This document shows positions 1 to 64,000 of a stretch of DNA of 64,000 nt, piece by piece. Origin of the DNA: Tichowtungia aerotolerans (GTDB taxonomy: Bacteria; Verrucomicrobiota; Kiritimatiellia; Kiritimatiellales; Tichowtungiaceae); contig NZ_CP047593.1 in assembly GCF_009905215.1 (NCBI RefSeq), positions 1,678,900-1,742,899 of the forward strand, given 5' to 3'. The translations under genes and the position numbers were made by a program. The notes under the pieces are model-generated. The model saw nothing but the letters and a program-made list of their open reading frames with translations. It searched no databases and was not told the DNA's origin. The number at the start of each line of letters is the position of its first letter. The stretch's first letter is position 1.

Positions 1-2
1 TT

Positions 3-866
3 CTTTCGACGGTTTCTCATCTTTATGTTGGAAACAGTGCTGCATCGGGACAGTCGGTAACGATTTCGGACGGCGGACAGCTGACGGTTGGCGGAACGAC
101 CTACCTTTCGTATTCTACCGGAGGAAATCATACTCTTGAAGTGACGGGGTCTAATTCCGTATTCCAGTCTGCCGGGGCTGTGTATGTCGGCGGGCATCAG
201 GCGGCAGCTCAGGCAACCGGAGATACGCTGATCATTGGGGCCGGAGCGCTGTTGGATGCCCCCCGTCTTACTGTGTATGACGGCAATACGGTGGTTCTGC
301 AGGATGGCGGCCGGATGGAGCCGGGAAATATTATACTTCAGGGGCGTCTGGAACTCGACGGCGGCAGCGTGATCGACGGCGGATTCAATGCCGCAACCAA
401 TCTGGCTGTTGTTGCGATGGATATCGGCAGCGGATTTACTCCGGTACAGCTCCTCGGGACGGTTCTTTTGACCGGTGCAAATCTGGAACTCACATTTAAT
501 GAGCCGGTTTCCGGAGTGCAGACCATTGATCTGTTCGACTGGACTCCCGGCAACATTATCGGGACGTTCTCGATAACATCCAATCTCGGCGATGGATATG
601 TGATTAACACGGACGATCTCTATACAACGGGAGAAATCACTGTAAGCCCGGCAGAAGTTGGCGAAGTCGGCTATGAACTTACTGGCTCGGATGTCGTTGT
701 CAGCTGGCAGGGGGTCAATGGATTGTCCTATACATTGCAGCGCACAACCAACCTGGTTGCCGGCAGCTGGAGCAATGTTGTGGAGGGGCTTTCCGGGGCC
801 GGGGCGCTGTGGGCCACCAACGAGACAACCGAGCCTGTGGCCTTCTACCGGATCACCGTTGAATAG
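3..866 (+). CDS. Secreted repeat-rich protein, C-terminal part (5' truncated)
   Basis: The frame is open from the first bases of the window to TAG at 864-866, so this is the last 287 residues of a longer protein. The visible part is rich in Gly, Thr, Ser and short beta-strand-like repeats (GG-L-V-G-TTY patterns) like those of autotransporter passengers and beta-helix adhesins. The last 60 residues (YTLQRTTNL, then W, then FYRITVE) form the C-terminal domain often found at the ends of secreted proteins of Verrucomicrobiota and Kiritimatiellota. A GTG at 141 could be read as a start but has no ribosome binding site and sits inside the repeat domain. Function is unknown; extracellular location is inferred. 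Confidence 0.7.
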   Translation, partial: LSTVSHLYVGNSAASGQSVTISDGGQLTVGGTTYLSYSTGGNHTLEVTGSNSVFQSAGAVYVGGHQAAAQATGDTLIIGAGALLDAPRLTVYDGNTVVLQDGGRMEPGNIILQGRLELDGGSVIDGGFNAATNLAVVAMDIGSGFTPVQLLGTVLLTGANLELTFNEPVSGVQTIDLFDWTPGNIIGTFSITSNLGDGYVINTDDLYTTGEITVSPAEVGEVGYELTGSDVVVSWQGVNGLSYTLQRTTNLVAGSWSNVVEGLSGAGALWATNETTEPVAFYRITVE

Positions 867-898
867 TCCTGAATGACTGAGGGCCCGGAACTCCAATA

Positions 899-938
899 AA
901 AACAGCTCTCCTTGCTGCATGCAACGGAGAGCTGTTTT
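899..938 (+). terminator. Rho-independent terminator
   Basis: A perfect 13-bp stem (899-911 with 926-938) and a 14-nt loop; the stem ends in AAAA on the left and TTTT on the right. It follows the stop codon of the secreted repeat protein by 32 bp and separates it from the sulfatase operon. The symmetric A and T runs would let it work in both directions. Confidence 0.85.
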
Positions 939-1105
939 GCTCAACGCCTCTTCCGGGAAGAGCGGTCGAAAAAGATTCCGGGAATTTTGTCGCGATCTGT
1001 GACGTTGTGGATTTTATTAGGTTTTATCCGTTTTTCGTGATTCTCAGGGTTGGTATTTTCATAGAATATCATGTTGCTTTCAAATGTTGAGAGGAACCAA
1101 GCCCT

Positions 1106-3592
1106 ATGAAAAAGACCGCTTTTGCTGCTGCAACCCTGATCTGCACATTGTCGGCGCAGGCCGCATCGCCGAATTTCCTGGTGATTCTGCTCGATGATGC
1201 GGGCTGGCGCGATCTCGGATTCACCGGCAACACATACATCGAAACGCCGAACCTTGACCGGTTGGCGGAGCAGTCCATCCAGTTTCCGACCGCCTATGCC
1301 ACCCATCCGTTCTGTGCGCCGAGCCGCCAGAGCCTGGTGACCGGCCAGTGGCCCGCCCGCACGGCATGGACGCAGCGCTCGGAAGTGGCTCATCCCGATG
1401 CGCCGCGCGGCGCGGCGGCGTATGCGGCGGCGGGCGCATATGCATGGAGCGGCCGTCCTCTCGAATTCACCAGTCTGGCCGAGGCGCTCAAAGGCGCGGG
1501 CTATGCCACAGCCCATATCGGCAAATGGCACTTCGGCGAAGTGAAGGCCCGAGTGACTCCGGAGAGTGAAGGCTTTGACGTTAACTTTGGCGGCGGGCAG
1601 GGTGTCGGTGCTGTCAAAAACTTTTTTGCGCCCTACCAGGGGATGCCCGGCAATGTGGAAGCACCCGAAGGCGAATATCTTACCGATCGTCTGACGCAGG
1701 AAACCATCGACTTTATTCGCGACCATAAAACCGAACCGTTTTACGTGCAGCTCTGGCACTATGCTCCGCACACGCCGATTATGGCGCCTGAAAAGATCGT
1801 TCAGAAATACCGGAAAAAACGTGAAGCGCTTGGTGACAACTCGCTCAACCCGACCTATGCGGCGATGATTGATGTGGTCGACCAGGGCGTCGGCCGGATT
1901 TTCCAAACCTTGGAAAAACTGGGGTTGGCCGACAACACCGTCATTCTCTTTGCTTCCGACAACGGCGGTGTGCAGTCGCTCGGCTCGGTCCCGGTTACGT
2001 CCATGCTGCCGTTGCGGGGACACAAGCAGGTGATGTATGAGGGCGGTGTGCGCGAGCCGATGTTTATTCACTGGCCGGGTGTCACAGCCGGATCGGTCTG
2101 CGGCGAAACCGTGAGCATGATTGACTTTTATCCGACCATTCTCGACCTGGCCGGTGTGCCGCTTCCGGATCAGCCGGTGGACGGCGTGAGTCTGGTGCCG
2201 CTGCTGAAAGGGGAGTCGATGCCGTCGCTCAGCGACCGTCCGCTTTTCTGGTACAATGTCACCCATGGAATCACCGACGAAGGCGAAACGTTTCAGCCGG
2301 TTGCGGCGGTGCGTAAAGGACAGTGGCGGCTCATTAAAAATTTTGAAAAACCGCTCGAGCTGTATGACCTCAGTTCAGACGCCGGGGAGTCGAACAATCT
2401 GGCGGAAAGCCATCCCGAAAAAGCCGCTGAGCTCGAAAAGCTTCTCGATCACTGGCTCTCCGATACCGGGGTGGTGGTGCCGACCAAAAACCCGGCGTAC
2501 GATCCGGATTATGTGATTCCCCGCCAGGTCGATTCGCTGCCGGAGGGATACGAAGTTTCCAAGGTTTGGAAACTGGACAATGCCTCCTGCGGCTGGCAGG
2601 CCGCCCGTATGATTAAGACGTCCTTTCATGACGGTGCAATGCGCCTTCAGGAAGAGGGGGGCTACCCGGAGATCCGCTCCGAAGCGCTGTCCGGCCTGCC
2701 GGCCGGACGCTATGCCGTTCAGCTGGAGCTGAACGTTCCAACCTCTGGAAGAATCCGCATGGCCTGGAGAGAAAACGGGGCCAGGGGCGGTGATATTGAA
2801 TTTTTCCCGCAGCGCGACGGACAGTGGCACACGCTGACGGCGGTGTTCGAGGCAGAAGCACCGCTGGCCGGGTTGCGCCTGGCTGCTCCGACACACTTGA
2901 AGGAAACCGGGCATTATAATCCCGAAACGCAGCCGAACTGGATTGAGGTACGCTCGGTCAAGCTGTTGTCCGGACCAGCTGCCGAGAATGAACCGGCGGC
3001 TTCAACGTCCCACTTCCAGCCTTCACCGAATGCACTTGTTTTTGACGACTTCAACCGCGCGGAGATTGGCCCCGGCTGGAAATGCGATACAGACGGAGTC
3101 TGGAAAATTCAAAACGGGCGGCTGGTCGCGGAGATTTATCACGGAAAACCCAAGCCGGTTTTGTATAACACGAACGCGGAATCCGGTCCCGGAACGGTGC
3201 TTTCGGCGACCTGTACGCTGAATACGCCGAACCGAACCGGATTTGTCGGGCTGGCTGCTCATTATCAGAGTCCGGAAGAACAGTATATTTTTCGGTTTAA
3301 CGGCGAGGGAACGGTCCAGTTCCTCGGAGCCAACGGACGGAATGCGATTTTGACAAAGAATCATGCATTTATGCATCTTCCGGGAACATCGTATCGGCTG
3401 AGTCTTCGCGAGACGGTTCCTGATCAGTTTGAACTGGAAATCAAAGAAGTTGAGACCGGGCGCACGGTGTTTTCTGAAACCGTTTCGGACAGCAGTCAAC
3501 GTTACCGCGGCGGGTTTGGTGGAGTGTATAATTCGGCCGGTTCGCTGGCGTTTGATGACTTTCAGCTTGTTAGAAATGGAGAAGTAAAATGA
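1106..3592 (+). CDS. Exported sulfatase with C-terminal lectin-like domains
   Basis: An 828-residue type I sulfatase that would hydrolyse sulfate esters on a polysaccharide. Residues 1-19 are a signal peptide ending in AQA. The catalytic domain covers about 22-480: metal-binding DD at 30-31, the formylglycine motif CAPSR with Cys70, GKWHFG, and a later DNGG. The Cys must be converted to formylglycine by a maturase not seen in this window. The remaining 340 residues form two beta-rich modules; the last (DDFNR, GW, then W-x-I-x-NGRL) resembles the LamG/DUF1080 fold and may bind carbohydrate. AGAGGA precedes the start. FQTLE at residues 266-270 and SKVWK further on are encoded by copies of the 17-bp palindrome. 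First gene of a four-gene operon. Confidence 0.92.
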   Translation: MKKTAFAAATLICTLSAQAASPNFLVILLDDAGWRDLGFTGNTYIETPNLDRLAEQSIQFPTAYATHPFCAPSRQSLVTGQWPARTAWTQRSEVAHPDAPRGAAAYAAAGAYAWSGRPLEFTSLAEALKGAGYATAHIGKWHFGEVKARVTPESEGFDVNFGGGQGVGAVKNFFAPYQGMPGNVEAPEGEYLTDRLTQETIDFIRDHKTEPFYVQLWHYAPHTPIMAPEKIVQKYRKKREALGDNSLNPTYAAMIDVVDQGVGRIFQTLEKLGLADNTVILFASDNGGVQSLGSVPVTSMLPLRGHKQVMYEGGVREPMFIHWPGVTAGSVCGETVSMIDFYPTILDLAGVPLPDQPVDGVSLVPLLKGESMPSLSDRPLFWYNVTHGITDEGETFQPVAAVRKGQWRLIKNFEKPLELYDLSSDAGESNNLAESHPEKAAELEKLLDHWLSDTGVVVPTKNPAYDPDYVIPRQVDSLPEGYEVSKVWKLDNASCGWQAARMIKTSFHDGAMRLQEEGGYPEIRSEALSGLPAGRYAVQLELNVPTSGRIRMAWRENGARGGDIEFFPQRDGQWHTLTAVFEAEAPLAGLRLAAPTHLKETGHYNPETQPNWIEVRSVKLLSGPAAENEPAASTSHFQPSPNALVFDDFNRAEIGPGWKCDTDGVWKIQNGRLVAEIYHGKPKPVLYNTNAESGPGTVLSATCTLNTPNRTGFVGLAAHYQSPEEQYIFRFNGEGTVQFLGANGRNAILTKNHAFMHLPGTSYRLSLRETVPDQFELEIKEVETGRTVFSETVSDSSQRYRGGFGGVYNSAGSLAFDDFQLVRNGEVK
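1900..1916. repeat. 17-bp palindrome, TTTCCAAACCTTGGAAA
   Basis: Perfect TTTCCA/TGGAAA arms inside the first sulfatase gene; read as FQTLE. It sits where other sulfatases have a helix of the same length before the DNGG strand. Confidence 0.85.
2556..2572. repeat. 17-bp palindrome, TTTCCAAGGTTTGGAAA
   Basis: Second copy in the same sulfatase gene and the exact reverse complement of the copy at 1900. It is read in another frame as SKVWK, at the start of the C-terminal modules. Confidence 0.85.
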
Positions 3593-4965
3593 AACAGTGG
3601 ATTGTAGCCGGGTGCATCGGGGCGTCTGCTTTTGCAGCGCAACAGCCGAATATTATTGTGATACTGACGGATGATCATGGCTATGCCGATCTGGGTTGTC
3701 AGGGAATGCTGGATGATGTGCGTACGCCGAATATTGACCGAATGGCGGAGCGCGGCGTTCGTTTTACGAATGGGTATGTGAGCGCGCCGATCTGCGGGCC
3801 GTCGCGCGCCGGACTGATGACCGGTCGTTATCAGCAGCGCATGGGAGTAGAAACCAATGCGGATCTTCCGTTTGAGCTGAACACGGTTCCGTTTCCGGAG
3901 CGGCTGCGGAAGACCGGATATCGCACCGGCATGACCGGCAAGCTGCACCTGCCGCTGAAGGGGGACGGGCATGGCGAAGATCCTCGCAGGTGGGGCTTTG
4001 ACGAATATGCGATGAAAGCCGGAGATTTCCGCGTGGCGCCGAAGCGGCGCCTGTGCACGCACAGTCCGGACGGCGAACAGCTGCCCGGTCCGAAATGGAT
4101 GGATATTGACGACTATCGGCTGGATGTCAGTTCCGATTTTGCGGTGCAGTTTATCGAGCGCAATCACGATGAACCGTTCTTTCTGTATGTCGCCTACTTC
4201 GGGCCGCATACGCCGCTCGAAGCGACGGAAAAATATCTGTCGCGTTTCCCGGATGCCGAGCCGCCGGCGCGCCGTTATGCGCTGGCGATGATTTCGGCCA
4301 TCGACGACGGAGTCGGCCGGATTTTCCAGACCTTGGAAAAATATAAAATCGAAGATGAGACGATGATCTTTTTTATGGGTGACAACGGTGCCCCGCTGAA
4401 GGGGCAGCGCACGCTGCCGGTCGACCAGCTGGATTATAACGAGTGGGACGGGTCGCTGAACAGTCCCATGCTGGGCGAGAAGGTGATGATCGGAGAGGGC
4501 GGAATTCGCGTGCCGTGGCTGATGTGCTGGCCGGGAACAGTGCCGGCGGGGCAGGTGATGGATGAACCGGTCATTACACTGGATGTTGCGGCCACGGCTC
4601 TGGCAGTCAACCGGATTGACGCAGAAGACCTCGACGGGGCGAATCTGCTGCCGCTAGTGACGGGGCAGCAAAAGGAACTGAGCCGCAGTCTCTGCTGGAT
4701 GCTCGGTGGGCAGACGGCGATACGCAGTGGAAAGTGGAAACTGCTTCAGACTGCGGACTGCGGGCCGTTTCTGTTTGATATGAGTGTGACAGAGCCCGAG
4801 CGGGTGAACCTGATCGGGCAGAACCCGGAGATTGCCGACGGGTTGCAGAAGACGCTGGAAAAGTGGAAGACCGACATTGGTCGTCGCGGTTGGGTACGCG
4901 ACGCGCAGCTGAACCTGGAGAAGTCGCTTTATAAAACCCATTACAGCGGAGTTTCATGCGATTAG
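3589..4965 (+). CDS. Exported sulfatase
   Basis: A 458-residue single-domain type I sulfatase. The signal peptide ends near residue 17 (AFA before AQQP). The metal-binding DD lies at 28-29 and the formylglycine motif CGPSR has Cys69; TGKLHL and a DNGAP motif complete the active site. ATG overlaps the TGA of the upstream sulfatase (ATGA), so the two are translationally coupled. The proteins differ enough that they probably act on different sulfate positions. FQTLEK from a palindrome copy lies at the same place as in the upstream sulfatase. Confidence 0.93.
   Translation: MKQWIVAGCIGASAFAAQQPNIIVILTDDHGYADLGCQGMLDDVRTPNIDRMAERGVRFTNGYVSAPICGPSRAGLMTGRYQQRMGVETNADLPFELNTVPFPERLRKTGYRTGMTGKLHLPLKGDGHGEDPRRWGFDEYAMKAGDFRVAPKRRLCTHSPDGEQLPGPKWMDIDDYRLDVSSDFAVQFIERNHDEPFFLYVAYFGPHTPLEATEKYLSRFPDAEPPARRYALAMISAIDDGVGRIFQTLEKYKIEDETMIFFMGDNGAPLKGQRTLPVDQLDYNEWDGSLNSPMLGEKVMIGEGGIRVPWLMCWPGTVPAGQVMDEPVITLDVAATALAVNRIDAEDLDGANLLPLVTGQQKELSRSLCWMLGGQTAIRSGKWKLLQTADCGPFLFDMSVTEPERVNLIGQNPEIADGLQKTLEKWKTDIGRRGWVRDAQLNLEKSLYKTHYSGVSCD
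4323..4339. repeat. 17-bp palindrome, TTTCCAGACCTTGGAAA
   Basis: In the second sulfatase gene, read as FQTLE after VGRI, the same structural position as the copy at 1900. Confidence 0.85.
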
Positions 4966-5921
4966 CTGTTCCAGCCGTATTCCTGCTGTTCCCGGCAGGC
5001 TGTCTGGCGGTTCTGTTTCAGTTTGGCCGGCCGGACATCGACTATTGGCTGCAGCCGTTGGATGTCGGTCCGGTGGCGAGCAATTTTGTTTATGAAGACA
5101 ATGCGCCGTACAGCGATGCGGTGGTGACCGCATGGGATCTGATCAGTGAGCCGAAAGATGCCATTACCGGGCCGTGGGGGAATAAAACGGGTCTGTTTGT
5201 TCCGGAGCCTTACGGCAATTACGGACTCGGTCGCAGCCCGGTCCAGCCGACAACCTATGTGCAGATTGCCGGGCGGGAGGTCGGGATGTGCCTGGATGTC
5301 CAGGCCTCGGAAATTCCGGACCAGACCTATAATCCGAACATGAAGTTCTATTATAAGTGGAACATGGATTTTTATCTGGGAGACGGCGGAGAGAAGACGT
5401 GGCTTTATCCGTACCATTCTGCTTCGGCACATCCGAACCCTCAGTTCCGGTGTACATTTGAGGCGGCGGTGAAAACGTCGCAGGGCAGCGGAGTGCGGCA
5501 CGCGAACACGGCGTTCCAATGGTTGGAGGAAATCAGCGGCACGCACATTTTTGTGCAGCACTATGTGTATGACAGCCGCGATGAGATTCAGGCGGTGTCT
5601 TCGGGGTATGATCCCAAAATCGGCAAGTTGTGGATCGCTCAGAAACTTGGAGATCCGGATGCGTATTGTCTGACACTGCCGGGCTCGGCGGTTTTTACAA
5701 ACGGAGTCTGGTCGGATTATCGGATGTTCGGCCTTGATCAGCCGTGGAGCCGGTTTGAGACGATGATTGATTTTCTGAATGCCAGGTATGGCATCAGCAT
5801 GAGTAAGGATCGCGACCGCTGGCGGTTGGTCGCGGCGAGTTTTAATCTGGAAATGCAACAGGGTTATGAGGGGTGCATCGCCGGCAAATGCCGGGACATG
5901 ACTCTTTGGACGCGGCATTAA
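4956..5921 (+). CDS. Exported protein of unknown function in the sulfatase operon
   Basis: A 321-residue protein whose start overlaps the end of the second sulfatase by 10 bp. Residues 1-18 are hydrophobic (VFLLFPAGCLA), a signal peptide or, through the Cys at 16, possibly a lipoprotein signal. The rest is rich in Tyr, Trp and Asp and suggests an extracellular beta-sandwich, but I recognise no catalytic motif. Position between sulfatases and an SGNH esterase in an overlapping operon suggests a role in the same glycan degradation, as a binding protein or an unassigned lyase or hydrolase. The stop overlaps the next start by one base (TAATG). FQWLE around residue 188 comes from a degenerate palindrome copy. 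Confidence 0.8.
   Translation: MRLAVPAVFLLFPAGCLAVLFQFGRPDIDYWLQPLDVGPVASNFVYEDNAPYSDAVVTAWDLISEPKDAITGPWGNKTGLFVPEPYGNYGLGRSPVQPTTYVQIAGREVGMCLDVQASEIPDQTYNPNMKFYYKWNMDFYLGDGGEKTWLYPYHSASAHPNPQFRCTFEAAVKTSQGSGVRHANTAFQWLEEISGTHIFVQHYVYDSRDEIQAVSSGYDPKIGKLWIAQKLGDPDAYCLTLPGSAVFTNGVWSDYRMFGLDQPWSRFETMIDFLNARYGISMSKDRDRWRLVAASFNLEMQQGYEGCIAGKCRDMTLWTRH
5513..5529. repeat. Degenerate 17-bp palindrome
   Basis: GTTCCAATGGTTGGAGG, differing in three end bases from the copy at 59324 (TTTCCAATGGTTGGAAA). Both are read as FQWLE. Confidence 0.5.
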
Positions 5922-7438
5922 TGAAGGGAAAAACGGTGAAAATAACAGGAATAATGGTCGCGGTTTTGGTCGCGAGAGTGGCGTGTGCTCAGCAGGTGCT
6001 GGATCAGGGATGGCGGTTTGTGGTTCAGCCGCAGGCGGTGGAGTCGCAGGACGGCAATGCGGTGCGGATTGACTACGACCTTTCCGGTGTTCCGCTGGAG
6101 ACGTCGCTGAACAGTGTGATCTGGTATAAGGGAACCGCGGCGGGCGCGGGCTCCAATCCGGCTTTTGCCGTGTGGGCGCTGGATGAGGCCGGCAAAAAGA
6201 CCAAACGCATTTCCGAGGTGACCATTAAGCCGAACACAGACGGCCCGATTCCGTTTCCGGTTTCAACATATGTTCGTCAGCATTTGAAGGATGGACGTGC
6301 TTCGTTCCTGATCGAGCCGCGCGGTGCTCCGGGCTTTTCCCAGATGGTCGAGTTCAAAGAAAGGCCTGCGCTGGCGATTGTTAAAGCTCAGAAAGAAAAC
6401 TATGTGCTCTCTGATCTGTTGAAGCCGGTTTGGGAAGGACCCCGGATGGTGAATGAAACCGCGTTGCCGACTTCGTATGACGGAAAAGCGGCGGAGGCCT
6501 GTCTGGCGTTTGTGCCGTCGAAGGTGATCAGCGTGAAAAACTATGCGCTTGATAAAACCTACGTGGAAGGACAGGACTACACCGTTGACGGGCGTACGAT
6601 TCGGCTGACGGCAGACAGTTCTATTCCGTTTTATAAATACAGTGATCTTTACCATACCAACCCGAATACAAAGCCGAATGTGATGAAAACCGTTGATGGC
6701 GGTTATCTGACCTTCAGTGAATCGTCCTTCTTCAACGATAAACAGCTGGCGGTTACCTATGAACACGATCAGCCATGGGACGGCCCGGTTCCGCAGTCCG
6801 CAAAAAAACTGCTGCCGAAAAGTTTCCAGACATTGGAAAAAGGAAAGCCGCTTAAGCTGGTTGTGTTCGGCGACAGCATTTCTGTTGGAGCGAGCGCGAG
6901 TGGAAAATCGATCCGCGCGCCGTGGATGCCGCGCTGGGCGGATCTGGTGGCGGATGAATTGGAGCGTCAGTACGGATCCGATATCGACTATATCAATCCG
7001 TCGCTCGGCGGCATGCGCGCGGACTGGGGGCGGGACGTCGTAGACGGACTCGTTTCGTTCGAAAAACCCGATTTGGTGATTCTCGGTTTCGGAATGAACG
7101 ACGCAGGCGTACGGTTTTCGACCGAGCAGTTTGCTGCCAATACAAAGGCGATGATGGAATCAATCCGGGCGCAGAATCCGAAGGCCGAATTCATTCTGCT
7201 CATGTCGTTCCAGAACAATCCGAAGTGGCGGTCGCTGGAGCCGATGGTCGGCTACCGCGCGGCGCTGAAAGCCATGGAGGGCCCCGGCGTGGCGGTGGCC
7301 GACATGTGGGCAATGCACGGGTACCTGCTTGAACACAAAACCTACTGGGATATGACCGGCAACCATGTGAATCATCCCAACGATTTCCTGGTGCGGGTGT
7401 ATGCGCAGACACTCCTGTCTACATTGGGAATCGAATAG
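5921..7438 (+). CDS. Exported SGNH/GDSL-family esterase
   Basis: Up to 505 residues. The signal peptide ends at VACA before QQV. ATG 5921 overlaps the preceding stop. GTG at 5936, five codons later and preceded by AAGGGA, gives an equally good signal peptide and may be the real start. The first 300 residues look beta-rich and accessory. The SGNH domain begins near residue 310: VFGDS with nucleophile Ser319, a GMNDAG block, and HPND with His485 and Asp488 as the remaining triad residues (numbering from 5921). Such enzymes commonly remove acetyl groups from polysaccharides, so this one would de-acetylate the glycan attacked by the operon's sulfatases. FQTLEK before the SGNH domain is a palindrome copy. 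Confidence 0.88.
   Translation: MKGKTVKITGIMVAVLVARVACAQQVLDQGWRFVVQPQAVESQDGNAVRIDYDLSGVPLETSLNSVIWYKGTAAGAGSNPAFAVWALDEAGKKTKRISEVTIKPNTDGPIPFPVSTYVRQHLKDGRASFLIEPRGAPGFSQMVEFKERPALAIVKAQKENYVLSDLLKPVWEGPRMVNETALPTSYDGKAAEACLAFVPSKVISVKNYALDKTYVEGQDYTVDGRTIRLTADSSIPFYKYSDLYHTNPNTKPNVMKTVDGGYLTFSESSFFNDKQLAVTYEHDQPWDGPVPQSAKKLLPKSFQTLEKGKPLKLVVFGDSISVGASASGKSIRAPWMPRWADLVADELERQYGSDIDYINPSLGGMRADWGRDVVDGLVSFEKPDLVILGFGMNDAGVRFSTEQFAANTKAMMESIRAQNPKAEFILLMSFQNNPKWRSLEPMVGYRAALKAMEGPGVAVADMWAMHGYLLEHKTYWDMTGNHVNHPNDFLVRVYAQTLLSTLGIE
6823..6839. repeat. 17-bp palindrome, TTTCCAGACATTGGAAA
   Basis: In the SGNH esterase gene, in the linker just before the GDS strand; read as FQTLE. Same core as the intergenic copies at 25637 and 48815. 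Confidence 0.85.
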
Positions 7439-7456
7439 GCGGGGGAAACAGAGGCG

Positions 7457-8002
7457 TCACCGGTTTCCCTTCAGCAGATTTTTGTTCTGGTCGAAGTAAT
7501 GCCAGCCGCTCCAGACAGATAGGGCGGTCACAAACAGGCCGAACCACCACAGCAGCGTGTGAAATTTTTCCAGACCTTGGAAACAGCCGAGCAGCAGTAC
7601 GATGCTGATGAAGATCATCTGCCAGATGGTCTTGTGTTTGCCCCAGATTCCTGCGGCAAGCACGAGGCCTTTGTCGGCAGCCAGCAGCCGCAGCCCGGTG
7701 ACCATAAACTCGCGGGACAGAATCAGCGTAACCATCCACGCGGGCATCACGCCGAGCCCGACGAAGCCGATGAATGCGGCGGCGGTGAGCACTTTGTCGG
7801 CCAGCGGATCCATCAGTTTGCCGAAATCGGTGCATCCGTACACATTGCGGGCGAGGTGCCCGTCGAGCGCATCGGTGATGGCCGCGCTAACAAAGACGAT
7901 CAGCGAGAGCACTCCCGAGCCGGGGACGCTTGCGTTGAGAAAGATGATCAGCAGGCCGGCCATGCCGAAGCGGCTGAGTGTCAGAATATTCGGAGGATTC
8001 AT
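7457..8002 (-). CDS. pgsA: CDP-diacylglycerol--glycerol-3-phosphate 3-phosphatidyltransferase
   Basis: A 181-residue membrane enzyme that makes phosphatidylglycerol phosphate from CDP-diacylglycerol. It has the complete CDP-alcohol phosphotransferase signature: D44, D47, G48, A51, R52, G61, D65 and D69, with the expected spacing. Four to five membrane segments follow. Length is normal for PgsA. ATG overlaps the upstream rodZ-like gene (ATGA), so the two are coupled. The last third contains FQGLEK, encoded by a palindrome copy, between two membrane segments. Confidence 0.93.
   Translation of the reverse strand: MNPPNILTLSRFGMAGLLIIFLNASVPGSGVLSLIVFVSAAITDALDGHLARNVYGCTDFGKLMDPLADKVLTAAAFIGFVGLGVMPAWMVTLILSREFMVTGLRLLAADKGLVLAAGIWGKHKTIWQMIFISIVLLLGCFQGLEKFHTLLWWFGLFVTALSVWSGWHYFDQNKNLLKGNR
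7567..7583. repeat. 17-bp palindrome, TTTCCAGACCTTGGAAA
   Basis: Inside pgsA. The minus-strand reading gives FQGLE in a loop between membrane segments. Confidence 0.85.
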
Positions 8003-8592
8003 CGGGTACTTTCTATTTTATCAGGAGAAGTGAGGTAAAGGTCGGGCAGGGGGTCGTCAATCAGCATTTTCGCCGGGGAGATTTCCGGTGCTTCTGTTTT
8101 TTCCGGAACTGTCCGGCGGACGCAGGTGGAAATGCTTCCGATGATGACTGCCAGCACGAGGAGTCCGGCAATGGCTCCGGCCATCATGCGAATATCTTTC
8201 AATGGGCCAAGGGGAAGTTTTTTGATGATTTCGAGCTTTGCCAGCCATGCCGGCGGTTTCCCTTTGGGTCTGGCTGAGCGGGAACGTGCCGGAAAGACGC
8301 GCGAGTCCTGAGTGTTCTGTTCGAGCTGGCTGTTTTCGTCGATCAGTTTGCGTGGTCCTGTTCCGTGTTTTTTTGAGTATTCCTCCACCAGTGGTTCCGG
8401 ATCGAGTTCGAGATATTTTGCATAAAGACGAATGAACCCTTTGGCATATGTTGGTGCCGCGATGCCGGAAAAATCATCGGCTTCCATTGAGTGGATGATT
8501 TTAGTCAGAATGTTTGTAGCAGTGGCGGCTTCTGCTTCGGAAACACCCTTGCTTTCGCGTGCGGCTTTAAATTGCTGTCCGATTGTGGCCAT
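7999..8592 (-). CDS. RodZ-like helix-turn-helix membrane protein
   Basis: A 197-residue protein with an N-terminal HTH domain of the RodZ kind (IGQQFKAARESKG, then YAKGFIRLYAKYL, residues 4-75), a basic linker, and one membrane segment near 135-155 (AGAIAGLLVLAVIIG). RodZ links MreB to the membrane during rod-shaped growth. The periplasmic tail is short and the large C-terminal domain of E. coli RodZ is missing. It lies between ftsK and pgsA in one minus-strand cluster, 8 bp after ftsK. Confidence 0.8.
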   Translation of the reverse strand: MATIGQQFKAARESKGVSEAEAATATNILTKIIHSMEADDFSGIAAPTYAKGFIRLYAKYLELDPEPLVEEYSKKHGTGPRKLIDENSQLEQNTQDSRVFPARSRSARPKGKPPAWLAKLEIIKKLPLGPLKDIRMMAGAIAGLLVLAVIIGSISTCVRRTVPEKTEAPEISPAKMLIDDPLPDLYLTSPDKIESTR

Positions 8593-8600
8593 GGAAACTC

Positions 8601-11081
8601 CTATGCATCCGGTTTGTATTCGTCATCATCGTCGGGAAAATCCTGCGGGGCTTCGGCCTCTGATATGGGCGCTTCCGGCACCCGGTCGTTGGCTTCTTCT
8701 TCTTCTTCTTCTTCTTCTGTCGAAGAATCCACCGTCGGCGCATCAGGAATTTCTCCGTCGAGATCTACCAGAATTTCACGCGGGCCGGTTTCCGTTGGCG
8801 GGCCGATAATGCCTTTTTCTTCAAGCAGATCCATCAGGTTGGCCGCGCGGTTATAGCCAATGCGCAGGCGGCGCTGCAGGGATGAGGTGGATGCCCGTTT
8901 GGTGCTGCGCAGCACTTCCATCGCCTGCTCGAGCAGTTCGTCGTCTTCGTTGAGCTCCGGCATGGCCGGTTTGTTGCTCTCGATTTTCTGGGTGATTTCA
9001 GTAATGAACTCCGGAGTGCCCTGTTGACGGACAAAGTCTGTGACGCGGTTCATTTCTTCGTCTTTGGTCCAGGTTCCCTGCAGTCGGACCGGTTTGCTCT
9101 TGCCCGGCGGCAGGTAGAGCATGTCGCCCTTACCCAGCAGTTTTTCGGCGCCGATGGTATCGAGAATCGTACGGCTGTCGTTGCCCTGCGCCACCTGGAA
9201 GGCGATGCGTCCCGGGATGTTGGCCTTGATGGTTCCGGTGATGACGTTGACCGACGGGCGCTGCGTGGCAAGGATCATGTGGATTCCGGCGGCACGGGAC
9301 AGCTGGGCGAGGCGCACAATGCACGGCTCGATTTCCTGCTGGGCGACGCCCATCAGTTCCGCCAGCTCGTCGACGACAATAACGATATAGGGCAGCTTCG
9401 CCGGAATGTCGCTCTTCTTGGAAGCGGCCGAAGCTTCGTTGAACAGGTCTTCCTGTTTCTCAATCGGGCGGGAGTTGAAGCTCTTGATATCACGCACTTT
9501 CACTTTTTTGAACAGGGCGTAACGCTTTTCCATTTCCTTGATGGCCCAGCGCAGTCCGAGCGCCACTTTTTTGGCATCGGTGATGATCGGCACAACGAGG
9601 TGCTTGAGGTTTTCATAGGCCTGGAACTCGAAGGTTTTCGGGTCGACCAGAATCATGCGCATCTGCTCCGGTGTGCGGGTGAGCAGCAGGCCGGTCAGCA
9701 GAGAGTTCATGCAGACTGTTTTTCCGGCGCCGGTGGCTCCGGCAATCAGCATATGCGGCATGCTGGCAAGGTCGCCGACAATCAGCTTGCCGGACACATC
9801 GGTTCCCAGCGCCAGCGGCAGCGCCACATTTGGATCGTGGAAGGCCTTGCTTTCCGCCAGTTGACGCAGGAAGACCGGCGAGCTTTTGGAATTTGGGATT
9901 TCAATCCCGACGGCGCCTTTTCCGGGAATCGGCGCCTGGATGCGGATGCTTTGTGCGCGCAGCGACAGCGCGATGTTTCGCTCCAGCGAAGAAATCTTTT
10001 CGACGCGCACGCCGGGGGCCGGAGTGACTTCATAGGACGTAACGGTTGGGCCGGTTTCGACGTGTGTGACTTCCCCTTCGACGCCGAACTGTTCCAGCGT
10101 TGCCTGAAGAATCTGCGCTTTTTCCGAAGTGTTCTCGGTCGACTGCATGCTGGCGGCATCCGGCAGCTCATCAAGCAGCGTAAGTGGAGGAAGCTGATAG
10201 CCCGATTCGTCGATTCCGGGGGCAATATTGACGGAAACATGAGCGAGATCGTCCTTCGGCTCCGGCGCGACCGGCGTTTTCTTTTTCGCGGCGATTTTCG
10301 GTTTGCGAGCCGGTTCCGGTTTAGGAGCAGGAGCGGGAGCCGGCGCAGGTGTTGGCATTGGGACAGCGGCTGGTTTTTTAGACGGAGCCGCGACCGGTGC
10401 CGGCGGCGTAAACAGTTCCTCGTCTTTTGCCTTCCTGCGCGGACGTTTTTTCGGTTTGGCGGCTTTGGCCGGTTTGAGGTCCTCTTCCTCGTCTTCCTTG
10501 TTGCGGGCCATCAGGGCCTTGATGCGGTTCCAAAGGAAAATAAAGGGAGTGAACGGATGCATTCCGGTCAGCTGGAGAATGGCCAGAATCAGGACTGTGA
10601 CAAATACAATTCCCGCTCCGGCGTGTCCGATCCATCGGCCAAGAGTTCGTTCCGCCAGCAATTGACCGATCAGTCCGCCTGGGCTGCCGACGTTCAGCCA
10701 TTCCGTCAGTCTTCCGACCCACAGCCAGGACACATATTCAAACAGTCCGGCAAAGGCGATAATTCCGCCGAAAAGCCAGCTCCAGACCGGCCAGATTCGC
10801 TCGTAGGAACGCAGAGTCATCAGCAGTCCGCCCATCAGCAGGGCAAACGGAATCAGATAGCCCGCAATCCCGACCGACAAAAAGCCGACAAAAGAAAACC
10901 AGACCCCGATAATTCCGCTTGGCGAATAGCTTTCCGCCGGACTTTGCAGCATGGGCACATACTGAGGACGATAGCTGAAAAAGCAGAAAAAGCCCCAGAA
11001 ACAGAGTCCCAGCAGGATAATGCCGAGTGCTTCTTTCTTCTTGGAGCGGACGGGTTCAACGGGTTTCGATTTCTTAGCCAT
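8601..11081 (-). CDS. ftsK: DNA translocase FtsK/SpoIIIE
   Basis: An 826-residue chromosome-partition ATPase. Four hydrophobic segments fill the first 180 residues, followed by a Pro/Ala/Lys-rich linker, the alpha-beta motor with Walker A GATGAGKT at 448-455 and Walker B IVIVVDELAEL, and a C-terminal winged-helix gamma domain (SLQRRLRIGYNRAANLMD) that would read the organism's KOPS sequence. It ends in a run of glutamates and an acidic tail. ATG 11081 (MAKKSKP) is preferred over an in-frame ATG 13 codons upstream because the lysine-rich cytoplasmic start then leads directly into the first membrane segment. Confidence 0.94.
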   Translation of the reverse strand: MAKKSKPVEPVRSKKKEALGIILLGLCFWGFFCFFSYRPQYVPMLQSPAESYSPSGIIGVWFSFVGFLSVGIAGYLIPFALLMGGLLMTLRSYERIWPVWSWLFGGIIAFAGLFEYVSWLWVGRLTEWLNVGSPGGLIGQLLAERTLGRWIGHAGAGIVFVTVLILAILQLTGMHPFTPFIFLWNRIKALMARNKEDEEEDLKPAKAAKPKKRPRRKAKDEELFTPPAPVAAPSKKPAAVPMPTPAPAPAPAPKPEPARKPKIAAKKKTPVAPEPKDDLAHVSVNIAPGIDESGYQLPPLTLLDELPDAASMQSTENTSEKAQILQATLEQFGVEGEVTHVETGPTVTSYEVTPAPGVRVEKISSLERNIALSLRAQSIRIQAPIPGKGAVGIEIPNSKSSPVFLRQLAESKAFHDPNVALPLALGTDVSGKLIVGDLASMPHMLIAGATGAGKTVCMNSLLTGLLLTRTPEQMRMILVDPKTFEFQAYENLKHLVVPIITDAKKVALGLRWAIKEMEKRYALFKKVKVRDIKSFNSRPIEKQEDLFNEASAASKKSDIPAKLPYIVIVVDELAELMGVAQQEIEPCIVRLAQLSRAAGIHMILATQRPSVNVITGTIKANIPGRIAFQVAQGNDSRTILDTIGAEKLLGKGDMLYLPPGKSKPVRLQGTWTKDEEMNRVTDFVRQQGTPEFITEITQKIESNKPAMPELNEDDELLEQAMEVLRSTKRASTSSLQRRLRIGYNRAANLMDLLEEKGIIGPPTETGPREILVDLDGEIPDAPTVDSSTEEEEEEEEANDRVPEAPISEAEAPQDFPDDDDEYKPDA

Positions 11082-11121
11082 TCCGGCGATTATAGGGATG
11101 AACCGCGGCTTTTGAAGCAAA

Positions 11122-11934
11122 TTAAGCCTTCCGGCATTTGAAAATCACAACGACCGGAATGCGGGCGAGCTGGTCGTAGAGCGCGTGCCAGTCCTTGCTG
11201 TCGTAGGGAATTTTTTCAGCGATTTCCTTTTTGCTCATTTCCGGAATCGGCATAGGAGCCGGTTCGAGAAGCCGTTCGATGACCAGTCCGGCCTGATGCA
11301 TCCATTCGACCGTTTGTGAAATCGGCCAGTATTGGGCGGCATTCATGGTTTTGTCGTCCATCGACATGCGCACATCGGGTTCGAGCCGGAAATAGTCCGG
11401 CAGAAAGACTCCGTCCTCGCCGTCGCCGATGTCGAGCCATTCGCCCGCATAGAGCGGATGCCCGGTGGTCAGCAGCAGCGTGCCGCCGGGCTTCAGTAAC
11501 GCCGCGCAGTCGGTAATCACTTTTGCCGGATCGGCTGAAAACGGCAGGGCGTAGCTGGAGTGGATCAAACCGAAGGAAGCGGCCTTCCATGCGCCCGCAT
11601 GCAATGCATCCATGGAGATGCAGCGGAAGTCGACATCGACGTTTTCCTTCGCGGCCAGTTTGCGGCCGTAGTCGAGCTGCTGCTCAGAAATGTCAATCGC
11701 GATGCACTGCGCGCCCTGTTTGGCCAGAAAGATGGAGTTTTGCCCGGCTCCACAACCGATTTCCAAGCAACTGCATTGCGACACTGGGGGGAGCAAGCCC
11801 AGTGACGAGTCTCCCGGCAGGAGCGGGCCGTAGTGAAAATCGCTGGTGGAGATGCGGGTCTGTTTCTGGTAGAGGCCGGCGAGGTCATTCCAGTAGCGCG
11901 CGCTGCTTTGATCGGTATTTCCTGTAAATTGCAT
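11122..11934 (-). CDS. Class I SAM-dependent methyltransferase
   Basis: A 270-residue protein with the Rossmann methyltransferase core: motif I LEIGCGAGQNSIFLA, the acidic post-I motif IAIDIS, and LLKPGGTLLLTTGHP. The substrate cannot be inferred. The start is uncertain: ATG 11934 (MQFTGN) and ATG 12012 (MNQNIG, 296 residues) both lack a convincing ribosome binding site. I chose the shorter form because the family-like YWNDLA segment follows it directly. It ends 40 bp before the ftsK start and may share a transcript with that cluster. Confidence 0.8.
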   Translation of the reverse strand: MQFTGNTDQSSARYWNDLAGLYQKQTRISTSDFHYGPLLPGDSSLGLLPPVSQCSCLEIGCGAGQNSIFLAKQGAQCIAIDISEQQLDYGRKLAAKENVDVDFRCISMDALHAGAWKAASFGLIHSSYALPFSADPAKVITDCAALLKPGGTLLLTTGHPLYAGEWLDIGDGEDGVFLPDYFRLEPDVRMSMDDKTMNAAQYWPISQTVEWMHQAGLVIERLLEPAPMPIPEMSKKEIAEKIPYDSKDWHALYDQLARIPVVVIFKCRKA

Positions 11935-12325
11935 GGGTGCAGTTTCTATTTTCAGCAGATGCAGGGCAAGCGTTATGAAGTTGGTTTCACGCTGACCAAT
12001 GTTCTGATTCATCGGTTCTGGTGTTCGGGCTGATGTTTCAGTTGTTCGGGCGCGATGTGGCCTCCGTTTACCCGGGGAGCTTTGCGCGGAGGCACCCACT
12101 GCCATTAGTTTCCGCGCATCCATCCGAAAAAAATCACCGATGTATGCGACGGATCGGTTTTTGTGATCGGCCTCGACGGCTCTTTGCCGGTGCACCTGAC
12201 GCTCAAAAGACCGCATGAGCCGGTTGTGCCTGTCTGGGCATATCTTTTCGATCAGATTATTTTCGGGAGCCGGATGAGCAGGGCGTTTGCCAATGGTTTC
12301 TGTCGGCAGAACGCCTCTCGATTCC
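11935..12325. other. Gene-poor stretch with a possible gene remnant
   Basis: This 390-bp stretch holds the optional 5' extension of the methyltransferase and no convincing gene. On the plus strand one frame is open from 12109 to TAA at 12334-12336 (75 codons) with a protein-like composition (FVIGLDGSLPVHLTL), but it has no usable start and runs into the end of the next gene. It may be a fragment of a lost gene. No strong hairpin or promoter was seen. Confidence 0.35.
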
Positions 12326-12871
12326 TTAGAAAATAATATTCCCGTCTGCGTCTTTTTTGTGACGAAGGAACCAGGATGTGTTTGGGAAGAGTTTTCGTTT
12401 CTGGATCAGTGTCAAGACAATCGCCGCGACACTCAGAGCGGCAAGTATCATAGTTTTAGATGAGAATGTGCCGGCCTGTGCAATGTTGAGCAGGTTGCGG
12501 ATGCTCATCAGGAGCAGAAGCAGGTATCCAATCAGATTATAGTTTCTGATGCCGTAAATGATGTATGCATAAATGATTACCGGCAGCGCGGCGAGCGGGA
12601 GGAAGGCCGCTCGCTGACCGGCTTCCAATGTTTGGAAAATTCCGACCAGCTGAAGCAGCTTCAGCAGCGTGAAAAATATCGCAATAACGATCAGTGGGAC
12701 ATTCCGATGCCGGTTCCGTTTTTTTGCTTCGGGCAACGGCCACTGGGCGAGTGAGCGTTCGACAGAGGAGGCATGGAACTTTGTTTTCAATGCGTCGTAG
12801 ACGACAGCTTTGCTTTCGCCGGCGTTGAGCCGGGTTTGCACTTCCCTGAAGATCTGACTGCGAAGATTCAA
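12326..12871 (-). CDS. Membrane protein of unknown function
   Basis: A 181-residue protein starting with TTG, 2 bp after the stop of the ankyrin lipoprotein gene, so probably translationally coupled. The soluble N-terminal 55 residues are helical (QIFREVQTRLNAGE). Four hydrophobic segments follow between about 58 and 160, then a charged tail. No family recognised. FQTLEAGQ between the first two membrane segments is a palindrome copy, a pattern also seen in pgsA. Confidence 0.7.
   Translation of the reverse strand: MNLRSQIFREVQTRLNAGESKAVVYDALKTKFHASSVERSLAQWPLPEAKKRNRHRNVPLIVIAIFFTLLKLLQLVGIFQTLEAGQRAAFLPLAALPVIIYAYIIYGIRNYNLIGYLLLLLMSIRNLLNIAQAGTFSSKTMILAALSVAAIVLTLIQKRKLFPNTSWFLRHKKDADGNIIF
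12622..12638. repeat. 17-bp palindrome, CTTCCAATGTTTGGAAA
   Basis: One mismatch in the left arm. In the membrane protein gene; the minus-strand reading gives FQTLE in an inter-membrane loop. Confidence 0.75.
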
Positions 12872-12873
12872 TG

Positions 12874-13443
12874 TTATTCTTTCGTTTCCAGTGCCTGAAG
12901 CTTGTCGGCCAGCTCTTTAAAGCCGCGCTGACGGGCAAAATTGGCTGCGGTGTCGTTGTCGACATCCACCATGTTTGGATCTGCACCGTATTCGAGCAGG
13001 ATATCAACGACTGGCGAAAGCCCCTCGACAGCCGCATACATCAGCGCCGTGAAATTTTCGATATCATCGGTGGCGTTCACTTCCGCTCCATTTTCAAGCA
13101 GCAGGCGGACGGCTTTCGGATAAGGTCCGCAGGCAGCCATCAGCGGGGTGATGCCTTGGCTGACACGCAGGTTGACGTCGGCTCCGGCGTCGATCAGCAC
13201 CTGCATGGTACCGTCGTGTCCGTTGAATGCCGCAGTCATCAGCGCGGTATTGCCGTTGGCATCTTTGCTGTTGACCGTCATGCCGTTTTCAAGCGCGGCG
13301 GAAACGGCAGCCGTATTGCCGTTTAATGCTGCTTCCACAAACGCCGAAATTTCTTCTTCAGTCGGTGGAGGCAGAGTTGCGGCCTTTTTGCAGCCGGATA
13401 CGCAGCAGAGAACCAGAATCATAAAAACAGATAAAATTCGCAT
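12874..13443 (-). CDS. Ankyrin-repeat lipoprotein
   Basis: A 189-residue lipoprotein: hydrophobic signal then lipobox VSGC with Cys18, so anchored in a membrane after export. Four ankyrin repeats follow (NGNTALMTAAFNGH, ITPLMAACGPYPK, FTALMYAAVEG and a last degenerate one), each about 33 residues. Ankyrin repeats bind other proteins; the partner is unknown. AAGGAG lies 6 bp before ATG. It heads a two-gene unit with the TTG-start membrane protein. Confidence 0.88.
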   Translation of the reverse strand: MRILSVFMILVLCCVSGCKKAATLPPPTEEEISAFVEAALNGNTAAVSAALENGMTVNSKDANGNTALMTAAFNGHDGTMQVLIDAGADVNLRVSQGITPLMAACGPYPKAVRLLLENGAEVNATDDIENFTALMYAAVEGLSPVVDILLEYGADPNMVDVDNDTAANFARQRGFKELADKLQALETKE

Positions 13444-13596
13444 GAAATCTCCTTAAAATAAGCCGATGAGACAAAAGACCATAAATTCCGGGAGAGTGAA
13501 TTGCCAGTTCATTTGCGTTTTTCGCCCGGCGATCAAGTTTCATCGTATTAAAATAATCATAAGGTATTTGTAGTAAGCGTTATGCGATTATCATAG

Positions 13597-13620
13597 TCCC
13601 ATACATTTAAATGTATGGGA
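13597..13620. repeat. Perfect 24-bp palindrome
   Basis: TCCCATACATTT followed immediately by its reverse complement, with no spacer. It lies in the 223-bp gap between the end of the U32 peptidase gene and the start of the ankyrin gene, both on the minus strand. It could be an operator for the ankyrin gene or a cruciform; a T run on the minus strand, needed for a terminator, is absent. Confidence 0.75.
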
Positions 13621-13666
13621 TATTTTGAGTCCCGAATAGTACGGCTGTATCGCCTGTTTGTCGGAA

Positions 13667-14911
13667 TCAGTTTCTGGCTTTGAGCAGAAACACTTTGTCC
13701 TGCCGTCGGATTTTTGCGGGCGTTACCAGCGTAACAAAGTCGCCCGGTTTGGCAGAGTCTGCGGGTTGGCCGTCGATATGCAGATTTTCGGCGGTAAAGC
13801 GCACGGCGCCGGTGGTCGGGCCTTCAATCAGCAGTGTATCGCCGGGCTGGATCGTATGTTTGATCAGCTTAAACTCGGCAACATTGATTTTGCTGAAAAA
13901 GTTGGAGACGATTCCGATCTGGTCGCGCGTTTCAGTGGCCTGCGAGTGCGAATGGCCGGACCATTCGCCGAGCGGATGACCGCAGTAGTAGCCTCCGTGC
14001 CAGAAGCCGCGATTGAAGACTTTGCTCAGTTCATCGATCCACGGCTGGCAGGTTTCGGGATCGTAGGTTTCGGCAGCCAGCGCATCGAGCGCTTCGCGGT
14101 AGACGCGGGTGGTGACGGCGACGTAGTCGGCAGTGCGTGCGCGGCCCTCGAGTTTCAGGACGGAAATGCCGGCTGCGGCGATTTTGTCGAGGTACTGTAC
14201 GGTACAGAGGTCCTTGGGCGACATGACGTGTTTGTTGTCGATGACCAGCTCTTCACCGGTTTCCTCGTCGGTGACGCGATATTTGCGCCGGCAGGTCTGC
14301 AGGCAGGCGCCGCGGTTGGCGGAGTGTCCGTTCTGCGCGAGGCTCATGTAGCATTTGCCGCTGACGGCGACGCACAGCGCGCCGTGGCCGAAGAGTTCGA
14401 GCCGGACGCGCTCACCGTTCGGACCGCGCACATCGTTTTCCTGAATTCTTTTCCAAATATTGGAAACCTGGTCGAGGGTCAGTTCGCGCGCGAGTACAAC
14501 GGTATCGGCCCAGCGACTGTAGAATTTCAATGATTGGAAATTGGCGACGTTGGCCTGCACAGACATATGGACTTCGAGACCGATGGAACGGGCGTATTCG
14601 ATGACGGCGATGTCGGTTGCGATGACGGCGGAGACGCCGGCGGCTTTGGCGGCGTCGCACAGTGCCTGCATTTCATCGAGCTCGCTGTCGTAGACGATCG
14701 TATTGAGGGCGAGATAGCTTTTGACGCCCGCTTCGCGGCAGGTTGCGGCGATATCGGGCAGGTCTTCGGGGCCGAAGTCGGCCGACCGGGCGCGCATGTT
14801 GAGTTTGCCGACGCCGAAGTAGACCGAGTCGGCGCCGGCGTTGATTGCCGCGCTCAGTGCCGCCCGTGATCCGGCCGGCGCCATCAGTTCGATTGTAGAT
14901 TGGTTGCTCAT
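13667..14911 (-). CDS. U32 family peptidase / TrhP-like tRNA hydroxylation protein
   Basis: A 414-residue protein starting MSNQSTIELMAPAGS, the usual N-terminus of U32 proteins. The family signature ELFGHGALC...SGKCYMS is present, followed by GACLQTC and a further conserved Cys region, probably ligands of an iron-sulfur cluster. E. coli homologues (TrhP/YegQ, RlhA) hydroxylate tRNA or rRNA using prephenate, so an RNA-modifying role is more likely than proteolysis. The frame extends upstream, but ATG 14911 fits family length. SNIWK is a palindrome copy. Confidence 0.88.
   Translation of the reverse strand: MSNQSTIELMAPAGSRAALSAAINAGADSVYFGVGKLNMRARSADFGPEDLPDIAATCREAGVKSYLALNTIVYDSELDEMQALCDAAKAAGVSAVIATDIAVIEYARSIGLEVHMSVQANVANFQSLKFYSRWADTVVLARELTLDQVSNIWKRIQENDVRGPNGERVRLELFGHGALCVAVSGKCYMSLAQNGHSANRGACLQTCRRKYRVTDEETGEELVIDNKHVMSPKDLCTVQYLDKIAAAGISVLKLEGRARTADYVAVTTRVYREALDALAAETYDPETCQPWIDELSKVFNRGFWHGGYYCGHPLGEWSGHSHSQATETRDQIGIVSNFFSKINVAEFKLIKHTIQPGDTLLIEGPTTGAVRFTAENLHIDGQPADSAKPGDFVTLVTPAKIRRQDKVFLLKARN
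14450..14466. repeat. 17-bp palindrome, TTTCCAAATATTGGAAA
   Basis: In the U32 peptidase gene; the minus-strand reading gives SNIWK. Both six-base arms are perfect. Confidence 0.8.
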
Positions 14912-14924
14912 TACTGTTCCATAG

Positions 14925-14941
14925 TTTCCAATGTTTGGATA
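14925..14941. repeat. 17-bp palindrome, TTTCCAATGTTTGGATA
   Basis: Intergenic copy between the divergently transcribed U32 peptidase and tspO genes, with one changed base in the right arm. It ends 12 bp before the tspO start, where a regulator or ribosome binding site would be expected. Confidence 0.7.
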
Positions 14942-14953
14942 AAATGCACAACC

Positions 14954-15421
14954 ATGAAGACGATGAAGAATATCAGGTTGCTGATGCTGTTTCAGATCAT
15001 TGCCTTTCTTCCGTCGCTGGGGGCGCTGTCGGTGGATACGGGGGGCTGGTACGCCTCCTTGTATAAGCCGCCGTGGGGGCCGCCGTCGTGGGTGTTTGCT
15101 CCGGTCTGGATTGTCCTGTACGTTTTGATCGGTCTGTCGGGTTATTTGGGATGGACTCGCGGTGGCAGGGTGGATCGGACTGTGAACTTTGTCGTGTATG
15201 GTACTCAGCTGGTTCTGAATGGTCTTTGGCCTCTGCTGTTTTTTGGACTTCATCGTATTTCCTGGGCGCTGGGCGCTTTGGTGATGATGTGGTTTCTGAT
15301 TCTGATATGTATCAGTGCCTTTTCTCAACGCAGCGGTTTGGCGGCGTGGCTGATGCTCCCGTATTTTCTGTGGGTGTCGTTTGCCGGTGCACTGAACAGT
15401 GCAATTTTAGTGATCAACTGA
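14954..15421 (+). CDS. tspO: TspO/MBR family membrane protein
   Basis: A 155-residue protein with five membrane segments and the family's conserved residues: WY-x-LYKPPWGPP early, then FAPVW near residue 56, and tryptophans in the later helices. TspO binds tetrapyrroles and related ligands; its role in bacteria ranges from porphyrin handling to stress response. ATG 14954 gives the normal length. No clear Shine-Dalgarno sequence is present, and a palindrome copy lies just upstream. Confidence 0.9.
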   Translation: MKTMKNIRLLMLFQIIAFLPSLGALSVDTGGWYASLYKPPWGPPSWVFAPVWIVLYVLIGLSGYLGWTRGGRVDRTVNFVVYGTQLVLNGLWPLLFFGLHRISWALGALVMMWFLILICISAFSQRSGLAAWLMLPYFLWVSFAGALNSAILVIN

Positions 15422-15470
15422 TCCGCCGTATTTTCTTTTACCGATCTGGCCGGTCCGGTAATTTTCGCGT

Positions 15471-16223
15471 ATGTCTGAACAAACCAAACCCGAGTGGACT
15501 CCTGAGCTGGATAAGGAAAACTCTGCAGCTGTCTGGGCGCATACCGTTCCGTTTCTGGCATGGCTGCTGATGATGAGTCTGCTGGGGGACCCGTCCGGAA
15601 TGCGTTATCTCTGGCAGACGGTCGGCGGGCTGATTCTGCTGTTCGCATTCCGGCCGTGGCGCTGGTATGAGCGGCCTAAGCTGAAGAGTCTTCCGCTGGC
15701 CCTGGCAGTCGGCGTGCTCGTCTTTGTATTCTGGGTTGGACTCGAATCGCAGTTTTTCAAGAACACTTTCCCGGGAATCAGTGCCTTCTATGAAAAATAT
15801 CTGGTCGACCTGATTCATTTTGGAAATATGCGCGAGCCGCTGGAGCTGGGCGAGAACGGCTTTCATCACTACGATCCGCGCACAACCGGCTGGCCGCTGT
15901 TCTGGGTGCATATGCTCGGCACGACGCTGGTGATCGGCGCTATCGAGGAATTTATGTTTCGCGGCTTCGTCTATCGCTGGATGCAGGGCAGCCCGTTCTT
16001 CAGAAAAGATATCGGCCGGATGGATGTGAAAATGTGCATTCTGGTTTCCGTAATCTTTGCGCTGGAACACAACGAGTGGATCATGGGATTTCTGTGCGGT
16101 CTGTTCTATACGTGGCTGATGGTGCGCACCCGTGATATCTGGGCACCGATCTGGGCGCACGCTCTCACCAACGGGTTGCTCGGCTGGTACGCCGTCAAAA
16201 CCGGCGCCTACTGGTTCTGGTAG
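15471..16223 (+). CDS. CPBP-family intramembrane glutamic protease
   Basis: A 250-residue multi-pass membrane protein with the three motifs of the Abi/CAAX protease family: EEFMFRG, FALEHNEW and HALTN. These Glu, Arg, His and Asn residues form the intramembrane active site. Length and the GWPLFWVHMLGTT region recall CPBP proteases that accompany exosortase (PEP-CTERM) systems, but no exosortase is in this window, so that link is only a guess. It follows tspO by 49 bp on the same strand. Confidence 0.85.
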   Translation: MSEQTKPEWTPELDKENSAAVWAHTVPFLAWLLMMSLLGDPSGMRYLWQTVGGLILLFAFRPWRWYERPKLKSLPLALAVGVLVFVFWVGLESQFFKNTFPGISAFYEKYLVDLIHFGNMREPLELGENGFHHYDPRTTGWPLFWVHMLGTTLVIGAIEEFMFRGFVYRWMQGSPFFRKDIGRMDVKMCILVSVIFALEHNEWIMGFLCGLFYTWLMVRTRDIWAPIWAHALTNGLLGWYAVKTGAYWFW

Positions 16224-16295
16224 TGGTTTTTGTTGCTTTCGCAAGGGTGCCTGAGCGCCAGCTCTGTGTCTTTGCTGCCTGTTGCCTTTGTGTCT

Positions 16296-16811
16296 TTATT
16301 TTTCCAGCAGGGCTTGGCAGCGCTCTCTCAGGCGGACCAGCGGTTGTTTGAGTTTTACCGGGGTTTTATCCATCAGTATGAAGCATCCGGAAGCGTCCTG
16401 TTTCACATAACTGCGCCATCCGTTGGCCTCGCGCCACGGAATGCTTACGTTGTCGATAGCGGTTTTTGCGGCTTCTTCGCTGAGTCCAAGCTGGGTGCAG
16501 ACGAAGAGGCATTTGGCGAGAGTCATATTTTCGCGCTGAACGGCTTCGAAGGCGTAACATTCGGGAGACTGTTCGTCCATGGGAACGGTTTTGTTCAGGT
16601 ACGGATTAGGCGGCGGCGGGAGCCCGGCCGGTTTCATTTCTTCGCTGGCGAAGCGGAAGTAGCCGCTGACGAACGAGACAGCCCGGTCGATTTCGCCTTG
16701 AAGCGGAACCAGGGCTGCCGGTTCCACCCCCGCGCGCCTGGCGAGGGCTTCCGATTCGGTGGTGCCGTCGACGAGCGCTTTAATCAAAAGGTCTAGTTGA
16801 TTTTCATTCAT
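16296..16811 (-). CDS. Conserved-looking protein of unknown function
   Basis: A 171-residue soluble protein starting MNENQLDLLIKALVDG. Helical throughout, with a proline-rich linker (LPPPPNPYLNKTVPMDE) near residues 64-80. No signal peptide, membrane segment or recognised motif. It is convergent with the CPBP gene and divergent from the DUF3820 gene. Good codon usage and no disabling changes suggest a real gene. Confidence 0.65.
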   Translation of the reverse strand: MNENQLDLLIKALVDGTTESEALARRAGVEPAALVPLQGEIDRAVSFVSGYFRFASEEMKPAGLPPPPNPYLNKTVPMDEQSPECYAFEAVQRENMTLAKCLFVCTQLGLSEEAAKTAIDNVSIPWREANGWRSYVKQDASGCFILMDKTPVKLKQPLVRLRERCQALLEK

Positions 16812-16903
16812 AGTCCGTAATCCATAGCGAAGCTGACGCCCGGTCGCAATCCTGTTGTTTGCCTATTGCATCGGCTCGCTACGTTTTGCAGACTTCGCTT
16901 CTC

Positions 16904-17137
16904 ATGAGTGAAGAACTGAAGCCTGATCCCGAAATTTTCCGGAAGCTGATGACGGCAACGATGCCGTTCGGCAAGTATGCCGGACGCCGGCTGGTTGATT
17001 TGCCGGAACCGTACGTCGTCTGGTTTAAGCAGAAGGGATTTCCGGCCGGAGAGCTGGGAATGCTGCTGGAAACGGTTTATGCCGTTAAGGCGAACGGGCT
17101 GGAGTATCTGTTTCGTCCGGGAGCTTCACGCCCATAA
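16904..17137 (+). CDS. DUF3820 family small protein
   Basis: A 77-residue protein with the DUF3820 pattern MPFGKYAGRRLVDLP, then YVVWF, KGFP, and LGMLLETVYAVKANGL. The family is widespread and often annotated as a putative virulence regulator on thin evidence; function is unknown. ATG 16904 (MSEELKP) gives the usual family length. The frame is open 15 codons further upstream, without a ribosome binding site. Confidence 0.85.
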   Translation: MSEELKPDPEIFRKLMTATMPFGKYAGRRLVDLPEPYVVWFKQKGFPAGELGMLLETVYAVKANGLEYLFRPGASRP

Positions 17138-17164
17138 GGATCCGATGCAATCCATTGCGGTTTT

Positions 17165-17225
17165 TAAATTTAATCACTTGACTAAATGGTGCGGGCGGGT
17201 ATTTTTGGTCGCTCGATTAAATTTA
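17165..17225 (+). promoter_or_regulatory. Promoter flanked by an 11-bp inverted repeat, probable TetR operator
   Basis: TAAATTTAATC (17165-17175) and its exact reverse complement (17215-17225) flank a sigma70-like promoter: TTGACT at 17178-17183, 16-bp spacer, TATTTT at 17200-17205. The right arm ends 10 bp before the start of the TetR-family gene. This geometry suggests autorepression by a dimer or dimer pair; that is inference. Confidence 0.6.
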
Positions 17226-17235
17226 TAGAGCGTGT

Positions 17236-17898
17236 ATGGCAACCTATACATCCAGTGAAGCCACAAAGTGGAAAATGATTAACGCTGCCGGAGAGCTGGC
17301 TGCGGAGCTGGGGATTGATAACGTCTCAACCCGGACCGTGGCGGAACGCTCCGGCGAAAACATCGGCAGTATCCATTATCATTTCGGTGGAAAAAACGGG
17401 CTTTGGGTTGCGGTGGTGAACGAAGCGATGCTGGGTTGCGTGCAGGTCGATCATATCGAGGAGCTGGATGCGCTGGAAGACAACCCGACACCGGAACATT
17501 TTTCTGAAATTGTCCGCAAGGTAATCCGGGACGAAATTACGAACATTTTCCGGTCTGGTCGTCCGCGCTGGCATTCGCTGGTGAGCTACCAGCTGATGCA
17601 GCGGACTGATGAGCTGTATCAGCTGTTTTACGAAAAGCGGCTGGGGCCGGGGACGGTTTTTATGCATCGTCTTATTCGTATGATTCGTCCGAACCTGACT
17701 GAAGAGGAAGTTTTTATCTACAGTTCTCTGATAAAAATGCCGATATATGGACATGCCACGTACAGTAAGATGATGTTTAAGGAGCTGGCTGTGCAGGATT
17801 ATTCCGACACATATCTGCAGAAGCTGGAAGATGTCCTGGTACGTCAGGCTCAGTTTCTGCTGGGGCTTCCGGCAGATGCCGGGGTGTCTGAATTGTGA
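17236..17898 (+). CDS. TetR family transcriptional regulator
   Basis: A 220-residue regulator. The N-terminal HTH (about 8-60) shows the family pattern: AAGELAAELGIDNVSTRTVAERSG then IHYHFGGKNGL. The C-terminal 150 residues resemble the DUF1956 ligand domain of CerR/YbiH-type members. It is preceded by an inverted repeat overlapping a promoter, which suggests autoregulation. No adjacent transporter or enzyme gene indicates its ligand. It lies directly upstream of the V-ATPase operon but is separated from it by a weak terminator and a separate promoter. Confidence 0.88.
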   Translation: MATYTSSEATKWKMINAAGELAAELGIDNVSTRTVAERSGENIGSIHYHFGGKNGLWVAVVNEAMLGCVQVDHIEELDALEDNPTPEHFSEIVRKVIRDEITNIFRSGRPRWHSLVSYQLMQRTDELYQLFYEKRLGPGTVFMHRLIRMIRPNLTEEEVFIYSSLIKMPIYGHATYSKMMFKELAVQDYSDTYLQKLEDVLVRQAQFLLGLPADAGVSEL

Positions 17899-17977
17899 CG
17901 AAGGCGGATGAGTTGGGTTTAAAAGGAAAAAGTGAAGACAGCAGAGACAAAAAAGAAGCGGAAAAATATGACTTGTG

Positions 17978-18003
17978 CGACACGATTGTCGTCAGGTTTT
18001 TAT
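17978..18003 (+). terminator. Weak Rho-independent terminator
   Basis: CGACA at 17978-17982 pairs with TGTCG at 17987-17991 around a 4-nt loop, with a run of T residues at 17997-18001. Likely ends the TetR-family transcript. Confidence 0.4.
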
Positions 18004-18030
18004 TGCAGGGGTAGGCGTATCCTCTAAAAT
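18003..18030 (+). promoter_or_regulatory. Candidate promoter of the V-ATPase operon
   Basis: TTGCAG (18003-18008), a 16-bp spacer and TAAAAT (18025-18030), 35 bp before the start of atpE. Assigned by eye from sigma70-like consensus; no operator was seen. Confidence 0.4.
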
Positions 18031-18065
18031 CGCGGCTTCTTTTGATTAAAACGGAGTGAAAAGTT

Positions 18066-18692
18066 ATGGCTGAAGAACTGCAACCATTATTGGATCAGAT
18101 TCGCAAAGAGGGGGTCGATAAGGCGCAGGCCGAAGCTGAGGATATCCTATCGAAGGCCAAGGATCTGGCGGCAAAAACTGTTCGTGATGCAGAAGCCAAA
18201 GCAAAAGAACTGATTGCCAAAGCCGAAACGGACGCCGAAGTTTTTACTCAGCGCAGTATTGCAACGCTGGAACAGTCCGCGCGCGATATCCTGATTACCG
18301 TCGGACAGGGCATTGAAAACATTCTGTCTGAGATCGTCACCGCTTCGGTTGAGGAGGCGCTGGGGATTGAGGTGCTCGAAAAAATCATGGTGAATATGGC
18401 GAAGTCCTGCGCCGAGCTGCACGGGGAAACCCGCATTGAGCTGCTGGTCAGCGAAGCCGACCAGGATGAGCTCGTGAAATTCTTTGCTTCGAAGTATTCC
18501 GATAAAATGGTCGAGGGACTCGAACTTCATGTCGACAACGAAATCCTGAAAGGATTCAAAGTCAGCTTTGCCGACGATCACGTCTATCTCGACTTCACTC
18601 AGGAAGCCATTGCTGAAGCGCTGACTTCGTTTTTGCGTCCTAAACTGGCTGACATTGTCGGTCGTGTCGCCAAAGGCGCCACCAAGGAATAA
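18066..18692 (+). CDS. atpE: V-type ATP synthase subunit E
   Basis: A 208-residue peripheral-stalk subunit. The N-terminal half is a long Ala/Glu/Lys-rich coiled coil (about 1-90, KAKDLAAKTVRDAEAKAKEL) and the C-terminal half is the globular domain that binds the top of the A/B hexamer. GGAG precedes ATG. First gene of a seven-subunit operon whose order (E, DUF2764, A, B, D, I, K) is the one known from Chlamydia. Separate F, C and G genes are absent here. Confidence 0.88.
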   Translation: MAEELQPLLDQIRKEGVDKAQAEAEDILSKAKDLAAKTVRDAEAKAKELIAKAETDAEVFTQRSIATLEQSARDILITVGQGIENILSEIVTASVEEALGIEVLEKIMVNMAKSCAELHGETRIELLVSEADQDELVKFFASKYSDKMVEGLELHVDNEILKGFKVSFADDHVYLDFTQEAIAEALTSFLRPKLADIVGRVAKGATKE

Positions 18693-19217
18693 ATGAAAGA
18701 CTACTGGTATCTCGTTTCATCTCTGCCGTATCTGCGTTTTGGCGAAAAGCCGTCGATGGGCGCAGAGGCTTTCCGTGCCGCCTGCGTCGGCTGGCTGTCT
18801 GAGGACGAGCTGTCGGTTGTTGATGCGGTTCTGGACGGCCGTGAGCCGCCGGCCGGCACAGCGTCTGCCTGGTGGAATGGCGAGGTGCAGCTGCGCGATG
18901 CGGTTGTGCGTGTGCGTGCGAAAAACCGCGGCACAGACGCCTCTCCCTTTATGAAGCCGTATGCTGGTTTCAGCGCGACGATCGAAAAAATGGTGACCGA
19001 TGCGTTTACCCGTCCTGATCCGCTGGAGCAGGAAATGGAGCTCGACCGCGCCCGGTGGTCACTGATTGAAGGGCAGGCTGTGGCAGAGCCGTTTGGTTTC
19101 GCCGCAGTGCTCGCGTTTGCCGTTAAAGTCTGTATTGCCGAGCGCTGGGCGAAAATGGATGACGAAGCCGGGAAAGCGAATGTAGAAGAATTGATATCTG
19201 GAGCTGTAGAATCATGA
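18693..19217 (+). CDS. DUF2764 family protein of the V-ATPase operon
   Basis: A 174-residue protein whose ATG directly follows the atpE stop and whose end overlaps atpA by 4 bp. The start MKDYWYLVSSLPYL and its operon place match DUF2764 proteins found between subunits E and A in PVC and spirochaete V-ATPase operons. No membrane segment. Because no subunit C or F gene is present, it may stand in for a stalk subunit; this is inference. Confidence 0.8.
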   Translation: MKDYWYLVSSLPYLRFGEKPSMGAEAFRAACVGWLSEDELSVVDAVLDGREPPAGTASAWWNGEVQLRDAVVRVRAKNRGTDASPFMKPYAGFSATIEKMVTDAFTRPDPLEQEMELDRARWSLIEGQAVAEPFGFAAVLAFAVKVCIAERWAKMDDEAGKANVEELISGAVES

Positions 19218-20941
19218 ACACAGGCAAAATTGTTGGAGTAAACGGAAACCTGCTGACGGTGGCTTTTGAAAACCCCGTCATTCAGAATGAGGTGGGTTTT
19301 GCAACGCTGGGCGAGATTCGGCTTAAGGCGGAGGTGATCCGTGTTCGCGGAACGAACGCTGAGCTGCAGGTGTTCGAAGACACTGTCGGCCTCAAGGTCG
19401 GCGACGAAGTCGAATTCACCGGCGACCTGCTTTCTGTGGAGCTCGGCCCGGGCCTGCTGACACAGGTGTTCGATGGACTGCAGAATCCGCTTCCGGCTTT
19501 GGCTGAAGAGTGCGGGTTCTTCCTGCAGCGTGGTAAATATCTCGATCCGCTTCCGCGCGAAACCAAATGGGCGTTCACTCCGACCGCCAAAGCCGGCGAC
19601 AGCGTCGTTGCCGGGGACACTGTTGGAACGGTTCCCGAAGGAATTTTTGACCATAAAATCATGGTGCCGTTCCGGTTGCAGGGTCGTTTGACCGTGAAAT
19701 CTGTCGTCGCGGCCGGTGAATACACGGTGGATCAGGTTGTTGCGGTTGTTACGGATGACAAGGGTCGCGACCACGATGTAAAACTGATGCAGGTCTGGCC
19801 GGTGAAAATGCCGATCAAATGCTACGCTGAGCGTCTGCGTCCGACCGAGCCGCTGGCGACCTCCCAGCGTATCGTCGACACCTTTTTCCCGGTCGCCCGT
19901 GGCGGAACTTACTGTATTCCCGGTCCGTTCGGTGCCGGCAAAACGGTTCTGCAGCAGATCACCAGCCGTCATGCCGACGTCGATGTGGTGATCATCGCCG
20001 CCTGCGGTGAGCGTGCCGGTGAGGTGGTGGAAACACTTCGCGAGTTTCCGGAGCTGACCGACCCGAAAACCGGTAAGTCGCTGATGGAGCGCACGTTGAT
20101 TATTTGTAACACATCCTCTATGCCGGTTGCCGCCCGTGAGGCATCGGTGTACACCGGTGTAACGCTGGCAGAGTACTATCGCCAGATGGGGCTCGACGTG
20201 CTGCTGCTTGCCGACTCCACCTCCCGCTGGGCGCAGGCGCTGCGTGAGATGTCCGGTCGACTCGAAGAGATCCCCGGAGAAGAGGCTTTCCCGGCCTACC
20301 TGGAATCCGTGATCGCCGCCTTCTACGAGCGCGGCGGCGTGGTTCGCCTCCACGACGGGTCGACCGGATCGGTGACGATCGGCGGAACCGTTTCTCCGGC
20401 CGGCGGTAACTTCGAGGAGCCGGTTACACAGTCCACGCTGAAAGTGGTGGGTGCTTTCCACGGCCTTTCCCGCGCCCGTTCTGATGCGCGCCGCTTTCCG
20501 GCGATCGACCCGCTCGACAGCTGGAGTAAATACACCAGCGTTGTCGATGACGAAGAGCTTACGATCGCCCGCCGCATTCTTCGCGAAGGCAGCGAAGTCG
20601 GTCAGATGATGAAAGTGGTCGGTGAAGAGGGAACGTCGATTGAAGATTTCATCGTTTATCTGAAAAGCGAATATCTCGATTCGGTCTATCTGCAGCAGAA
20701 TGCATTTAACGATGTGGATGCCGCTACGCCGGTTGACCGCCAGCGCCACGTTTTCGGATATATCGTCCATTTTTTGAAAACCAAGCTGAAGTTTGAGGAC
20801 AAGGATGCCGCCCGCGGATTTTTCCAGACCCTCACTCAGGCTACGCGCGATTGGAATCAGATTACGTTTGATTCGGACGAATTTAAGAAACAGGAAGAAC
20901 AGCTCGATCACCAGATCGCGGAGGTTACGGATTATGCATAA
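19214..20941 (+). CDS. atpA: V-type ATP synthase catalytic subunit A
   Basis: A 575-residue catalytic subunit. The N-terminal beta barrel ([13 protein letters not shown]) is followed by the bulge domain typical of A subunits (about 110-190), Walker A GPFGAGKT at 237-244, the catalytic GER segment, and the SDSTSRWA-like stretch [13 protein letters not shown]. Length is normal. It overlaps both neighbours (4 bp upstream, 8 bp into atpB), which points to coupled translation. The bulge domain separates it from F-type beta subunits. Confidence 0.96.
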
Positions 20942-22229
20942 AGTTTATCATCGCATTGAACAGATCGCGGGGAACGTGATTGTTGTCAGCGCCGAAGACG
21001 TGGTTTACGGCGAACTGGCTCAGGTTGAATCAGGTTTCGGGACATCGCTCGCACAGGTCATCCGTTTGGAAAACTCTCGGGTTTACCTCCAGGTCTTTGC
21101 CGGAGGCCGTGGCGTTTCCACCGACTCCAAAGTACGTTTCCTCGGCAACACCATGCAGGTGCCGTTCTCTGAAAACCTGATGGGCCGCGTGTTCACCGGT
21201 TCCGGTGTGCCGCGCGACAACGGTCCGGTCATCACTGAAAACAAAATTCCGATCGGCGGCCCGTCCGTCAATCCGGCCAAACGTATTATTCCGCGCAATA
21301 TGGTCCGTACCGGGATTCCGATGATTGACGTATTCAACACACTCGTTGAGTCCCAGAAACTGCCGATTTTTTCCGTTGCCGGGGAACCCTACAACGAGCT
21401 GCTCGCCCGTATCGCCCTGCAGGCCGAAGTCGACGTCATCATTCTCGGCGGGATGGGGCTGAAGCACGATGACTATCTCTACTTTCGTGATTTTCTCGAA
21501 GAGAACGGTGCGCTTTCGCGATCGGTTCTCTATGTGCATACTGCTGCCGACCCGACGGTTGAATGTCTGCTCGTGCCTGATATCGCACTGGCGACGGCTG
21601 AAAAATTCGCTCTGCAGGATAAACGGGTGCTCGTGCTGCTCACGGACATGACCAACTTTGCTGATTCCATGAAAGAGGTTGCCATTACGATGGAACAGAT
21701 TCCGTCCAACCGCGGTTATCCCGGCGATCTGTACTCGCAGCTGGCTGCCCGTTACGAAAAGGCGGTCGACTTCGAGGGTTCCGGTTCCATTACGGTTCTT
21801 GCGGTGACCACGATGCCGGGCGATGACGTAACACATCCGGTTCCGGACAACACCGGATATATCACCGAAGGACAGTTTTATCTCAAGAACGGCCGCATTG
21901 AGCCGTTCGGATCGCTTTCCCGTCTGAAGCAGCAGGTGAACAATCGTACACGTGACGATCATCGCACCATCATGGATACCATGATTCAGCTCTATGCCTC
22001 TTATAAGGAAACGCTGGAGAAACAGTCGATGGGATTCCGGATGAGCGGTTGGGATACCAAGCTTCTCAAATACGGTGGGCGCTTCGAAAAGGAAATGATG
22101 GCGCTGACTGTTAATATTCCGCTCGAAGAAGCTCTTGATCTCGGCTGGAAGATTCTGGCCGACTGTTTTGAGCCGCAGGAAACCGGGATTGCTTCAAAGC
22201 TGACCGATCAGTTCTGGCCGAAAGACTAA
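20934..22229 (+). CDS. atpB: V-type ATP synthase regulatory subunit B
   Basis: A 431-residue non-catalytic subunit. ATG 20934 overlaps the atpA stop and has GGAGG upstream. The nucleotide-binding fold is present but the P-loop is degenerate, as expected ([15 protein letters not shown] instead of GxxxxGKT). The C-terminal region ([11 protein letters not shown]) matches the family. An upstream in-frame extension is not part of the gene. Confidence 0.95.
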
Positions 22230-22233
22230 GCCG

Positions 22234-22264
22234 CCCACGAATCACACGAATGAGCACGAATAAA
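22234..22264. repeat. Left inverted repeat of the GxxExxY cassette
   Basis: Begins 5 bp after the atpB stop and contains three CACGAAT heptamers (the complement of ATTCGTG). It pairs with the right repeat at 22636-22664. The start codon of the cassette gene lies inside it. Confidence 0.85.
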
Positions 22265-22636
22265 GACATTCTGTACAAAGAAGAAAGCTTTGCCATCATT
22301 GGCGCATGCTTCAACGTGTATAATGACAAAGGGTGTGGTTTTTTAGAACCGGTTTATCAGGAATGCATGGAAATTGAACTGAAGTTCCAAAATATTCCAT
22401 CGGAGCCGCAAAGGAAACTGGATCTGTTTTACCGGGATCAGAAATTGGAGCATTTTTATCAGCCGGATTTTGTTTGTTTTGAGAAAATTATTTTGGAGTT
22501 GAAGGCGGTAGATAAAATTATGGATGCCCATCGGGCACAAGTTCTGAATTATCTGCATGCCACAGGATTTAAATTAGGAATTATTGTTAACTTTGGACAC
22601 TATCCGGATCTCGAATATGAACGCGTTATTCTCTAA
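22250..22636 (+). CDS. GxxExxY protein, cassette inside the V-ATPase operon
   Basis: A 128-residue protein of the GxxExxY family: GCGFLEPVYQECM gives the naming motif, and the PDFVC...ILELKAV segment is the PD-(D/E)xK-like core (Asp, then Glu-x-Lys). The family is suspected to be a nuclease or nucleic-acid-binding fold; its biological role is unknown. The gene lies between atpB and atpD, which are normally adjacent. Its ATG falls inside a left inverted repeat and its TAA at the edge of the right one, so the cassette is a self-contained unit. Its AT-rich, lysine-rich composition differs from the operon around it, a sign of transfer. Confidence 0.88.
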   Translation: MSTNKDILYKEESFAIIGACFNVYNDKGCGFLEPVYQECMEIELKFQNIPSEPQRKLDLFYRDQKLEHFYQPDFVCFEKIILELKAVDKIMDAHRAQVLNYLHATGFKLGIIVNFGHYPDLEYERVIL

Positions 22637-22664
22637 TTCGTGTTTATTCGTGTGATTCGTGGGC
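22636..22664. repeat. Right inverted repeat of the GxxExxY cassette
   Basis: Three ATTCGTG heptamers, spaced 3 and 2 bp and ending GGG, nearly the exact reverse complement of the left repeat at 22234-22264. It starts at the last base of the cassette stop codon and ends 8 bp before the atpD start. Confidence 0.85.
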
Positions 22665-22671
22665 AGTAAAA

Positions 22672-23277
22672 ATGGCGAAGATTAAATACACCAAAAACGA
22701 GCTGAAGGCGCAGCGCGACGCACTGACGCGCTTTACACGTTATCTGCCCACGCTGCAGTTGAAAAAGCAGCAGCTGCAGGTGGAGATGCGTGCTCTTGAA
22801 ACGCAGATTGAGGCCAAGCGCGGCGAAGAAAACACCGCGCGATCCGATCTCGCTTCGTGGGTGAAGCTGTTTTCTGAGCCGTTCGATTTCATGCCTTATA
22901 TCCAGGTCGACAGGATTGAGCGTTCTTCCGGAAATATTGCCGGTGTGGCGATTCCAATCTTTGGAAACATCTCCTTTGTTGAAGAGACACCGGACCTGTT
23001 TGAAACTGCCGCATGGGTGGATCGCGGGATCGACCTGCTTCGCCAGCTGATCCGTTTGCGCGTTGAGCGCCAGATTATCGAAGAGCAGCACCGTCTGCTT
23101 TCCGACGAATTGCGCACCACATCCCAGCGGGTGAATCTGTTTGAAAAAGTGAAGATTCCGGAGTGTAAGGAAAACATTCGTGTCATCCGTATTTTCATGG
23201 GCGACCAGCAGACCGCCGCAGTCGCCCGCTCCAAAATTGCCAAAGGGAAAAGTTCACAGAAAGAGACCGCCGCATGA
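22672..23277 (+). CDS. atpD: V-type ATP synthase subunit D
   Basis: A 201-residue central-rotor subunit with the family start (KYTKNELKAQRDAL...RFTRYLPTLQLKKQQLQ) and two long helices that form the axle. It ends with a 4-bp overlap into atpI. Only 8 bp separate the right cassette repeat from its ATG, with no Shine-Dalgarno sequence in them (the bases are GTGGGCAGTAAAA), so the insertion probably weakened or replaced its original initiation region. PIFGN in the middle is a palindrome copy. Confidence 0.92.
   Translation: MAKIKYTKNELKAQRDALTRFTRYLPTLQLKKQQLQVEMRALETQIEAKRGEENTARSDLASWVKLFSEPFDFMPYIQVDRIERSSGNIAGVAIPIFGNISFVEETPDLFETAAWVDRGIDLLRQLIRLRVERQIIEEQHRLLSDELRTTSQRVNLFEKVKIPECKENIRVIRIFMGDQQTAAVARSKIAKGKSSQKETAA
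22951..22967. repeat. 17-bp palindrome, ATTCCAATCTTTGGAAA
   Basis: In atpD, read as PIFGN in a loop between the two long helices. One mismatch at the left end. Confidence 0.65.
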
Positions 23278-25070
23278 TCGTCAAAATGAAAAAAATGACG
23301 CTGCTGTGTACTCGCGTTTCGCGTGAGGCAACGCTGGACTCTCTGCGCGACCTTGGCGTCGTCCACCTGCAGCATGTTAATTCCCCGGAAGGCGAAGGGC
23401 TGGATCAGGCCCGCCATCATTTTGAATATCTCCGCCGTGCGCTCGAGGTGCTGCCGAAACATCCGCACACGTCTCCGTCCGGCAAGTCTGCGCATGACGT
23501 GGTGGAAGAGGTTTGGAAACTGATTCATCGGAAACAATCGCTGGCTGAAAAAATCGAACTGCTTGAAATTGAGCGGAAACGCTATGAGCTGTTCGGCACA
23601 TTTGATGTCGACGATATTCTGGCCCTGCGCGAGCAGGGGGTGCAGGTTAAACTGCTGACCGCACCGATCAAACAGCTTCCGGAGCAGCCCGAAGGAGCTA
23701 CGCTTGTTGAGCTGGGGCGCGACCGCACATCCGCTTATTTTGTGCTGATCAGTCGCGAGCCGGGGGGCATTGAGGCTGAAGAGCTTCCGCTGCCGGAATG
23801 TTCCGCGAACGGGATGGCCCGGCATATTGAAGGATTGCAGCAAGAGCTGGCGGAAGTGGAAGAAGGTTTTTCCGCATACGTAGGCGATCATGATGCCGTG
23901 GCCGCGATTGCCGGCGAGGCCGAAGACCACGTGGTCTGGCTCGAAGCCCGTAATGGGATGGGCCTCGAAGAAGACGTCACTTATCTACGGGGGTTCTTCC
24001 CCGCCGAGCGTGAAACAGAACTGCGCACTGCCGCTGAAAAACAGGGCTGGGCTGTGCTCGTCGAAGAACCTGCTGAAGAAGATGAAGTCCCCACGCTTCT
24101 CCGGAATCCGAAGTGGGTTTCTCCAATTAAAGCCGTGCTGAATATGATCGGCGTGATTCCGGGCTACAAAGAACTCGATGTCAGTGCGCTGTTCCTTATT
24201 TTTCTGAGTATCTTTTTCGCGTTCCTGATTGGCGATGCCGGCTATGGACTCCTTTTTATTGTCCTGACGCTTTTCGGAAAACGGAAACTGAAAGGCAATG
24301 AAGCTGCTCAGCCTGCGTTAAACCTGCTCATGCTGATGAGCACCGCCTGTGTCGTCTTCGGTGTTTTGACCGGAAACTACTTCGGCATCATGCTCGAATC
24401 GCTGCCGGCTCCACTGGCAGGACTTTCCAGTGATTACCTGACCGGGAAAACGGCCGGCGGATGGAATTCTGACCTGGCCGCAAATCATGTGATGTTTGTC
24501 TGCTTTGCTCTCGGAACATTGCATCTGACGTTGGCTCACGGCTGGAATCTGATTCGCAAGATCAACTCATGGGAAGCGCTGACCGACCTGGGGTGGCTCT
24601 GCTCAACCTGGTCATTGTTTTCCGTCGTCTTGCAGATGGTGCTCTACATGGAGCTTCCGTCTTGGATTATCACGGTTCAAATGCCGCTTCTCGGAGCAGG
24701 TGTGGTACTGATTATTATCAGTCTTGTGCTGACCAAGTCCTATTTTGGGCTGGTCACTCTTGCGCTGGATGTCATTAACAACTTCGTTGATATCATTTCG
24801 TATGTCCGCCTCTACGCAGTCGGTGCCGCTTCCCTCGCGATTGCACAGGCCTTTAATGGCATGGCAATGGATATCGGCTTCAGCGGACTCGGCGCGCTGG
24901 GCGCGGCTGGCATTCTGTTTGCCGGGCACGCATTGAACATCATTCTTGGCGCAATGGGCGTGATGGTTCACGGAATTCGTCTTAATACTCTCGAGTTCTC
25001 AGGACACGCCGGCGTCGAGTGGGCCGGGATTCAGTTTAACCCGTTTAGAAAAAAGAAAGAGACCCTTTAA
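23274..25070 (+). CDS. atpI: V-type ATP synthase subunit I
   Basis: A 598-residue subunit, the a-subunit homologue that forms the ion path beside the proteolipid ring. The N-terminal 300 residues are a soluble coiled-coil arm beginning MIVKMKKMTLLCTR. The C-terminal half has seven to eight membrane segments and ends near INPFRKKKETL. DIISYVRLYAVG contains the conserved arginine in the channel helix. ATG overlaps atpD by 4 bp. Confidence 0.93.
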   Translation: MIVKMKKMTLLCTRVSREATLDSLRDLGVVHLQHVNSPEGEGLDQARHHFEYLRRALEVLPKHPHTSPSGKSAHDVVEEVWKLIHRKQSLAEKIELLEIERKRYELFGTFDVDDILALREQGVQVKLLTAPIKQLPEQPEGATLVELGRDRTSAYFVLISREPGGIEAEELPLPECSANGMARHIEGLQQELAEVEEGFSAYVGDHDAVAAIAGEAEDHVVWLEARNGMGLEEDVTYLRGFFPAERETELRTAAEKQGWAVLVEEPAEEDEVPTLLRNPKWVSPIKAVLNMIGVIPGYKELDVSALFLIFLSIFFAFLIGDAGYGLLFIVLTLFGKRKLKGNEAAQPALNLLMLMSTACVVFGVLTGNYFGIMLESLPAPLAGLSSDYLTGKTAGGWNSDLAANHVMFVCFALGTLHLTLAHGWNLIRKINSWEALTDLGWLCSTWSLFSVVLQMVLYMELPSWIITVQMPLLGAGVVLIIISLVLTKSYFGLVTLALDVINNFVDIISYVRLYAVGAASLAIAQAFNGMAMDIGFSGLGALGAAGILFAGHALNIILGAMGVMVHGIRLNTLEFSGHAGVEWAGIQFNPFRKKKETL

Positions 25071-25095
25071 CGGATCGACAACAGGAGGAAATACA

Positions 25096-25557
25096 ATGGA
25101 CGCAACATTAGCACCCGCATTGATTAAGCTTGGTGGAGCCGCCGCACTCGGATTTGCTGCGATTGGTTCAGCTCTCGGAACCGGAACCGCCGGAATGGCC
25201 GGAATCGGCGCCTGGAAGAAGTGCTATGCACAAAACAAACCCGCACCGTTCATTCTGCTGGTTTTTATCGGCGCACCGCTTTCTCAGACCATTTACGGTC
25301 TGCTTCTCCTGCTTGCCTTTAATAAGATGGCATTGCTCGAAACCGCTGGCGCCATGTGGCCGGCGGTGCTCGGCGCAGGCATCATCGGCGGAATCGCCAT
25401 GGGCATGTCCGCCTGGTTCCAGGGAAAAGCCGGCGCTGCCGGTTCAGATGCATTGGGTGAAACCGGACAGGGTTTTGGTAACTACCTTACCACTCTCGGG
25501 ATCGTGGAAACCGTTGCGCTTTTCGTGATGATCTTTATCCAGATGGCGCTTAAATAA
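25096..25557 (+). CDS. atpK: V-type ATP synthase subunit K (proteolipid), probably sodium-binding
   Basis: A 153-residue duplicated proteolipid with four helices in two hairpins; only the second keeps the ion-binding carboxylate (Glu138 in GIVETVAL). In Enterococcus hirae NtpK the sodium ion is held by Thr64, Gln65, Gln110 and Glu139. The matching residues here are Ser63, Gln64, Gln109 and Glu138, so sodium transport is likely. A strong ribosome binding site (AGGAGGAAA) fits the high copy number needed for a ring. Last gene of the operon. Confidence 0.93.
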   Translation: MDATLAPALIKLGGAAALGFAAIGSALGTGTAGMAGIGAWKKCYAQNKPAPFILLVFIGAPLSQTIYGLLLLLAFNKMALLETAGAMWPAVLGAGIIGGIAMGMSAWFQGKAGAAGSDALGETGQGFGNYLTTLGIVETVALFVMIFIQMALK

Positions 25558-25573
25558 GTTTCTGCAGACGAGA

Positions 25574-25684
25574 TTTCCAATCGTCGGAACTTTTTCGGCC
25601 GGTTTTTCCAATGTCTGGAAAAATCGGCTGAGTTTTTTTCCAGACATTGGAAAATTACTTCAGTAGATTCCCGATCTTTGGAGA
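25574..25684. repeat. Four-copy array of the 17-bp palindrome, 31-32 bp spacing
   Basis: Copies start at 25574 (TTTCCAATCGTCGGAAC), 25605 (TTTCCAATGTCTGGAAA), 25637 (TTTCCAGACATTGGAAA) and 25668 (TTCCCGATCTTTGGAGA), spaced 31, 32 and 31 bp. The two central ones are intact and the outer ones decayed. A near-identical decamer, TCTGCAGAYG, flanks the array at 25561 and 25711, exactly 150 bp apart. It lies between atpK and pheS. Confidence 0.85.
25604..25654 (+). terminator. 20-bp perfect hairpin made of two inverted palindrome copies
   Basis: Bases 25604-25623 are the exact reverse complement of 25635-25654, with an 11-nt loop. It stands 47 bp after the atpK stop and probably ends the V-ATPase transcript or separates it from pheS. 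A canonical T run is missing, but the stem itself is T-rich. Termination is inferred. Confidence 0.6.
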
Positions 25685-25693
25685 ATAGAGTAG

Positions 25694-25712
25694 GACAGGT
25701 TTCCGGCCTGTC
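25694..25712. repeat. Small hairpin upstream of pheS
   Basis: GACAGG (25694-25699) pairs with CCTGTC (25707-25712) across TTTCCGG. It lies 21 bp before the pheS start and could be a leader element or a remnant of a dispersed repeat. Confidence 0.4.
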
Positions 25713-25732
25713 TGCAGATGATTGGACATTTT

Positions 25733-26719
25733 ATGAACCTGGAAGAACTCAATCAGATCAAAGAGACAGCGCTGGCAGAAGCCAATGCGGCGGCGGATGC
25801 GGCGGCTCTCGAAGAGGTGCGCATTAAATATCTCAGTCGCAAGGGGCTTCTGCAGGATGTGATGGCGCAGCTTAAAGATGTGCCGAACGAAGAAAAACCG
25901 CTTTTTGGAAAAGGCGCCAACCAGCTCAAGCAGGAGCTGACGGCTCTGATTAAGGAAAAGCAGGCCGTGCTCAGTACGGGTTCCAGGGGGAACAGTTGTT
26001 TTGATCCCACGCTTCCCGGCCAGTGGCCTGCGCTCGGTTCAGAGCATCCGATCAGCAAAGTGACCGCCCGCATTGTTGAAATCTTTCAGACGCTCGGCTT
26101 TACGGTTGCTGACGGCCCGGACGTGGAAACCGTCTGGAACAACTTTGATGCACTCAATACACCCGCGGACCATCCGTCGCGCGACGAGCAGGACACCTTT
26201 TATCTGAACAGCGGCGATCTGCTGCGCTGCCACACTTCTCCGGTGCAGGTTCGCTATATGGAAAGCCACACGCCGCCGATCCGCATTATCGCTCCCGGTC
26301 GCTGCTACCGCCGCGACACGCCGGATGCCACGCACAGCGCCAACTTCCATCAGGTCGAAGGCCTGTTCGTCGCCGAAGATGTCTCGATGGCCGACCTCAA
26401 AGGCACGCTGGCTTATTTCGCGAAACAGTTCCTCGGTGAGGATGTGAAGATCCGTTTCCGTCCGCACTTTTTTCCGTTCACTGAGCCGAGCTTCGAAGTG
26501 GATTTCTTCTTCGAGGTTGGCGGCAAAGCCCGCTGGATCGAAATTCTGGGTGCAGGCATGGTCGATCCCGAAGTGTTCAAAAAGGTTGGTTACGACCCGG
26601 ACAAAGTCACCGGTTTTGCATTCGGTATGGGAATTGAGCGTCTCGCCATGATCATGTACGGCATCAAGGATATCCGCAACCTCTACGAAAACGACGTGCG
26701 GTTCCTGTCTCAATTCTAA
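25733..26719 (+). CDS. pheS: Phenylalanine--tRNA ligase alpha subunit
   Basis: A 328-residue class II synthetase subunit that charges tRNA-Phe together with PheT. An N-terminal coiled coil (about 1-85) is followed by the catalytic core with motif 2 (GRCYRRDTPDATHSANFHQVEGL) and motif 3 (GFAFGMGIERLAMI). ATG 25733 is chosen; ATG 25718 would add five residues, and neither has a strong ribosome binding site. PheT is not adjacent, unlike the common pheST arrangement: the next gene is pfkA. Confidence 0.95.
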   Translation: MNLEELNQIKETALAEANAAADAAALEEVRIKYLSRKGLLQDVMAQLKDVPNEEKPLFGKGANQLKQELTALIKEKQAVLSTGSRGNSCFDPTLPGQWPALGSEHPISKVTARIVEIFQTLGFTVADGPDVETVWNNFDALNTPADHPSRDEQDTFYLNSGDLLRCHTSPVQVRYMESHTPPIRIIAPGRCYRRDTPDATHSANFHQVEGLFVAEDVSMADLKGTLAYFAKQFLGEDVKIRFRPHFFPFTEPSFEVDFFFEVGGKARWIEILGAGMVDPEVFKKVGYDPDKVTGFAFGMGIERLAMIMYGIKDIRNLYENDVRFLSQF

Positions 26720-26989
26720 AACCCGGGTGGTCGTAAAAGGTTTGCTTATGCTTACTCTTTTGATGACGGGTAGATCCGGCATGGGTTTTACCCTGCAAAA
26801 AAGTTGTGGAAAATCGTGTGTTTCGCGGTCAGGTTCTCTATATTCCGGGGCTGTTTGAAGCAGTCAATATGGCTGCGCGTCCAGCCTGCCGTTCAGGGAA
26901 TGGTTTTGCATTTGGTTTGCTTTGGCTGGCGGGGGAATGAGGTTTGCGGAAGTTGTGCGTCTGCATAAATAAAATTTGAGGCTTTTAAG

Positions 26990-28285
26990 ATGAATGATCC
27001 GAAAATTATCCGTCCGGATTCACTGGGAGAGTGCAAATATGATTCGCCCCTGAAAGGGTCGATCAGCCGGTTTTATCAGAATGAAGGAGTCGCGCGCGCC
27101 TTTCGTACGAAGGATCTGGGTGCGCTCGAGAACATCAGTGATATCGAGTTTTTCGAATTGGCCGGGCCGCGTGAAAAAATCTTTTTCAACCCAGAGGAGA
27201 CAACCGTCGGGATTGTGACCTGCGGGGGCCTCTGCCCGGGACTCAACGATGTGATTCGTGCGCTGACGTTCTGCAGCCTGGAAAGCTACGGCGTTAAAAA
27301 AGTGCTGGGATTCCAGTATGGATACGAAGGGCTGGTCGCCAAGTACTATCATTACCCGATGGAGCTCAACACCGAGAATACGGATGAGATCCATGAAAAA
27401 GGCGGCACGATTCTGAAATCATCACGCGGCCGGCAGTCTGATGATGATGTCATTGATACACTGGTGCACTATGGCGTGAATATTCTGTTCACGATCGGCG
27501 GCGACGGTACGCAGCGCGGTTCCCGCGATATTGTGAACCGACTCAAGGAACGCAATATTCCGATTGCGGTGGTCGGAATTCCAAAAACGATCGATAACGA
27601 TATTAACGTGGTGCAGCGCAGTTTCGGATTCGAAACTGCAGTCGAGGCCACGTGGGATATTATCACCAATGCGCACTCAGAGGCCAAAGCCTATCGGAAC
27701 GGGGTCGGCCTGGTGAAACTGATGGGACGTGAATCCGGATGGATCGCCGCATCCGCCACGCTGGCCAACAGCAATGTGAACTTTTGTCTGGTTCCTGAGG
27801 TTCCGTTTGATCTGTACGGGGAAAACGGTTTTCTTACACATCTTAAGCATCGGCTGCAGCGCAAGCAGCACGCCGTTGTTGTTGTTGCCGAAGGGGCCGG
27901 CCAGCAGCTGCTGGAAAACGTGAATGGCGTCGATAAGTCCGGCAATAAGAAGCTGGGGGATATCGGTGTGTTTATGCGTGATGCCATTCAGGAATATTTC
28001 ACGCAGGAAAAAATGGAGATCAATGTGAAGTACTTTGATCCCAGCTACACCATTCGCGCTCGTCGAGCCAACGCCAATGATTCTATGTACTGCCTGCGTC
28101 TTGGCAGTAACGCGGTGCACGCCGCCATGGCCGGAATGACCAATATGATTGTCGGCATGCATAATGATCGACTGGTGCATCTCCCGATTCCTCTGATTGG
28201 TGAGCGCAAAGTGATCGATCCGCAGAGCTGGTTCTGGCAGACCGTGCTGCAGGCCACCCATCAGGCCGGCAATATGCTCAACTGA
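26990..28285 (+). CDS. pfkA: 6-phosphofructokinase, ATP-type of the plant/trypanosome kind
   Basis: A 431-residue phosphofructokinase of glycolysis. GGDGTQRG carries the Gly that favours ATP over pyrophosphate (pyrophosphate enzymes have GGDD), but PKTIDND carries the Lys typical of pyrophosphate enzymes, where bacterial ATP enzymes have GTIDND. Gly and Lys together occur in trypanosomal and plant-like ATP-PFKs. MGRESGW, the substrate-binding block, is present. Length exceeds the 320 residues of E. coli PfkA through N- and C-terminal extensions. ATP use is likely but not certain. It overlaps nnrDE by 8 bp at the 3' ends. Confidence 0.9.
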   Translation: MNDPKIIRPDSLGECKYDSPLKGSISRFYQNEGVARAFRTKDLGALENISDIEFFELAGPREKIFFNPEETTVGIVTCGGLCPGLNDVIRALTFCSLESYGVKKVLGFQYGYEGLVAKYYHYPMELNTENTDEIHEKGGTILKSSRGRQSDDDVIDTLVHYGVNILFTIGGDGTQRGSRDIVNRLKERNIPIAVVGIPKTIDNDINVVQRSFGFETAVEATWDIITNAHSEAKAYRNGVGLVKLMGRESGWIAASATLANSNVNFCLVPEVPFDLYGENGFLTHLKHRLQRKQHAVVVVAEGAGQQLLENVNGVDKSGNKKLGDIGVFMRDAIQEYFTQEKMEINVKYFDPSYTIRARRANANDSMYCLRLGSNAVHAAMAGMTNMIVGMHNDRLVHLPIPLIGERKVIDPQSWFWQTVLQATHQAGNMLN

Positions 28286-29780
28286 ACCGGATCATCCGGA
28301 ATGCTTCGGACAGGTAGCGGATGATGTCGGTGGCAATCAGGGATTCCTGAGTCAAATCCTCAGCCGCGATATCTCCGGCCAGTCCGTGAAGATGAACGCC
28401 GGTAATCGATGCTTCGAAGGGCTCCATGCCGCGTCCGAGCAATGCCGTGATGATTCCGGCGAGAACATCGCCGGAGCCGCCGGTTGCCATGCCGGGATTT
28501 CCGCTCATGTTTACTCCGAGTTTGTAATCCGGGGTTGCAACGACGGTTCCTGCTCCTTTTAAGACCACAGTCTGTCCTGTTTGATCGGATGCCGCTTTGG
28601 CCTGCGCCCAACGGTCGGTAACCGGCACGCCGAATAGCCGTTCGAACTCCCCGGGGTGCGGAGTGAGCACAACCGGACATTTGGCTTGAGCGATTTGGTC
28701 CGGCGATACGCACAGGGCTCCGGCATCCAGCAGCAACGGGACGGGACACTGTTGCAGAAGTGTTTCGATCAGCTCCGGGTTTGGCTGCAGGCCGGGGCCG
28801 ATGCAGACGGCGGTTACCTTTTTCCAATCTTTGGAAAAATCGAGCGTCAGTTTTTCAAGGTGTGGAACGGGGTGAACCATCACTTCCGGTCCGGCGGCCT
28901 GTGCGACAATCGGATAGATTTCTTCCGGCGTCAGCACGCTGACGAGTCCCGCGCCGGAGCGCAGCGCAGCCCGTGCAGCCATGGCAATGGCTCCGGCGGT
29001 TCCGACCGCTCCGCCGATCAGCAGAACGTGTCCGTAGCTGCCTTTATGGGCTTCGTTGCTGCGGTGTGGAACCCGCAGGTTGGCGCGATGAATCAGTTCC
29101 GCTTCCATATTGCCGGGTGCCAGTTCCTTGAGAATGTCCGGGACGCCGATGTCGATGACTTCAACGTTTCCAACATAGGGAACGGCTTCCGGGCGGATCA
29201 GTCCGGTTTTCGGGAGGCACATGGTTGCAGTGAGGTCGGCGCGCACCGCATTGCCTTCGGCAATGCCGGTGTCAGCGTCCACGCCGGACGGGATGTCGAT
29301 GGACAGAATAAAGCTTCGGCGAGCTTCTTCGTTGATGAATTCGATCAGTTCGTTCATGAACCCGCGGGGCGCTCCTTTGGCTCCGGTGCCGAGCAGCCCG
29401 TCTACAATAACAGCCGGGGTTCGCTCAAGACTGAGATCTTCATCCTTGGCCACCTCGATAGGGTGAATGCCCCGGCGGATCATTTTTTTAAGATGATATT
29501 CTGCATCCCCTTTGATTTTCTGTTTCGACCCGCAGATCCAGACGGTAACGTGCATGTCGGCTTCTGCCAGGAAGCTGGCAGCGGCGAAGACATCGCCGCC
29601 GTTGTTGCCGGTGCCGGCAATGAGCAGGACGGTGTCCGCCATTCGTGCATTGAGAATATCAAGCGTGATTTCCGCCACACCCTGTCCGGCGCGTTCCATC
29701 AGAAGGTCACCGGGAATATTGAATTCCTCAATGGCGCGGCGGTCGAGTTCTCGCATGTTTGCAGAAGAGATCGTTTTCAT
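28278..29780 (-). CDS. nnrDE: Bifunctional NAD(P)H-hydrate epimerase / ADP-dependent dehydratase
   Basis: A 500-residue fusion enzyme that repairs hydrated NADH and NADPH. The N-terminal YjeF domain (about 1-210) is the epimerase, with GTGNNGGDVFAAA. The C-terminal ribokinase-like domain (about 225-500) is the dehydratase, with KGSYGHVLLIGG, LTPHPGEF and the catalytic NMSGNPGMATGGSGDVLAG region. Length and domain order are normal. SKDWKK is a palindrome copy in the dehydratase domain, with a decayed second copy 31 bp away. Confidence 0.94.
   Translation of the reverse strand: MKTISSANMRELDRRAIEEFNIPGDLLMERAGQGVAEITLDILNARMADTVLLIAGTGNNGGDVFAAASFLAEADMHVTVWICGSKQKIKGDAEYHLKKMIRRGIHPIEVAKDEDLSLERTPAVIVDGLLGTGAKGAPRGFMNELIEFINEEARRSFILSIDIPSGVDADTGIAEGNAVRADLTATMCLPKTGLIRPEAVPYVGNVEVIDIGVPDILKELAPGNMEAELIHRANLRVPHRSNEAHKGSYGHVLLIGGAVGTAGAIAMAARAALRSGAGLVSVLTPEEIYPIVAQAAGPEVMVHPVPHLEKLTLDFSKDWKKVTAVCIGPGLQPNPELIETLLQQCPVPLLLDAGALCVSPDQIAQAKCPVVLTPHPGEFERLFGVPVTDRWAQAKAASDQTGQTVVLKGAGTVVATPDYKLGVNMSGNPGMATGGSGDVLAGIITALLGRGMEPFEASITGVHLHGLAGDIAAEDLTQESLIATDIIRYLSEAFRMIRFS
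28821..28868. repeat. Palindrome doublet, 31-bp spacing
   Basis: TTTCCAATCTTTGGAAA at 28821-28837 and a degenerate copy, TTTTCAAGGTGTGGAAC, at 28852-28868. Start-to-start distance is exactly 31 bp, although both lie inside the nnrDE coding region in different frames (SKDWK and PHLEK). Confidence 0.65.
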
Positions 29781-29863
29781 AAAAACAGGATACGCACCGA
29801 ACTTCTTTTCCGTCGATTCAAAATCCTGTTCATGCTAAAAGGCGCAGAGAGGAAGGGGTTTTT

Positions 29864-30568
29864 ATGGCGGAACAGACAATTTTGATGACCGGTGGCTCTC
29901 AGGGGATTGGGCGAGGGCTGGTTGATCATTTTCTGGAGTGCGGCTGGAATGTTGCGGCGGTGGATGTTCAGAAAATGGTATCAGCAGATCGGCTGGAGTT
30001 TATTCTGGGAGATGTTTCGCAGGAATCCACGGCGGAACTGGCCGTGCAGAAAACAGTGGAACGGTTTGGGCGTATTGATGCGCTGGTGAATAATGCCGGT
30101 ATTTCGACGCCCGGTCGGATTAAACTGGAAACGCTTTCGCTGGAAGACTGGAATCGGGTGCTGGGCGTGAATCTGACCGGGTGCTTTCTGATGGCCAAAC
30201 ACGCCGTTTCCGAACTTCGGAAAACCGGCGGGTCCATTGTGAATATTGCTTCGACCCGGGCGCTGATGTCGGAGGCGGATACCGAGGCGTATGCTGCATC
30301 CAAGGGAGGGATCGTTGCCTTGACGCATGCGATGGCGGTGAGTCTGGGGCCGGATGTGCGCGTCAACTGCATCAGTCCCGGCTGGATTGAAACGCGACCG
30401 GATGCGCAGCACAGCGAGGCCGACCGGCTTCAGCATCCTGCCGGTCGAGTCGGTGTGCCGCAGGACATCGCTGAGATGACGGAATATCTGCTGACCGCCG
30501 GCTTCGTGACCGGACAGAATTTTGTAATTGATGGCGGGATGACGAAAAAGATGATCTATGTTGATTAG
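29864..30568 (+). CDS. Short-chain dehydrogenase/reductase
   Basis: A 234-residue classical SDR: cofactor motif TGGSQGIG at residues 9-16, NNAG at about 76, catalytic Ser in IASTRA, and YAASK with Tyr and Lys. The acidic residue after strand 2 (VDVQ) suggests NAD preference. Substrate unknown; sugar or fatty-acid reduction are both possible. GGAAGGGG precedes ATG. It is divergent from nnrDE and overlaps the exonuclease gene by 4 bp at the 3' end. Confidence 0.88.
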   Translation: MAEQTILMTGGSQGIGRGLVDHFLECGWNVAAVDVQKMVSADRLEFILGDVSQESTAELAVQKTVERFGRIDALVNNAGISTPGRIKLETLSLEDWNRVLGVNLTGCFLMAKHAVSELRKTGGSIVNIASTRALMSEADTEAYAASKGGIVALTHAMAVSLGPDVRVNCISPGWIETRPDAQHSEADRLQHPAGRVGVPQDIAEMTEYLLTAGFVTGQNFVIDGGMTKKMIYVD

Positions 30569-31053
30569 CGTTGCAAATAAAGATGGGCGCAGCCGATGGC
30601 GTCGGAGAGCGCTTCGTGGTGCTGCAGTGCAATTCCGAGACGTTCGCAGCAGGCGTTGAGTTTATACGGAACAAACCCTTTTGCTTTGTAGATTCGCATG
30701 GTGCACTCCCAGCGTTCTTTCAGGCCAAGTTCTTCGTAGTTAAGACCATAATGTTCCATGGTGCGCCGAAGAACGCTGCGGTCAAACGATTCGTTGTGAG
30801 CCACCAGCTTGCGGTTCTGCAGCCGCTGTCTGATTTCCGGATACAGATCCGCAAAGGTCGGCGCGTTTTCGGTGTCGACGGGGCGAATCCCGTGTACGCC
30901 GATGTTCATTCCGAAGTACTCATTGCCCGGCGGCTGGATCAGTGAATAGAACTGCTCCGTGATTGCTCCGTTTTTAACGGTGACGATGCCGACTGCGCAG
31001 GCGCTGCTGCGTCTGCCGGTGGCGGTTTCAAAATCGATGGCTGTAAAATTCAT
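30565..31053 (-). CDS. DnaQ-like 3'-5' exonuclease
   Basis: A 162-residue DEDDh exonuclease domain: Exo I DFETA (7-11), Exo II HNESFDRSVL, and Exo III HEALSDA with the His and last Asp. It stands alone, without polymerase or helicase parts, and may trim DNA ends in repair or serve as an accessory proofreader. It overlaps the upstream glycosylase gene by 4 bp, so the two probably act in the same repair pathway. Confidence 0.88.
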   Translation of the reverse strand: MNFTAIDFETATGRRSSACAVGIVTVKNGAITEQFYSLIQPPGNEYFGMNIGVHGIRPVDTENAPTFADLYPEIRQRLQNRKLVAHNESFDRSVLRRTMEHYGLNYEELGLKERWECTMRIYKAKGFVPYKLNACCERLGIALQHHEALSDAIGCAHLYLQR

Positions 31054-31673
31054 GCGGCTTTCTTTCGTGAGTTATCTTTTCCCCAGCGGACGATGAGTGC
31101 GTGGTATTCATTGAAAAGCTGGACCTCGACCGGCAAGGCGTCAGTGAAAAATGTTGCAATGTTGTGGTATGAAGATTCGGACTCTTTTTTGTATCCGTAA
31201 TGCGCGAGCAGGCGGCGTGTATAAGCGTCGACAACAAAAACAGGGCGTTTTGCGGCATAGAGCAGCATGCAGTCGGCGGTTTCAGGGCCAATGCCTTTTA
31301 CCCCCAGCAACTGGTTGCGCAGGTCCGGCGTGTTGAGTTTGAACAGCCGATCAACGGAGCCGTATTCGGCAATCATGCCGGAGAGTGCTTTGAGACAGGC
31401 GGCCTTCTGGTTGAAATAACCGGCCGGGCGAATCCACTCGGCGATCTGTTTGACTGATTTTTTTTGCAAGGTTTGGAAATTCAGCGCGGAATTTTTCCGA
31501 AGGTTGGAAGACGCTTTTTCGACGTTGGTCCAGGCGGTGTTCTGGGTGAGAACGGCGCCAATCATCATTTCGGCCCGTGTGCGCGCGGGCCACCAGTTCT
31601 GCGGGCCGTGGGCGGCGAAGAGCGAGTCATAGATTTTAGGGATCGATAGGGGCTGTTTGTTTAAAGCAGTCAT
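31050..31673 (-). CDS. Endonuclease III-like DNA glycosylase without iron-sulfur cluster
   Basis: A 207-residue HhH-GPD protein. The helix-hairpin-helix (LLGVKGIGPETADCMLLYA) and the catalytic Asp (VVDAYTRRL) are present. The Lys of endonuclease III (GRKTA) is replaced by Glu (GPETA), and the C-terminal four-cysteine cluster is missing. It is therefore more like the 3-methyladenine glycosylase MagIII than a lyase-active Nth. ATG 31673 gives the expected length; the upstream open frame is not coding. FQTLQ and SNLRK are encoded by a palindrome doublet. Confidence 0.82.
   Translation of the reverse strand: MTALNKQPLSIPKIYDSLFAAHGPQNWWPARTRAEMMIGAVLTQNTAWTNVEKASSNLRKNSALNFQTLQKKSVKQIAEWIRPAGYFNQKAACLKALSGMIAEYGSVDRLFKLNTPDLRNQLLGVKGIGPETADCMLLYAAKRPVFVVDAYTRRLLAHYGYKKESESSYHNIATFFTDALPVEVQLFNEYHALIVRWGKDNSRKKAA
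31463..31510. repeat. Palindrome doublet, 31-bp spacing
   Basis: TTTGCAAGGTTTGGAAA at 31463 and TTTCCGAAGGTTGGAAG at 31494, 31 bp apart, in the glycosylase gene. Each has one or two changes from the consensus. 31 is not a multiple of 3, so the copies are read in different frames. Confidence 0.65.
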
Positions 31674-31857
31674 TTGGTTGTGTGCTGAAATCCTGTGCCT
31701 GTGAGGATGCATGGAGTTGGGGCGGGAATCAATGGGAATGATTGTGCGGCATTTTTTTTTCGGACAGTTTTGGATTGAATGGCGGCGAGCTTTCAGTATT
31801 TTTATATTAGAAATCGATTTCATATATATTATTACTGTTGTTGTTGTGGAGTGCAGG

Positions 31858-33363
31858 GTGAAAAGACGAGTGGTTGTGATGATGACGGATACGCAGCGCA
31901 AGGATATGGTGAGCTGCTACGGGAATCCGGAGATGAAAACGCCGAATCTGGATCGGCTGGCCGCGGAGGGCGCGCGGTTTGAAAAGGCATATACCTGCCA
32001 ACCGGTCTGTGGACCGGCGAGGGCAGCTCTGTTTACCGGAACCTGGCCGCATATCAACAACGGCTGGAGCAATTCGATGGCGCTGGATGCCAGAACCCGG
32101 ACGTTGGGGCCGCGGGCTCAGGCAGAGGGATTGCATACGGCTTATATCGGCAAATGGCATCTTGACGGCGGTGACTATTTTGGAGATGGAATCTGCCCGG
32201 AGGGGTGGGATCCGGATTACTGGTATGACATGAAACGTTATCTTGACGAGCTGTCCGCTGAAGAGCGGATGGCGTCGCGCAGGGAGGAAACCAACCTCAT
32301 CGGCGATGGTGTTCAGGAGGGGGATACGTTCGGGCATCGGGTTGCCGACCGCGCCGTGGATTTTCTCGAAAAGCATGGAGAGAATGATTTTCTGCTGGTG
32401 GTTTCCTTTGACGAGCCGCATGACCCGTTTCTTGCTCCGCAACGCTTTATTGATATGCATAAAAACACGCGTTTGCCATGGCGGAAAAACATGACGGACC
32501 CGCTGGCGGACAAACCCGAGCATCAGCGCGTCTGGGCCGGCAGTCGAATGGAGCAGGATCGCGAGGATCTGGATCTGGCGTATCGGAATTTCTTTGCCTG
32601 CAACTCGTTTGCGGATTATGAGATCGGGCGGGTGCTGGATGCGATTGACCAGCATGCTCCGGATGCGCTGGTGGTTTATACCTCGGACCATGGCGATATG
32701 CTGGAGAGTCACCGAATTATAAATAAGGGACCGGTGATGTATGATGAGATCACCAATATTCCGTTTATTGTCCGCTGGCCGGGCGTGATTCCTTCGGGAT
32801 CGGTCAGCGAGAATCTGATTTCCCATATTGATGTTGTGCCGACGGTTCTCGACGCCATTGGCGCTTCAGAGGTTCCGAAGGTGCTTCACGGCAAAAGCAT
32901 GGTTCCGATGTTTGGAAATCTGTCTGAATCGAGCAGTGACGAAATTTTTGTCGAGTTCGGACGCTATGAAATCGATCATGATGGGTTTGGCGGATTCCAG
33001 CCGGTTCGCTGTGTCCGCAATGATCGCTATAAGCTGGTGATCAATCTGCTTTGTACGGATGAGCTGTATGATATGCAGGAGGATCCGGAAGAAATGGTGA
33101 ACCTGATTGAGAACCCGGAGCATGTTCCGGAGCGCGACAGCCTGCACGACAAGCTGATCGAGTGGATGAATGAAACACGCGATCCGTTCCGGGGTTATTA
33201 CTGGCAGCGCCGACCCTGGCGTGCGGATGCGCCATCTGCAACGTGGGAGTTCACCGGATGCACACGTCAGCGCGAGCCGGATACCGGGGAATCCCGTCAG
33301 CTGGATTATGATACGGGAATGCCGATGAGTGAGGCGGTCCGGCACAAGAGACCATGTTTTTAA
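31858..33363 (+). CDS. Sulfatase without signal peptide
   Basis: A 501-residue type I sulfatase. GTG 31858 has GGAG upstream and begins directly with the first strand (MKRRVVVMMTDTQRKD). The AT-rich frame upstream encodes an unlikely tail and is not taken as coding. The formylglycine motif is CGPAR with Cys51, an Ala in place of the usual Ser; GKWHLDGG and TSDHGDM follow. The metal site begins TD rather than DD. Without a signal peptide it should act in the cytoplasm, perhaps on imported oligosaccharides. An exported form starting upstream is less likely. First gene of the second glycan locus. It lacks a palindrome at the usual sulfatase position. Confidence 0.88.
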   Translation: MKRRVVVMMTDTQRKDMVSCYGNPEMKTPNLDRLAAEGARFEKAYTCQPVCGPARAALFTGTWPHINNGWSNSMALDARTRTLGPRAQAEGLHTAYIGKWHLDGGDYFGDGICPEGWDPDYWYDMKRYLDELSAEERMASRREETNLIGDGVQEGDTFGHRVADRAVDFLEKHGENDFLLVVSFDEPHDPFLAPQRFIDMHKNTRLPWRKNMTDPLADKPEHQRVWAGSRMEQDREDLDLAYRNFFACNSFADYEIGRVLDAIDQHAPDALVVYTSDHGDMLESHRIINKGPVMYDEITNIPFIVRWPGVIPSGSVSENLISHIDVVPTVLDAIGASEVPKVLHGKSMVPMFGNLSESSSDEIFVEFGRYEIDHDGFGGFQPVRCVRNDRYKLVINLLCTDELYDMQEDPEEMVNLIENPEHVPERDSLHDKLIEWMNETRDPFRGYYWQRRPWRADAPSATWEFTGCTRQREPDTGESRQLDYDTGMPMSEAVRHKRPCF

Positions 33364-33409
33364 TGAACGCACAGCGTTCTCTATAAAACAGAGATAAAAG
33401 GAGAGGTGT

Positions 33410-35047
33410 ATGAAAAAGTGGATAATTACAGTATGTTTACTGATCGTCAGTATGTCGGTTGCACGGGCCAAGATTGTCTTTCAGGATGATTTTTCCGGTG
33501 CTGCAGGGATGGCAAAAGATAACATCAGTCCTGAAGTTTCGTGGGACGCATATGCTGATGCGGGGGCGGCGCTGTTGGATGGCGAAGGCCGTTTGTATTC
33601 CAATGATTCTGCATTGGATAGTGCCAACTGGCGCCTGTTAGGCGGAACGGTGGATGATGCATGGGCAAATGCTGATGTCATTAAATATACGGTCGTTATG
33701 CGTACGCCGACGGCAAACTACATCAATATCGGGTTTCAAAATACGAATGTTAATGGTCTGGAATCGGCTGCTGCTGAGGCTGGTCCCTTTGTTCGTTTCA
33801 GAAGTGTCGGGAATATCAACCTGTATGGTGGTGATGGTGTAGATCTGAATCTTTCCAAGACCTTCCTCGCGGCATATACCGGAGGAAGTGTGGTGACAGC
33901 CGAGGTGAGTTATGTAGTGGCGGATCAAACCGTTGATATTGCTATCAACGGGGTGACACTTGGAACAAATCTTAAAATCACTCAGACCCTGGGTACGGTT
34001 GAGAGTACGCCGACGCTGTTCAGTCTTCAGATTAACTTCAAGAATCAGGATACGGTGGAGAATGGCGGAGCATACATTGACAGTCTTACCGTTGAGACAT
34101 TCGATTCTGTTTTGGTGAAGGACACGGTTTTTCAAGACGATTTTTCCGGGGCGGCCGGAACGGCAAAAGACAATATCAGTCCTGAGGTGACCTGGGATGG
34201 ATATACCGGAGTCGGACTGGCGGTGCTGGACGGCGCCGGGCGCCTGTATTCAAACAATTCCCTTTCTCGGGATGCAAACTGGCGCCTGCAGGGCGGCGTT
34301 GTTTCGGGAGATGGGTGGACGGATGCAGACGGAGTCAGGTTTACGGCGACGGTTCGTACCCCGACCAACAATAATGTGAACATCGGGTTCCATGATTTCA
34401 ATGCCAACGGACTGATTAATGTCTCCAGCGGGGGGGGGCCGTATGTGTGCCTGACGAGCGTCGGCAATGTTCAGGTTTACGGGGGAGAAGGTTCTGAAAA
34501 CCAGATCGGCGGCTATGTGGGGCTCTATACGCCGGGCGATGTGGTTACGGTGGAGTTTACGTACTGGAAAAGTTCCCAGACATACGATTTGTCTTTGAAC
34601 GGGTCTGTGGTGGCGACAGGTATCGATGTCGTTCATACGATCAGCGGTGCTTCAGAGGTTCCGGTATTGGAGTATTTCCAGATTAACTTCAATCTTCAGG
34701 ATTCTGTGGAGAACGGAGGAGCTTATGTGGAAGACCTTGCGATTGAGACGGTCGAGGTTATTTACGTAGATGCTCCTCCAGGGGTCATTCCTGAATTTGT
34801 TTCTGTAGAGGCTGTGTCGGGAAATATCCTTAAGCTGCTGGTTCATACTTCGGCAGATGCTCTTTCCGGTCAAACCATTGTTGGTCGCAGTTCACTGTCT
34901 GAGGGCGGATGGACAAACATTCCCTTTGCAAACAGTTCCAGTGGACCTTTTTGGATCACGAACCTGACCTACTCTGCGGTTGAGGGAACAAATTATGCAG
35001 TTTTTGTGGAAACTGACAGTCCGACAGGCTTCTTCGGTGTTGAGTGA
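33410..35047 (+). CDS. Exported protein with two tandem lectin-like repeats
   Basis: A 545-residue exported protein: signal peptide to about residue 22 (VARA before KIVF), then two homologous modules of about 220 residues each beginning VFQDDFSGAAG, and a C-terminal domain of about 90 residues ending TGFFGVE. Each module looks like a LamG-type beta sandwich (DDFSG, LLDGEGRLYSND, then a later FQINF). Similar folds bind carbohydrate. AAAAGGAGAGG precedes ATG. It lies between a sulfatase and GH110-like genes. A recent internal duplication is indicated by the near-identical module starts. Confidence 0.8.
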   Translation: MKKWIITVCLLIVSMSVARAKIVFQDDFSGAAGMAKDNISPEVSWDAYADAGAALLDGEGRLYSNDSALDSANWRLLGGTVDDAWANADVIKYTVVMRTPTANYINIGFQNTNVNGLESAAAEAGPFVRFRSVGNINLYGGDGVDLNLSKTFLAAYTGGSVVTAEVSYVVADQTVDIAINGVTLGTNLKITQTLGTVESTPTLFSLQINFKNQDTVENGGAYIDSLTVETFDSVLVKDTVFQDDFSGAAGTAKDNISPEVTWDGYTGVGLAVLDGAGRLYSNNSLSRDANWRLQGGVVSGDGWTDADGVRFTATVRTPTNNNVNIGFHDFNANGLINVSSGGGPYVCLTSVGNVQVYGGEGSENQIGGYVGLYTPGDVVTVEFTYWKSSQTYDLSLNGSVVATGIDVVHTISGASEVPVLEYFQINFNLQDSVENGGAYVEDLAIETVEVIYVDAPPGVIPEFVSVEAVSGNILKLLVHTSADALSGQTIVGRSSLSEGGWTNIPFANSSSGPFWITNLTYSAVEGTNYAVFVETDSPTGFFGVE

Positions 35048-35090
35048 ACAGTTCGGTCGAAAGAGTGAATGATCCGATATGCTGTACAGA

Positions 35091-35112
35091 ACGGGCAAGT
35101 TGACCCGCCCGT
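35091..35112. repeat. Short GC-rich hairpin after the lectin-like gene
   Basis: ACGGGC (35091-35096) pairs with GCCCGT (35107-35112) around a 10-nt loop. There is no T run, so it is at best a weak terminator. Confidence 0.35.
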
Positions 35113-35165
35113 GCTTCGACAGGATTTAGAGCAACTGATGTTCATCGGATCGGTTCGGACGGGAT

Positions 35166-35195
35166 GATAGTCAGACGCGCAGGCGTCTGACTATC
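35166..35195. repeat. Strong 13-bp hairpin between lectin-like and GH110-like genes
   Basis: GATAGTCAGACGC (35166-35178) and its exact reverse complement (35183-35195) enclose the loop GCAG. No T run follows. It may be a REP-like element, an RNA-processing or stability hairpin that sets unequal expression within the locus, or an operator. Confidence 0.75.
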
Positions 35196-35231
35196 TGAAC
35201 AAGAGGTTATTCAAAAACCAAAGGTTTAGAA

Positions 35232-37028
35232 ATGAATATTTTCTGTTCGATATGGATGGGGATGCTTGTTGTTCTTTCATCCAGTTCTTCTCCGGCGACT
35301 ACTCTGCAGGAAATTATTTTGGAGAAGTATTCAAATGGCGATAATCCGATTATTATCCCGCCAGGAACGTATACGGAAACCACCACTACGGTGATTGAAA
35401 ATCTAACTGGGTCGGCGGGAGATCCTCTGGTTATTAATTGTCAGGGGGTTTATAAAAATTTGAATGCAGAGAACGGCTATAAGTCTGCTTTGATCATGAG
35501 AGACTGTTCTTATGTGCGTTTAGAAGGGCTTCGAGTAGACTATACTCCATTGCCGTTAACCCAGGGACGAATTACAGATATAGACAGCGGTTCCACGACT
35601 GTTGAAATTCATGAAGGATATCCTCTGCCTGAGATCGGAGGAAACTGGGAGGGCAGCAGCTTCAATTTTGTGGTCAACCCATTAACAAGATATATTAAGG
35701 CGGATGCCAGGAATTTGTCTTTTACGAACTGTACTTTTGTTGGCGGGCGGAAGTACTGCTTTTCACATCAGGCTCTCGATGTGGACAATCGAACGACCAA
35801 TGATTTGATGCGTGTTGCGTTGATTCCGTTAAAAGCGCATGGCATGCAGCTCATCCGGTGCAGTTATATGGATCTATATGATGTTCAGGTCCGGACAGCT
35901 CCCGGATTCGCCATATTGGATAAACAGGGGAATTCCAACCGTTATGAAGACGTCAAGGTGAACCAGGGGCCGGCTCCGGCCGGTGCTGTGGAAGGTCGTA
36001 TTTTTTCTTCATTACGCGATGGCATGCATTTTTCCTGCTGTGAAACCGGCCCGGTTGTAACCAACTGCACGGTAGCTATGACAGGAGATGACGGCATTAC
36101 TGTTCATGGGTTTACTGCTGCTGTTGTTTCCAATGTGGCAAACAGTACAACTGTTTATCTGAAGCCGTCTGTGCTGTTGTATGACCGTTTTGGAAATGGG
36201 GTTAATTATGTTCAGGGCGACAGTATGCTCTTTTATAAGGCTGATTCGGAAAGTCGTTTTGGTAATCGACAGGTTGTTTCAGTGACGGGGCCGGATGCTA
36301 ATCACATATATACAGTTACTTTGAATGATACAATTTCACTGCAGAGCGGGGATGTGGCAGATAATCTGTCCAGACAGGGAAGTGGTTTTGAAATTGTTGG
36401 ATCAACAGTCCGCGACACAGCGTCGCGCGGTATTGTGGTTAAGTCCCGACTGGGCAAAATCGGTGGAGAGAGCCCGGGGCAGGGCAATCTTGTTGCTTAT
36501 ACGTTTCTGTCCGGCATTCACCTTTTGGGAACTTTCAATGGAGACCGCGGAGACATAACCGCCGGCGAAGGAGCATTTTCGCGGAATATATATATCGGTA
36601 ACAATACGATTAAGCATTCCAATCTCGGGAATACATCTGTTGACTGGTATTGCGGGGCGATTAACGTAAGTAACCAAGGTGCGGATTCCTGGGGAGCCAA
36701 TGGCCACAAGATCATTACGATTGAATCAAATAAAATCTATAATGCGACTGCTGTGAACATTCAAATCGCTTTTTGCAATGATGTGGATGTAGTGGGAAAT
36801 GAGTTTTATACCCCCTTTCAATATGCAGGGTATACCGTGGGAGACGGGGGCGTTCGGAGCGTCAATAATCACTCGCTTGTTTTTTTAGATAGAGTTGACG
36901 ATGTTTATCTGAATAACAACAGCGTTTATGATCCACCTGCATCAACTTATGATTTCTGTGACTTCAATTCGAATACAGTCAGCAATATTTCTCCGGCGGA
37001 TCCGGACGGTGCATTTGAATTAAAATGA
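35232..37028 (+). CDS. Exported GH110-like beta-helix galactosidase
   Basis: A 598-residue exported right-handed beta-helix protein with a signal peptide to about residue 22. The YTPLPLTQGRI block and the active-site layout match GH110 alpha-1,3-galactosidases: RDGMH, then GPVVTNC, then GDDG, with the first Asp 23 and 24 residues before the DD pair, as I recall for the catalytic residues of PdGH110B. It would remove terminal alpha-1,3-linked galactose from a galactan, possibly a carrageenan-like one. GH28-like or lyase activity remains possible. Unusually AT-rich compared with its neighbours. Confidence 0.75.
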   Translation: MNIFCSIWMGMLVVLSSSSSPATTLQEIILEKYSNGDNPIIIPPGTYTETTTTVIENLTGSAGDPLVINCQGVYKNLNAENGYKSALIMRDCSYVRLEGLRVDYTPLPLTQGRITDIDSGSTTVEIHEGYPLPEIGGNWEGSSFNFVVNPLTRYIKADARNLSFTNCTFVGGRKYCFSHQALDVDNRTTNDLMRVALIPLKAHGMQLIRCSYMDLYDVQVRTAPGFAILDKQGNSNRYEDVKVNQGPAPAGAVEGRIFSSLRDGMHFSCCETGPVVTNCTVAMTGDDGITVHGFTAAVVSNVANSTTVYLKPSVLLYDRFGNGVNYVQGDSMLFYKADSESRFGNRQVVSVTGPDANHIYTVTLNDTISLQSGDVADNLSRQGSGFEIVGSTVRDTASRGIVVKSRLGKIGGESPGQGNLVAYTFLSGIHLLGTFNGDRGDITAGEGAFSRNIYIGNNTIKHSNLGNTSVDWYCGAINVSNQGADSWGANGHKIITIESNKIYNATAVNIQIAFCNDVDVVGNEFYTPFQYAGYTVGDGGVRSVNNHSLVFLDRVDDVYLNNNSVYDPPASTYDFCDFNSNTVSNISPADPDGAFELK

Positions 37029-37186
37029 GCAGAGTACGATAGATAATAGCGGCGTGCGGCTGATCGGATATTGATATAGGTGCACTTCTCCGGCAGATAT
37101 GCCGTTTGCTGTCAGTCTATTCCTGATGGTGGATGGATAACGGATTTGGGAATCAGCATTTTCTGAAGATTTGAGGAACACATTAA

Positions 37187-39472
37187 ATGATAAATAAAAG
37201 TACGAAATTGTTTGGAGTTACAATGTTGGCGACGCAGGTGCTGAATGCAGCCCCACCCAACATCGTTTTTGTTCTGGTTGATGATCTCGGTACCGGGTGG
37301 ACTTCTCCTTATGCATCCCGGCTGACCGTAGATGATATTGAACCCGAAGTGTGTGAGTGGTACGCCCGGGAACGGGGAAAGGGAATGGCAGTCAGCAAGG
37401 ATGCTCACCTGACTGCTGCGCAGAACTGTATGCCGTTTTTATCAAAGCTTGCCGCGGACGGTGCGGTTTTTACCCGCTGTTTTTCGTCGGCTAATCTTTG
37501 TGCTCCGAGCCGGGCGGGACTGCTGACCGGAACTTTTCAGCAGCGATGGGGTGCATATGCTAACCTGGACATTACCCTTTTTGGTCTTCCGGGCGATAAG
37601 GCTCTGCTGTCGGAATCACTGCATGCGGCGGGATATCAAACCGGGATGATCGGGAAATGGCATGTCTCCAGAGTGGATCCTGCCCTGAAGGGACAGGCTG
37701 GCGGCGATACATCCTGCCTGGATGGAGAGCATCCGTTGGACCGGGGCTTCGATTATTATTTTGGATATAATTCCCACGCGATCAGTTATTACGAATCCAA
37801 AGACCTTTGGGAAAACCGGACGCTGCTTCCCGCCCGTCCGGCGGGGGAGTTCCTGACGGATCTGCTTTCCGAAAAAGCCTGCGAGTTTCTCTTGTCGTCC
37901 CTGAGCAGTCATCAGCCGGTTTTTTTATATTATGCTCCAATGACGGTGCACGGGCCGCTGGTGAATGCGCCGTCTCAATATACGGAACCGTTTAAGACCG
38001 GTATCCCTTTCTCAGATAATTTTGCAGGGCATCTCTTGGCGCTGGATTCCGGTATCGAACAGATTTTCCAAACATTGGAAACATCCGGCCAGCTCACAAA
38101 TACGCTGTTCATTTTTTCTGCGGATAACGGATGTTCCAGTTATAACGTGCCGCCCCAGAATGCTCCGAACCGCGGAGGGAAAGGCAACGGATGGCTGGGC
38201 GGGCTGAATGTTCCGCTGATTGTCTGGGATCCAGGCCGCGTGCTGCCCGGCTACAATGACGAAATCGTGAGCCTTTGCGACGTGATGCCGACGCTGCTTG
38301 ATGCCGCCTCCGCTCCGGTTCCGGACGGTATTGATGGAAAAAGTCTTTGGCCGTTCCTGTGCGGGGATTCAGAAAACGGGCCGCGTGACTCGCTGGGGTC
38401 GACAGGGTTGCATGCGTCGCACTGGTCCTATTTTTATGAGGCCGAGGGAGAGATTAACAATTCGGATGCGGAGCGTTCTCCGCTGTATACGTGGATGCTT
38501 TACGACAATGATATGCTGTTGACTCGAATCTCAGAAACCCCTTCTGGACTTTATGAAAAACTTCCCGACGGACTCCCGTCGCGGACGCTGCTTCATGATC
38601 TTTCTGCGGACCGCCATCAGCGAGTGGATCTCAGTGATAAAATGCCTGAACGGGTGAAAGAATCTGAACGGGATATTTCCCGCTGGGTTTCCGAAATGAA
38701 GCCGCCCTTGCGGGCCCATCTGAACGATTATCAGTGGCTTCTGGGTGCGACTCGGGATGCCTCGGGGCTTCCGTCCTCCATGCACTCATCGATGTCTGTA
38801 TCGGCAGAAGGTTTCTTTCAGGATTTTCAGTCAGGCACGTCGATCTATGAATATACAACCACTGGATATCCTTTTACGAACCGATTCAGTGGAATCTCTG
38901 GCGGAGTTATTGCCAAGGAGGGAGCCAATCAGTTTCTTCGGTTGACTGGCAATGTGGCCGACATGGGGTTCTGGCGGGCCGGGCGTCTGGCCGGCAACGA
39001 CTTGTGTGGTGCCCCTTTAAGCAGTATGAAGGTGACGATGGATGTGAACTTTTCCGGGTTTACAGCCCGGTCGTTTTCCTTTGTGATCGGGTCTGGATTT
39101 GCGCACGGTGTCGGAACCGGTGCGGCTGTCAAAGGTCAGGAAATTTTCGGCCGGTTGCTTTTTTCCGGAAGCTCTTCGGGATGGACCCTGAACGGGGCCG
39201 CCGGCGCAGATGCCGAATGGCAGAAACTCAGTGTGTACCTGAATGACACCGGTAACCGCCTGACATATTCTGCGCCGGACGGAGTTTTATATGCTCTGGA
39301 AGACCGCCGGTACGACGTTTGGCTGGATCAGTCCCGGGTTTCCGCAGGAGCCGCTGCCGAGGAAGAGGCTGCTTTGCTGAGCAACATGAAACTGGGGATT
39401 GGCATGGCTGTTCCCGGAGTTTTTTCAATCGACAATATCGTGATCGAATCCATTCAGGATGAAAGTGAGTAA
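37187..39472 (+). CDS. Exported sulfatase with C-terminal lectin-like domain
   Basis: A 761-residue type I sulfatase: signal peptide to about residue 21 (LNA before APPN), metal-binding DD at 32-33, formylglycine motif CAPSR with Cys105, GKWHVS and ADNGCS. About 30 extra residues lie between the metal site and the Cys compared with the other exported sulfatases. The last 230 residues form a beta-rich module, perhaps carbohydrate binding. It lies between two GH110-like genes and would desulfate the galactan they attack. FQTLE is again at the position used in the first two sulfatases. Confidence 0.92.
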   Translation: MINKSTKLFGVTMLATQVLNAAPPNIVFVLVDDLGTGWTSPYASRLTVDDIEPEVCEWYARERGKGMAVSKDAHLTAAQNCMPFLSKLAADGAVFTRCFSSANLCAPSRAGLLTGTFQQRWGAYANLDITLFGLPGDKALLSESLHAAGYQTGMIGKWHVSRVDPALKGQAGGDTSCLDGEHPLDRGFDYYFGYNSHAISYYESKDLWENRTLLPARPAGEFLTDLLSEKACEFLLSSLSSHQPVFLYYAPMTVHGPLVNAPSQYTEPFKTGIPFSDNFAGHLLALDSGIEQIFQTLETSGQLTNTLFIFSADNGCSSYNVPPQNAPNRGGKGNGWLGGLNVPLIVWDPGRVLPGYNDEIVSLCDVMPTLLDAASAPVPDGIDGKSLWPFLCGDSENGPRDSLGSTGLHASHWSYFYEAEGEINNSDAERSPLYTWMLYDNDMLLTRISETPSGLYEKLPDGLPSRTLLHDLSADRHQRVDLSDKMPERVKESERDISRWVSEMKPPLRAHLNDYQWLLGATRDASGLPSSMHSSMSVSAEGFFQDFQSGTSIYEYTTTGYPFTNRFSGISGGVIAKEGANQFLRLTGNVADMGFWRAGRLAGNDLCGAPLSSMKVTMDVNFSGFTARSFSFVIGSGFAHGVGTGAAVKGQEIFGRLLFSGSSSGWTLNGAAGADAEWQKLSVYLNDTGNRLTYSAPDGVLYALEDRRYDVWLDQSRVSAGAAAEEEAALLSNMKLGIGMAVPGVFSIDNIVIESIQDESE
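38065..38081. repeat. 17-bp palindrome, TTTCCAAACATTGGAAA
   Basis: In the third exported sulfatase; read as FQTLE after IEQI, the same helix as the copies at 1900 and 4323. Confidence 0.85.
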
Positions 39473-39578
39473 CTAAAAAGAGCGTGATTTAGAAGATCAG
39501 CTGTATGATGACACCTCCAGTTGACGCCGCCCGTCCCGCAGTGGAATTTTTCAACGCATGAACAGAAAAAAGGAAATT

Positions 39579-41387
39579 ATGATTTCAAAAGTAAAACCAG
39601 CCCGATTGGTTGGGAGTGGAACCGTTTGTGTCTGTGCGGGTCTGCTTCTGGCCGGATGCATGTTGCAACCATCTGAAGTGCGCACCTTTATTCCGGAAGA
39701 ATTCGGTGCGGCAGGAGATGGTGTTCACGACGACAGTTTGGCTCTGAAGGAAGCCCTGGCTGCCATGCGACATTCTTCCGGCCCGGTCCGTCTGGTTTTT
39801 TCGGAAAAGACCTATCGCCTTGGGAAACAAACGGATAGTGATGCGCAGTTTGATTTATCGGGCATGAGTAATGTCGAAGTGGACGGGCGGGGTGCAACCC
39901 TGATCTTGAATCCTGTTAATGGTGTGGCCCGTTTTTTCAACAGTCGGAATGTTACCTTTAAAAACTTTGTGATTCAGCATGACCCGTTGCCGTTCATGCA
40001 GGGAACTGTTGTTTCTGCGGACAAGGCGGACGGCAGTTTTCTCTGGGAAATTCAGGACGGTTTTCCTCTTCCGCCTTCCGGGCAGTGGATGAAAAAGAAC
40101 GGACATTTTTTTGATAATCCGGCAGCTTCACTGCCGAACGCTGACGAATGGGAAACCCGCAACGGCCCCGGCGGTCCATGGCAGTGGGGCATTGTCATTG
40201 AGGCTGAGTCGCGCAGGCTCAAGCCTGATTTCCCGAACCATTTATTTGTGGATTCGGTTGTGCCGGTCGACGGTAATGACTCTCGAATCTACCGGGTGTC
40301 TGTTGCGGAGCCCTATAGAAAACATATAAAGGACCTTTCTTCCGGCGAACGCTTTGTTCTTCCACGGTTTCGACGGACCAAAGAAGAGTTTTTCAGCCTG
40401 AAAGACAGGGGTTGGATGTATGAACAGAATGTTCAGATTCGTAAATCATCAGATATTAAAGTGGAGAATGTCACGTTTTATTCGGCTCGCCCTGGAATGG
40501 TTTTCGGCATCAGGCACAATATTGGACCGGTAACTGTTCGAGGCTGTACGGTCACCTGGCTGCCCGGATCGGATCGAGTGATTGCCTCCTGGCGGGACGG
40601 CACGCACTGCAAAAATAACCGGATCGGGCCGCTGATTGAAAACTGTCGCTTTGAAGGACTGTTTGATGACAGCATCAACCTCAGTGCGGATGCCGTAATG
40701 GCAAAAAGAGTAATTGCGCCGAATCAGTTTGAACTGACCTCATCCGGTTTTGAGCCGGGCGATCAGGTCGGTGTATTTCGGCCGGACCAGGACAGTTGGG
40801 ATACCGGATTTTCAGTGGTTGAGTCGGATGGAGCAATCGTCATGCTGAACTGCCCGGTCGATGGAATCATTGTCGGTGAAATGCGGCCGAAGAAAGATGT
40901 GGAATCCACACAATTCTACAACCTGAGCTGTGCCAATGACGGCTTTATTGTTCGCAACAACTTTTTCGGGATCCAACGCCGGCATGCGGTGCTGGCGCGC
41001 TGTCGCGGACTGATCGAAAATAATGTGATCGATGGAGTGTGCGGCCGGGCGTTGGAGTTCTGCAATGAATTCGGATCGTTCTATGAAGGTCCGTTCCCGC
41101 GCGGGCTTCGCGTTTGCGGAAACCGGATTTCCAATACGGCATGGGCACCGGTTGTTATTAGGACAAAAGGCCCGGTCGGTATGGGGCCGGTCACTGGGGA
41201 TATTCTGTTTGAGGACAATGAAATTTTCTTTGATGATGGAGCTCCCGTCGAAGTGGAGTGTTCAGAAAATGTCACATTCAAAGGGAACCGGTTTTTCCGA
41301 ACGGACGGGACGCCGGTGTCAGGCACGGAGGCGGTTGAAACGAATGCTGCGTGTCGGGACATCCGGCTGCTGCCGGCAGATGGGTGA
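39579..41387 (+). CDS. GH110-like beta-helix lipoprotein
   Basis: A 602-residue lipoprotein: signal then lipobox LLAGC with Cys27. ATG 39579 follows AAGGA; an ATG seven codons earlier has no ribosome binding site. FIPEEFGAAGDGVHDDS is the classic start of a beta-helix pectate-lyase-like fold. HDPLPFMQGTV and RDGTH...GPLIENC...FDDSIN reproduce the GH110 layout with the same 23-residue spacing as the first enzyme. It is probably membrane-anchored and acts on the same galactan. Its stop is directly followed by the convergent IclR gene. Confidence 0.78.
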   Translation: MISKVKPARLVGSGTVCVCAGLLLAGCMLQPSEVRTFIPEEFGAAGDGVHDDSLALKEALAAMRHSSGPVRLVFSEKTYRLGKQTDSDAQFDLSGMSNVEVDGRGATLILNPVNGVARFFNSRNVTFKNFVIQHDPLPFMQGTVVSADKADGSFLWEIQDGFPLPPSGQWMKKNGHFFDNPAASLPNADEWETRNGPGGPWQWGIVIEAESRRLKPDFPNHLFVDSVVPVDGNDSRIYRVSVAEPYRKHIKDLSSGERFVLPRFRRTKEEFFSLKDRGWMYEQNVQIRKSSDIKVENVTFYSARPGMVFGIRHNIGPVTVRGCTVTWLPGSDRVIASWRDGTHCKNNRIGPLIENCRFEGLFDDSINLSADAVMAKRVIAPNQFELTSSGFEPGDQVGVFRPDQDSWDTGFSVVESDGAIVMLNCPVDGIIVGEMRPKKDVESTQFYNLSCANDGFIVRNNFFGIQRRHAVLARCRGLIENNVIDGVCGRALEFCNEFGSFYEGPFPRGLRVCGNRISNTAWAPVVIRTKGPVGMGPVTGDILFEDNEIFFDDGAPVEVECSENVTFKGNRFFRTDGTPVSGTEAVETNAACRDIRLLPADG

Positions 41388-42173
41388 TCAGGCTGTTTCG
41401 TTTTGCAGGGCCGTTGTAATTTGGGTGGCGCAGTCTTTGACCTGTCGCGCCAGTTCCGGAATTTTGTCTTTTGACATTCGGGAAGAGGGGCCGGTGATCC
41501 AGACGACCGCCAGCGGATAGCCGAATCGGTCGAGGATCGGTGCGCTGACGCAGTGCATTTCTTTCATCCATTCGCCCAGCCCGAGGGCGCAACCCTGTTC
41601 TTTTACTTTGGCCAGTTCCGTTTGGAGATCTTGTTTGCCGGTAATGGTTTTGTTCGTATATTTTTTCAACTGCAGTTTGTTGATGATTTCTTCCTGTTCA
41701 TCTTCTGGAAGGAACGCCAGCAGGGCTTTGCCGGGAGCTCCGACGTGGAGGATGATCGGCTCGCCGATGTCATGGAGGAATTTAAATGGATGCAGTCCGG
41801 GATATTCCAGAATGGCGACCCCGCGGGCTTTGTTTGGCAGCAGCACTCCCAGCAGTGCGGTTTCTTTGGTGACGTTGCGAAGCTGTCGGAGATAGGGGGC
41901 GGCAATCTCGGAAATATTTTTATCGCAGGTTCCGACGCTGGAAACGGCAAACAGCTTGCTGGACATCCGGATGCGCTTGGTTTGTTCATCCCGCAGAAAG
42001 TATCCCTTGTCGATCATCGTCATCGAAATGCGGAAAACGCTGGTCGGCGATGCGCCGATTTCGTCTGCAATTTCCTTGAGCGTCAGGCCGTCCGGATGTT
42101 CCTTGAGCAGCTCGATAATAATCAGCGCTCTTTCCAGGTTTGGCACTTTATACTTGGAATTGATTTTATTCAT
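41388..42173 (-). CDS. IclR family transcriptional regulator
   Basis: A 261-residue regulator: winged HTH at about 12-75 (LTLKEIADEIGASPTSVFRI) and the IclR effector domain at about 90-250, ending with GYPLAVVWITGP. ATG 42173 (MNKINSK) is preferred; 12 further upstream codons are open. IclR proteins commonly control sugar and aromatic catabolism, and this one is convergent with, and touching, the second glycan locus, so it probably regulates it. No operator was identified. An imperfect partial copy of the palindrome lies near its start. Confidence 0.9.
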   Translation of the reverse strand: MNKINSKYKVPNLERALIIIELLKEHPDGLTLKEIADEIGASPTSVFRISMTMIDKGYFLRDEQTKRIRMSSKLFAVSSVGTCDKNISEIAAPYLRQLRNVTKETALLGVLLPNKARGVAILEYPGLHPFKFLHDIGEPIILHVGAPGKALLAFLPEDEQEEIINKLQLKKYTNKTITGKQDLQTELAKVKEQGCALGLGEWMKEMHCVSAPILDRFGYPLAVVWITGPSSRMSKDKIPELARQVKDCATQITTALQNETA

Positions 42174-42215
42174 GGTGAATAGAATTAACTCAGAGAACCT
42201 GTCGCGCAAAGAGTT

Positions 42216-42941
42216 TTAAGCGCCCATGGCCTGAATCATTTCCCGAACGGCGTTTTCGAGACCGATGAATACGGCGCGGGCAACGATGCTGTGACCGATG
42301 TTGAGCGTGTCGAGGTGCGGCACTTTCAGAATGCCGGGAAGGTTGTCGAGATTGATGCCGTGTCCGGCGTTGACCTGCAGTCCAAGTGAGTGCGCGTATT
42401 CTGCTCCATCAACCAGTTTTTGCAGCAGTTCTTCTTTTTCTTTGGGCGAGGTGGCGTCGCAGAAGGATCCGGTATGCAGTTCAACAACGCGCGCGCCGGT
42501 GTCGGCGGAGGCTTTCAGAATCTCTCTGTTGGCTTCGACAAAAAGGCTGACCTCACTGCCGTTCTGCTGCAGGCGCCGGACGGTATTTTCCAAGGTTTGG
42601 AAATTTCCGATGACGTCCAGTCCGCCTTCTGTTGTCAGTTCTTTCCGTTTTTCGGGTACCAGGCAGACTTCTGCCGGTTTAATGTCCAGAGCGATCTGGA
42701 CGATTTCTTCCGCATTGGCCATCTCGAGGTTGATCGGAAGCGGGCAGTGCTCGCTGAGCCGGTAGACATCGGCGTCCTGGATATGACGGCGGTCTTCGCG
42801 CAGGTGAGCAGTAATGCTGACGGCGCCGGCCTGGGCGCAGGTTTCTGCAGCTTCCAGTGTGTCAGGATAATCGGTTCCCCGTGCCTGGCGCAAGGTGGCA
42901 ACGTGGTCGATGTTAACGCCTAATTTAAGAGGTTTATTCAT
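42216..42941 (-). CDS. pdxJ: Pyridoxine 5'-phosphate synthase
   Basis: A 241-residue TIM barrel of the DXP-dependent vitamin B6 pathway, joining 3-amino-2-oxopropyl phosphate and deoxyxylulose phosphate. Family blocks GVNIDHVATLRQARGT, ITAHLREDRRHI, CLVPEKR and AGHGINLDNL are all present. It overlaps the GGDEF gene upstream by 8 bp and is the last gene of the tol-pal transcript. NFQTLENTV in the middle is a palindrome copy. Confidence 0.95.
   Translation of the reverse strand: MNKPLKLGVNIDHVATLRQARGTDYPDTLEAAETCAQAGAVSITAHLREDRRHIQDADVYRLSEHCPLPINLEMANAEEIVQIALDIKPAEVCLVPEKRKELTTEGGLDVIGNFQTLENTVRRLQQNGSEVSLFVEANREILKASADTGARVVELHTGSFCDATSPKEKEELLQKLVDGAEYAHSLGLQVNAGHGINLDNLPGILKVPHLDTLNIGHSIVARAVFIGLENAVREMIQAMGA
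42587..42603. repeat. 17-bp palindrome, TTTCCAAGGTTTGGAAA
   Basis: In pdxJ, identical to the copies at 2556 and 48847. The minus-strand reading gives FQTLE, in a conserved region of the enzyme without a visible length change. Confidence 0.85.
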
Positions 42942-44118
42942 GATGAACTGCTTCTTTGTGCTTTACAGGATCGTAGACCAGGCATGTGGCTGTATCCCAT
43001 TGGTGAATGATAGAGAGGGCCGCGTATGAGGCCTTGAATAGGTCACGCAGCGTGCGCCCGTGTTCCGGATGTCCGGCGATTCCGGCGCTAATGGATGTTT
43101 TGATGCGTTTTCCTTCAAACAGAAAGATTTCTTTCTGAACAGCTTCGCGGAGCCGGAGTGCAATCATCTCTCCCTGTTCCAGAGAGCAGGGGGCCAGGAT
43201 GAGAAAGTCATCACGATGATAACGGCCGATCAGGTCGCTGTTGCGGGTCAGGCGCTGGAGGACTTCGCTGACTCCGGCAATAACTGCATCTGCAGCCCTC
43301 TCCCCGTGAAGAGAGATGATGTTGTCAATATGGTTGATACCGATGCATAAAACGGCTGCCGGATCTTTTTTGAGCCGGATTTCCGACAGATATTTTCTCA
43401 TGTAGGAGCCGACGGCCTCCGGTTTAAGAACCCCGGTCAACGGATCGATAGACGAGTTTTTATCTTTTTTACCCAGTTCGCTTGTTGCCTCTGTTCCGCC
43501 ATCCTCTTCTACTTCCGGAATTGCAGCTGTTTTCAGAGATTGCTCTGCGGTGAAAGATGCCGATTCCAGAGCATCGGTAGCACTGTTAATCAGCTCCTTA
43601 GTGCTCAGTCCGTTTGCCGGGAAGCGGCTGACTCCGGCCCGGAATGCAGTAATTTCTTGGATCGAGGATATTTCAGACCGAAGCTCTGTGATTATTCGTT
43701 CGGCCACGATCTGAACATTTTCTTCTTCTGTATCAATAATCGCTGCCACGCAATCCTTCTGAAACAGACAGGTTCTGTCGCATTCCTTACGAACCGTTTT
43801 TTTTAAGAGCTCCAGAAATTGTTTTTGTTTGGAACGAAGGTCCGGACTGTTGCTCTGGAATTGTATGACAAGAAGTCCGAACCCGGGTGATGTGCGACTG
43901 ATTTTGCTGAGGTATCGGGTGACCTGAATGAAGAAAAAGTCATTGCAGTCTTCTGTAGTGGTCAACTCTTCTTCACTGAGCTGAATCAGTCGATGAAAAC
44001 GAACAGTGCTGCAGATCAGGGTGATGATGCCGAACGCCAGGCCTGTCACAAGCAACAGCTGCCCGGCTTGAGCCAAGGGCAGCTGCTGAATTGCAAGGAA
44101 ATGAAGGGTGCTCAGCAT
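42934..44118 (-). CDS. Membrane protein with degenerate GGDEF domain
   Basis: A 394-residue protein: one membrane segment at about 20-38, a divergent domain at about 55-200 that resembles a decayed GGDEF fold, and a C-terminal GGDEF domain (about 225-385, starting DPLTGVLKPEAVG). The catalytic GGDEF signature is HRDDF, so diguanylate cyclase activity is unlikely; it may bind GTP or c-di-GMP or be structural. It lies between pal and pdxJ and may connect envelope state with signalling. Confidence 0.82.
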   Translation of the reverse strand: MLSTLHFLAIQQLPLAQAGQLLLVTGLAFGIITLICSTVRFHRLIQLSEEELTTTEDCNDFFFIQVTRYLSKISRTSPGFGLLVIQFQSNSPDLRSKQKQFLELLKKTVRKECDRTCLFQKDCVAAIIDTEEENVQIVAERIITELRSEISSIQEITAFRAGVSRFPANGLSTKELINSATDALESASFTAEQSLKTAAIPEVEEDGGTEATSELGKKDKNSSIDPLTGVLKPEAVGSYMRKYLSEIRLKKDPAAVLCIGINHIDNIISLHGERAADAVIAGVSEVLQRLTRNSDLIGRYHRDDFLILAPCSLEQGEMIALRLREAVQKEIFLFEGKRIKTSISAGIAGHPEHGRTLRDLFKASYAALSIIHQWDTATCLVYDPVKHKEAVHHE

Positions 44119-44149
44119 GAAGGTTGGGTATCAATGTTGCCGAGCAGAG

Positions 44150-44659
44150 TTAGTAATATAAAACAAACTCGCCGCGGCGATTCTGGCTCCATGCCGATTC
44201 GTCGTGACCGGGAACCACCGGGCTTTCTTCTCCGAGGCTTTTGGTCTGAATCCGATCCGCGCTGATTCCGAGTCCGGTCAGGTAGGAGCGGACCGCCAGG
44301 GCCCGGCGTTCGCCGAGAGCCAGATTGTATTCGCGGCTTCCGCGTTCATCGGAATGGCCCTCAATGATGACTGCTGTAGCAGGGTTTGCTTTCAGGTAAT
44401 CGGCAACCGTTTCAACTTTACCGCGCTCTGCGGGGCTGACCTGGAAACTGTCATATGCAAAAAGAACCGGCTCGAACATTCCGGGATGTTCCATGCCGTC
44501 GGTAAATCGGCCGCTCATAGGAATTCCCCCCATCATATTCATATCCGTGCCACCAATCAGTGAACCCTGAACGCCGGCCGGATTTCTGCCGGGACTCTGA
44601 CAGCCGGTCAGGGCGGCAACAGCCAGAATAAAGATAATCAGCAATGACAGTTTTTTCAT
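44150..44659 (-). CDS. pal: Peptidoglycan-associated lipoprotein
   Basis: A 169-residue outer-membrane lipoprotein with lipobox LTGC and a C-terminal OmpA-like peptidoglycan-binding domain: YDSFQVSP, IIEGHSDERGSREYNLALGERRA, and a final NRRGEFVLYY. ATG 44659 follows GGGAG. It is part of the Tol-Pal system that keeps the outer membrane attached and constricted at division. The 3' end is 31 bp before the GGDEF gene. Confidence 0.93.
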   Translation of the reverse strand: MKKLSLLIIFILAVAALTGCQSPGRNPAGVQGSLIGGTDMNMMGGIPMSGRFTDGMEHPGMFEPVLFAYDSFQVSPAERGKVETVADYLKANPATAVIIEGHSDERGSREYNLALGERRALAVRSYLTGLGISADRIQTKSLGEESPVVPGHDESAWSQNRRGEFVLYY

Positions 44660-44684
44660 TATGAACTCCCTCGTTTCCAAGTTT

Positions 44685-45884
44685 TTAACGCGGCGACCAT
44701 GCAGGAGAAAGCCAGTTCCCACCGCCTTGAATTAAAGCTACCGGAGGGTCATTGACTGTGTCAAGGAGGTAGAGCCCGGATTGGTAACGAACCGTGCGGG
44801 TTGCCACCAGATGCCGGCCGTCTGGAGCCCACGAAGGATCTTCATAATCCGCTCCGTCTGTCGGCAGATATCGGGTCTCTCCGGTCGACGGGTGGATGAT
44901 GGCCACATGGTAGCGTCCTCTTTCCCGGCTGGCACAGGCAATCCAGCCATTAGATCCCCAGTCCGGCGCAACATTTTCTGATCCGCGACGGCTGAGCCGT
45001 CGCGGGCGACCGCCATTGCGGCTGATAATATAAAGTTGCGGTGTGCCGCTTTGATCGGAGACAAAAACAATGTGGTTTCCGTCGGGAGACCAGCACGGGC
45101 TGGCTTCTGCGGCGCGCAATGTCTGTGTCATCCGCTGCGGAGTCCCGCGCGAAAGGCTTTGGATATAAAGTTCCGGGTTGCCGTCCTTGGAGAGAATCAG
45201 AGCCATGGTTTTGCCATCGGGTGAAATAGCAGCTCCGGTGTTCAGGCCGCCGTAGCTGGCGACGCCGTATCGTTTCCCTCGATTCAGATCGATGCGGTAT
45301 AGGTCGGGGAAGCCTCTTGTAAATGAGGTGTAGAACAGGTTGTTGCCGGCCGGCCCCCAGTTCGGGCCTACGACAATACTTCGGTCGGATGTCAGCTGTC
45401 TGAGTCCTTTGCCGTCGGCATCGCAGAGCCACAGTTCTTTGGCGCCGGAGCGGGTCCCGACCAGAGCGATCTTTGTGGACGCGAACCCTTTGTGTCCGGT
45501 AATGGCTTCTACAATGTCGTCAGCGGCGCGGTGTGCGAGAGCTCGAACCTGTGCGGTTTCAAGTGCATAGCCTTTGGAAAGCAGTCGGGCCCGGTCGGCA
45601 GGGCGAGTGGCCTGAATTGAAGCCTGAATCTTTCCTCCCCGCTGGCTGACCGATCCATTCAGGAGAATTTCTCCCGAGCTTCGGGAGAGAGAAAACCATC
45701 CGGAAAGCCGGAGGTCGTTTTCCAGGGTTTGGAAAAATGTCTGAGATCCGGAGTCTGCGGCAATACGCATGCCGGATAGATTGATCGAGATTTTTCGATC
45801 GGCGGATTTTGCCACACGAACCTGCGCGCAGACGGAGGTGGTGAACAGGGCACAAAAACAAGAAAGGAACAGGAGCTTTTTCAT
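44685..45884 (-). CDS. tolB: Tol-Pal system protein TolB
   Basis: A 399-residue periplasmic protein: signal peptide to about residue 20, N-terminal alpha/beta domain (LENDLRLSGWF), then a six-bladed beta propeller with repeated SPDG and DPSWAPDG units. TolB links Pal to the inner-membrane TolQRA complex. FFQTLEND at 50-57 is the palindrome copy, at a place where homologues have a helix of the same length. Confidence 0.93.
   Translation of the reverse strand: MKKLLFLSCFCALFTTSVCAQVRVAKSADRKISINLSGMRIAADSGSQTFFQTLENDLRLSGWFSLSRSSGEILLNGSVSQRGGKIQASIQATRPADRARLLSKGYALETAQVRALAHRAADDIVEAITGHKGFASTKIALVGTRSGAKELWLCDADGKGLRQLTSDRSIVVGPNWGPAGNNLFYTSFTRGFPDLYRIDLNRGKRYGVASYGGLNTGAAISPDGKTMALILSKDGNPELYIQSLSRGTPQRMTQTLRAAEASPCWSPDGNHIVFVSDQSGTPQLYIISRNGGRPRRLSRRGSENVAPDWGSNGWIACASRERGRYHVAIIHPSTGETRYLPTDGADYEDPSWAPDGRHLVATRTVRYQSGLYLLDTVNDPPVALIQGGGNWLSPAWSPR
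45719..45735. repeat. 17-bp palindrome, TTTCCAGGGTTTGGAAA
   Basis: In tolB, read on the minus strand as FQTLE at residues 51-55. Both arms are perfect. Confidence 0.85.
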
Positions 45885-45946
45885 AACTCCTATTCCTTAT
45901 CGGAATCTTCTCTCTCCGGCAAGCTTAGGAGAGTGTTTTAGAAACA

Positions 45947-46906
45947 TCAGTCGTCTACACGAACCTGCAGTTTGTAATATCCGGTCGGCAGGTTGGTGTT
46001 GGAGCTTGTGTCAACGAATGCGGTTTGCGACGCGGACAGGCCGGTTGCAATCGGAGTAAATCCGGAAAGAAGGTTTGAGGCCCAGAAAATGTCATAAACG
46101 CGGCCGGGTTTCCCGGTCCAGACCAGGCCGAACGGCCCGGTTTGGGTGGCTTGGAATGGTTCGCTGGACGTCGGGCTGATTCCGGCGGTGTAGGTCTGTA
46201 AATACGTCCACCCCGGGTTGCCGGACATCGCGACGGCGGAAAGTCCGGAAATCGAGCTGCTGTATTTCAGTTCCCACCAGTCCGGAATGCCGTCGCGGTC
46301 TGCATCCGGGGCCTGTGCGGCAATTTCTGTGTTTGCAATCTCGAGGTCATCCACAAAAACGGAATCGGAACTGTTGTTGGCAATCAGGACTTCTTCGATT
46401 TCCTGATTATCGGAGAAAAGCGGCAGAGCGGCGGCAACGGTTGTGCCGTTCATGCTCAGGTTCCAGGTCATGGTTTCATAGTCGCAGTAGACATCAAAGC
46501 GGGTCCAGACGTTGGTGGCGACGGGAGCGTTGATCTCAACCGGAGTGGTGTTGCTGTAGACTGTCAGGGTCAGGTTGGTGTTCACAAAGAAAGCGACGCT
46601 GGTATTGCCGGAAGTAACGGTTGGGTTTGTGTCCGGTGCGCTGGTAATAAATGCCTGAAAACGGGTCCAGATGGCATTTTGACTGTTCGTCAGTGAATGA
46701 GATACTGAGCCGTTCTGGACTTCGAGGGCCTGTGTGCCAGAGAAGGTCTGCGAAGTTTGCACATCGCCTGTCCCGGATTCAAGGACCCAGTTGTTCTGAC
46801 CGCCGACGCTCCCGGTTGCCAGAGTTTCAAACGATTCTGACAGCAACGTGGATGCTCCCGCATATGCCGCCAGCACTGAGAAAAGAAGACACACAGTTGT
46901 TTTCAT
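45947..46906 (-). CDS. Exported lectin-like protein inside the tol-pal cluster
   Basis: A 319-residue exported protein: signal peptide to about residue 18, a LamG-like beta sandwich (about 20-200), a calcium-binding D-x-D-x-DGIPDWWE loop near residue 203, and a C-terminal domain (GRVYDIFWASNLL...YYKLQV) of the type seen in the first gene of this window. It lies between tolA/tonB and tolB on the same strand, where Proteobacteria have no such gene. Its role is unknown; surface binding or a late insertion into the operon are both possible. Confidence 0.8.
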   Translation of the reverse strand: MKTTVCLLFSVLAAYAGASTLLSESFETLATGSVGGQNNWVLESGTGDVQTSQTFSGTQALEVQNGSVSHSLTNSQNAIWTRFQAFITSAPDTNPTVTSGNTSVAFFVNTNLTLTVYSNTTPVEINAPVATNVWTRFDVYCDYETMTWNLSMNGTTVAAALPLFSDNQEIEEVLIANNSSDSVFVDDLEIANTEIAAQAPDADRDGIPDWWELKYSSSISGLSAVAMSGNPGWTYLQTYTAGISPTSSEPFQATQTGPFGLVWTGKPGRVYDIFWASNLLSGFTPIATGLSASQTAFVDTSSNTNLPTGYYKLQVRVDD

Positions 46907-46935
46907 AACGTTTGTTTATACCTTAATCAGGCGGG

Positions 46936-47676
46936 TTAATCGAGTACGAATTCGATAATAATATTGCGGTTTATAGAGACGGACGGCGGGGTTGGAAGCT
47001 GGCTGAGCGCGTTGAGAGCCGCTTGAACAGACTGGTCAAATGCAGAGTTTCCTGAAGGTCCGGTCAGGGAGCGAAATGTGACTTGTCCGGCAGAGTTCAC
47101 CCGGATGGTGGCGGTCGCTTTCGTCCCGTAAGGCGCTGTGGCCGGCTGTCGCCATACGGAGTAGAAACTGGGCTGGATTCGTCCGCAGTAGAGCAAATGC
47201 TGGTCCGCATTGGAGGTGGTGGTTCCTCCCAGTGCTTTCTGAATGTCGCTGGAGCTGATCTGTTTACGCACAGGCGTCTTCTGCACCGGCTTGCTGGGCT
47301 CCCGGGTGACGCGCTTGTTCTGCCGAATCACCGGTTTGGGCTTCCATTTCGGTTTTTCCGGTTCCGGCTTCGGTTCCGGCTTCGGTTTGGGCTTTGGTTT
47401 CGGTTTGGGTTTGGGGATGGGGGTTGGCTCTGGTTCGGGTTCCGGGGCTGGCTTTGGTTCGGGAGTCGGTTCCGGCTCCGGAGCCGGTTCGGGCTGAATG
47501 GTTGGTAAAATGGCCTCTGTGGCGGCTGGAGCAGGAGCTGCTTCAAAGAAAATAATAGTTTCTTTCGGTTTTGGACGGAAACAGCCGCGAAACAGCGAGG
47601 TCACCAGCAGAACAAAAACGATTCCGACGTGTGTTCCTAAAACGGTCCAGAAAATCCTGTTGCGGGCCGGCTTCAC
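46936..47676 (-). CDS. TolA/TonB-like energy transducer
   Basis: A 246-residue protein: one N-terminal membrane helix (about 8-28), a long Pro/Glu/Lys repeat linker (about 45-130) spanning the periplasm, and a C-terminal TonB-like domain (IQPSFYSVWRQPA, ATATIRVNSAGQVTFRSL, FDQSVQAALNALSQLP). It would couple the TolQR proton channel to Pal/TolB. Linker composition (PEP, KPK repeats) is closer to TonB, the operon place to TolA. Confidence 0.88.
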   Translation of the reverse strand: MKPARNRIFWTVLGTHVGIVFVLLVTSLFRGCFRPKPKETIIFFEAAPAPAATEAILPTIQPEPAPEPEPTPEPKPAPEPEPEPTPIPKPKPKPKPKPKPEPKPEPEKPKWKPKPVIRQNKRVTREPSKPVQKTPVRKQISSSDIQKALGGTTTSNADQHLLYCGRIQPSFYSVWRQPATAPYGTKATATIRVNSAGQVTFRSLTGPSGNSAFDQSVQAALNALSQLPTPPSVSINRNIIIEFVLD

Positions 47677-47678
47677 GT

Positions 47679-48089
47679 TTAATTCTCCGCTTCGGTCACC
47701 AGCGCCATACGGGTTACTTTCGCATCATACAGCATTTTCACCACTTCCGCCACGCGGCCGTATTCTACAGATTGGTCCGCCCGAACATAAACGGTTGTAT
47801 CCGGCATCAATTGTCCGGTGCGCTGCATTTCGCCGGCCAGATCTTCTTTGAGGATGATCTCATCATCCAGAAAAAGCGTGCCCACCGCATCAATCGTGAT
47901 GCTGCGGGTGTCCGGGTTGTCCAGGTCCGCCGCTTTGCCTTTAGGCAGGTTCACGGGAATTCCCTGCTCAATCAGCGGGAACGTGATGATAAACGTAATC
48001 AGCAGAATAAACGTCAGGTCCATCAGCGGAGTCATATTGATCTCACTGATTTCCTTCAGCGCAACCAGACTGGTTTTTCTTCGTCCCAT
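47679..48089 (-). CDS. tolR: TolR/ExbD family proton channel subunit
   Basis: A 136-residue protein with one membrane helix containing the proton-relay Asp (NMTPLMDLTFILLI, residues 18-31) and a periplasmic domain. It starts directly after tolQ (48090) and is followed 2 bp later by the tolA/tonB gene. Confidence 0.92.
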   Translation of the reverse strand: MGRRKTSLVALKEISEINMTPLMDLTFILLITFIITFPLIEQGIPVNLPKGKAADLDNPDTRSITIDAVGTLFLDDEIILKEDLAGEMQRTGQLMPDTTVYVRADQSVEYGRVAEVVKMLYDAKVTRMALVTEAEN

Positions 48090-48770
48090 TTACGCCTCCG
48101 TTGTGCCGAAATGCTGTTGAACGGCTGTGCCGAACTCCTGCACAAAGTTATCCATTTGTACCGACAGCCGTCTGATGCGTGTCGTCAGCAGGTTGTAGCC
48201 GATCGCCGAAGGCAGGGCGACCAGCAGGCCAACCACCGTTGTCAGCAGCGCGCCCGCAATTCCCGGAGCAACCGCCGAAAGGGTTGCGGCGCCCGAAGCT
48301 GCCATGCCGCCGAATGCATCCATCACACCCCAGACTGTTCCGAGCAGTCCGAGGAACGGACAGGCGCTCACCGCAGTAGCCAGAAGTCCCATGCCGTCTT
48401 CCAGCAGCAGGGCTTCGTCCGCCATCGTGCGGTCGACCACCGCGCGCACGGCTTCCACCTGATACACCGACAGCGGAGGGTTTCCCTGAGTCGAAATGGC
48501 TGCACAGCCAGCCTCATAAATGGTATTGAGCGGACTTTCCGGAATCCGGCGTCCCTGCTCAAACGGATTGCTTTTCTGGCGGAACAACGAGAGAAACCGT
48601 TCTGATCCCAGCCGGGCGCGCGAAAGCTGGAACATTTTGGTGAACATCACATACCATACGCCGACCGAGCTGACAAACAGCAGCAGAATAATCAGCTTGC
48701 CCGGCAGGGCGCTCTGGTTAAACATTTCCATCACATTACCTAAAAAAATCGGCAGCAGCAGCCCGTTCAT
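48090..48770 (-). CDS. tolQ: TolQ/ExbB family proton channel subunit
   Basis: A 226-residue protein with three membrane helices; the GLLGTVWGVMDAF and IAGALLTTVVGLLVALPS blocks are family signatures. Together with TolR it forms the proton channel powering TolA. First gene of the cluster tolQ-tolR-tolA/tonB-secreted protein-tolB-pal-GGDEF-pdxJ. Confidence 0.92.
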   Translation of the reverse strand: MNGLLLPIFLGNVMEMFNQSALPGKLIILLLFVSSVGVWYVMFTKMFQLSRARLGSERFLSLFRQKSNPFEQGRRIPESPLNTIYEAGCAAISTQGNPPLSVYQVEAVRAVVDRTMADEALLLEDGMGLLATAVSACPFLGLLGTVWGVMDAFGGMAASGAATLSAVAPGIAGALLTTVVGLLVALPSAIGYNLLTTRIRRLSVQMDNFVQEFGTAVQQHFGTTEA

Positions 48771-48781
48771 AAATCATCTCC

Positions 48782-48863
48782 GTTCCAGGGGTTGGAAAAA
48801 AACTCCCACTCATTTTTCCAGACATTGGAAAAAATGCGAACCTCATTTTCCAAGGTTTGGAAA
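48782..48863. repeat. Three-copy array of the 17-bp palindrome, 32-33 bp spacing
   Basis: Copies start at 48782 (GTTCCAGGGGTTGGAAA), 48815 (TTTCCAGACATTGGAAA) and 48847 (TTTCCAAGGTTTGGAAA). It fills the gap between the divergent tolQ and GHL10 genes, starting 11 bp upstream of the tolQ start codon, so it could influence tolQ expression. Facing arms of adjacent copies can pair as GGAAAAA with TTTTTCC. Confidence 0.85.
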
Positions 48864-48966
48864 AAACAGCAAGCCGCAAGGCAGATGCAGTCTAATCTGG
48901 GGGAATCTGAGGGTGTCTATGCAATAGACTTTCAATGGGTGGAAGAAATGGATTAGGCTCAGGGGC

Positions 48967-50115
48967 ATGAAAACACGTCTGATTATCTGCCTTCTCCTTC
49001 TGCCCCTCATTCTTTTTGCCGGTGCCCGGCCTCCGAAAATGCCGGAGGTGCGTGCGATCTGGGTGACCCGGTTCGATTACAAATCGCCGCGCGATGTGTC
49101 TTCTATTATCATTAACTGTGCTCAGGCCGGATTTACGGATATTTTCTTTCAGGTGCGCGGCAATGGGACGGTGTTCTATCCGAGCCGGGTGGAGCCGTGG
49201 GCCTTTGAGCTGCACGGAAAAGATGTGGCCAATACGGGAAAGAATCCCGGGTGGGATCCGTTGCTGACGGCATCCGCGTGGGCCAAGCGGTATGGAATCC
49301 GGCTGCATGCCTACATTAATGTTCTTCCCGGCTGGCGCGGAGTGAAAAACCCTCCGGCGTCTGCCGGGCAGCTTTGGACGGCGCATCCAGACTGGTTCAT
49401 GGTCGATTCGACCGGAGCGAAAATGCGCCCAACCAGTGCATGGTACAGCTTTGTGAATCCGGCGCATCCGGCGGTTCGCAGTCATCTGTCGCAGATCGCC
49501 GCAGAGCTTGCGCGCTACGACATCGCCGGGCTTCACCTCGATTACATTCGCTTCCCTTACGATTACAAGAGTGTTGCCCGCGAGGTATACCCGAATGCAT
49601 CCAAAGCTGAAATCCAGGCGCATTCCACGTTTTCGTTTGACCGGCTTTCGCTCTCGATGATGCACAATTCCTCGTCCCGCAAAAAATGGGATGACTTTCG
49701 CCGCGATTCGGTTACGCAGGTGGTGCGCGATTTGAACAGTACGTTCCGCCGTCAGCACGGCCCGGCACCGGCGGTGATTTCGTCCAGTGTTCTTGCCGAT
49801 TTAGATTCCGGATACATGCATGCGTTTCAGGACAGTCGGCGGTGGGCTAAGGAGCGGGCGGTCGACTGGCTGGTTCCGATGAACTACAATGCGTCGCTGT
49901 TTGATGAACGGCTTGCGTTGATGAAGCGCTCTTTGGGCCGGCGGGCCACTGCGGGTCAGCTGGTGGTTGGAATTAACTGCGCCGGTGATCTGCAGGAAAT
50001 CCGCCGGGAGATTGCTGCATCACGGCAGGCGGGGTGCCGGGGCTTTGCTTTGTTTGCCTATTCCCATTTGTTTAAGGATCATCAGCCGACGGCTAAAGCC
50101 CGGGTGCTGAAATAA
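48967..50115 (+). CDS. GHL10/DUF187 family glycoside hydrolase-like protein
   Basis: A 382-residue exported protein: signal peptide to about residue 18 (LFAGA), then a TIM-barrel-like domain starting EVRAIWVTRFDY, with NCAQAGFTDIFFQVRGNG, GIRLHAYINV and GLHLDYIRFPY typical of the family. Members are thought to cleave glycans, some in the cell wall; the substrate is unknown. Late MNYNASLFDE and AGINCAGD-like segments complete the barrel. Confidence 0.85.
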   Translation: MKTRLIICLLLLPLILFAGARPPKMPEVRAIWVTRFDYKSPRDVSSIIINCAQAGFTDIFFQVRGNGTVFYPSRVEPWAFELHGKDVANTGKNPGWDPLLTASAWAKRYGIRLHAYINVLPGWRGVKNPPASAGQLWTAHPDWFMVDSTGAKMRPTSAWYSFVNPAHPAVRSHLSQIAAELARYDIAGLHLDYIRFPYDYKSVAREVYPNASKAEIQAHSTFSFDRLSLSMMHNSSSRKKWDDFRRDSVTQVVRDLNSTFRRQHGPAPAVISSSVLADLDSGYMHAFQDSRRWAKERAVDWLVPMNYNASLFDERLALMKRSLGRRATAGQLVVGINCAGDLQEIRREIAASRQAGCRGFALFAYSHLFKDHQPTAKARVLK

Positions 50116-50117
50116 AA

Positions 50118-50139
50118 AAGCCCCGGGCTTCCGGGGCTT
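50118..50139 (-). terminator. Rho-independent terminator
   Basis: AAGCCCCGG (50118-50126) pairs with CCGGGGCTT (50131-50139) around a GCTT loop. Read on the minus strand it is followed by a run of T, so it chiefly ends the TPR membrane protein transcript and may also serve the convergent GHL10 gene. Confidence 0.88.
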
Positions 50140-50150
50140 GAAGAAGGGGG

Positions 50151-52163
50151 TTACTGAAGCTCTTTGGGTAGAGTCATCCCGTCTTTTGATTTCAGAGGCT
50201 CCGGTGGTTTTTTCAGCGTTTTACTTCCGGCAGCTTCCTGCTGTTCAATGGTGGCTTCTTCCGGCTGGAAGAATTTATTGAGCTGTTCGGCTGCATCGCG
50301 GACTTTGTCTTCGTCTCCTTTGAGACGGTAGGCCTGATAAAGTCCCGTCCAGACACGGGAGCTGCGCGGAGTTATTTTTGCAGCCAGTTCCATGCATTTG
50401 ATGCCTTCAGACAGTTTTTTCTGTTTGATCAGGCTGTAGCCGAGGCCAAGCCACGCCTGGGCCATGTTGGGGCAGTGTGTTGTAATGGTGCGATAAATCG
50501 ACTCTGCTTCTTTGGCGCGATTTAAGGCGAGGAAAATTTCACCGGCGCCAACCAAGCGTGACGAATTTCCGAATTTAAAGAGACCGGCGTTTTTTGTGAT
50601 ATAGGCTTGGCGGGTCTTTTCCAGCACTTTCAGTCCGTACTGCTGGATGCTTGGGTCATTGATCAGCGTTTCATATTCAGAAAGATTGCGAACCAGAATG
50701 ATGGTGGACCCGTCAAAATAAACCAGTTTCCAAACCTTGGAAGAGGCAAGACGGTTGGCCAGAGCCCCGGAGTTTGGCCATGCACCATTAAGGACCACGG
50801 CGTGTGGGTTCCAGTCGGACATGATGGATTCCCATGGAGCGGCCTGTCCCAGCAGGGCTTTGTTCAGATTTTTATAAAAATCATTTCCGTACAGAGACGT
50901 TCTTGTGTCGGTAAACACCTTGCGGGTTGGATTCTGTACAAAGAGATATCCACCGTCATGAGCAATGTTCAGAATTCGTTCCGGAAAGTCGTCGCGGTCC
51001 AGCAGTCCGGCGGCGGCAACAGGAAAGGCTTCTTCTTCTACGCCCAGGCCGACTTTCGAAGCACTTCCGATATGAACATAAGCACTGTTGGTAACGATGC
51101 TTCCAGCAGTGATCACCATCAGAACCAGAGTGATTATGACCATCACTTTGTGCAGGAGGTCGCCGTTCATTTTGAATGTGCTCGTCAGCGTGCGCGACAG
51201 GTATTCACTGACCGCATTAAAGCTGAGAATCATGAACGGAAGCGCCAGTACGGTGAAGGATTGCAAGGCGCCAATGGATCCGACGGTCAGAAGGGCACCG
51301 ACCATCGCCAGCAGTGTGATGACCGGCGGCAGGCGTTTCTGGAGCGTTATCAATCCGCCGGCCCCCAGAACCAGCGAGAACAGGTAGAGGCTTGTAATAA
51401 AGCCTTGCGGGAATCCTCCGCTGAACAGGGAGATCCATTCCAGTCCGTCGGTTCCGGTCAGAAGCTTCCAGTTGGCAATGATGTGAATATGAAGGTTGAT
51501 CAGGTTTGGGTTGATCAGAGTTACCAAAAGAGCCGCCCCGGACAGCGCGAACAGACGGGTGGTCAGAGGGGTGACCAGTGACGTGCGTGCTGTCGAGCGG
51601 ATTGCCTGCCGGTTTTCCAGTGCAAGAAACAGAATCAGGGCAGGTCCAAACAGGAATGACGGATGAGTGTTGGTCCACAGAATCTGAAGCACGAGCAGGA
51701 TAGCAGTCATTGCGGTGAAGTTTTTCATCCGATACAGCAGTGTGACGAACAGCGCGGTGAAAAACAGGGCGAATGCGACCGGACCCGGATTAAAAACCGG
51801 AAGCAGCAGCCATGCACAGACCAGAAGTGAGAGTCCCTGACTGAGCGGGCCTCCCCATTCCCTTCCGAGACGGAACATCAGGATAAATGCGGCCAGCAGA
51901 AGGGCCACATGCACTCCCGTAACCAGCGGAGCTCCGCCCATCGACCATAACACTGCAACCGTTTTGTTATAAAGGGGATTGAGGTCAACCCATTGATGAT
52001 CAGCCATTGTGTAGGCGATGGGATCGCCGGAGTAACTGTCTGCCTGGCCCAGAGCAATATGTGTGAAAATGTCGGGGTTACTGATTGTTCGAATGCCGGT
52101 CAGTGTGATGAGAACAAAACCAAACACAACAAGAACAAGACCAAGGGACTTCTTACTGCTCAT
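50151..52163 (-). CDS. Multi-pass membrane protein with C-terminal TPR repeats
   Basis: A 670-residue protein with about ten to twelve membrane segments over the first 400 residues, then a soluble part with TPR repeats at about 545-640 (AQAWLGLGYSLIKQKKLSEGIKCMELA). The layout resembles membrane glycosyltransferase-like proteins of the GT-C type that carry TPRs, with DIFTHIALGQ early and YLFVQNPTRKVFTDTR later. No catalytic residues can be assigned. AAGGAG lies 8 bp before ATG 52163; an upstream in-frame ATG is less likely. SKVWK is a palindrome copy. Confidence 0.75.
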   Translation of the reverse strand: MSSKKSLGLVLVVFGFVLITLTGIRTISNPDIFTHIALGQADSYSGDPIAYTMADHQWVDLNPLYNKTVAVLWSMGGAPLVTGVHVALLLAAFILMFRLGREWGGPLSQGLSLLVCAWLLLPVFNPGPVAFALFFTALFVTLLYRMKNFTAMTAILLVLQILWTNTHPSFLFGPALILFLALENRQAIRSTARTSLVTPLTTRLFALSGAALLVTLINPNLINLHIHIIANWKLLTGTDGLEWISLFSGGFPQGFITSLYLFSLVLGAGGLITLQKRLPPVITLLAMVGALLTVGSIGALQSFTVLALPFMILSFNAVSEYLSRTLTSTFKMNGDLLHKVMVIITLVLMVITAGSIVTNSAYVHIGSASKVGLGVEEEAFPVAAAGLLDRDDFPERILNIAHDGGYLFVQNPTRKVFTDTRTSLYGNDFYKNLNKALLGQAAPWESIMSDWNPHAVVLNGAWPNSGALANRLASSKVWKLVYFDGSTIILVRNLSEYETLINDPSIQQYGLKVLEKTRQAYITKNAGLFKFGNSSRLVGAGEIFLALNRAKEAESIYRTITTHCPNMAQAWLGLGYSLIKQKKLSEGIKCMELAAKITPRSSRVWTGLYQAYRLKGDEDKVRDAAEQLNKFFQPEEATIEQQEAAGSKTLKKPPEPLKSKDGMTLPKELQ
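50727..50743. repeat. 17-bp palindrome, TTTCCAAACCTTGGAAG
   Basis: In the TPR membrane protein gene; the minus-strand reading gives SKVWK. Confidence 0.8.
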
Positions 52164-52253
52164 AAACAAAGGCTCCTTCAACGATTCCAATTGCAGACTA
52201 ATCATTATTAGTCTTCGAAGGCTGGCTTTACAAGCAGTAAACCGACTTGCGCT

Positions 52254-54746
52254 TTAAAACAAATCCATCTGGGAATCGTTGTCTTTTTTGCGTTTTGTGC
52301 GGTGCTGTGCAAGCTTTGGAGAGCCTTCTCTTTCGAACTCTCCCTCTTCGAGATTCTTTAGAATTTCATTGGCGCGGTTCAGCACGGTTTCAGGCAGACC
52401 GGCCAGCCGGGCGACGTGGATTCCGTAACTCTTATCTGCCGCACCGGGAACAATCTTGCGCAGGAAGGTGATCTGGTCGCCGCGTTCTTTCACCAGCACA
52501 TTGGCGTTCTGGACGCCCGGCATGGTCAGGCTCAGATCCGTCATCTCGTGATAGTGTGTTGCAAACAGGGTCTTGGCGCGAACGGACGGATTGGTGCAAA
52601 GATGCTCCGCAACCGACCATGCAATCGAAATTCCGTCGAACGTACTCGTTCCGCGTCCGATCTCGTCGAGCACGATCAGGCTCTTCGGCGTGGCATTGTT
52701 GAGAATATTGGCGGTTTCCTGCATCTCGACCATAAAAGTGGATCGCCCGCGCGCGAGGTCGTCGCTGGCTCCAACGCGCGTGAAGACACGATCGACCAGT
52801 CCGACCTTTGCTTCGCCTGCCGGAACGAAAGAGCCGATGTGTGCCATAATCGTAATCAGCGCCACCTGCCGGATGTAAGTTGATTTACCGGCCATGTTCG
52901 GGCCGGTGATGATCACCAGCTGATGATCCGCACAATTGAGCGTTGTGTCGTTGGGAACAAAGCGCTCGGCGTCCGGCATCTGCTCGACCACCGGATGGCG
53001 GCCGTCGACAATTTTTAGATCATCATTGTCGCTCATCTGCGGGCGGACGTAGCGGCGGGTCAGCGCGTTTTCTGCAAAGGCGGCCAGAATATCAGCTTCG
53101 GCGACAGCGCGCGCGTTGCGCTGAATCGTATCGATTTCTTTGACGATTTCCTCGCGGATCTGCATGAACAGCTCCAGTTCCAAAGCAACCGCCCGTTCCT
53201 GTGCGCCGAGAATCTTGTTTTCGTATTCCTTCAGCTCCGGCGTAATGAAACGCTCCGCATTCGTCATCGTCTGCTTGCGGACGTATTCCTCCGGTACCAT
53301 CGACAGGTTGGACTTCGTCACCTCAATGAAGTAGCCGAACACCTTGTTATAGCGGATTTTCAGCGACTTAATGCCGGTGCGCTCCTGCTCCGCGGCCTGA
53401 AACTCGGCCAGCCACTGCTTGCCCTTGCTTCCCGCAGCGCGCAGATCGTCAAGATCCGCCGAATAGCCCGAACGGATCATTCCGCCGTCTTTGGTCGAAA
53501 CGGCCGGCTCGTCGTCGATCGCTTCGTCGATCATTTTTCCAAGGGTTGGAAGTTCGGTGATCGATTTTTCCAATGTCTGGAAGGCAACTGCGTTGCGGCA
53601 CAGAAGTTCTTTCAAAGCAGGAAGTTGGTCCAAAGATTCGCCGACGGCGCGCAGGTCGCGCGCGTTGCCGCCGCCGGAGCCGAGGCGCGACATAATGCGT
53701 TCCATGTCGCGCATGCTGCCGAGGATTTCGCGGACGTCATTCAGAAGCATGCGGTTGGTGGTAAAGGCTTCGACGGCGTCGTGGCGTGCGTTGATGGCGG
53801 ACAGCTCGCGCAACGGCCGGACAATCCATTCGCGCAGCATGCGCGCGCCCATTGCGGTACGGGTTGAGTCGAGCACGGAGAGCAGGGTGGACTTTGGCCC
53901 CTGCCGTGCCGGGTTGAGCGGCGCGACCAGCTCGAGATTCATCGCGGTTGTTTCGTCGAGCAACAGGTAGTCGTCCGGGTTTTTGAGCTGGATGCGGCGG
54001 ACGTGTGCGAGGTTGCGGCGCAGTTCGGTGTTTACATAGTAGAGCACGGCGCCGGCGGCGCGCAGGCCGAGCGGCGCGTTTTCGCAGCCGAATCCTTTGA
54101 GCGAATGCACCTTAAAGTGACGAAGCAGCACGTCTTCGGCGTTGTCGGCGTCAAAGGTCCAGTCTTCGCAGATGGTTTTGAGCACGTTGCCGAGAATCGG
54201 GTCGATCAGGTCGTCCTCGAGAGAAAGTTCGGGGACGATGCATTCCTGCGGGGCGTAGCGGGCGAGGTTGCCGCGCAGCGCGTCGGCGCTGGCGGATTCC
54301 TCGATCCAGAACGCGCCGGTCGAGAGGTCGAGCATGGCGAGGCCGAAGTGATTGCCGTCGCGCACCATGCCGGCGAGGTAGTTGTTCTGGGAGCGGTCGA
54401 GCGAGCCTTCATCGAGAATGGTGCCGGGAGTGATAATGCGCGTCACTTCGCGTTTCACGATGCCTTTGGCGGCGGCGGGATCCTCGACCTGCTCGCAGAT
54501 GGCTACCTTTTTGCCGGCATCGATCAGGCCGGCCAGGTAACCGTCCGCGGAGTGGAACGGAACGCCGCACATGGGGATGTCGTGGCGCTTGGTCAGGGTA
54601 ATGTCGAGAATGCGTGCGGCCTCTTTGGCGTCGTCCATGAACATTTCATAGAAGTCGCCCAGCCGGAAGAAGAGGATGGTGTTTTCGGGCAGTTCGCGGC
54701 GGATGCGCCGGTACTGATCCATCATCGGTGTAGATTTTTTCGCCAT
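52254..54746 (-). CDS. mutS: DNA mismatch repair protein MutS
   Basis: An 830-residue mismatch sensor. The N-terminal mismatch-reading motif is FYEMF (Phe-x-Glu) near residue 32. The connector, lever and clamp domains follow, then the ATPase with Walker A GPNMAGKST, DEIGRGTSTFDG and ATHYHE. Length is normal. FQTLEKS and LPTLGKMI in the lever domain are encoded by a palindrome doublet in two frames; the region keeps normal family length. Confidence 0.97.
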   Translation of the reverse strand: MAKKSTPMMDQYRRIRRELPENTILFFRLGDFYEMFMDDAKEAARILDITLTKRHDIPMCGVPFHSADGYLAGLIDAGKKVAICEQVEDPAAAKGIVKREVTRIITPGTILDEGSLDRSQNNYLAGMVRDGNHFGLAMLDLSTGAFWIEESASADALRGNLARYAPQECIVPELSLEDDLIDPILGNVLKTICEDWTFDADNAEDVLLRHFKVHSLKGFGCENAPLGLRAAGAVLYYVNTELRRNLAHVRRIQLKNPDDYLLLDETTAMNLELVAPLNPARQGPKSTLLSVLDSTRTAMGARMLREWIVRPLRELSAINARHDAVEAFTTNRMLLNDVREILGSMRDMERIMSRLGSGGGNARDLRAVGESLDQLPALKELLCRNAVAFQTLEKSITELPTLGKMIDEAIDDEPAVSTKDGGMIRSGYSADLDDLRAAGSKGKQWLAEFQAAEQERTGIKSLKIRYNKVFGYFIEVTKSNLSMVPEEYVRKQTMTNAERFITPELKEYENKILGAQERAVALELELFMQIREEIVKEIDTIQRNARAVAEADILAAFAENALTRRYVRPQMSDNDDLKIVDGRHPVVEQMPDAERFVPNDTTLNCADHQLVIITGPNMAGKSTYIRQVALITIMAHIGSFVPAGEAKVGLVDRVFTRVGASDDLARGRSTFMVEMQETANILNNATPKSLIVLDEIGRGTSTFDGISIAWSVAEHLCTNPSVRAKTLFATHYHEMTDLSLTMPGVQNANVLVKERGDQITFLRKIVPGAADKSYGIHVARLAGLPETVLNRANEILKNLEEGEFEREGSPKLAQHRTKRKKDNDSQMDLF
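53536..53583. repeat. Palindrome doublet, 31-bp spacing
   Basis: TTTCCAAGGGTTGGAAG at 53536 and TTTCCAATGTCTGGAAG at 53567 inside mutS, exactly 31 bp apart and read in different frames (PTLGK and FQTLE). The spacing is therefore not imposed by codons. Confidence 0.8.
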
Positions 54747-54792
54747 AAGCCCGTCAGGCTAACAAACAAGCAGGTTGGCCGCAACGCAGTTG

Positions 54793-54840
54793 GCGCCAAA
54801 CTTTGGGAAAACGGTCTGGATTTTTTTCAGCCGTTAGAAA
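54793..54840. repeat. Probable decayed palindrome doublet upstream of hisD
   Basis: GCGCCAAACTTTGGGAA at 54793 and TTTTCAGCCGTTAGAAA at 54824, 31 bp apart, 12/17 and 13/17 matches to intact copies. It lies between the mutS and hisD starts. Called mainly because of the spacing. Confidence 0.35.
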
Positions 54841-54854
54841 ACACTGGGCGCACT

Positions 54855-56162
54855 ATGAAAAAGACCGATGCTCCTATTCTGAAATACAGCGCCAAAGGGC
54901 GCTCCCGCAAAATTGAAGATTTTCTGCTCCGTCCGCCGGTTGAAAAGGGCGCGGACCAGATTGCCCGTCAGGTGTTGGAGGATATTCGCGAGAACGGCGA
55001 TTCCGCCGTGCTCAAATACGCCCGCCAGTTTGACCGCGCGCCGCAGAAAATGGTTCGGCTGCGCGTGAGCGATACCGAAATGGCCGAGGCCAAAAAAGCG
55101 GTCGATGCTGATTTTAAAAAGGCCGCCAAGGAGGCGCACAAGCGGATTGCCCAGTTTGCCGTGGCCGGTCTGCGCGAGGACTGGCGGATGCCGTCGCCGC
55201 AGGGCGGATGGCTCGGCGAAAAATTTGTGCCGCTCGACCGCGTCGGCGCCTACATTCCCGGCGGCGCTGCGCCGCTGGCTTCCACCGCGCTAATGACGTT
55301 GACGCTGGCGCAGGTTGCCGGCGTTCCCGAGCTGGTCGCCTGTACTCCGGCCGACAGCGTGGGCAAGGTGAATCCGTACATCCTTTATGCGCTTGATCTG
55401 GCCGGTGCGACTGAAATTTATAAGGTCGGCGGCATTCAGGCGATCGGTGCGATGGCCTATGGTACGAAAACAATCGGAAAAGTGCAGAAGATTGTCGGGC
55501 CGGGCGGACCGTATGTGACCGCCGCTAAACGGCTGGTTTACGGAGACGTTGCGCTCGATATGGTTGCCGGCCCCAGCGAAATCGCGGTGCTGGCCGACGA
55601 CTCCGCCGATCCGGCGCACGTTGCTGCCGACCTGCTTTCGCAGGCTGAGCACGGCACCGGTTCTGAAAAATCGCTGCTGGTGACGACGTCTGAAAAGCTG
55701 GCTAAAGCTGTTCGCATCGAGCTGGCTGAACAGACCAAGACGCTGGCCCGCAAGGAGCCGGTCGCCAAGGTGTTGGAGCGCGGCTGCATTCTGGCCGTGG
55801 TTCCGGACATGGAAAAGGGTATTGAGCTGTGCAACCGCTTCGCGCCGGAACACATGGAAGTGATTACGAAGCGCGCAGAATCGGTTGCGAAGCAGATTAC
55901 CTGCGCCGGGGCGATTTTTATTGGCCCGTGGACGCCGGAATCGGTCGGCGATTTTGCTGCCGGGCCGAGCCACGTGCTGCCGACCGGCGGAACGGCCGCG
56001 TTCTTCTCCGGCCTGACCGTCGAAGACTTTCGCCGCCGCGTCAGCCTGATCCATTTCAAAAAGAACGACCTCAAAGAGACCGCTTCTGTGGTCGAAGCAT
56101 TTGGCCGCGTTGAAACCCTCGACGCTCATGCCCGTTCAGCGACCATTCGGCTGAAACGCTAA
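54855..56162 (+). CDS. hisD: Histidinol dehydrogenase
   Basis: A 435-residue enzyme for the last two steps of histidine synthesis. Family blocks: VPLDRVGAYIPGG, GPGGPYVTAAKRLV, the zinc-binding DLLSQAEHGTGS, the proposed base in NRFAPEHMEV, and GPSHVLPTGGTA. ATG 54855 gives the standard length; an open frame extending far upstream overlaps mutS and is not coding. No other his gene is adjacent. Confidence 0.95.
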   Translation: MKKTDAPILKYSAKGRSRKIEDFLLRPPVEKGADQIARQVLEDIRENGDSAVLKYARQFDRAPQKMVRLRVSDTEMAEAKKAVDADFKKAAKEAHKRIAQFAVAGLREDWRMPSPQGGWLGEKFVPLDRVGAYIPGGAAPLASTALMTLTLAQVAGVPELVACTPADSVGKVNPYILYALDLAGATEIYKVGGIQAIGAMAYGTKTIGKVQKIVGPGGPYVTAAKRLVYGDVALDMVAGPSEIAVLADDSADPAHVAADLLSQAEHGTGSEKSLLVTTSEKLAKAVRIELAEQTKTLARKEPVAKVLERGCILAVVPDMEKGIELCNRFAPEHMEVITKRAESVAKQITCAGAIFIGPWTPESVGDFAAGPSHVLPTGGTAAFFSGLTVEDFRRRVSLIHFKKNDLKETASVVEAFGRVETLDAHARSATIRLKR

Positions 56163-56193
56163 GAGTATCGGTATCGGAAAGAGTTTGTTGCTG

Positions 56194-56210
56194 TTTCCGG
56201 GGGTTGGGAA
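56194..56210. repeat. Degenerate 17-bp palindrome
   Basis: TTTCCGGGGGTTGGGAA, two changes from TTTCCAGGGGTTGGAAA, in the gap after hisD and before its terminator. Confidence 0.55.
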
Positions 56211-56248
56211 TTCATTTGCGTAAAAGACGATTCCGTCTTGATCTTTTT

Positions 56249-56274
56249 AAACCCGATCGTAAAAGTCGGGTTTG
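56249..56274 (+). terminator. Rho-independent terminator after hisD
   Basis: AAACCCGA (56249-56256) pairs with TCGGGTTT (56266-56273) around a 9-nt loop, followed by GTTC. It lies between hisD and the mscS gene. Confidence 0.65.
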
Positions 56275-56312
56275 TTCGCCGGTGATCGGTGTTGAAAACG
56301 AAAGGATGGGTT

Positions 56313-57176
56313 ATGAATGAGAATCCGGTAAATGCTCAGGAAACAGTGGTAGTGCCTTCCGGTCCGGTTGAAGGAGATACTCCGGTGTGGATGGACAAGA
56401 TGACAGAGGTGGGTTTGAACCTGCTGGCAGCTGTGCTGATTTTTGTTATCGGTCGGTTTGTGGCTAAAACGATCAAAAAGCTGATCGCCAGGAGCATGGG
56501 AAAGACCAAGGTCGATCCGGTGCTGATTTCGTTTACCTGTAATTTCGGTTACAGCGCATTGATGGTGTTTGTCATTCTAGCGGCGTTGAGCCGGCTGGGC
56601 GTGCAGACGACGTCATTCATCGCGGTGATCGGTGCCGCCGGTCTGGCGGTCGGTCTGGCATTGCAGGGATCACTTTCCAATTTTGCCGCCGGTGTACTGA
56701 TGGTGATATTCCGTCCGTTTAAAATCGGCGATTTCATCGATGCAGGAGGCGTCACCGGAATTGTGCGGGATATTCATATTTTCACGACCACGCTGAATAC
56801 GCCCGATAACAAACGCGTGATTGTTCCCAATTCAAAGATCATGGGTGACAGCATCACCAATTTTTCGGCCGAGGGCACCCGTCGCATCGAGCTGATTGCC
56901 AGCATCAGCTACAGCGATGACATCGATAAAGCCGAAGAGATTCTGATGGACGAGATCAAAAAAGAATCCCGTATTCTTCCCGAACCCGCTCCAACGGTTG
57001 GTTTGATGGAAATGGGCGACAGCAGCATCAACTTTGTGGTGCGCCCCTGGGTGAAAGTTCCTGATTACTGGAATGTTTATTTTGCTCTGAACAAAGCCAT
57101 CAAAAAACGCATTGAAGCTGAGGGAATGACCATTCCATTTCCGCAGCGGGATGTGCACATCTATCAGGAGCAGTAG
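56313..57176 (+). CDS. Small-conductance mechanosensitive channel (MscS family)
   Basis: A 287-residue channel: three membrane segments in the first 150 residues, with the pore helix GAAGLAVGLALQGSLSNFAAGVLMV showing the Gly/Ala packing of TM3, then the beta domain (PFKIGDFIDAGG) and the C-terminal alpha/beta domain ending FPQRDVHIYQEQ. AAAGGA lies 8 bp before ATG 56313; an ATG eight codons earlier is less likely. It opens under membrane tension to release solutes on hypo-osmotic shock. Confidence 0.93.
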   Translation: MNENPVNAQETVVVPSGPVEGDTPVWMDKMTEVGLNLLAAVLIFVIGRFVAKTIKKLIARSMGKTKVDPVLISFTCNFGYSALMVFVILAALSRLGVQTTSFIAVIGAAGLAVGLALQGSLSNFAAGVLMVIFRPFKIGDFIDAGGVTGIVRDIHIFTTTLNTPDNKRVIVPNSKIMGDSITNFSAEGTRRIELIASISYSDDIDKAEEILMDEIKKESRILPEPAPTVGLMEMGDSSINFVVRPWVKVPDYWNVYFALNKAIKKRIEAEGMTIPFPQRDVHIYQEQ

Positions 57177-57282
57177 GCCTCCTGCGTCGCCCCTGCCGGA
57201 TTCTTCAAGAGCTCGTGCCGGGGCGGAGATCTTAACACACACTTAAAATCCGTTAAACAGGACGGTTTTACTCATTTTTATT

Positions 57283-57312
57283 TTGACTGCGGGCGGTGCC
57301 GGGTGGTAAAAC
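57283..57312 (+). promoter_or_regulatory. Candidate promoter of the sulfite reductase operon
   Basis: TTGACT (57283-57288), 18-bp spacer, TAAAAC (57307-57312), about 45 bp before the gene. An upstream A- and T-ended imperfect hairpin at about 57244-57270 may end the mscS transcript. Confidence 0.35.
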
Positions 57313-57357
57313 CTACAAAAACAGTAATATTTTAACTTATTTAAACCCGGAGGCCTT

Positions 57358-58941
57358 ATGCCGGCAAAACCAGACTTAACACAGGTTGAGCGTGATAAGC
57401 TTGAAATCGATCCGGATTTCGACTTTCGCGAAATCGCCAAGCGGCCTTTTGAGGACATCACTCCGAACGAGCTGGCCATGTTCAAGTGGAGCGGGGTCTA
57501 TCATCAGCTCCAGACCAGTTTTTTCATGATTCGCGTGGTGACTCCCGGCGGACTGATGACGACGGAGCAGTTCAACCGCGCCGTCGATCTCGCTGAGAAA
57601 TACGGGCAGGATGAGCTGTGTATCACCACCCGCCAGACTCTGCAGTTCCACTGGATTCGCCAGGAAGACATCTATAAAATCATCGAAGGCATGGCGGAAG
57701 TCGGCATTACCACCAAAAACGGCTGCGGCGATGTGCCGCGCAACATTATCGGTTCTTCACTGGCCAGTGTGGCGCAGGAACAGGTCGGCGATTCGCAGAA
57801 GCTGATCCGCATGTTTGCTGATGATGACGAAATCCAGAATCAGCGCAATCTGCCGCGCAAGCACAAGATCAGCGTGGCTTTCGCCAATGAAGCGGGGGCC
57901 CAGACACTGATGAACTGTCAGGGCTGGGTGCCGGTTGAGCGCGATGGTATTGTCGGCTGGAAGTTTCATGCGGGCGGCGGTCTCGGTGCGCGGCCGTATC
58001 TCGCCAAAGTGATTTTTGACTGGGTTCCGGAAGAGCTGGTGCTCGATGTGACCCGCGCAACAGTCGAAGCGTTCCGCCGGCACGGCGACCGCCGCAAGCG
58101 CGCTCACGCCCGCCTGAAAGTGGTGGTTGATCGCATGGGGGCCGACAAATTTGCCGATGTTCTGCTCGATATCATGAACGAACGCGGTATCCAGGGATTG
58201 GAAACAATCGAAAAAGCGAAGTCGTCGCTTCCAAACATTGGAAAATCCATCCTGAACGGCCAGCAGGTTCTGCCTCAGAAACAGGACGGCAAAAGTGTTG
58301 TTCGTGTGATGATTCCTCGATCCGAACTGAAAACCGATCGTTCGCGTATTTTGTCGCGTCTGGCCGATGAGCTCGGTGGCGGTAAAATGATGTTCACCAA
58401 TCGTCAGAATCTGGAACTGCATGATGTGCCGAATGAGAACGTCGACGCTCTTCTCATTGAACTGCATAAAGAAGGGTTTCGTACTGAGGGTCATGAGCAG
58501 CTTCCGGATATTGTTGCCTGCGTTGGAACCACGGTGTGCAAACTGGCGGTTGCTGATTCGCCGGACGCCTATCATCGTCTTTACGACGCATTGGCGCCGG
58601 ATGAAGACTATTGGAAAAAAATCGGTCCGCTTCGCATCAATATCACCGGCTGCCCGAACAATTGCGCTCATGCGTGGATTGCCGATATTGGATTGCGCGG
58701 CAAACGCATCCGCAACGATGACGGCGGCAGCGACGAAGGCTACGTGGTATTCGTTGGCGGCAAGCTCAGCGAAGCCGGAAAAATCGGCGAAGAGCTTTGC
58801 GACATCCGAACTTCGGAAGTGGTACCGGCTCTGCGGCGTATTCTCGATATTTATCTCGAGAACCGAACGGGCGACGAGGAAGCATTTAGCGACTTCTGCG
58901 CGCGGGTCGGTATTGAAAAATTCAGGGAGTTGGTTGCATGA
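57358..58941 (+). CDS. Sulfite (or nitrite) reductase, siroheme/4Fe-4S
   Basis: A 527-residue reductase with two ferredoxin-like half domains and the siroheme-4Fe-4S site: Cys388 and Cys394 (CVGTTVC) and Cys432 and Cys436 (CPNNC). RQTLQFHW and TNRQNLEL are the substrate-binding arginine blocks of the two halves. GGAGG precedes ATG. It overlaps the flavoprotein gene by 4 bp and is followed by cysH, so sulfite is the likelier substrate: sulfide for cysteine synthesis. The palindrome copies give IQGLE and LPNIGK. Confidence 0.92.
   Translation: MPAKPDLTQVERDKLEIDPDFDFREIAKRPFEDITPNELAMFKWSGVYHQLQTSFFMIRVVTPGGLMTTEQFNRAVDLAEKYGQDELCITTRQTLQFHWIRQEDIYKIIEGMAEVGITTKNGCGDVPRNIIGSSLASVAQEQVGDSQKLIRMFADDDEIQNQRNLPRKHKISVAFANEAGAQTLMNCQGWVPVERDGIVGWKFHAGGGLGARPYLAKVIFDWVPEELVLDVTRATVEAFRRHGDRRKRAHARLKVVVDRMGADKFADVLLDIMNERGIQGLETIEKAKSSLPNIGKSILNGQQVLPQKQDGKSVVRVMIPRSELKTDRSRILSRLADELGGGKMMFTNRQNLELHDVPNENVDALLIELHKEGFRTEGHEQLPDIVACVGTTVCKLAVADSPDAYHRLYDALAPDEDYWKKIGPLRINITGCPNNCAHAWIADIGLRGKRIRNDDGGSDEGYVVFVGGKLSEAGKIGEELCDIRTSEVVPALRRILDIYLENRTGDEEAFSDFCARVGIEKFRELVA
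58188..58204. repeat. Degenerate 17-bp palindrome
   Basis: TATCCAGGGATTGGAAA in the sulfite reductase gene, read as QGLE. It lies 40 bp before the next copy, an exception to the 31-33 bp rule. Confidence 0.5.
58228..58244. repeat. 17-bp palindrome, CTTCCAAACATTGGAAA
   Basis: In the sulfite reductase gene; read as PNIGK. One mismatch at the left end. Confidence 0.75.
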
Positions 58942-61091
58942 AAGAGCTGCTGAGTGACGCACAATCACTGATTGAGTCCGGACAGTATGAAGAGGCGGTG
59001 GCGCTTCTTTGCCGGCTCGGCCCGCCGGAGGATGCTCGGGTTTGTGAACTGATTGCAAAGGCCTATCACGGCCGCAACTATGCCCGTGGCGACGTGCACA
59101 CGGCCCGTGTTTTCGCCGAGCAGGCGATCGCCCACGGCAGTGCCGATCCGCTGATGAAAGAGCTGATCGATGCATCTAAACGCCTCGATGCTCCGCTGGG
59201 TCATGATCTTAAAAAGTCGACGTGGAAAGTTGGTGGCCCAAAAGAAAAACGTCCGGAAGCGGAAGCGCCCTATTCGTTTGTGGCGCTGTCGAAGCTCAAC
59301 GGGAAGGCGGATCAGCCAAAGGATTTCCAATGGTTGGAAAAAAATATTCCGTGCCAGAAAGCCTGTCCGGCTTCAACGGATATTCCGGGATATCTTTCGG
59401 CGATTTATGAGGGCGATCACGAAAAAGCTTATCGCATTAATCTGCGCGACAATGTCTTTCCCGCGGTACTCGGCCGCGTCTGCGCGCGGCCGTGCGAAAG
59501 CGCCTGCCGTCACGGCTGGGAGGGCCTCGGCGATCCGGTGGCGATTTGTTTCTCGAAGCGCTCGGCTGCCGACTTCGGAGGGCAGGAGCCGGTCCTCATG
59601 GAAAAGTATTTTCCGGCGAGCGGAAAATCTGTCGCGGTGATCGGCAGCGGTGTCGCCGGGCTGGCAGCGGCGCGGCAGCTCGCGCTGCTGGGACACGATG
59701 TAACGGTTTATGAAAAACACGACAAGCCGGGCGGCATGATGAATCAGGGCATTCCGGTGTTCCGGCTTCCGCGCGACATCATTGAAAAAGAGATTGGGCA
59801 GATTGAAGCGCTCGGCGTGAAGATTATCTGTAATGCTGAGATCGGAAAAACGGTGGGGCTCGAAGAACTGACCGAACAGAATGATGCCGTTGTTCTGGCG
59901 GCCGGAACGTTGCGCCCGAATCTGCTGAAGCTGCCGGGCAGTGACCTGAAGGGCATTCGGCACGGACTTGAATTTTTGCTCGAAGTTAATGAAACCGGCA
60001 AAACTGATATCGGTGAGCACGTTGTTGTGATCGGCGGCGGTTTTACGGCGATGGACTGCGCGCGTACAGCGCGCCGTCTTGGCGCGGCGACGGTGCAGAT
60101 TGAAGAGGAGCTGGCGGATAAAACGGCGGTTTCCGGATCAATCCTGCGCATTCCAAAAGGCAAGGTGCGCGTCTGGTACCGACGTTCTGTCGATGAAATG
60201 CTGGTGACGCCCGGCGAGCTCGAAGAGCTGGAAAAAGAGCATATTCCGCTCGAAACGATGGTGAGTCCCAAAGAGTACGTCGGAGAAAACGGTCGTATTA
60301 AAGCCATCCGTTTTGTTCGCACCGAACTCGGCGAACCCGGCCTAGACGGCCGCCGCCGTCCGGTGGACGTCGCGGGCAGTGAGTTCGATATTCCGGCCGA
60401 TACCATTTTGCTGGCGACCGGGCAGTTCCCGGACACGTCATGGATCGAAGGTGCTCTAAAAAATGACCTGGTGGAAGAGGACGGCTGGCTCAGAAGCGGA
60501 ACCGCCTGCACGACGGTGCGGGATAAGATTTTTGCCGCCGGCGATTTTGCAACCGGTGCGAGCTCATTGATTCAGGCGATCGGTCACGCCAAGCAGTGCG
60601 CCCGCGAGGTCGACCAGTTCCTGACCGGAAGACAGCGGCTGAAAGATGTCGCAGTGATTGAAGACGTTGAGGAAACCGGCCGGATTCGGGAGATGGATTT
60701 TGTCGGCCTTCAGCCGATGTCGAACATCGACCTGACGCATCGCGACCTGACCAACGAGGTGGAGACCGGTTTTGAAACCGAAACTTCCAGGGATGAGGCG
60801 CAGCGCTGCTATCAGTGCCACTACAAGTTCGAGATCGATTCGGATAAATGCATTTACTGCGACTGGTGTGTGAAAGCCAAACCGCGGCCGGACTGTATTC
60901 TGAAACTCAGCAAGCTGAAGTATAATCCGGACGGCACGGTTGCCGGCTGGGACATTGCCGAAACGCAGGACGATGTCAATCTGATCTGGATTAATCAGGA
61001 GGACTGCATTCGCTGCGGCGCCTGTGTGGATGCCTGTCCGGTCGATGCCATCAGCATTCAGAAGGTGTCCCTGCAAACCGTACCCGTTTAA
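58938..61091 (+). CDS. GltD-like FAD/NAD(P)H oxidoreductase with extra ferredoxin domain
   Basis: A 717-residue fusion. The N-terminal 85 residues look like a short helical repeat (TPR/SEL1-like, AQSLIESGQYEEAVALLCRLG). Next comes the GltD-type cysteine-rich domain (CQKACPASTDIP, VCARPCESACRHGW), the FAD site VIGSGVAGLAAAR, the NAD(P)H site VIGGGFTAMDCARTARR, and a C-terminal pair of 4Fe-4S motifs (CIYCDWCVKAKPRPDC and CIRCGACVDACPVDAI). It lies between sulfite reductase and cysH with a 4-bp overlap, so it probably passes electrons from NAD(P)H to the reductase. FQWLEKN is a palindrome copy. Confidence 0.9.
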   Translation: MKELLSDAQSLIESGQYEEAVALLCRLGPPEDARVCELIAKAYHGRNYARGDVHTARVFAEQAIAHGSADPLMKELIDASKRLDAPLGHDLKKSTWKVGGPKEKRPEAEAPYSFVALSKLNGKADQPKDFQWLEKNIPCQKACPASTDIPGYLSAIYEGDHEKAYRINLRDNVFPAVLGRVCARPCESACRHGWEGLGDPVAICFSKRSAADFGGQEPVLMEKYFPASGKSVAVIGSGVAGLAAARQLALLGHDVTVYEKHDKPGGMMNQGIPVFRLPRDIIEKEIGQIEALGVKIICNAEIGKTVGLEELTEQNDAVVLAAGTLRPNLLKLPGSDLKGIRHGLEFLLEVNETGKTDIGEHVVVIGGGFTAMDCARTARRLGAATVQIEEELADKTAVSGSILRIPKGKVRVWYRRSVDEMLVTPGELEELEKEHIPLETMVSPKEYVGENGRIKAIRFVRTELGEPGLDGRRRPVDVAGSEFDIPADTILLATGQFPDTSWIEGALKNDLVEEDGWLRSGTACTTVRDKIFAAGDFATGASSLIQAIGHAKQCAREVDQFLTGRQRLKDVAVIEDVEETGRIREMDFVGLQPMSNIDLTHRDLTNEVETGFETETSRDEAQRCYQCHYKFEIDSDKCIYCDWCVKAKPRPDCILKLSKLKYNPDGTVAGWDIAETQDDVNLIWINQEDCIRCGACVDACPVDAISIQKVSLQTVPV
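59324..59340. repeat. 17-bp palindrome, TTTCCAATGGTTGGAAA
   Basis: In the flavoprotein gene, read as FQWLE just before the first cluster cysteines. Confidence 0.8.
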
Positions 61092-61102
61092 GCAAAGAAA
61101 CC

Positions 61103-61819
61103 ATGGAAAAATATCAACAGCTTTTCTCAGATATTGACCCGAAAGATGCTCAAGCCATTCTGGCTCGGGCAATTGACCATTTCGGGGAGCGCATCACGAT
61201 GGCAACCAGTTTTCAGCTGGGAGGTCTGGCTTTACTCGATATGGTGCATAAGCTTGGAAAGGAAATTCGGGTGTTTTCACTCGATACCGGCCGTCTGCCG
61301 GAAGAAACCTATGAGTGTTCCGAACGTGTTCGGCTGAAGTACGGAATTCAGGTGGAATGGGTTTTCCCGAAACACGAAGCGGTAGAAAAACTGGAGCGCG
61401 GAAAGGGACTTTATTCGTTTAAGGAAAGCGTGGAGAACCGCAAGGAATGCTGCGGCATTCGCAAGGTTGAGCCGCTCACCCGCGTGCTGCAGGGATATGA
61501 TGCGTGGATTACCGGCCGGCGGATGGACCAGAGTGAAACACGTAAAGAGCTCAATATTGTTGAAGAGGATCCGGTGCATCCCGGCAAAATCAAGGTTAAC
61601 CCGCTGGTTCACTGGAACCAGGGCGACCTCTGGTTTTATGTGGAGGAAAACAAAGTTCCGCACAACCGACTGTATGACGAAGGCTACTTATCCATCGGTT
61701 GTGAGTGCTGCACACGTCCCTGCAGTGAAGGGGAAGACGAGCGCGCCGGCCGCTGGTGGTGGGAGCATCCCGAGCACAAAGAGTGCGGGCTGCACCTGCG
61801 CGGCGGTGCCGGTATTTGA
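61103..61819 (+). CDS. cysH: Adenylyl-sulfate (APS/PAPS) reductase
   Basis: A 238-residue reductase giving sulfite from activated sulfate. The Cys pair at 116-117 and Cys200 and Cys203 are the four ligands of the 4Fe-4S cluster of the APS-reducing type; Cys228 in ECGLHL is the catalytic thiol. The P-loop-like SFQLGGLAL and VFSLDTGRL are present. It starts 11 bp after the flavoprotein stop. Sulfate adenylyltransferase and a sulfate importer are not in the window. Confidence 0.93.
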   Translation: MEKYQQLFSDIDPKDAQAILARAIDHFGERITMATSFQLGGLALLDMVHKLGKEIRVFSLDTGRLPEETYECSERVRLKYGIQVEWVFPKHEAVEKLERGKGLYSFKESVENRKECCGIRKVEPLTRVLQGYDAWITGRRMDQSETRKELNIVEEDPVHPGKIKVNPLVHWNQGDLWFYVEENKVPHNRLYDEGYLSIGCECCTRPCSEGEDERAGRWWWEHPEHKECGLHLRGGAGI

Positions 61820-61827
61820 TCCGGTCG

Positions 61828-62157
61828 TCAGTCGTCTTCCACCAGTTCGTTGATTTCGTCCCAGGCTTCCGGTTCGTCGTTGCGCAGGCGCTGAAGAAGG
61901 CGGTAGTGATACAGCAACAGGCTGAGGTGCTGTTCAGTCAGATCCTGCTTGTTTGCTATGAGCTGTTCAATAAACACCAGAAGCTTCTCCTTGGTGAAGC
62001 GGACAAAATCCGGCAGATCCGTCAGCAGGATCGGCTGCCAGTTCATCGCTTTCAGCTGTTCGGCAGTCTGTTCAATCGCAGTGACTTCGGCGTCAGGGGG
62101 AAGGTCCTGAATCTGCTGCAGAACCTGTTGGGTATATTCGGGAGTGAGCGCTTTCAT
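61828..62157 (-). CDS. Small helical protein of unknown function
   Basis: A 109-residue soluble protein, mostly helical and acidic, starting MKALTPEYTQQVLQQIQ. ATG 62157 has AAGGAGA upstream; the 32 codons before it are open but have no ribosome binding site. It is convergent with cysH and divergent from the HAD gene. No motif recognised. Confidence 0.7.
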   Translation of the reverse strand: MKALTPEYTQQVLQQIQDLPPDAEVTAIEQTAEQLKAMNWQPILLTDLPDFVRFTKEKLLVFIEQLIANKQDLTEQHLSLLLYHYRLLQRLRNDEPEAWDEINELVEDD

Positions 62158-62328
62158 AATGACTGTCTCCTTTCCTGCTTTTGTTATATGCTCATTTGCA
62201 TTGTTTTTCAATGGCGATAATGATGCAGGAAAAGGCTGTTTTTGATTGCCCAATCAGAGTCGGCAGGTATGTTTTCACTTCTGCCGGACGGACGGCGGTT
62301 CTCATGATTTGATTTGAAAGGGCGAGGC

Positions 62329-63279
62329 ATGAAATTTAGTGATTTGATTGCGCTGGAGAAAACCTGTGACGGTGCATTTGTTGTCGGGGCGGCCGGTGTA
62401 ACGGCTGTTGAAACCACTGCAGATCGCAAAGTCGAGTTTGTTGAGTTTGAAAACGGCACGGTTCAGGCACTGGTTAAATCGGCTATGGGCTATCCCGCTT
62501 ATTATCCGGTCCATGATGTAAAAATCGAAAAACCGCTCAAAGCCGTGCTGATGGACCTCGATGGCACCACGGTTCACAGCGAGCATTTCTGGATCTGGAT
62601 TATTGAAAAAACCACAGCCAGTCTGCTGGGCGATCCGAACTTCAAGCTCGAAGCCTGCGACGAACCGCACGTTTCCGGCCATTCGGTTTCTGAGCACCTT
62701 CAGTATTGTGTAAACAAATACTGCCCGGAAAAATCTGTGGAAGAAGCTCGCACCTGGTACTTCAAGCACACCAACTTTGAAATGAATGAAATCATGGAAG
62801 GTCGCGGCAAAAAAGGAGCCTTCACTCCGTCGCCCGGAATCAAAGAGTTCCTCTGCGAACTGAAAGATCTCGGCGTGAAAATCGGACTCGTCACTTCCGG
62901 ACTTTACGAAAAAGCCTGGCCGGAAATTCTCGATGCATTCAAAACGCTCGATATGGGCGATCCGAAAGAATTTTACGACGCCATCATCACTGCCGGCCAC
63001 GCGATCCGTCCCGGCGAACCGGGCACGCTCGGTGAACTTTCGCCGAAGCCGCATCCGTGGCTCTACGCCGAAACCGCCCGCGTCGGACTCGGCATTTCGT
63101 TTGAAGACCGTCACAGTGTGGTCGGCATCGAAGACAGCGGCGCCGGAATCGTTTCCATTCTGCTGGCTGGCTTTGCACCGATCGGTATCGGCGGCGGAAA
63201 CATTATCGACAGCGGAACCAAAGGGCTCTGTACGCACTACGAAGAAAACTTCGAGCAGATTCTCTCATTGCTGAAGTAA
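62329..63279 (+). CDS. HAD family hydrolase with N-terminal extension
   Basis: A 316-residue phosphatase-like protein. The first 70 residues are an extra domain of unknown function (LIALEKTCDGAFVVGAAG). Then DLDGTT (motif I, nucleophile Asp), LVTSGLYEKA (motif II region), KPHPWLY (Lys) and IEDSGAGI (motif IV) make a class I HAD enzyme, probably hydrolysing a sugar phosphate. ATG 62329 has GGGCGAGG upstream. It is convergent with the Crp/Fnr gene, 3 bp apart. Confidence 0.88.
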   Translation: MKFSDLIALEKTCDGAFVVGAAGVTAVETTADRKVEFVEFENGTVQALVKSAMGYPAYYPVHDVKIEKPLKAVLMDLDGTTVHSEHFWIWIIEKTTASLLGDPNFKLEACDEPHVSGHSVSEHLQYCVNKYCPEKSVEEARTWYFKHTNFEMNEIMEGRGKKGAFTPSPGIKEFLCELKDLGVKIGLVTSGLYEKAWPEILDAFKTLDMGDPKEFYDAIITAGHAIRPGEPGTLGELSPKPHPWLYAETARVGLGISFEDRHSVVGIEDSGAGIVSILLAGFAPIGIGGGNIIDSGTKGLCTHYEENFEQILSLLK

Positions 63280-63282
63280 CGG

Positions 63283-63936
63283 TCAGAAAAGATCCCAGAA
63301 CGCGGCTTCGGTGTGGATGGTTTTGCCGTCCCATTGGAAGCCGCCTCGTTTTTCCAGCTTCTGCAAGAGGCGGCTGAACGTTTCCGGTGTCGCGCCGATG
63401 GCGGACGCGATATCCTTTTTGGACAGGCCGGGCGTGATGCTCTCCTGTTCGCCGTAGTGCTCGCGCAGAAATTCCGTAAAGCGCTCTTCAACGTCCATGG
63501 ATGTCAGCTGCTGAATTCGCTCGGTGAGATAACGCTGCTTGGCCATCAGCATCGCCATGAAATCATTGCGGAACTCCGGTTCGTCGAGCAGGTTCAAAAA
63601 CCCTGTGCGGGGGAGCTCGATCACTTCCGCTTCTGTGCGGGCAATTGCTGTGACCGGGTAGCGCGGCTTTTCGAACAGGATTACTTCCGCAAACAGTTCC
63701 CCGCACTTAACGGTTTTTATGACCGTTTCCCTGCCGTCCATGTTGGTTTTCACCAGCTGGATATCTCCGGAAACGAGCAGATACACCGCATCGCCTTTGG
63801 ATTCCTCCATAAACAGGATGTCGCGTTTCTTGACCGTTTTCCGGTGACTCAGCGCCGCCAGCTTTTCGCACGCCGCCTCCGACAGTCCTCCGAAAAATTT
63901 TGCGTTGCATATCAGTTGGATGGGGTTTGTAGACAT
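63283..63936 (-). CDS. Crp/Fnr family transcriptional regulator
   Basis: A 217-residue regulator: cyclic-nucleotide-binding-like beta barrel (about 14-120), dimer helix, and a winged HTH (about 150-210; LSKKDIASAIGATPETFSRLLQKLEKRG). N-terminal cysteines for an Fnr iron-sulfur cluster are absent (only Cys10 and Cys23 appear), and the cAMP-binding Arg motif is not obvious, so its signal is unknown. Confidence 0.88.
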   Translation of the reverse strand: MSTNPIQLICNAKFFGGLSEAACEKLAALSHRKTVKKRDILFMEESKGDAVYLLVSGDIQLVKTNMDGRETVIKTVKCGELFAEVILFEKPRYPVTAIARTEAEVIELPRTGFLNLLDEPEFRNDFMAMLMAKQRYLTERIQQLTSMDVEERFTEFLREHYGEQESITPGLSKKDIASAIGATPETFSRLLQKLEKRGGFQWDGKTIHTEAAFWDLF

Positions 63937-63955
63937 GCGGGCATCCTAGGTTCTT

Positions 63956-63972
63956 TTTCCAAACCCTGGAAG
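63956..63972. repeat. 17-bp palindrome, TTTCCAAACCCTGGAAG
   Basis: Intergenic copy 20 bp upstream of the Crp/Fnr start codon, near the window edge. It could overlap that gene's promoter. Confidence 0.75.
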
Positions 63973-64000
63973 CAGGCACTGCCTGCTTCCGATTTATTTT

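What the first reader, a model, noticed from the sequence alone, without database searches (positions are those of the whole stretch)
25561..25720. Twenty-bp perfect hairpin built from two inverted copies between atpK and pheS
The central copies of the four-copy array are exact reverse complements over 20 bp with an 11-nt loop. Inverted pairs of uptake sequences acting as terminators are known in Neisseria and Pasteurellaceae, and this looks the same. A decamer, TCTGCAGAYG, occurs on both sides of the array exactly 150 bp apart, possibly marking the ends of an inserted segment.
Basis: partly seen in the sequence, partly recalled or inferred. Interest (0 to 1): 0.55.

Follow-up and report, generated by a model that had tools for sequence, protein, structure and literature searches.

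The report
Phased palindromic protein-binding sites before pheS
The hairpin is a chance pairing inside a row of short palindromes that recur hundreds of times in this bacterial genome, spaced by whole turns of the DNA helix, which points to an unidentified chromosome-wide DNA-binding protein whose array in front of the pheS gene is kept across much of a bacterial class.

Summary
The 20-bp inverted repeat with its 11-nt loop is real, and so is the decamer pair. The perfect pairing is incidental: it occurs in 1 of 76 neighbouring copy pairs, has no U-tract, and is not kept in relatives. The unit is a 17-bp dyad, TTTCCA-N5-TGGAAA: 508 exact copies in the genome against 0 for the reversed control, common only in part of the class Kiritimatiellia. 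Neighbouring copies lie at 10.5-bp multiples (22, 31-32, 42, 52-53, 63 bp; Rayleigh p about 2e-26; also inside coding DNA), as same-face binding of a cooperative DNA-binding protein would leave. The array before pheS is kept while its spacers change. A site lies within 120 bp upstream of pheS in 21 of 29 motif-bearing genomes (8 families), against 0/20 for PFK, 3/28 for uvrB and 2/23 for pheT. Separately, one copy plus its flanks forms a good intrinsic terminator here (25594-25632 plus T7), not seen in relatives. Uptake sequence and inserted segment are not supported. The binding protein was not found; the genome's one Lrp/AsnC-domain protein did not track the motif.

The parts
25574..25590 (.). 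dyad copy 1, TTTCCAATCGTCGGAAC
   Evidence: 2 mismatches to TTTCCA-N5-TGGAAA; PWM 17.8
25605..25621 (.). dyad copy 2, TTTCCAATGTCTGGAAA; also the apex of the terminator-like hairpin
   Evidence: exact; PWM 26.5
25637..25653 (.). dyad copy 3, TTTCCAGACATTGGAAA
   Evidence: exact; PWM 26.5
25668..25684 (.). dyad copy 4, degenerate TTCCCGATCTTTGGAGA, in phase
   Evidence: PWM 10.9; spacing 31 from copy 3
25604..25654 (.). the reported 20-bp perfect inverted repeat with 11-nt loop (copies 2 and 3); judged incidental
25594..25639 (+). terminator-like hairpin (stem-loop 25594-25632, 17 pairs, 7 G-C) followed by T7 (25633-25639)
25096..25557 (+). upstream gene, V/A-type ATPase subunit K (PF00137)
25718..26719 (+). 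downstream gene pheS (PF01409, PF02912)
28821..28868 (.). phased pair of the same dyad inside the coding sequence of the YjeF_N/Carb_kinase gene, 31 bp apart; a 31-bp pair is present at the aligned place in L032 and L034
48782..48863 (.). three-copy array (spacings 33, 32) between an ExbB-like gene and a GHL10 gene; G032 has an array (spacings 41, 32) between the same two gene types

Best explanation
The four copies are a phased array of 17-bp palindromic sites (roughly TTTCCA-R-N-S-N-Y-TGGAAA) for a dimeric DNA-binding protein that is active over much of the class Kiritimatiellia and has not been identified. Neighbouring sites lie whole helical turns apart, so bound dimers sit on one face of the DNA and can contact each other or bend and wrap it. 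Hundreds of such sites lie over the chromosome, in genes and between them. The array in front of pheS is an unusually conserved one, often reaching the start-codon region of pheS, and probably modulates pheS transcription. In this genome, and in none of the five relatives compared that carry the array, copy 2 has also been built into an intrinsic terminator that would end the ATPase operon transcript, with copy 3 supplying its U-tract. The 20-bp hairpin is a by-product of two neighbours with reverse-complement centres. Shown by sequence: motif, abundance, phasing, conservation, pheS association. Inferred: the protein, cooperativity, the effect on pheS, termination.
For: 508 exact copies against 0 for the reversed pattern. 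Spacing peaks at 22, 31-32, 42, 52-53, 63, 74 and 83. Rayleigh p 2e-26 for 88 pairs at 18-100 bp, 1.5e-11 for the 37 pairs with both sites in coding DNA, 1e-5 for 31 pairs at 100-200 bp, none at 200-400 bp; adjacent pairs alone p 6e-23, n=76; TTT-N11-AAA, TTTCC, GGAAA, TTTCCA, TGGAAA, TTTT and AAAA show no such phasing. Four other families show R 0.75-0.94 at 10.5 bp. On the coding strand G..T and A..C at positions 7/11 are equally common, 26 against 29, which does not fit an RNA stem. The orthologous array in relatives shifts spacing between 22, 31-32, 42-43 and 51-52, with one weak copy at 29. pheS 21/29 against PFK 0/20, uvrB 3/28, pheT 2/23; all genes in the own-genome sample 37/634. Motif-poor G112 and G230 still carry pheS arrays. 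Terminator.
Against: No binding protein was found; the single Lrp/AsnC candidate did not track the motif. pheT does not share the array, so a joint PheRS regulon is not supported. 8 of 29 motif-bearing genomes lack a pheS site, as do 23 of 25 motif-poor ones. Most sites in this genome lie in coding DNA (161 of 236 at up to 1 mismatch), which is unusual for a promoter regulator. Array-flanking genes have unrelated functions. CCA-N5-TGG outside the sites gave weak phasing (9 pairs, p 0.04). The 22- to 83-bp range of spacings is wider than one rigid complex would give.
Confidence: 0.72

Rival explanations
1. The element is mainly an intrinsic terminator between the ATPase operon and pheS; copies are kept because they make good stems.
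For: 17-bp stem, -24.8 kcal/mol, T7 tail. Two convergent-gene sites in the sample also sit in 15-16-bp stems. In co-directional gaps sites lie nearer the upstream stop than the next start (27 regions, p 0.002).
Against: Only 1 of 66 co-directional and 1 of 50 convergent site orientations have a stem of 10 or more with 5 or more T. No terminator of this form in five relatives with recognisable copies. Phasing and coding copies are unexplained.
Confidence: 0.12
2. A DNA uptake sequence of Kiritimatiellia, spread by biased uptake of like DNA.
For: Hundreds of dispersed copies, in coding and intergenic DNA, with change of the core between families.
Against: Palindromic motif, neighbours phased to the helix, inverted pairs not favoured. 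Competence was not examined.
Confidence: 0.05
3. Architectural sites of a chromatin-like or nucleoid protein, with no specific gene regulation; pheS is merely a long-lived gap.
For: Sites in coding DNA, fairly even density along the chromosome, unrelated flanking genes, arrays of 3-7 sites spanning about 80-200 bp.
Against: pheS stands far above uvrB, PFK and pheT.
Confidence: 0.3
4. REP/BIME-like repeats or a small mobile element with 150-bp ends at the decamers.
For: Palindromes in clusters; decamer pair.
Against: Spacers differ between orthologous arrays and between arrays listed; relatives have the array without decamers; many copies in genes.
Confidence: 0.03

Closest known systems
Helically phased operator arrays of cooperative regulators (Lrp/AsnC family, SeqA at paired GATC; recalled, not looked up)
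   Same: Several sites on one face of the helix, about 2-3 turns apart; genome-wide use.
   Different: Different motif; the genome's single Lrp/AsnC protein has an acidic presumed recognition helix and is as conserved in motif-poor genomes.
Chromosome-wide palindromic site systems: MatP-matS, SlmA-SBS, Noc-NBS (recalled)
   Same: Short palindromes spread over genes and gaps, bound by a dedicated protein.
   Different: No clear regional bias seen along the chromosome; 5-bp spacer between half-sites; phased arrays.
DNA uptake sequences of Neisseria and Pasteurellaceae (passages of PMC2397512 and PMC2346458)
   Same: Hundreds of copies in genes and gaps; lineage dialects (the latter from a title).
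   Different: Those passages describe close inverted pairs proposed or said to act as rho-independent terminators; here only 1 of 76 neighbour pairs is a long inverted match, and the unit is itself a palindrome.
Rho-independent terminators
   Same: 25594-25639 has a stem with 7 G-C pairs and a T7 tail.
   Different: Formed by one dyad plus flanks, not by the reported pair; not seen in relatives.

Membership tests
DNA uptake sequence (DUS/USS) | hundreds of dispersed copies in the genome | tested here: met
   508 exact, control 0
DNA uptake sequence (DUS/USS) | close inverted pairs used as terminators | tested here: not met
   1 of 76 neighbour pairs with an inverted match over 10 bp; centres reverse-complement in 1 of 40
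DNA uptake sequence (DUS/USS) | raises uptake or transformation | not testable with these tools
   needs a competent strain
Intrinsic terminator (reported 20-bp hairpin) | U-tract directly after the stem | tested here: not met
   stem ends 25654, then TTACTTCAG
Intrinsic terminator (25594-25639) | G-C containing stem plus U-tract | tested here: met
   17 pairs, 7 G-C, T7; -24.8 kcal/mol, z -5.5
Intrinsic terminator (25594-25639) | kept in orthologous gap of relatives | tested here: not met
   0 of L031, L032, L034, L035, L036; L037, which lacks the array, has another candidate
Phased operators of a cooperative DNA-binding protein | dyad symmetry with spacing at helical multiples | tested here: met
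Phased operators of a cooperative DNA-binding protein | identified binding protein | tested here: inconclusive
   only Lrp/AsnC (PF01037) was tested, and it did not follow the motif
Lrp/AsnC regulon | presence and recognition helix follow the motif | tested here: not met
   123 of 146 class genomes have PF01037, motif-poor G050/G084 included with N-termini close to those of motif-rich G157; all 31 genomes with triple arrays do carry it
REP/BIME | extragenic location | tested here: not met
   161 coding against 75 intergenic sites at up to 1 mismatch
Inserted element bounded by TCTGCAGAYG | segment absent, or bounded the same way, in relatives | tested here: not met
   array recognisable in L031, L032, L034, L035, L036 without the decamer

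The most novel reading that the evidence does not exclude
Part of the class Kiritimatiellia has a sequence-coded chromatin: a dedicated, still unnamed protein reads helix-phased palindromes across genes and gaps and wraps or bridges roughly 80-200-bp stretches, with the pheS array an ancient anchor that outlasts loss of most other sites.
Probability: 0.25. Interest if true: 0.85.

Novelty: new variant of a known kind. Interest (0 to 1): 0.6.

Why it matters
If right, part of a bacterial class carries a global, helix-phased binding code with hundreds to over a thousand sites per genome whose protein is unknown. It would be a tractable way into chromosome organisation or global regulation in a poorly studied group, and one conserved target, pheS, gives a direct assay. 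It also warns that a perfect hairpin between repeat copies can be incidental.

Tried and rejected
Uptake-sequence terminator pair: rejected for the pair. Mobile 150-bp segment: rejected. RNA hairpin as the conserved unit: rejected by phasing and by equal G..T and A..C counts. Background A-tract periodicity as the source of phasing: rejected. Lrp/AsnC as binder: did not follow the motif. PheRS self-regulation: considered because pheS stands out; weakened because pheT has sites in only 2 of 23, and no supporting paper turned up in the listing. Regulator encoded next to pheS: neighbours differ between families and none is shared. A dedicated regulon: flanking genes unrelated. Site depletion near the terminus: not seen by eye in the density table. 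Rfam: nothing in the window at gathering scores. Viral contigs: 3 stretches with a site pair, not followed.

Literature: listings only; passages for PMC2346458 and PMC2397512. None of the listings showed a description of this motif; subscription journals and preprints are not held, so this is weak evidence of novelty.

Limits: gene calls outside the ORF list come from my own simple script. The own-genome sample is 41 stretches, 862 kb of 3.88 Mb. Stretches L181-L200 were mostly picked for arrays and are biased. The 30 genomes for pheS were picked as motif-bearing, not all such genomes; one (G339) had no match and is left out of 29. PFK: 20 of 29 genomes counted (9 without a close match dropped); in f2 PFK follows pheS closely, so it is a weak control. 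uvrB: G101 dropped for want of a proper match. pheT: five genomes with pheT behind pheS, one at a contig edge (G087) and one partial (G115) dropped, and the starts of G101 and G296 were not placed well. Genomes within families are related, so the Fisher p overstates.

Full report
Observation. The inverted repeat is present as described, as are the four copies at 25574, 25605, 25637 and 25668 with spacings 31, 32 and 31 and the decamer at 25561 and 25711. The flanking genes are an ATPase subunit-C/K gene and pheS. The window is part of a 3.88-Mb single-contig genome whose closest named relatives by pheS are Pontiellaceae/Kiritimatiellales.

The unit. Each copy is itself a palindrome, TTTCCA-N5-TGGAAA. 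The window holds 41 at up to 2 mismatches against 3.85 expected; the genome holds 508 exact copies and none of the reversed pattern. In a sample of 41 stretches (862 kb) I found 107 exact, 136 one-mismatch and 168 two-mismatch sites; four scrambled controls of the same length gave 16-34 in all, TGGAAA-N5-TTTCCA gave 100, and changing the spacer to 4 or 6 left 0 or 1 exact copies. Position 7 is mostly a purine and the centre is C or G in about 94%.

Phasing. Distances between neighbours peak at 22, 31-32, 42, 52-53, 63, 74 and 83 bp, that is 10.5-bp multiples. Rayleigh p is 2e-26 for 88 pairs within 18-100 bp, 1.5e-11 for the 37 pairs with both sites in coding DNA, 1e-5 for 31 pairs at 100-200 bp, and nothing at 200-400 bp. 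Adjacent pairs alone give 6e-23 (n=76); the parts of the motif and A- or T-runs show none, while CCA-N5-TGG outside the sites gave 9 pairs at p 0.04. Other families show the same: f4, f8, f10 and f22 have R 0.75-0.94 at 10.5 bp, with 31/32-bp arrays in f4, f8 and f22 and arrays such as 22-30-31-31-31-22 in f10. This is best explained by protein bound on one face of the DNA.

Distribution. In 288 genomes of the phylum, all with 75 or more exact copies lie in the own class, up to 1363 in one genome; outside the class the highest count is 8. Within the class the motif is patchy: in the same genus of family f2, G050 and G084 have 5 copies while G157 and G225 have over 600; with one mismatch allowed they have 38 and 23 against 4 and 2 for the control, so traces remain. 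Triple arrays occur in 31 of 146 class genomes. The centre differs between genera of f10.

The perfect hairpin. Of 40 neighbour pairs at up to 1 mismatch within 100 bp, 1 has reverse-complement centres and 1 identical centres, where 2.5% and 3.0% are expected. Of 76 pairs at up to 2 mismatches, this is the only inverted match over 10 bp; one direct match of 18 bp also exists. The stem is followed by TTACTTCAG. In relatives the array sits in the same gap, with altered spacers and spacings of 31, 32, 52 (L031), 29, 22, 32 (L032; the first copy is weak), 42, 42, 31, 31 (L034), 32 (L035) and 32, 43, 51 (L036; one weak copy); L037 has none. So phase is largely kept and pairing is not.

A terminator after all. 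A different hairpin, 25594-25632, has 17 pairs with 7 G-C and is followed by T7; it folds at -24.8 kcal/mol, z -5.5, and is kept in the minimum-energy fold of a 143-nt piece of the gap. It uses copy 2 as its apex and the first bases of copy 3 as part of its U-tract. It and the 20-bp hairpin exclude each other, and its arms are transcribed first (inference). No terminator of this form was found in the gaps of L031, L032, L034, L035 or L036, and such stems are rare at other sites. I take it as a local use of one copy.

pheS. Among 29 motif-bearing genomes with a pheS match, 21 have a site at up to 1 mismatch within 120 bp upstream, in families f1, f2, f4, f8, f10, f16, f21 and f22, often as 31-bp arrays reaching the start codon region. 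Controls: PFK 0 of 20, uvrB 3 of 28, pheT 2 of 23, all genes in the own sample 37 of 634. Of 25 motif-poor genomes 2 have one, and these, G112 and G230, have only 25 and 19 exact copies genome-wide. The upstream neighbour of pheS differs between families. The array therefore goes with pheS, not with the ATPase operon. The comparison with pheT speaks against a joint PheRS regulon.

Function. In the own genome, sites at up to 1 mismatch are 161 coding and 75 intergenic; per kb, convergent gaps 1.82, divergent 1.12, co-directional 0.59, and in co-directional gaps sites lie nearer the upstream stop (p 0.002, 27 regions). In array-rich families no orientation stood out by eye. Genes beside arrays or sites are unrelated in function, though uvrB, polA and mutS (inside the gene) are among those that carry sites. 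A global, partly architectural protein fits better than a pathway regulator.

Binder. The one Lrp/AsnC-domain protein was tested because Lrp-type octamers bind phased sites (recalled). PF01037 is in 123 of 146 class genomes, including motif-poor ones with similar N-termini, and its presumed recognition helix is acidic. All 31 genomes with triple arrays do have it, so it is not formally excluded, but it does not follow the motif. The binder is unknown.

Verdict. The hairpin as such is ordinary. The array behind it is a strong, class-limited and, in the searches made, undescribed phased binding code.

Noticed in passing
window 25694-25712: A separate hairpin, GACAGGTTTCCGGCCTGTC, overlaps the right-hand decamer; the genome has 5 places matching GNCAGGNTTCCNGCCTGNC exactly and 5 more with one mismatch. 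L032 has GC-rich hairpins in the same gap.
   Followed up: partly
coding sites in the 862-kb sample: In 27 of 161 coding sites the dyad is read in the frame that encodes FQTLE, as if the motif shapes protein sequence.
   Followed up: no
G294 contigs C98 and C135: One genome carries arrays of both centre types, TTTCCAATGATTGGAAA-like and TTTCCACACAATGGAAA-like: two binders, or a mixed assembly.
   Followed up: no
window 48782-48863 and L271: An array between an ExbB-like gene and a GHL10 gene is present in both G000 and G032, with spacings 33, 32 and 41, 32.
   Followed up: partly
L265, L266, L267: Three viral contigs carry a site pair.
   Followed up: no
L225 and its orthologues: The class's mostly single-copy Lrp/AsnC-like protein has an acidic stretch where a recognition helix is expected, so it may not bind DNA in the usual way.
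   Followed up: no
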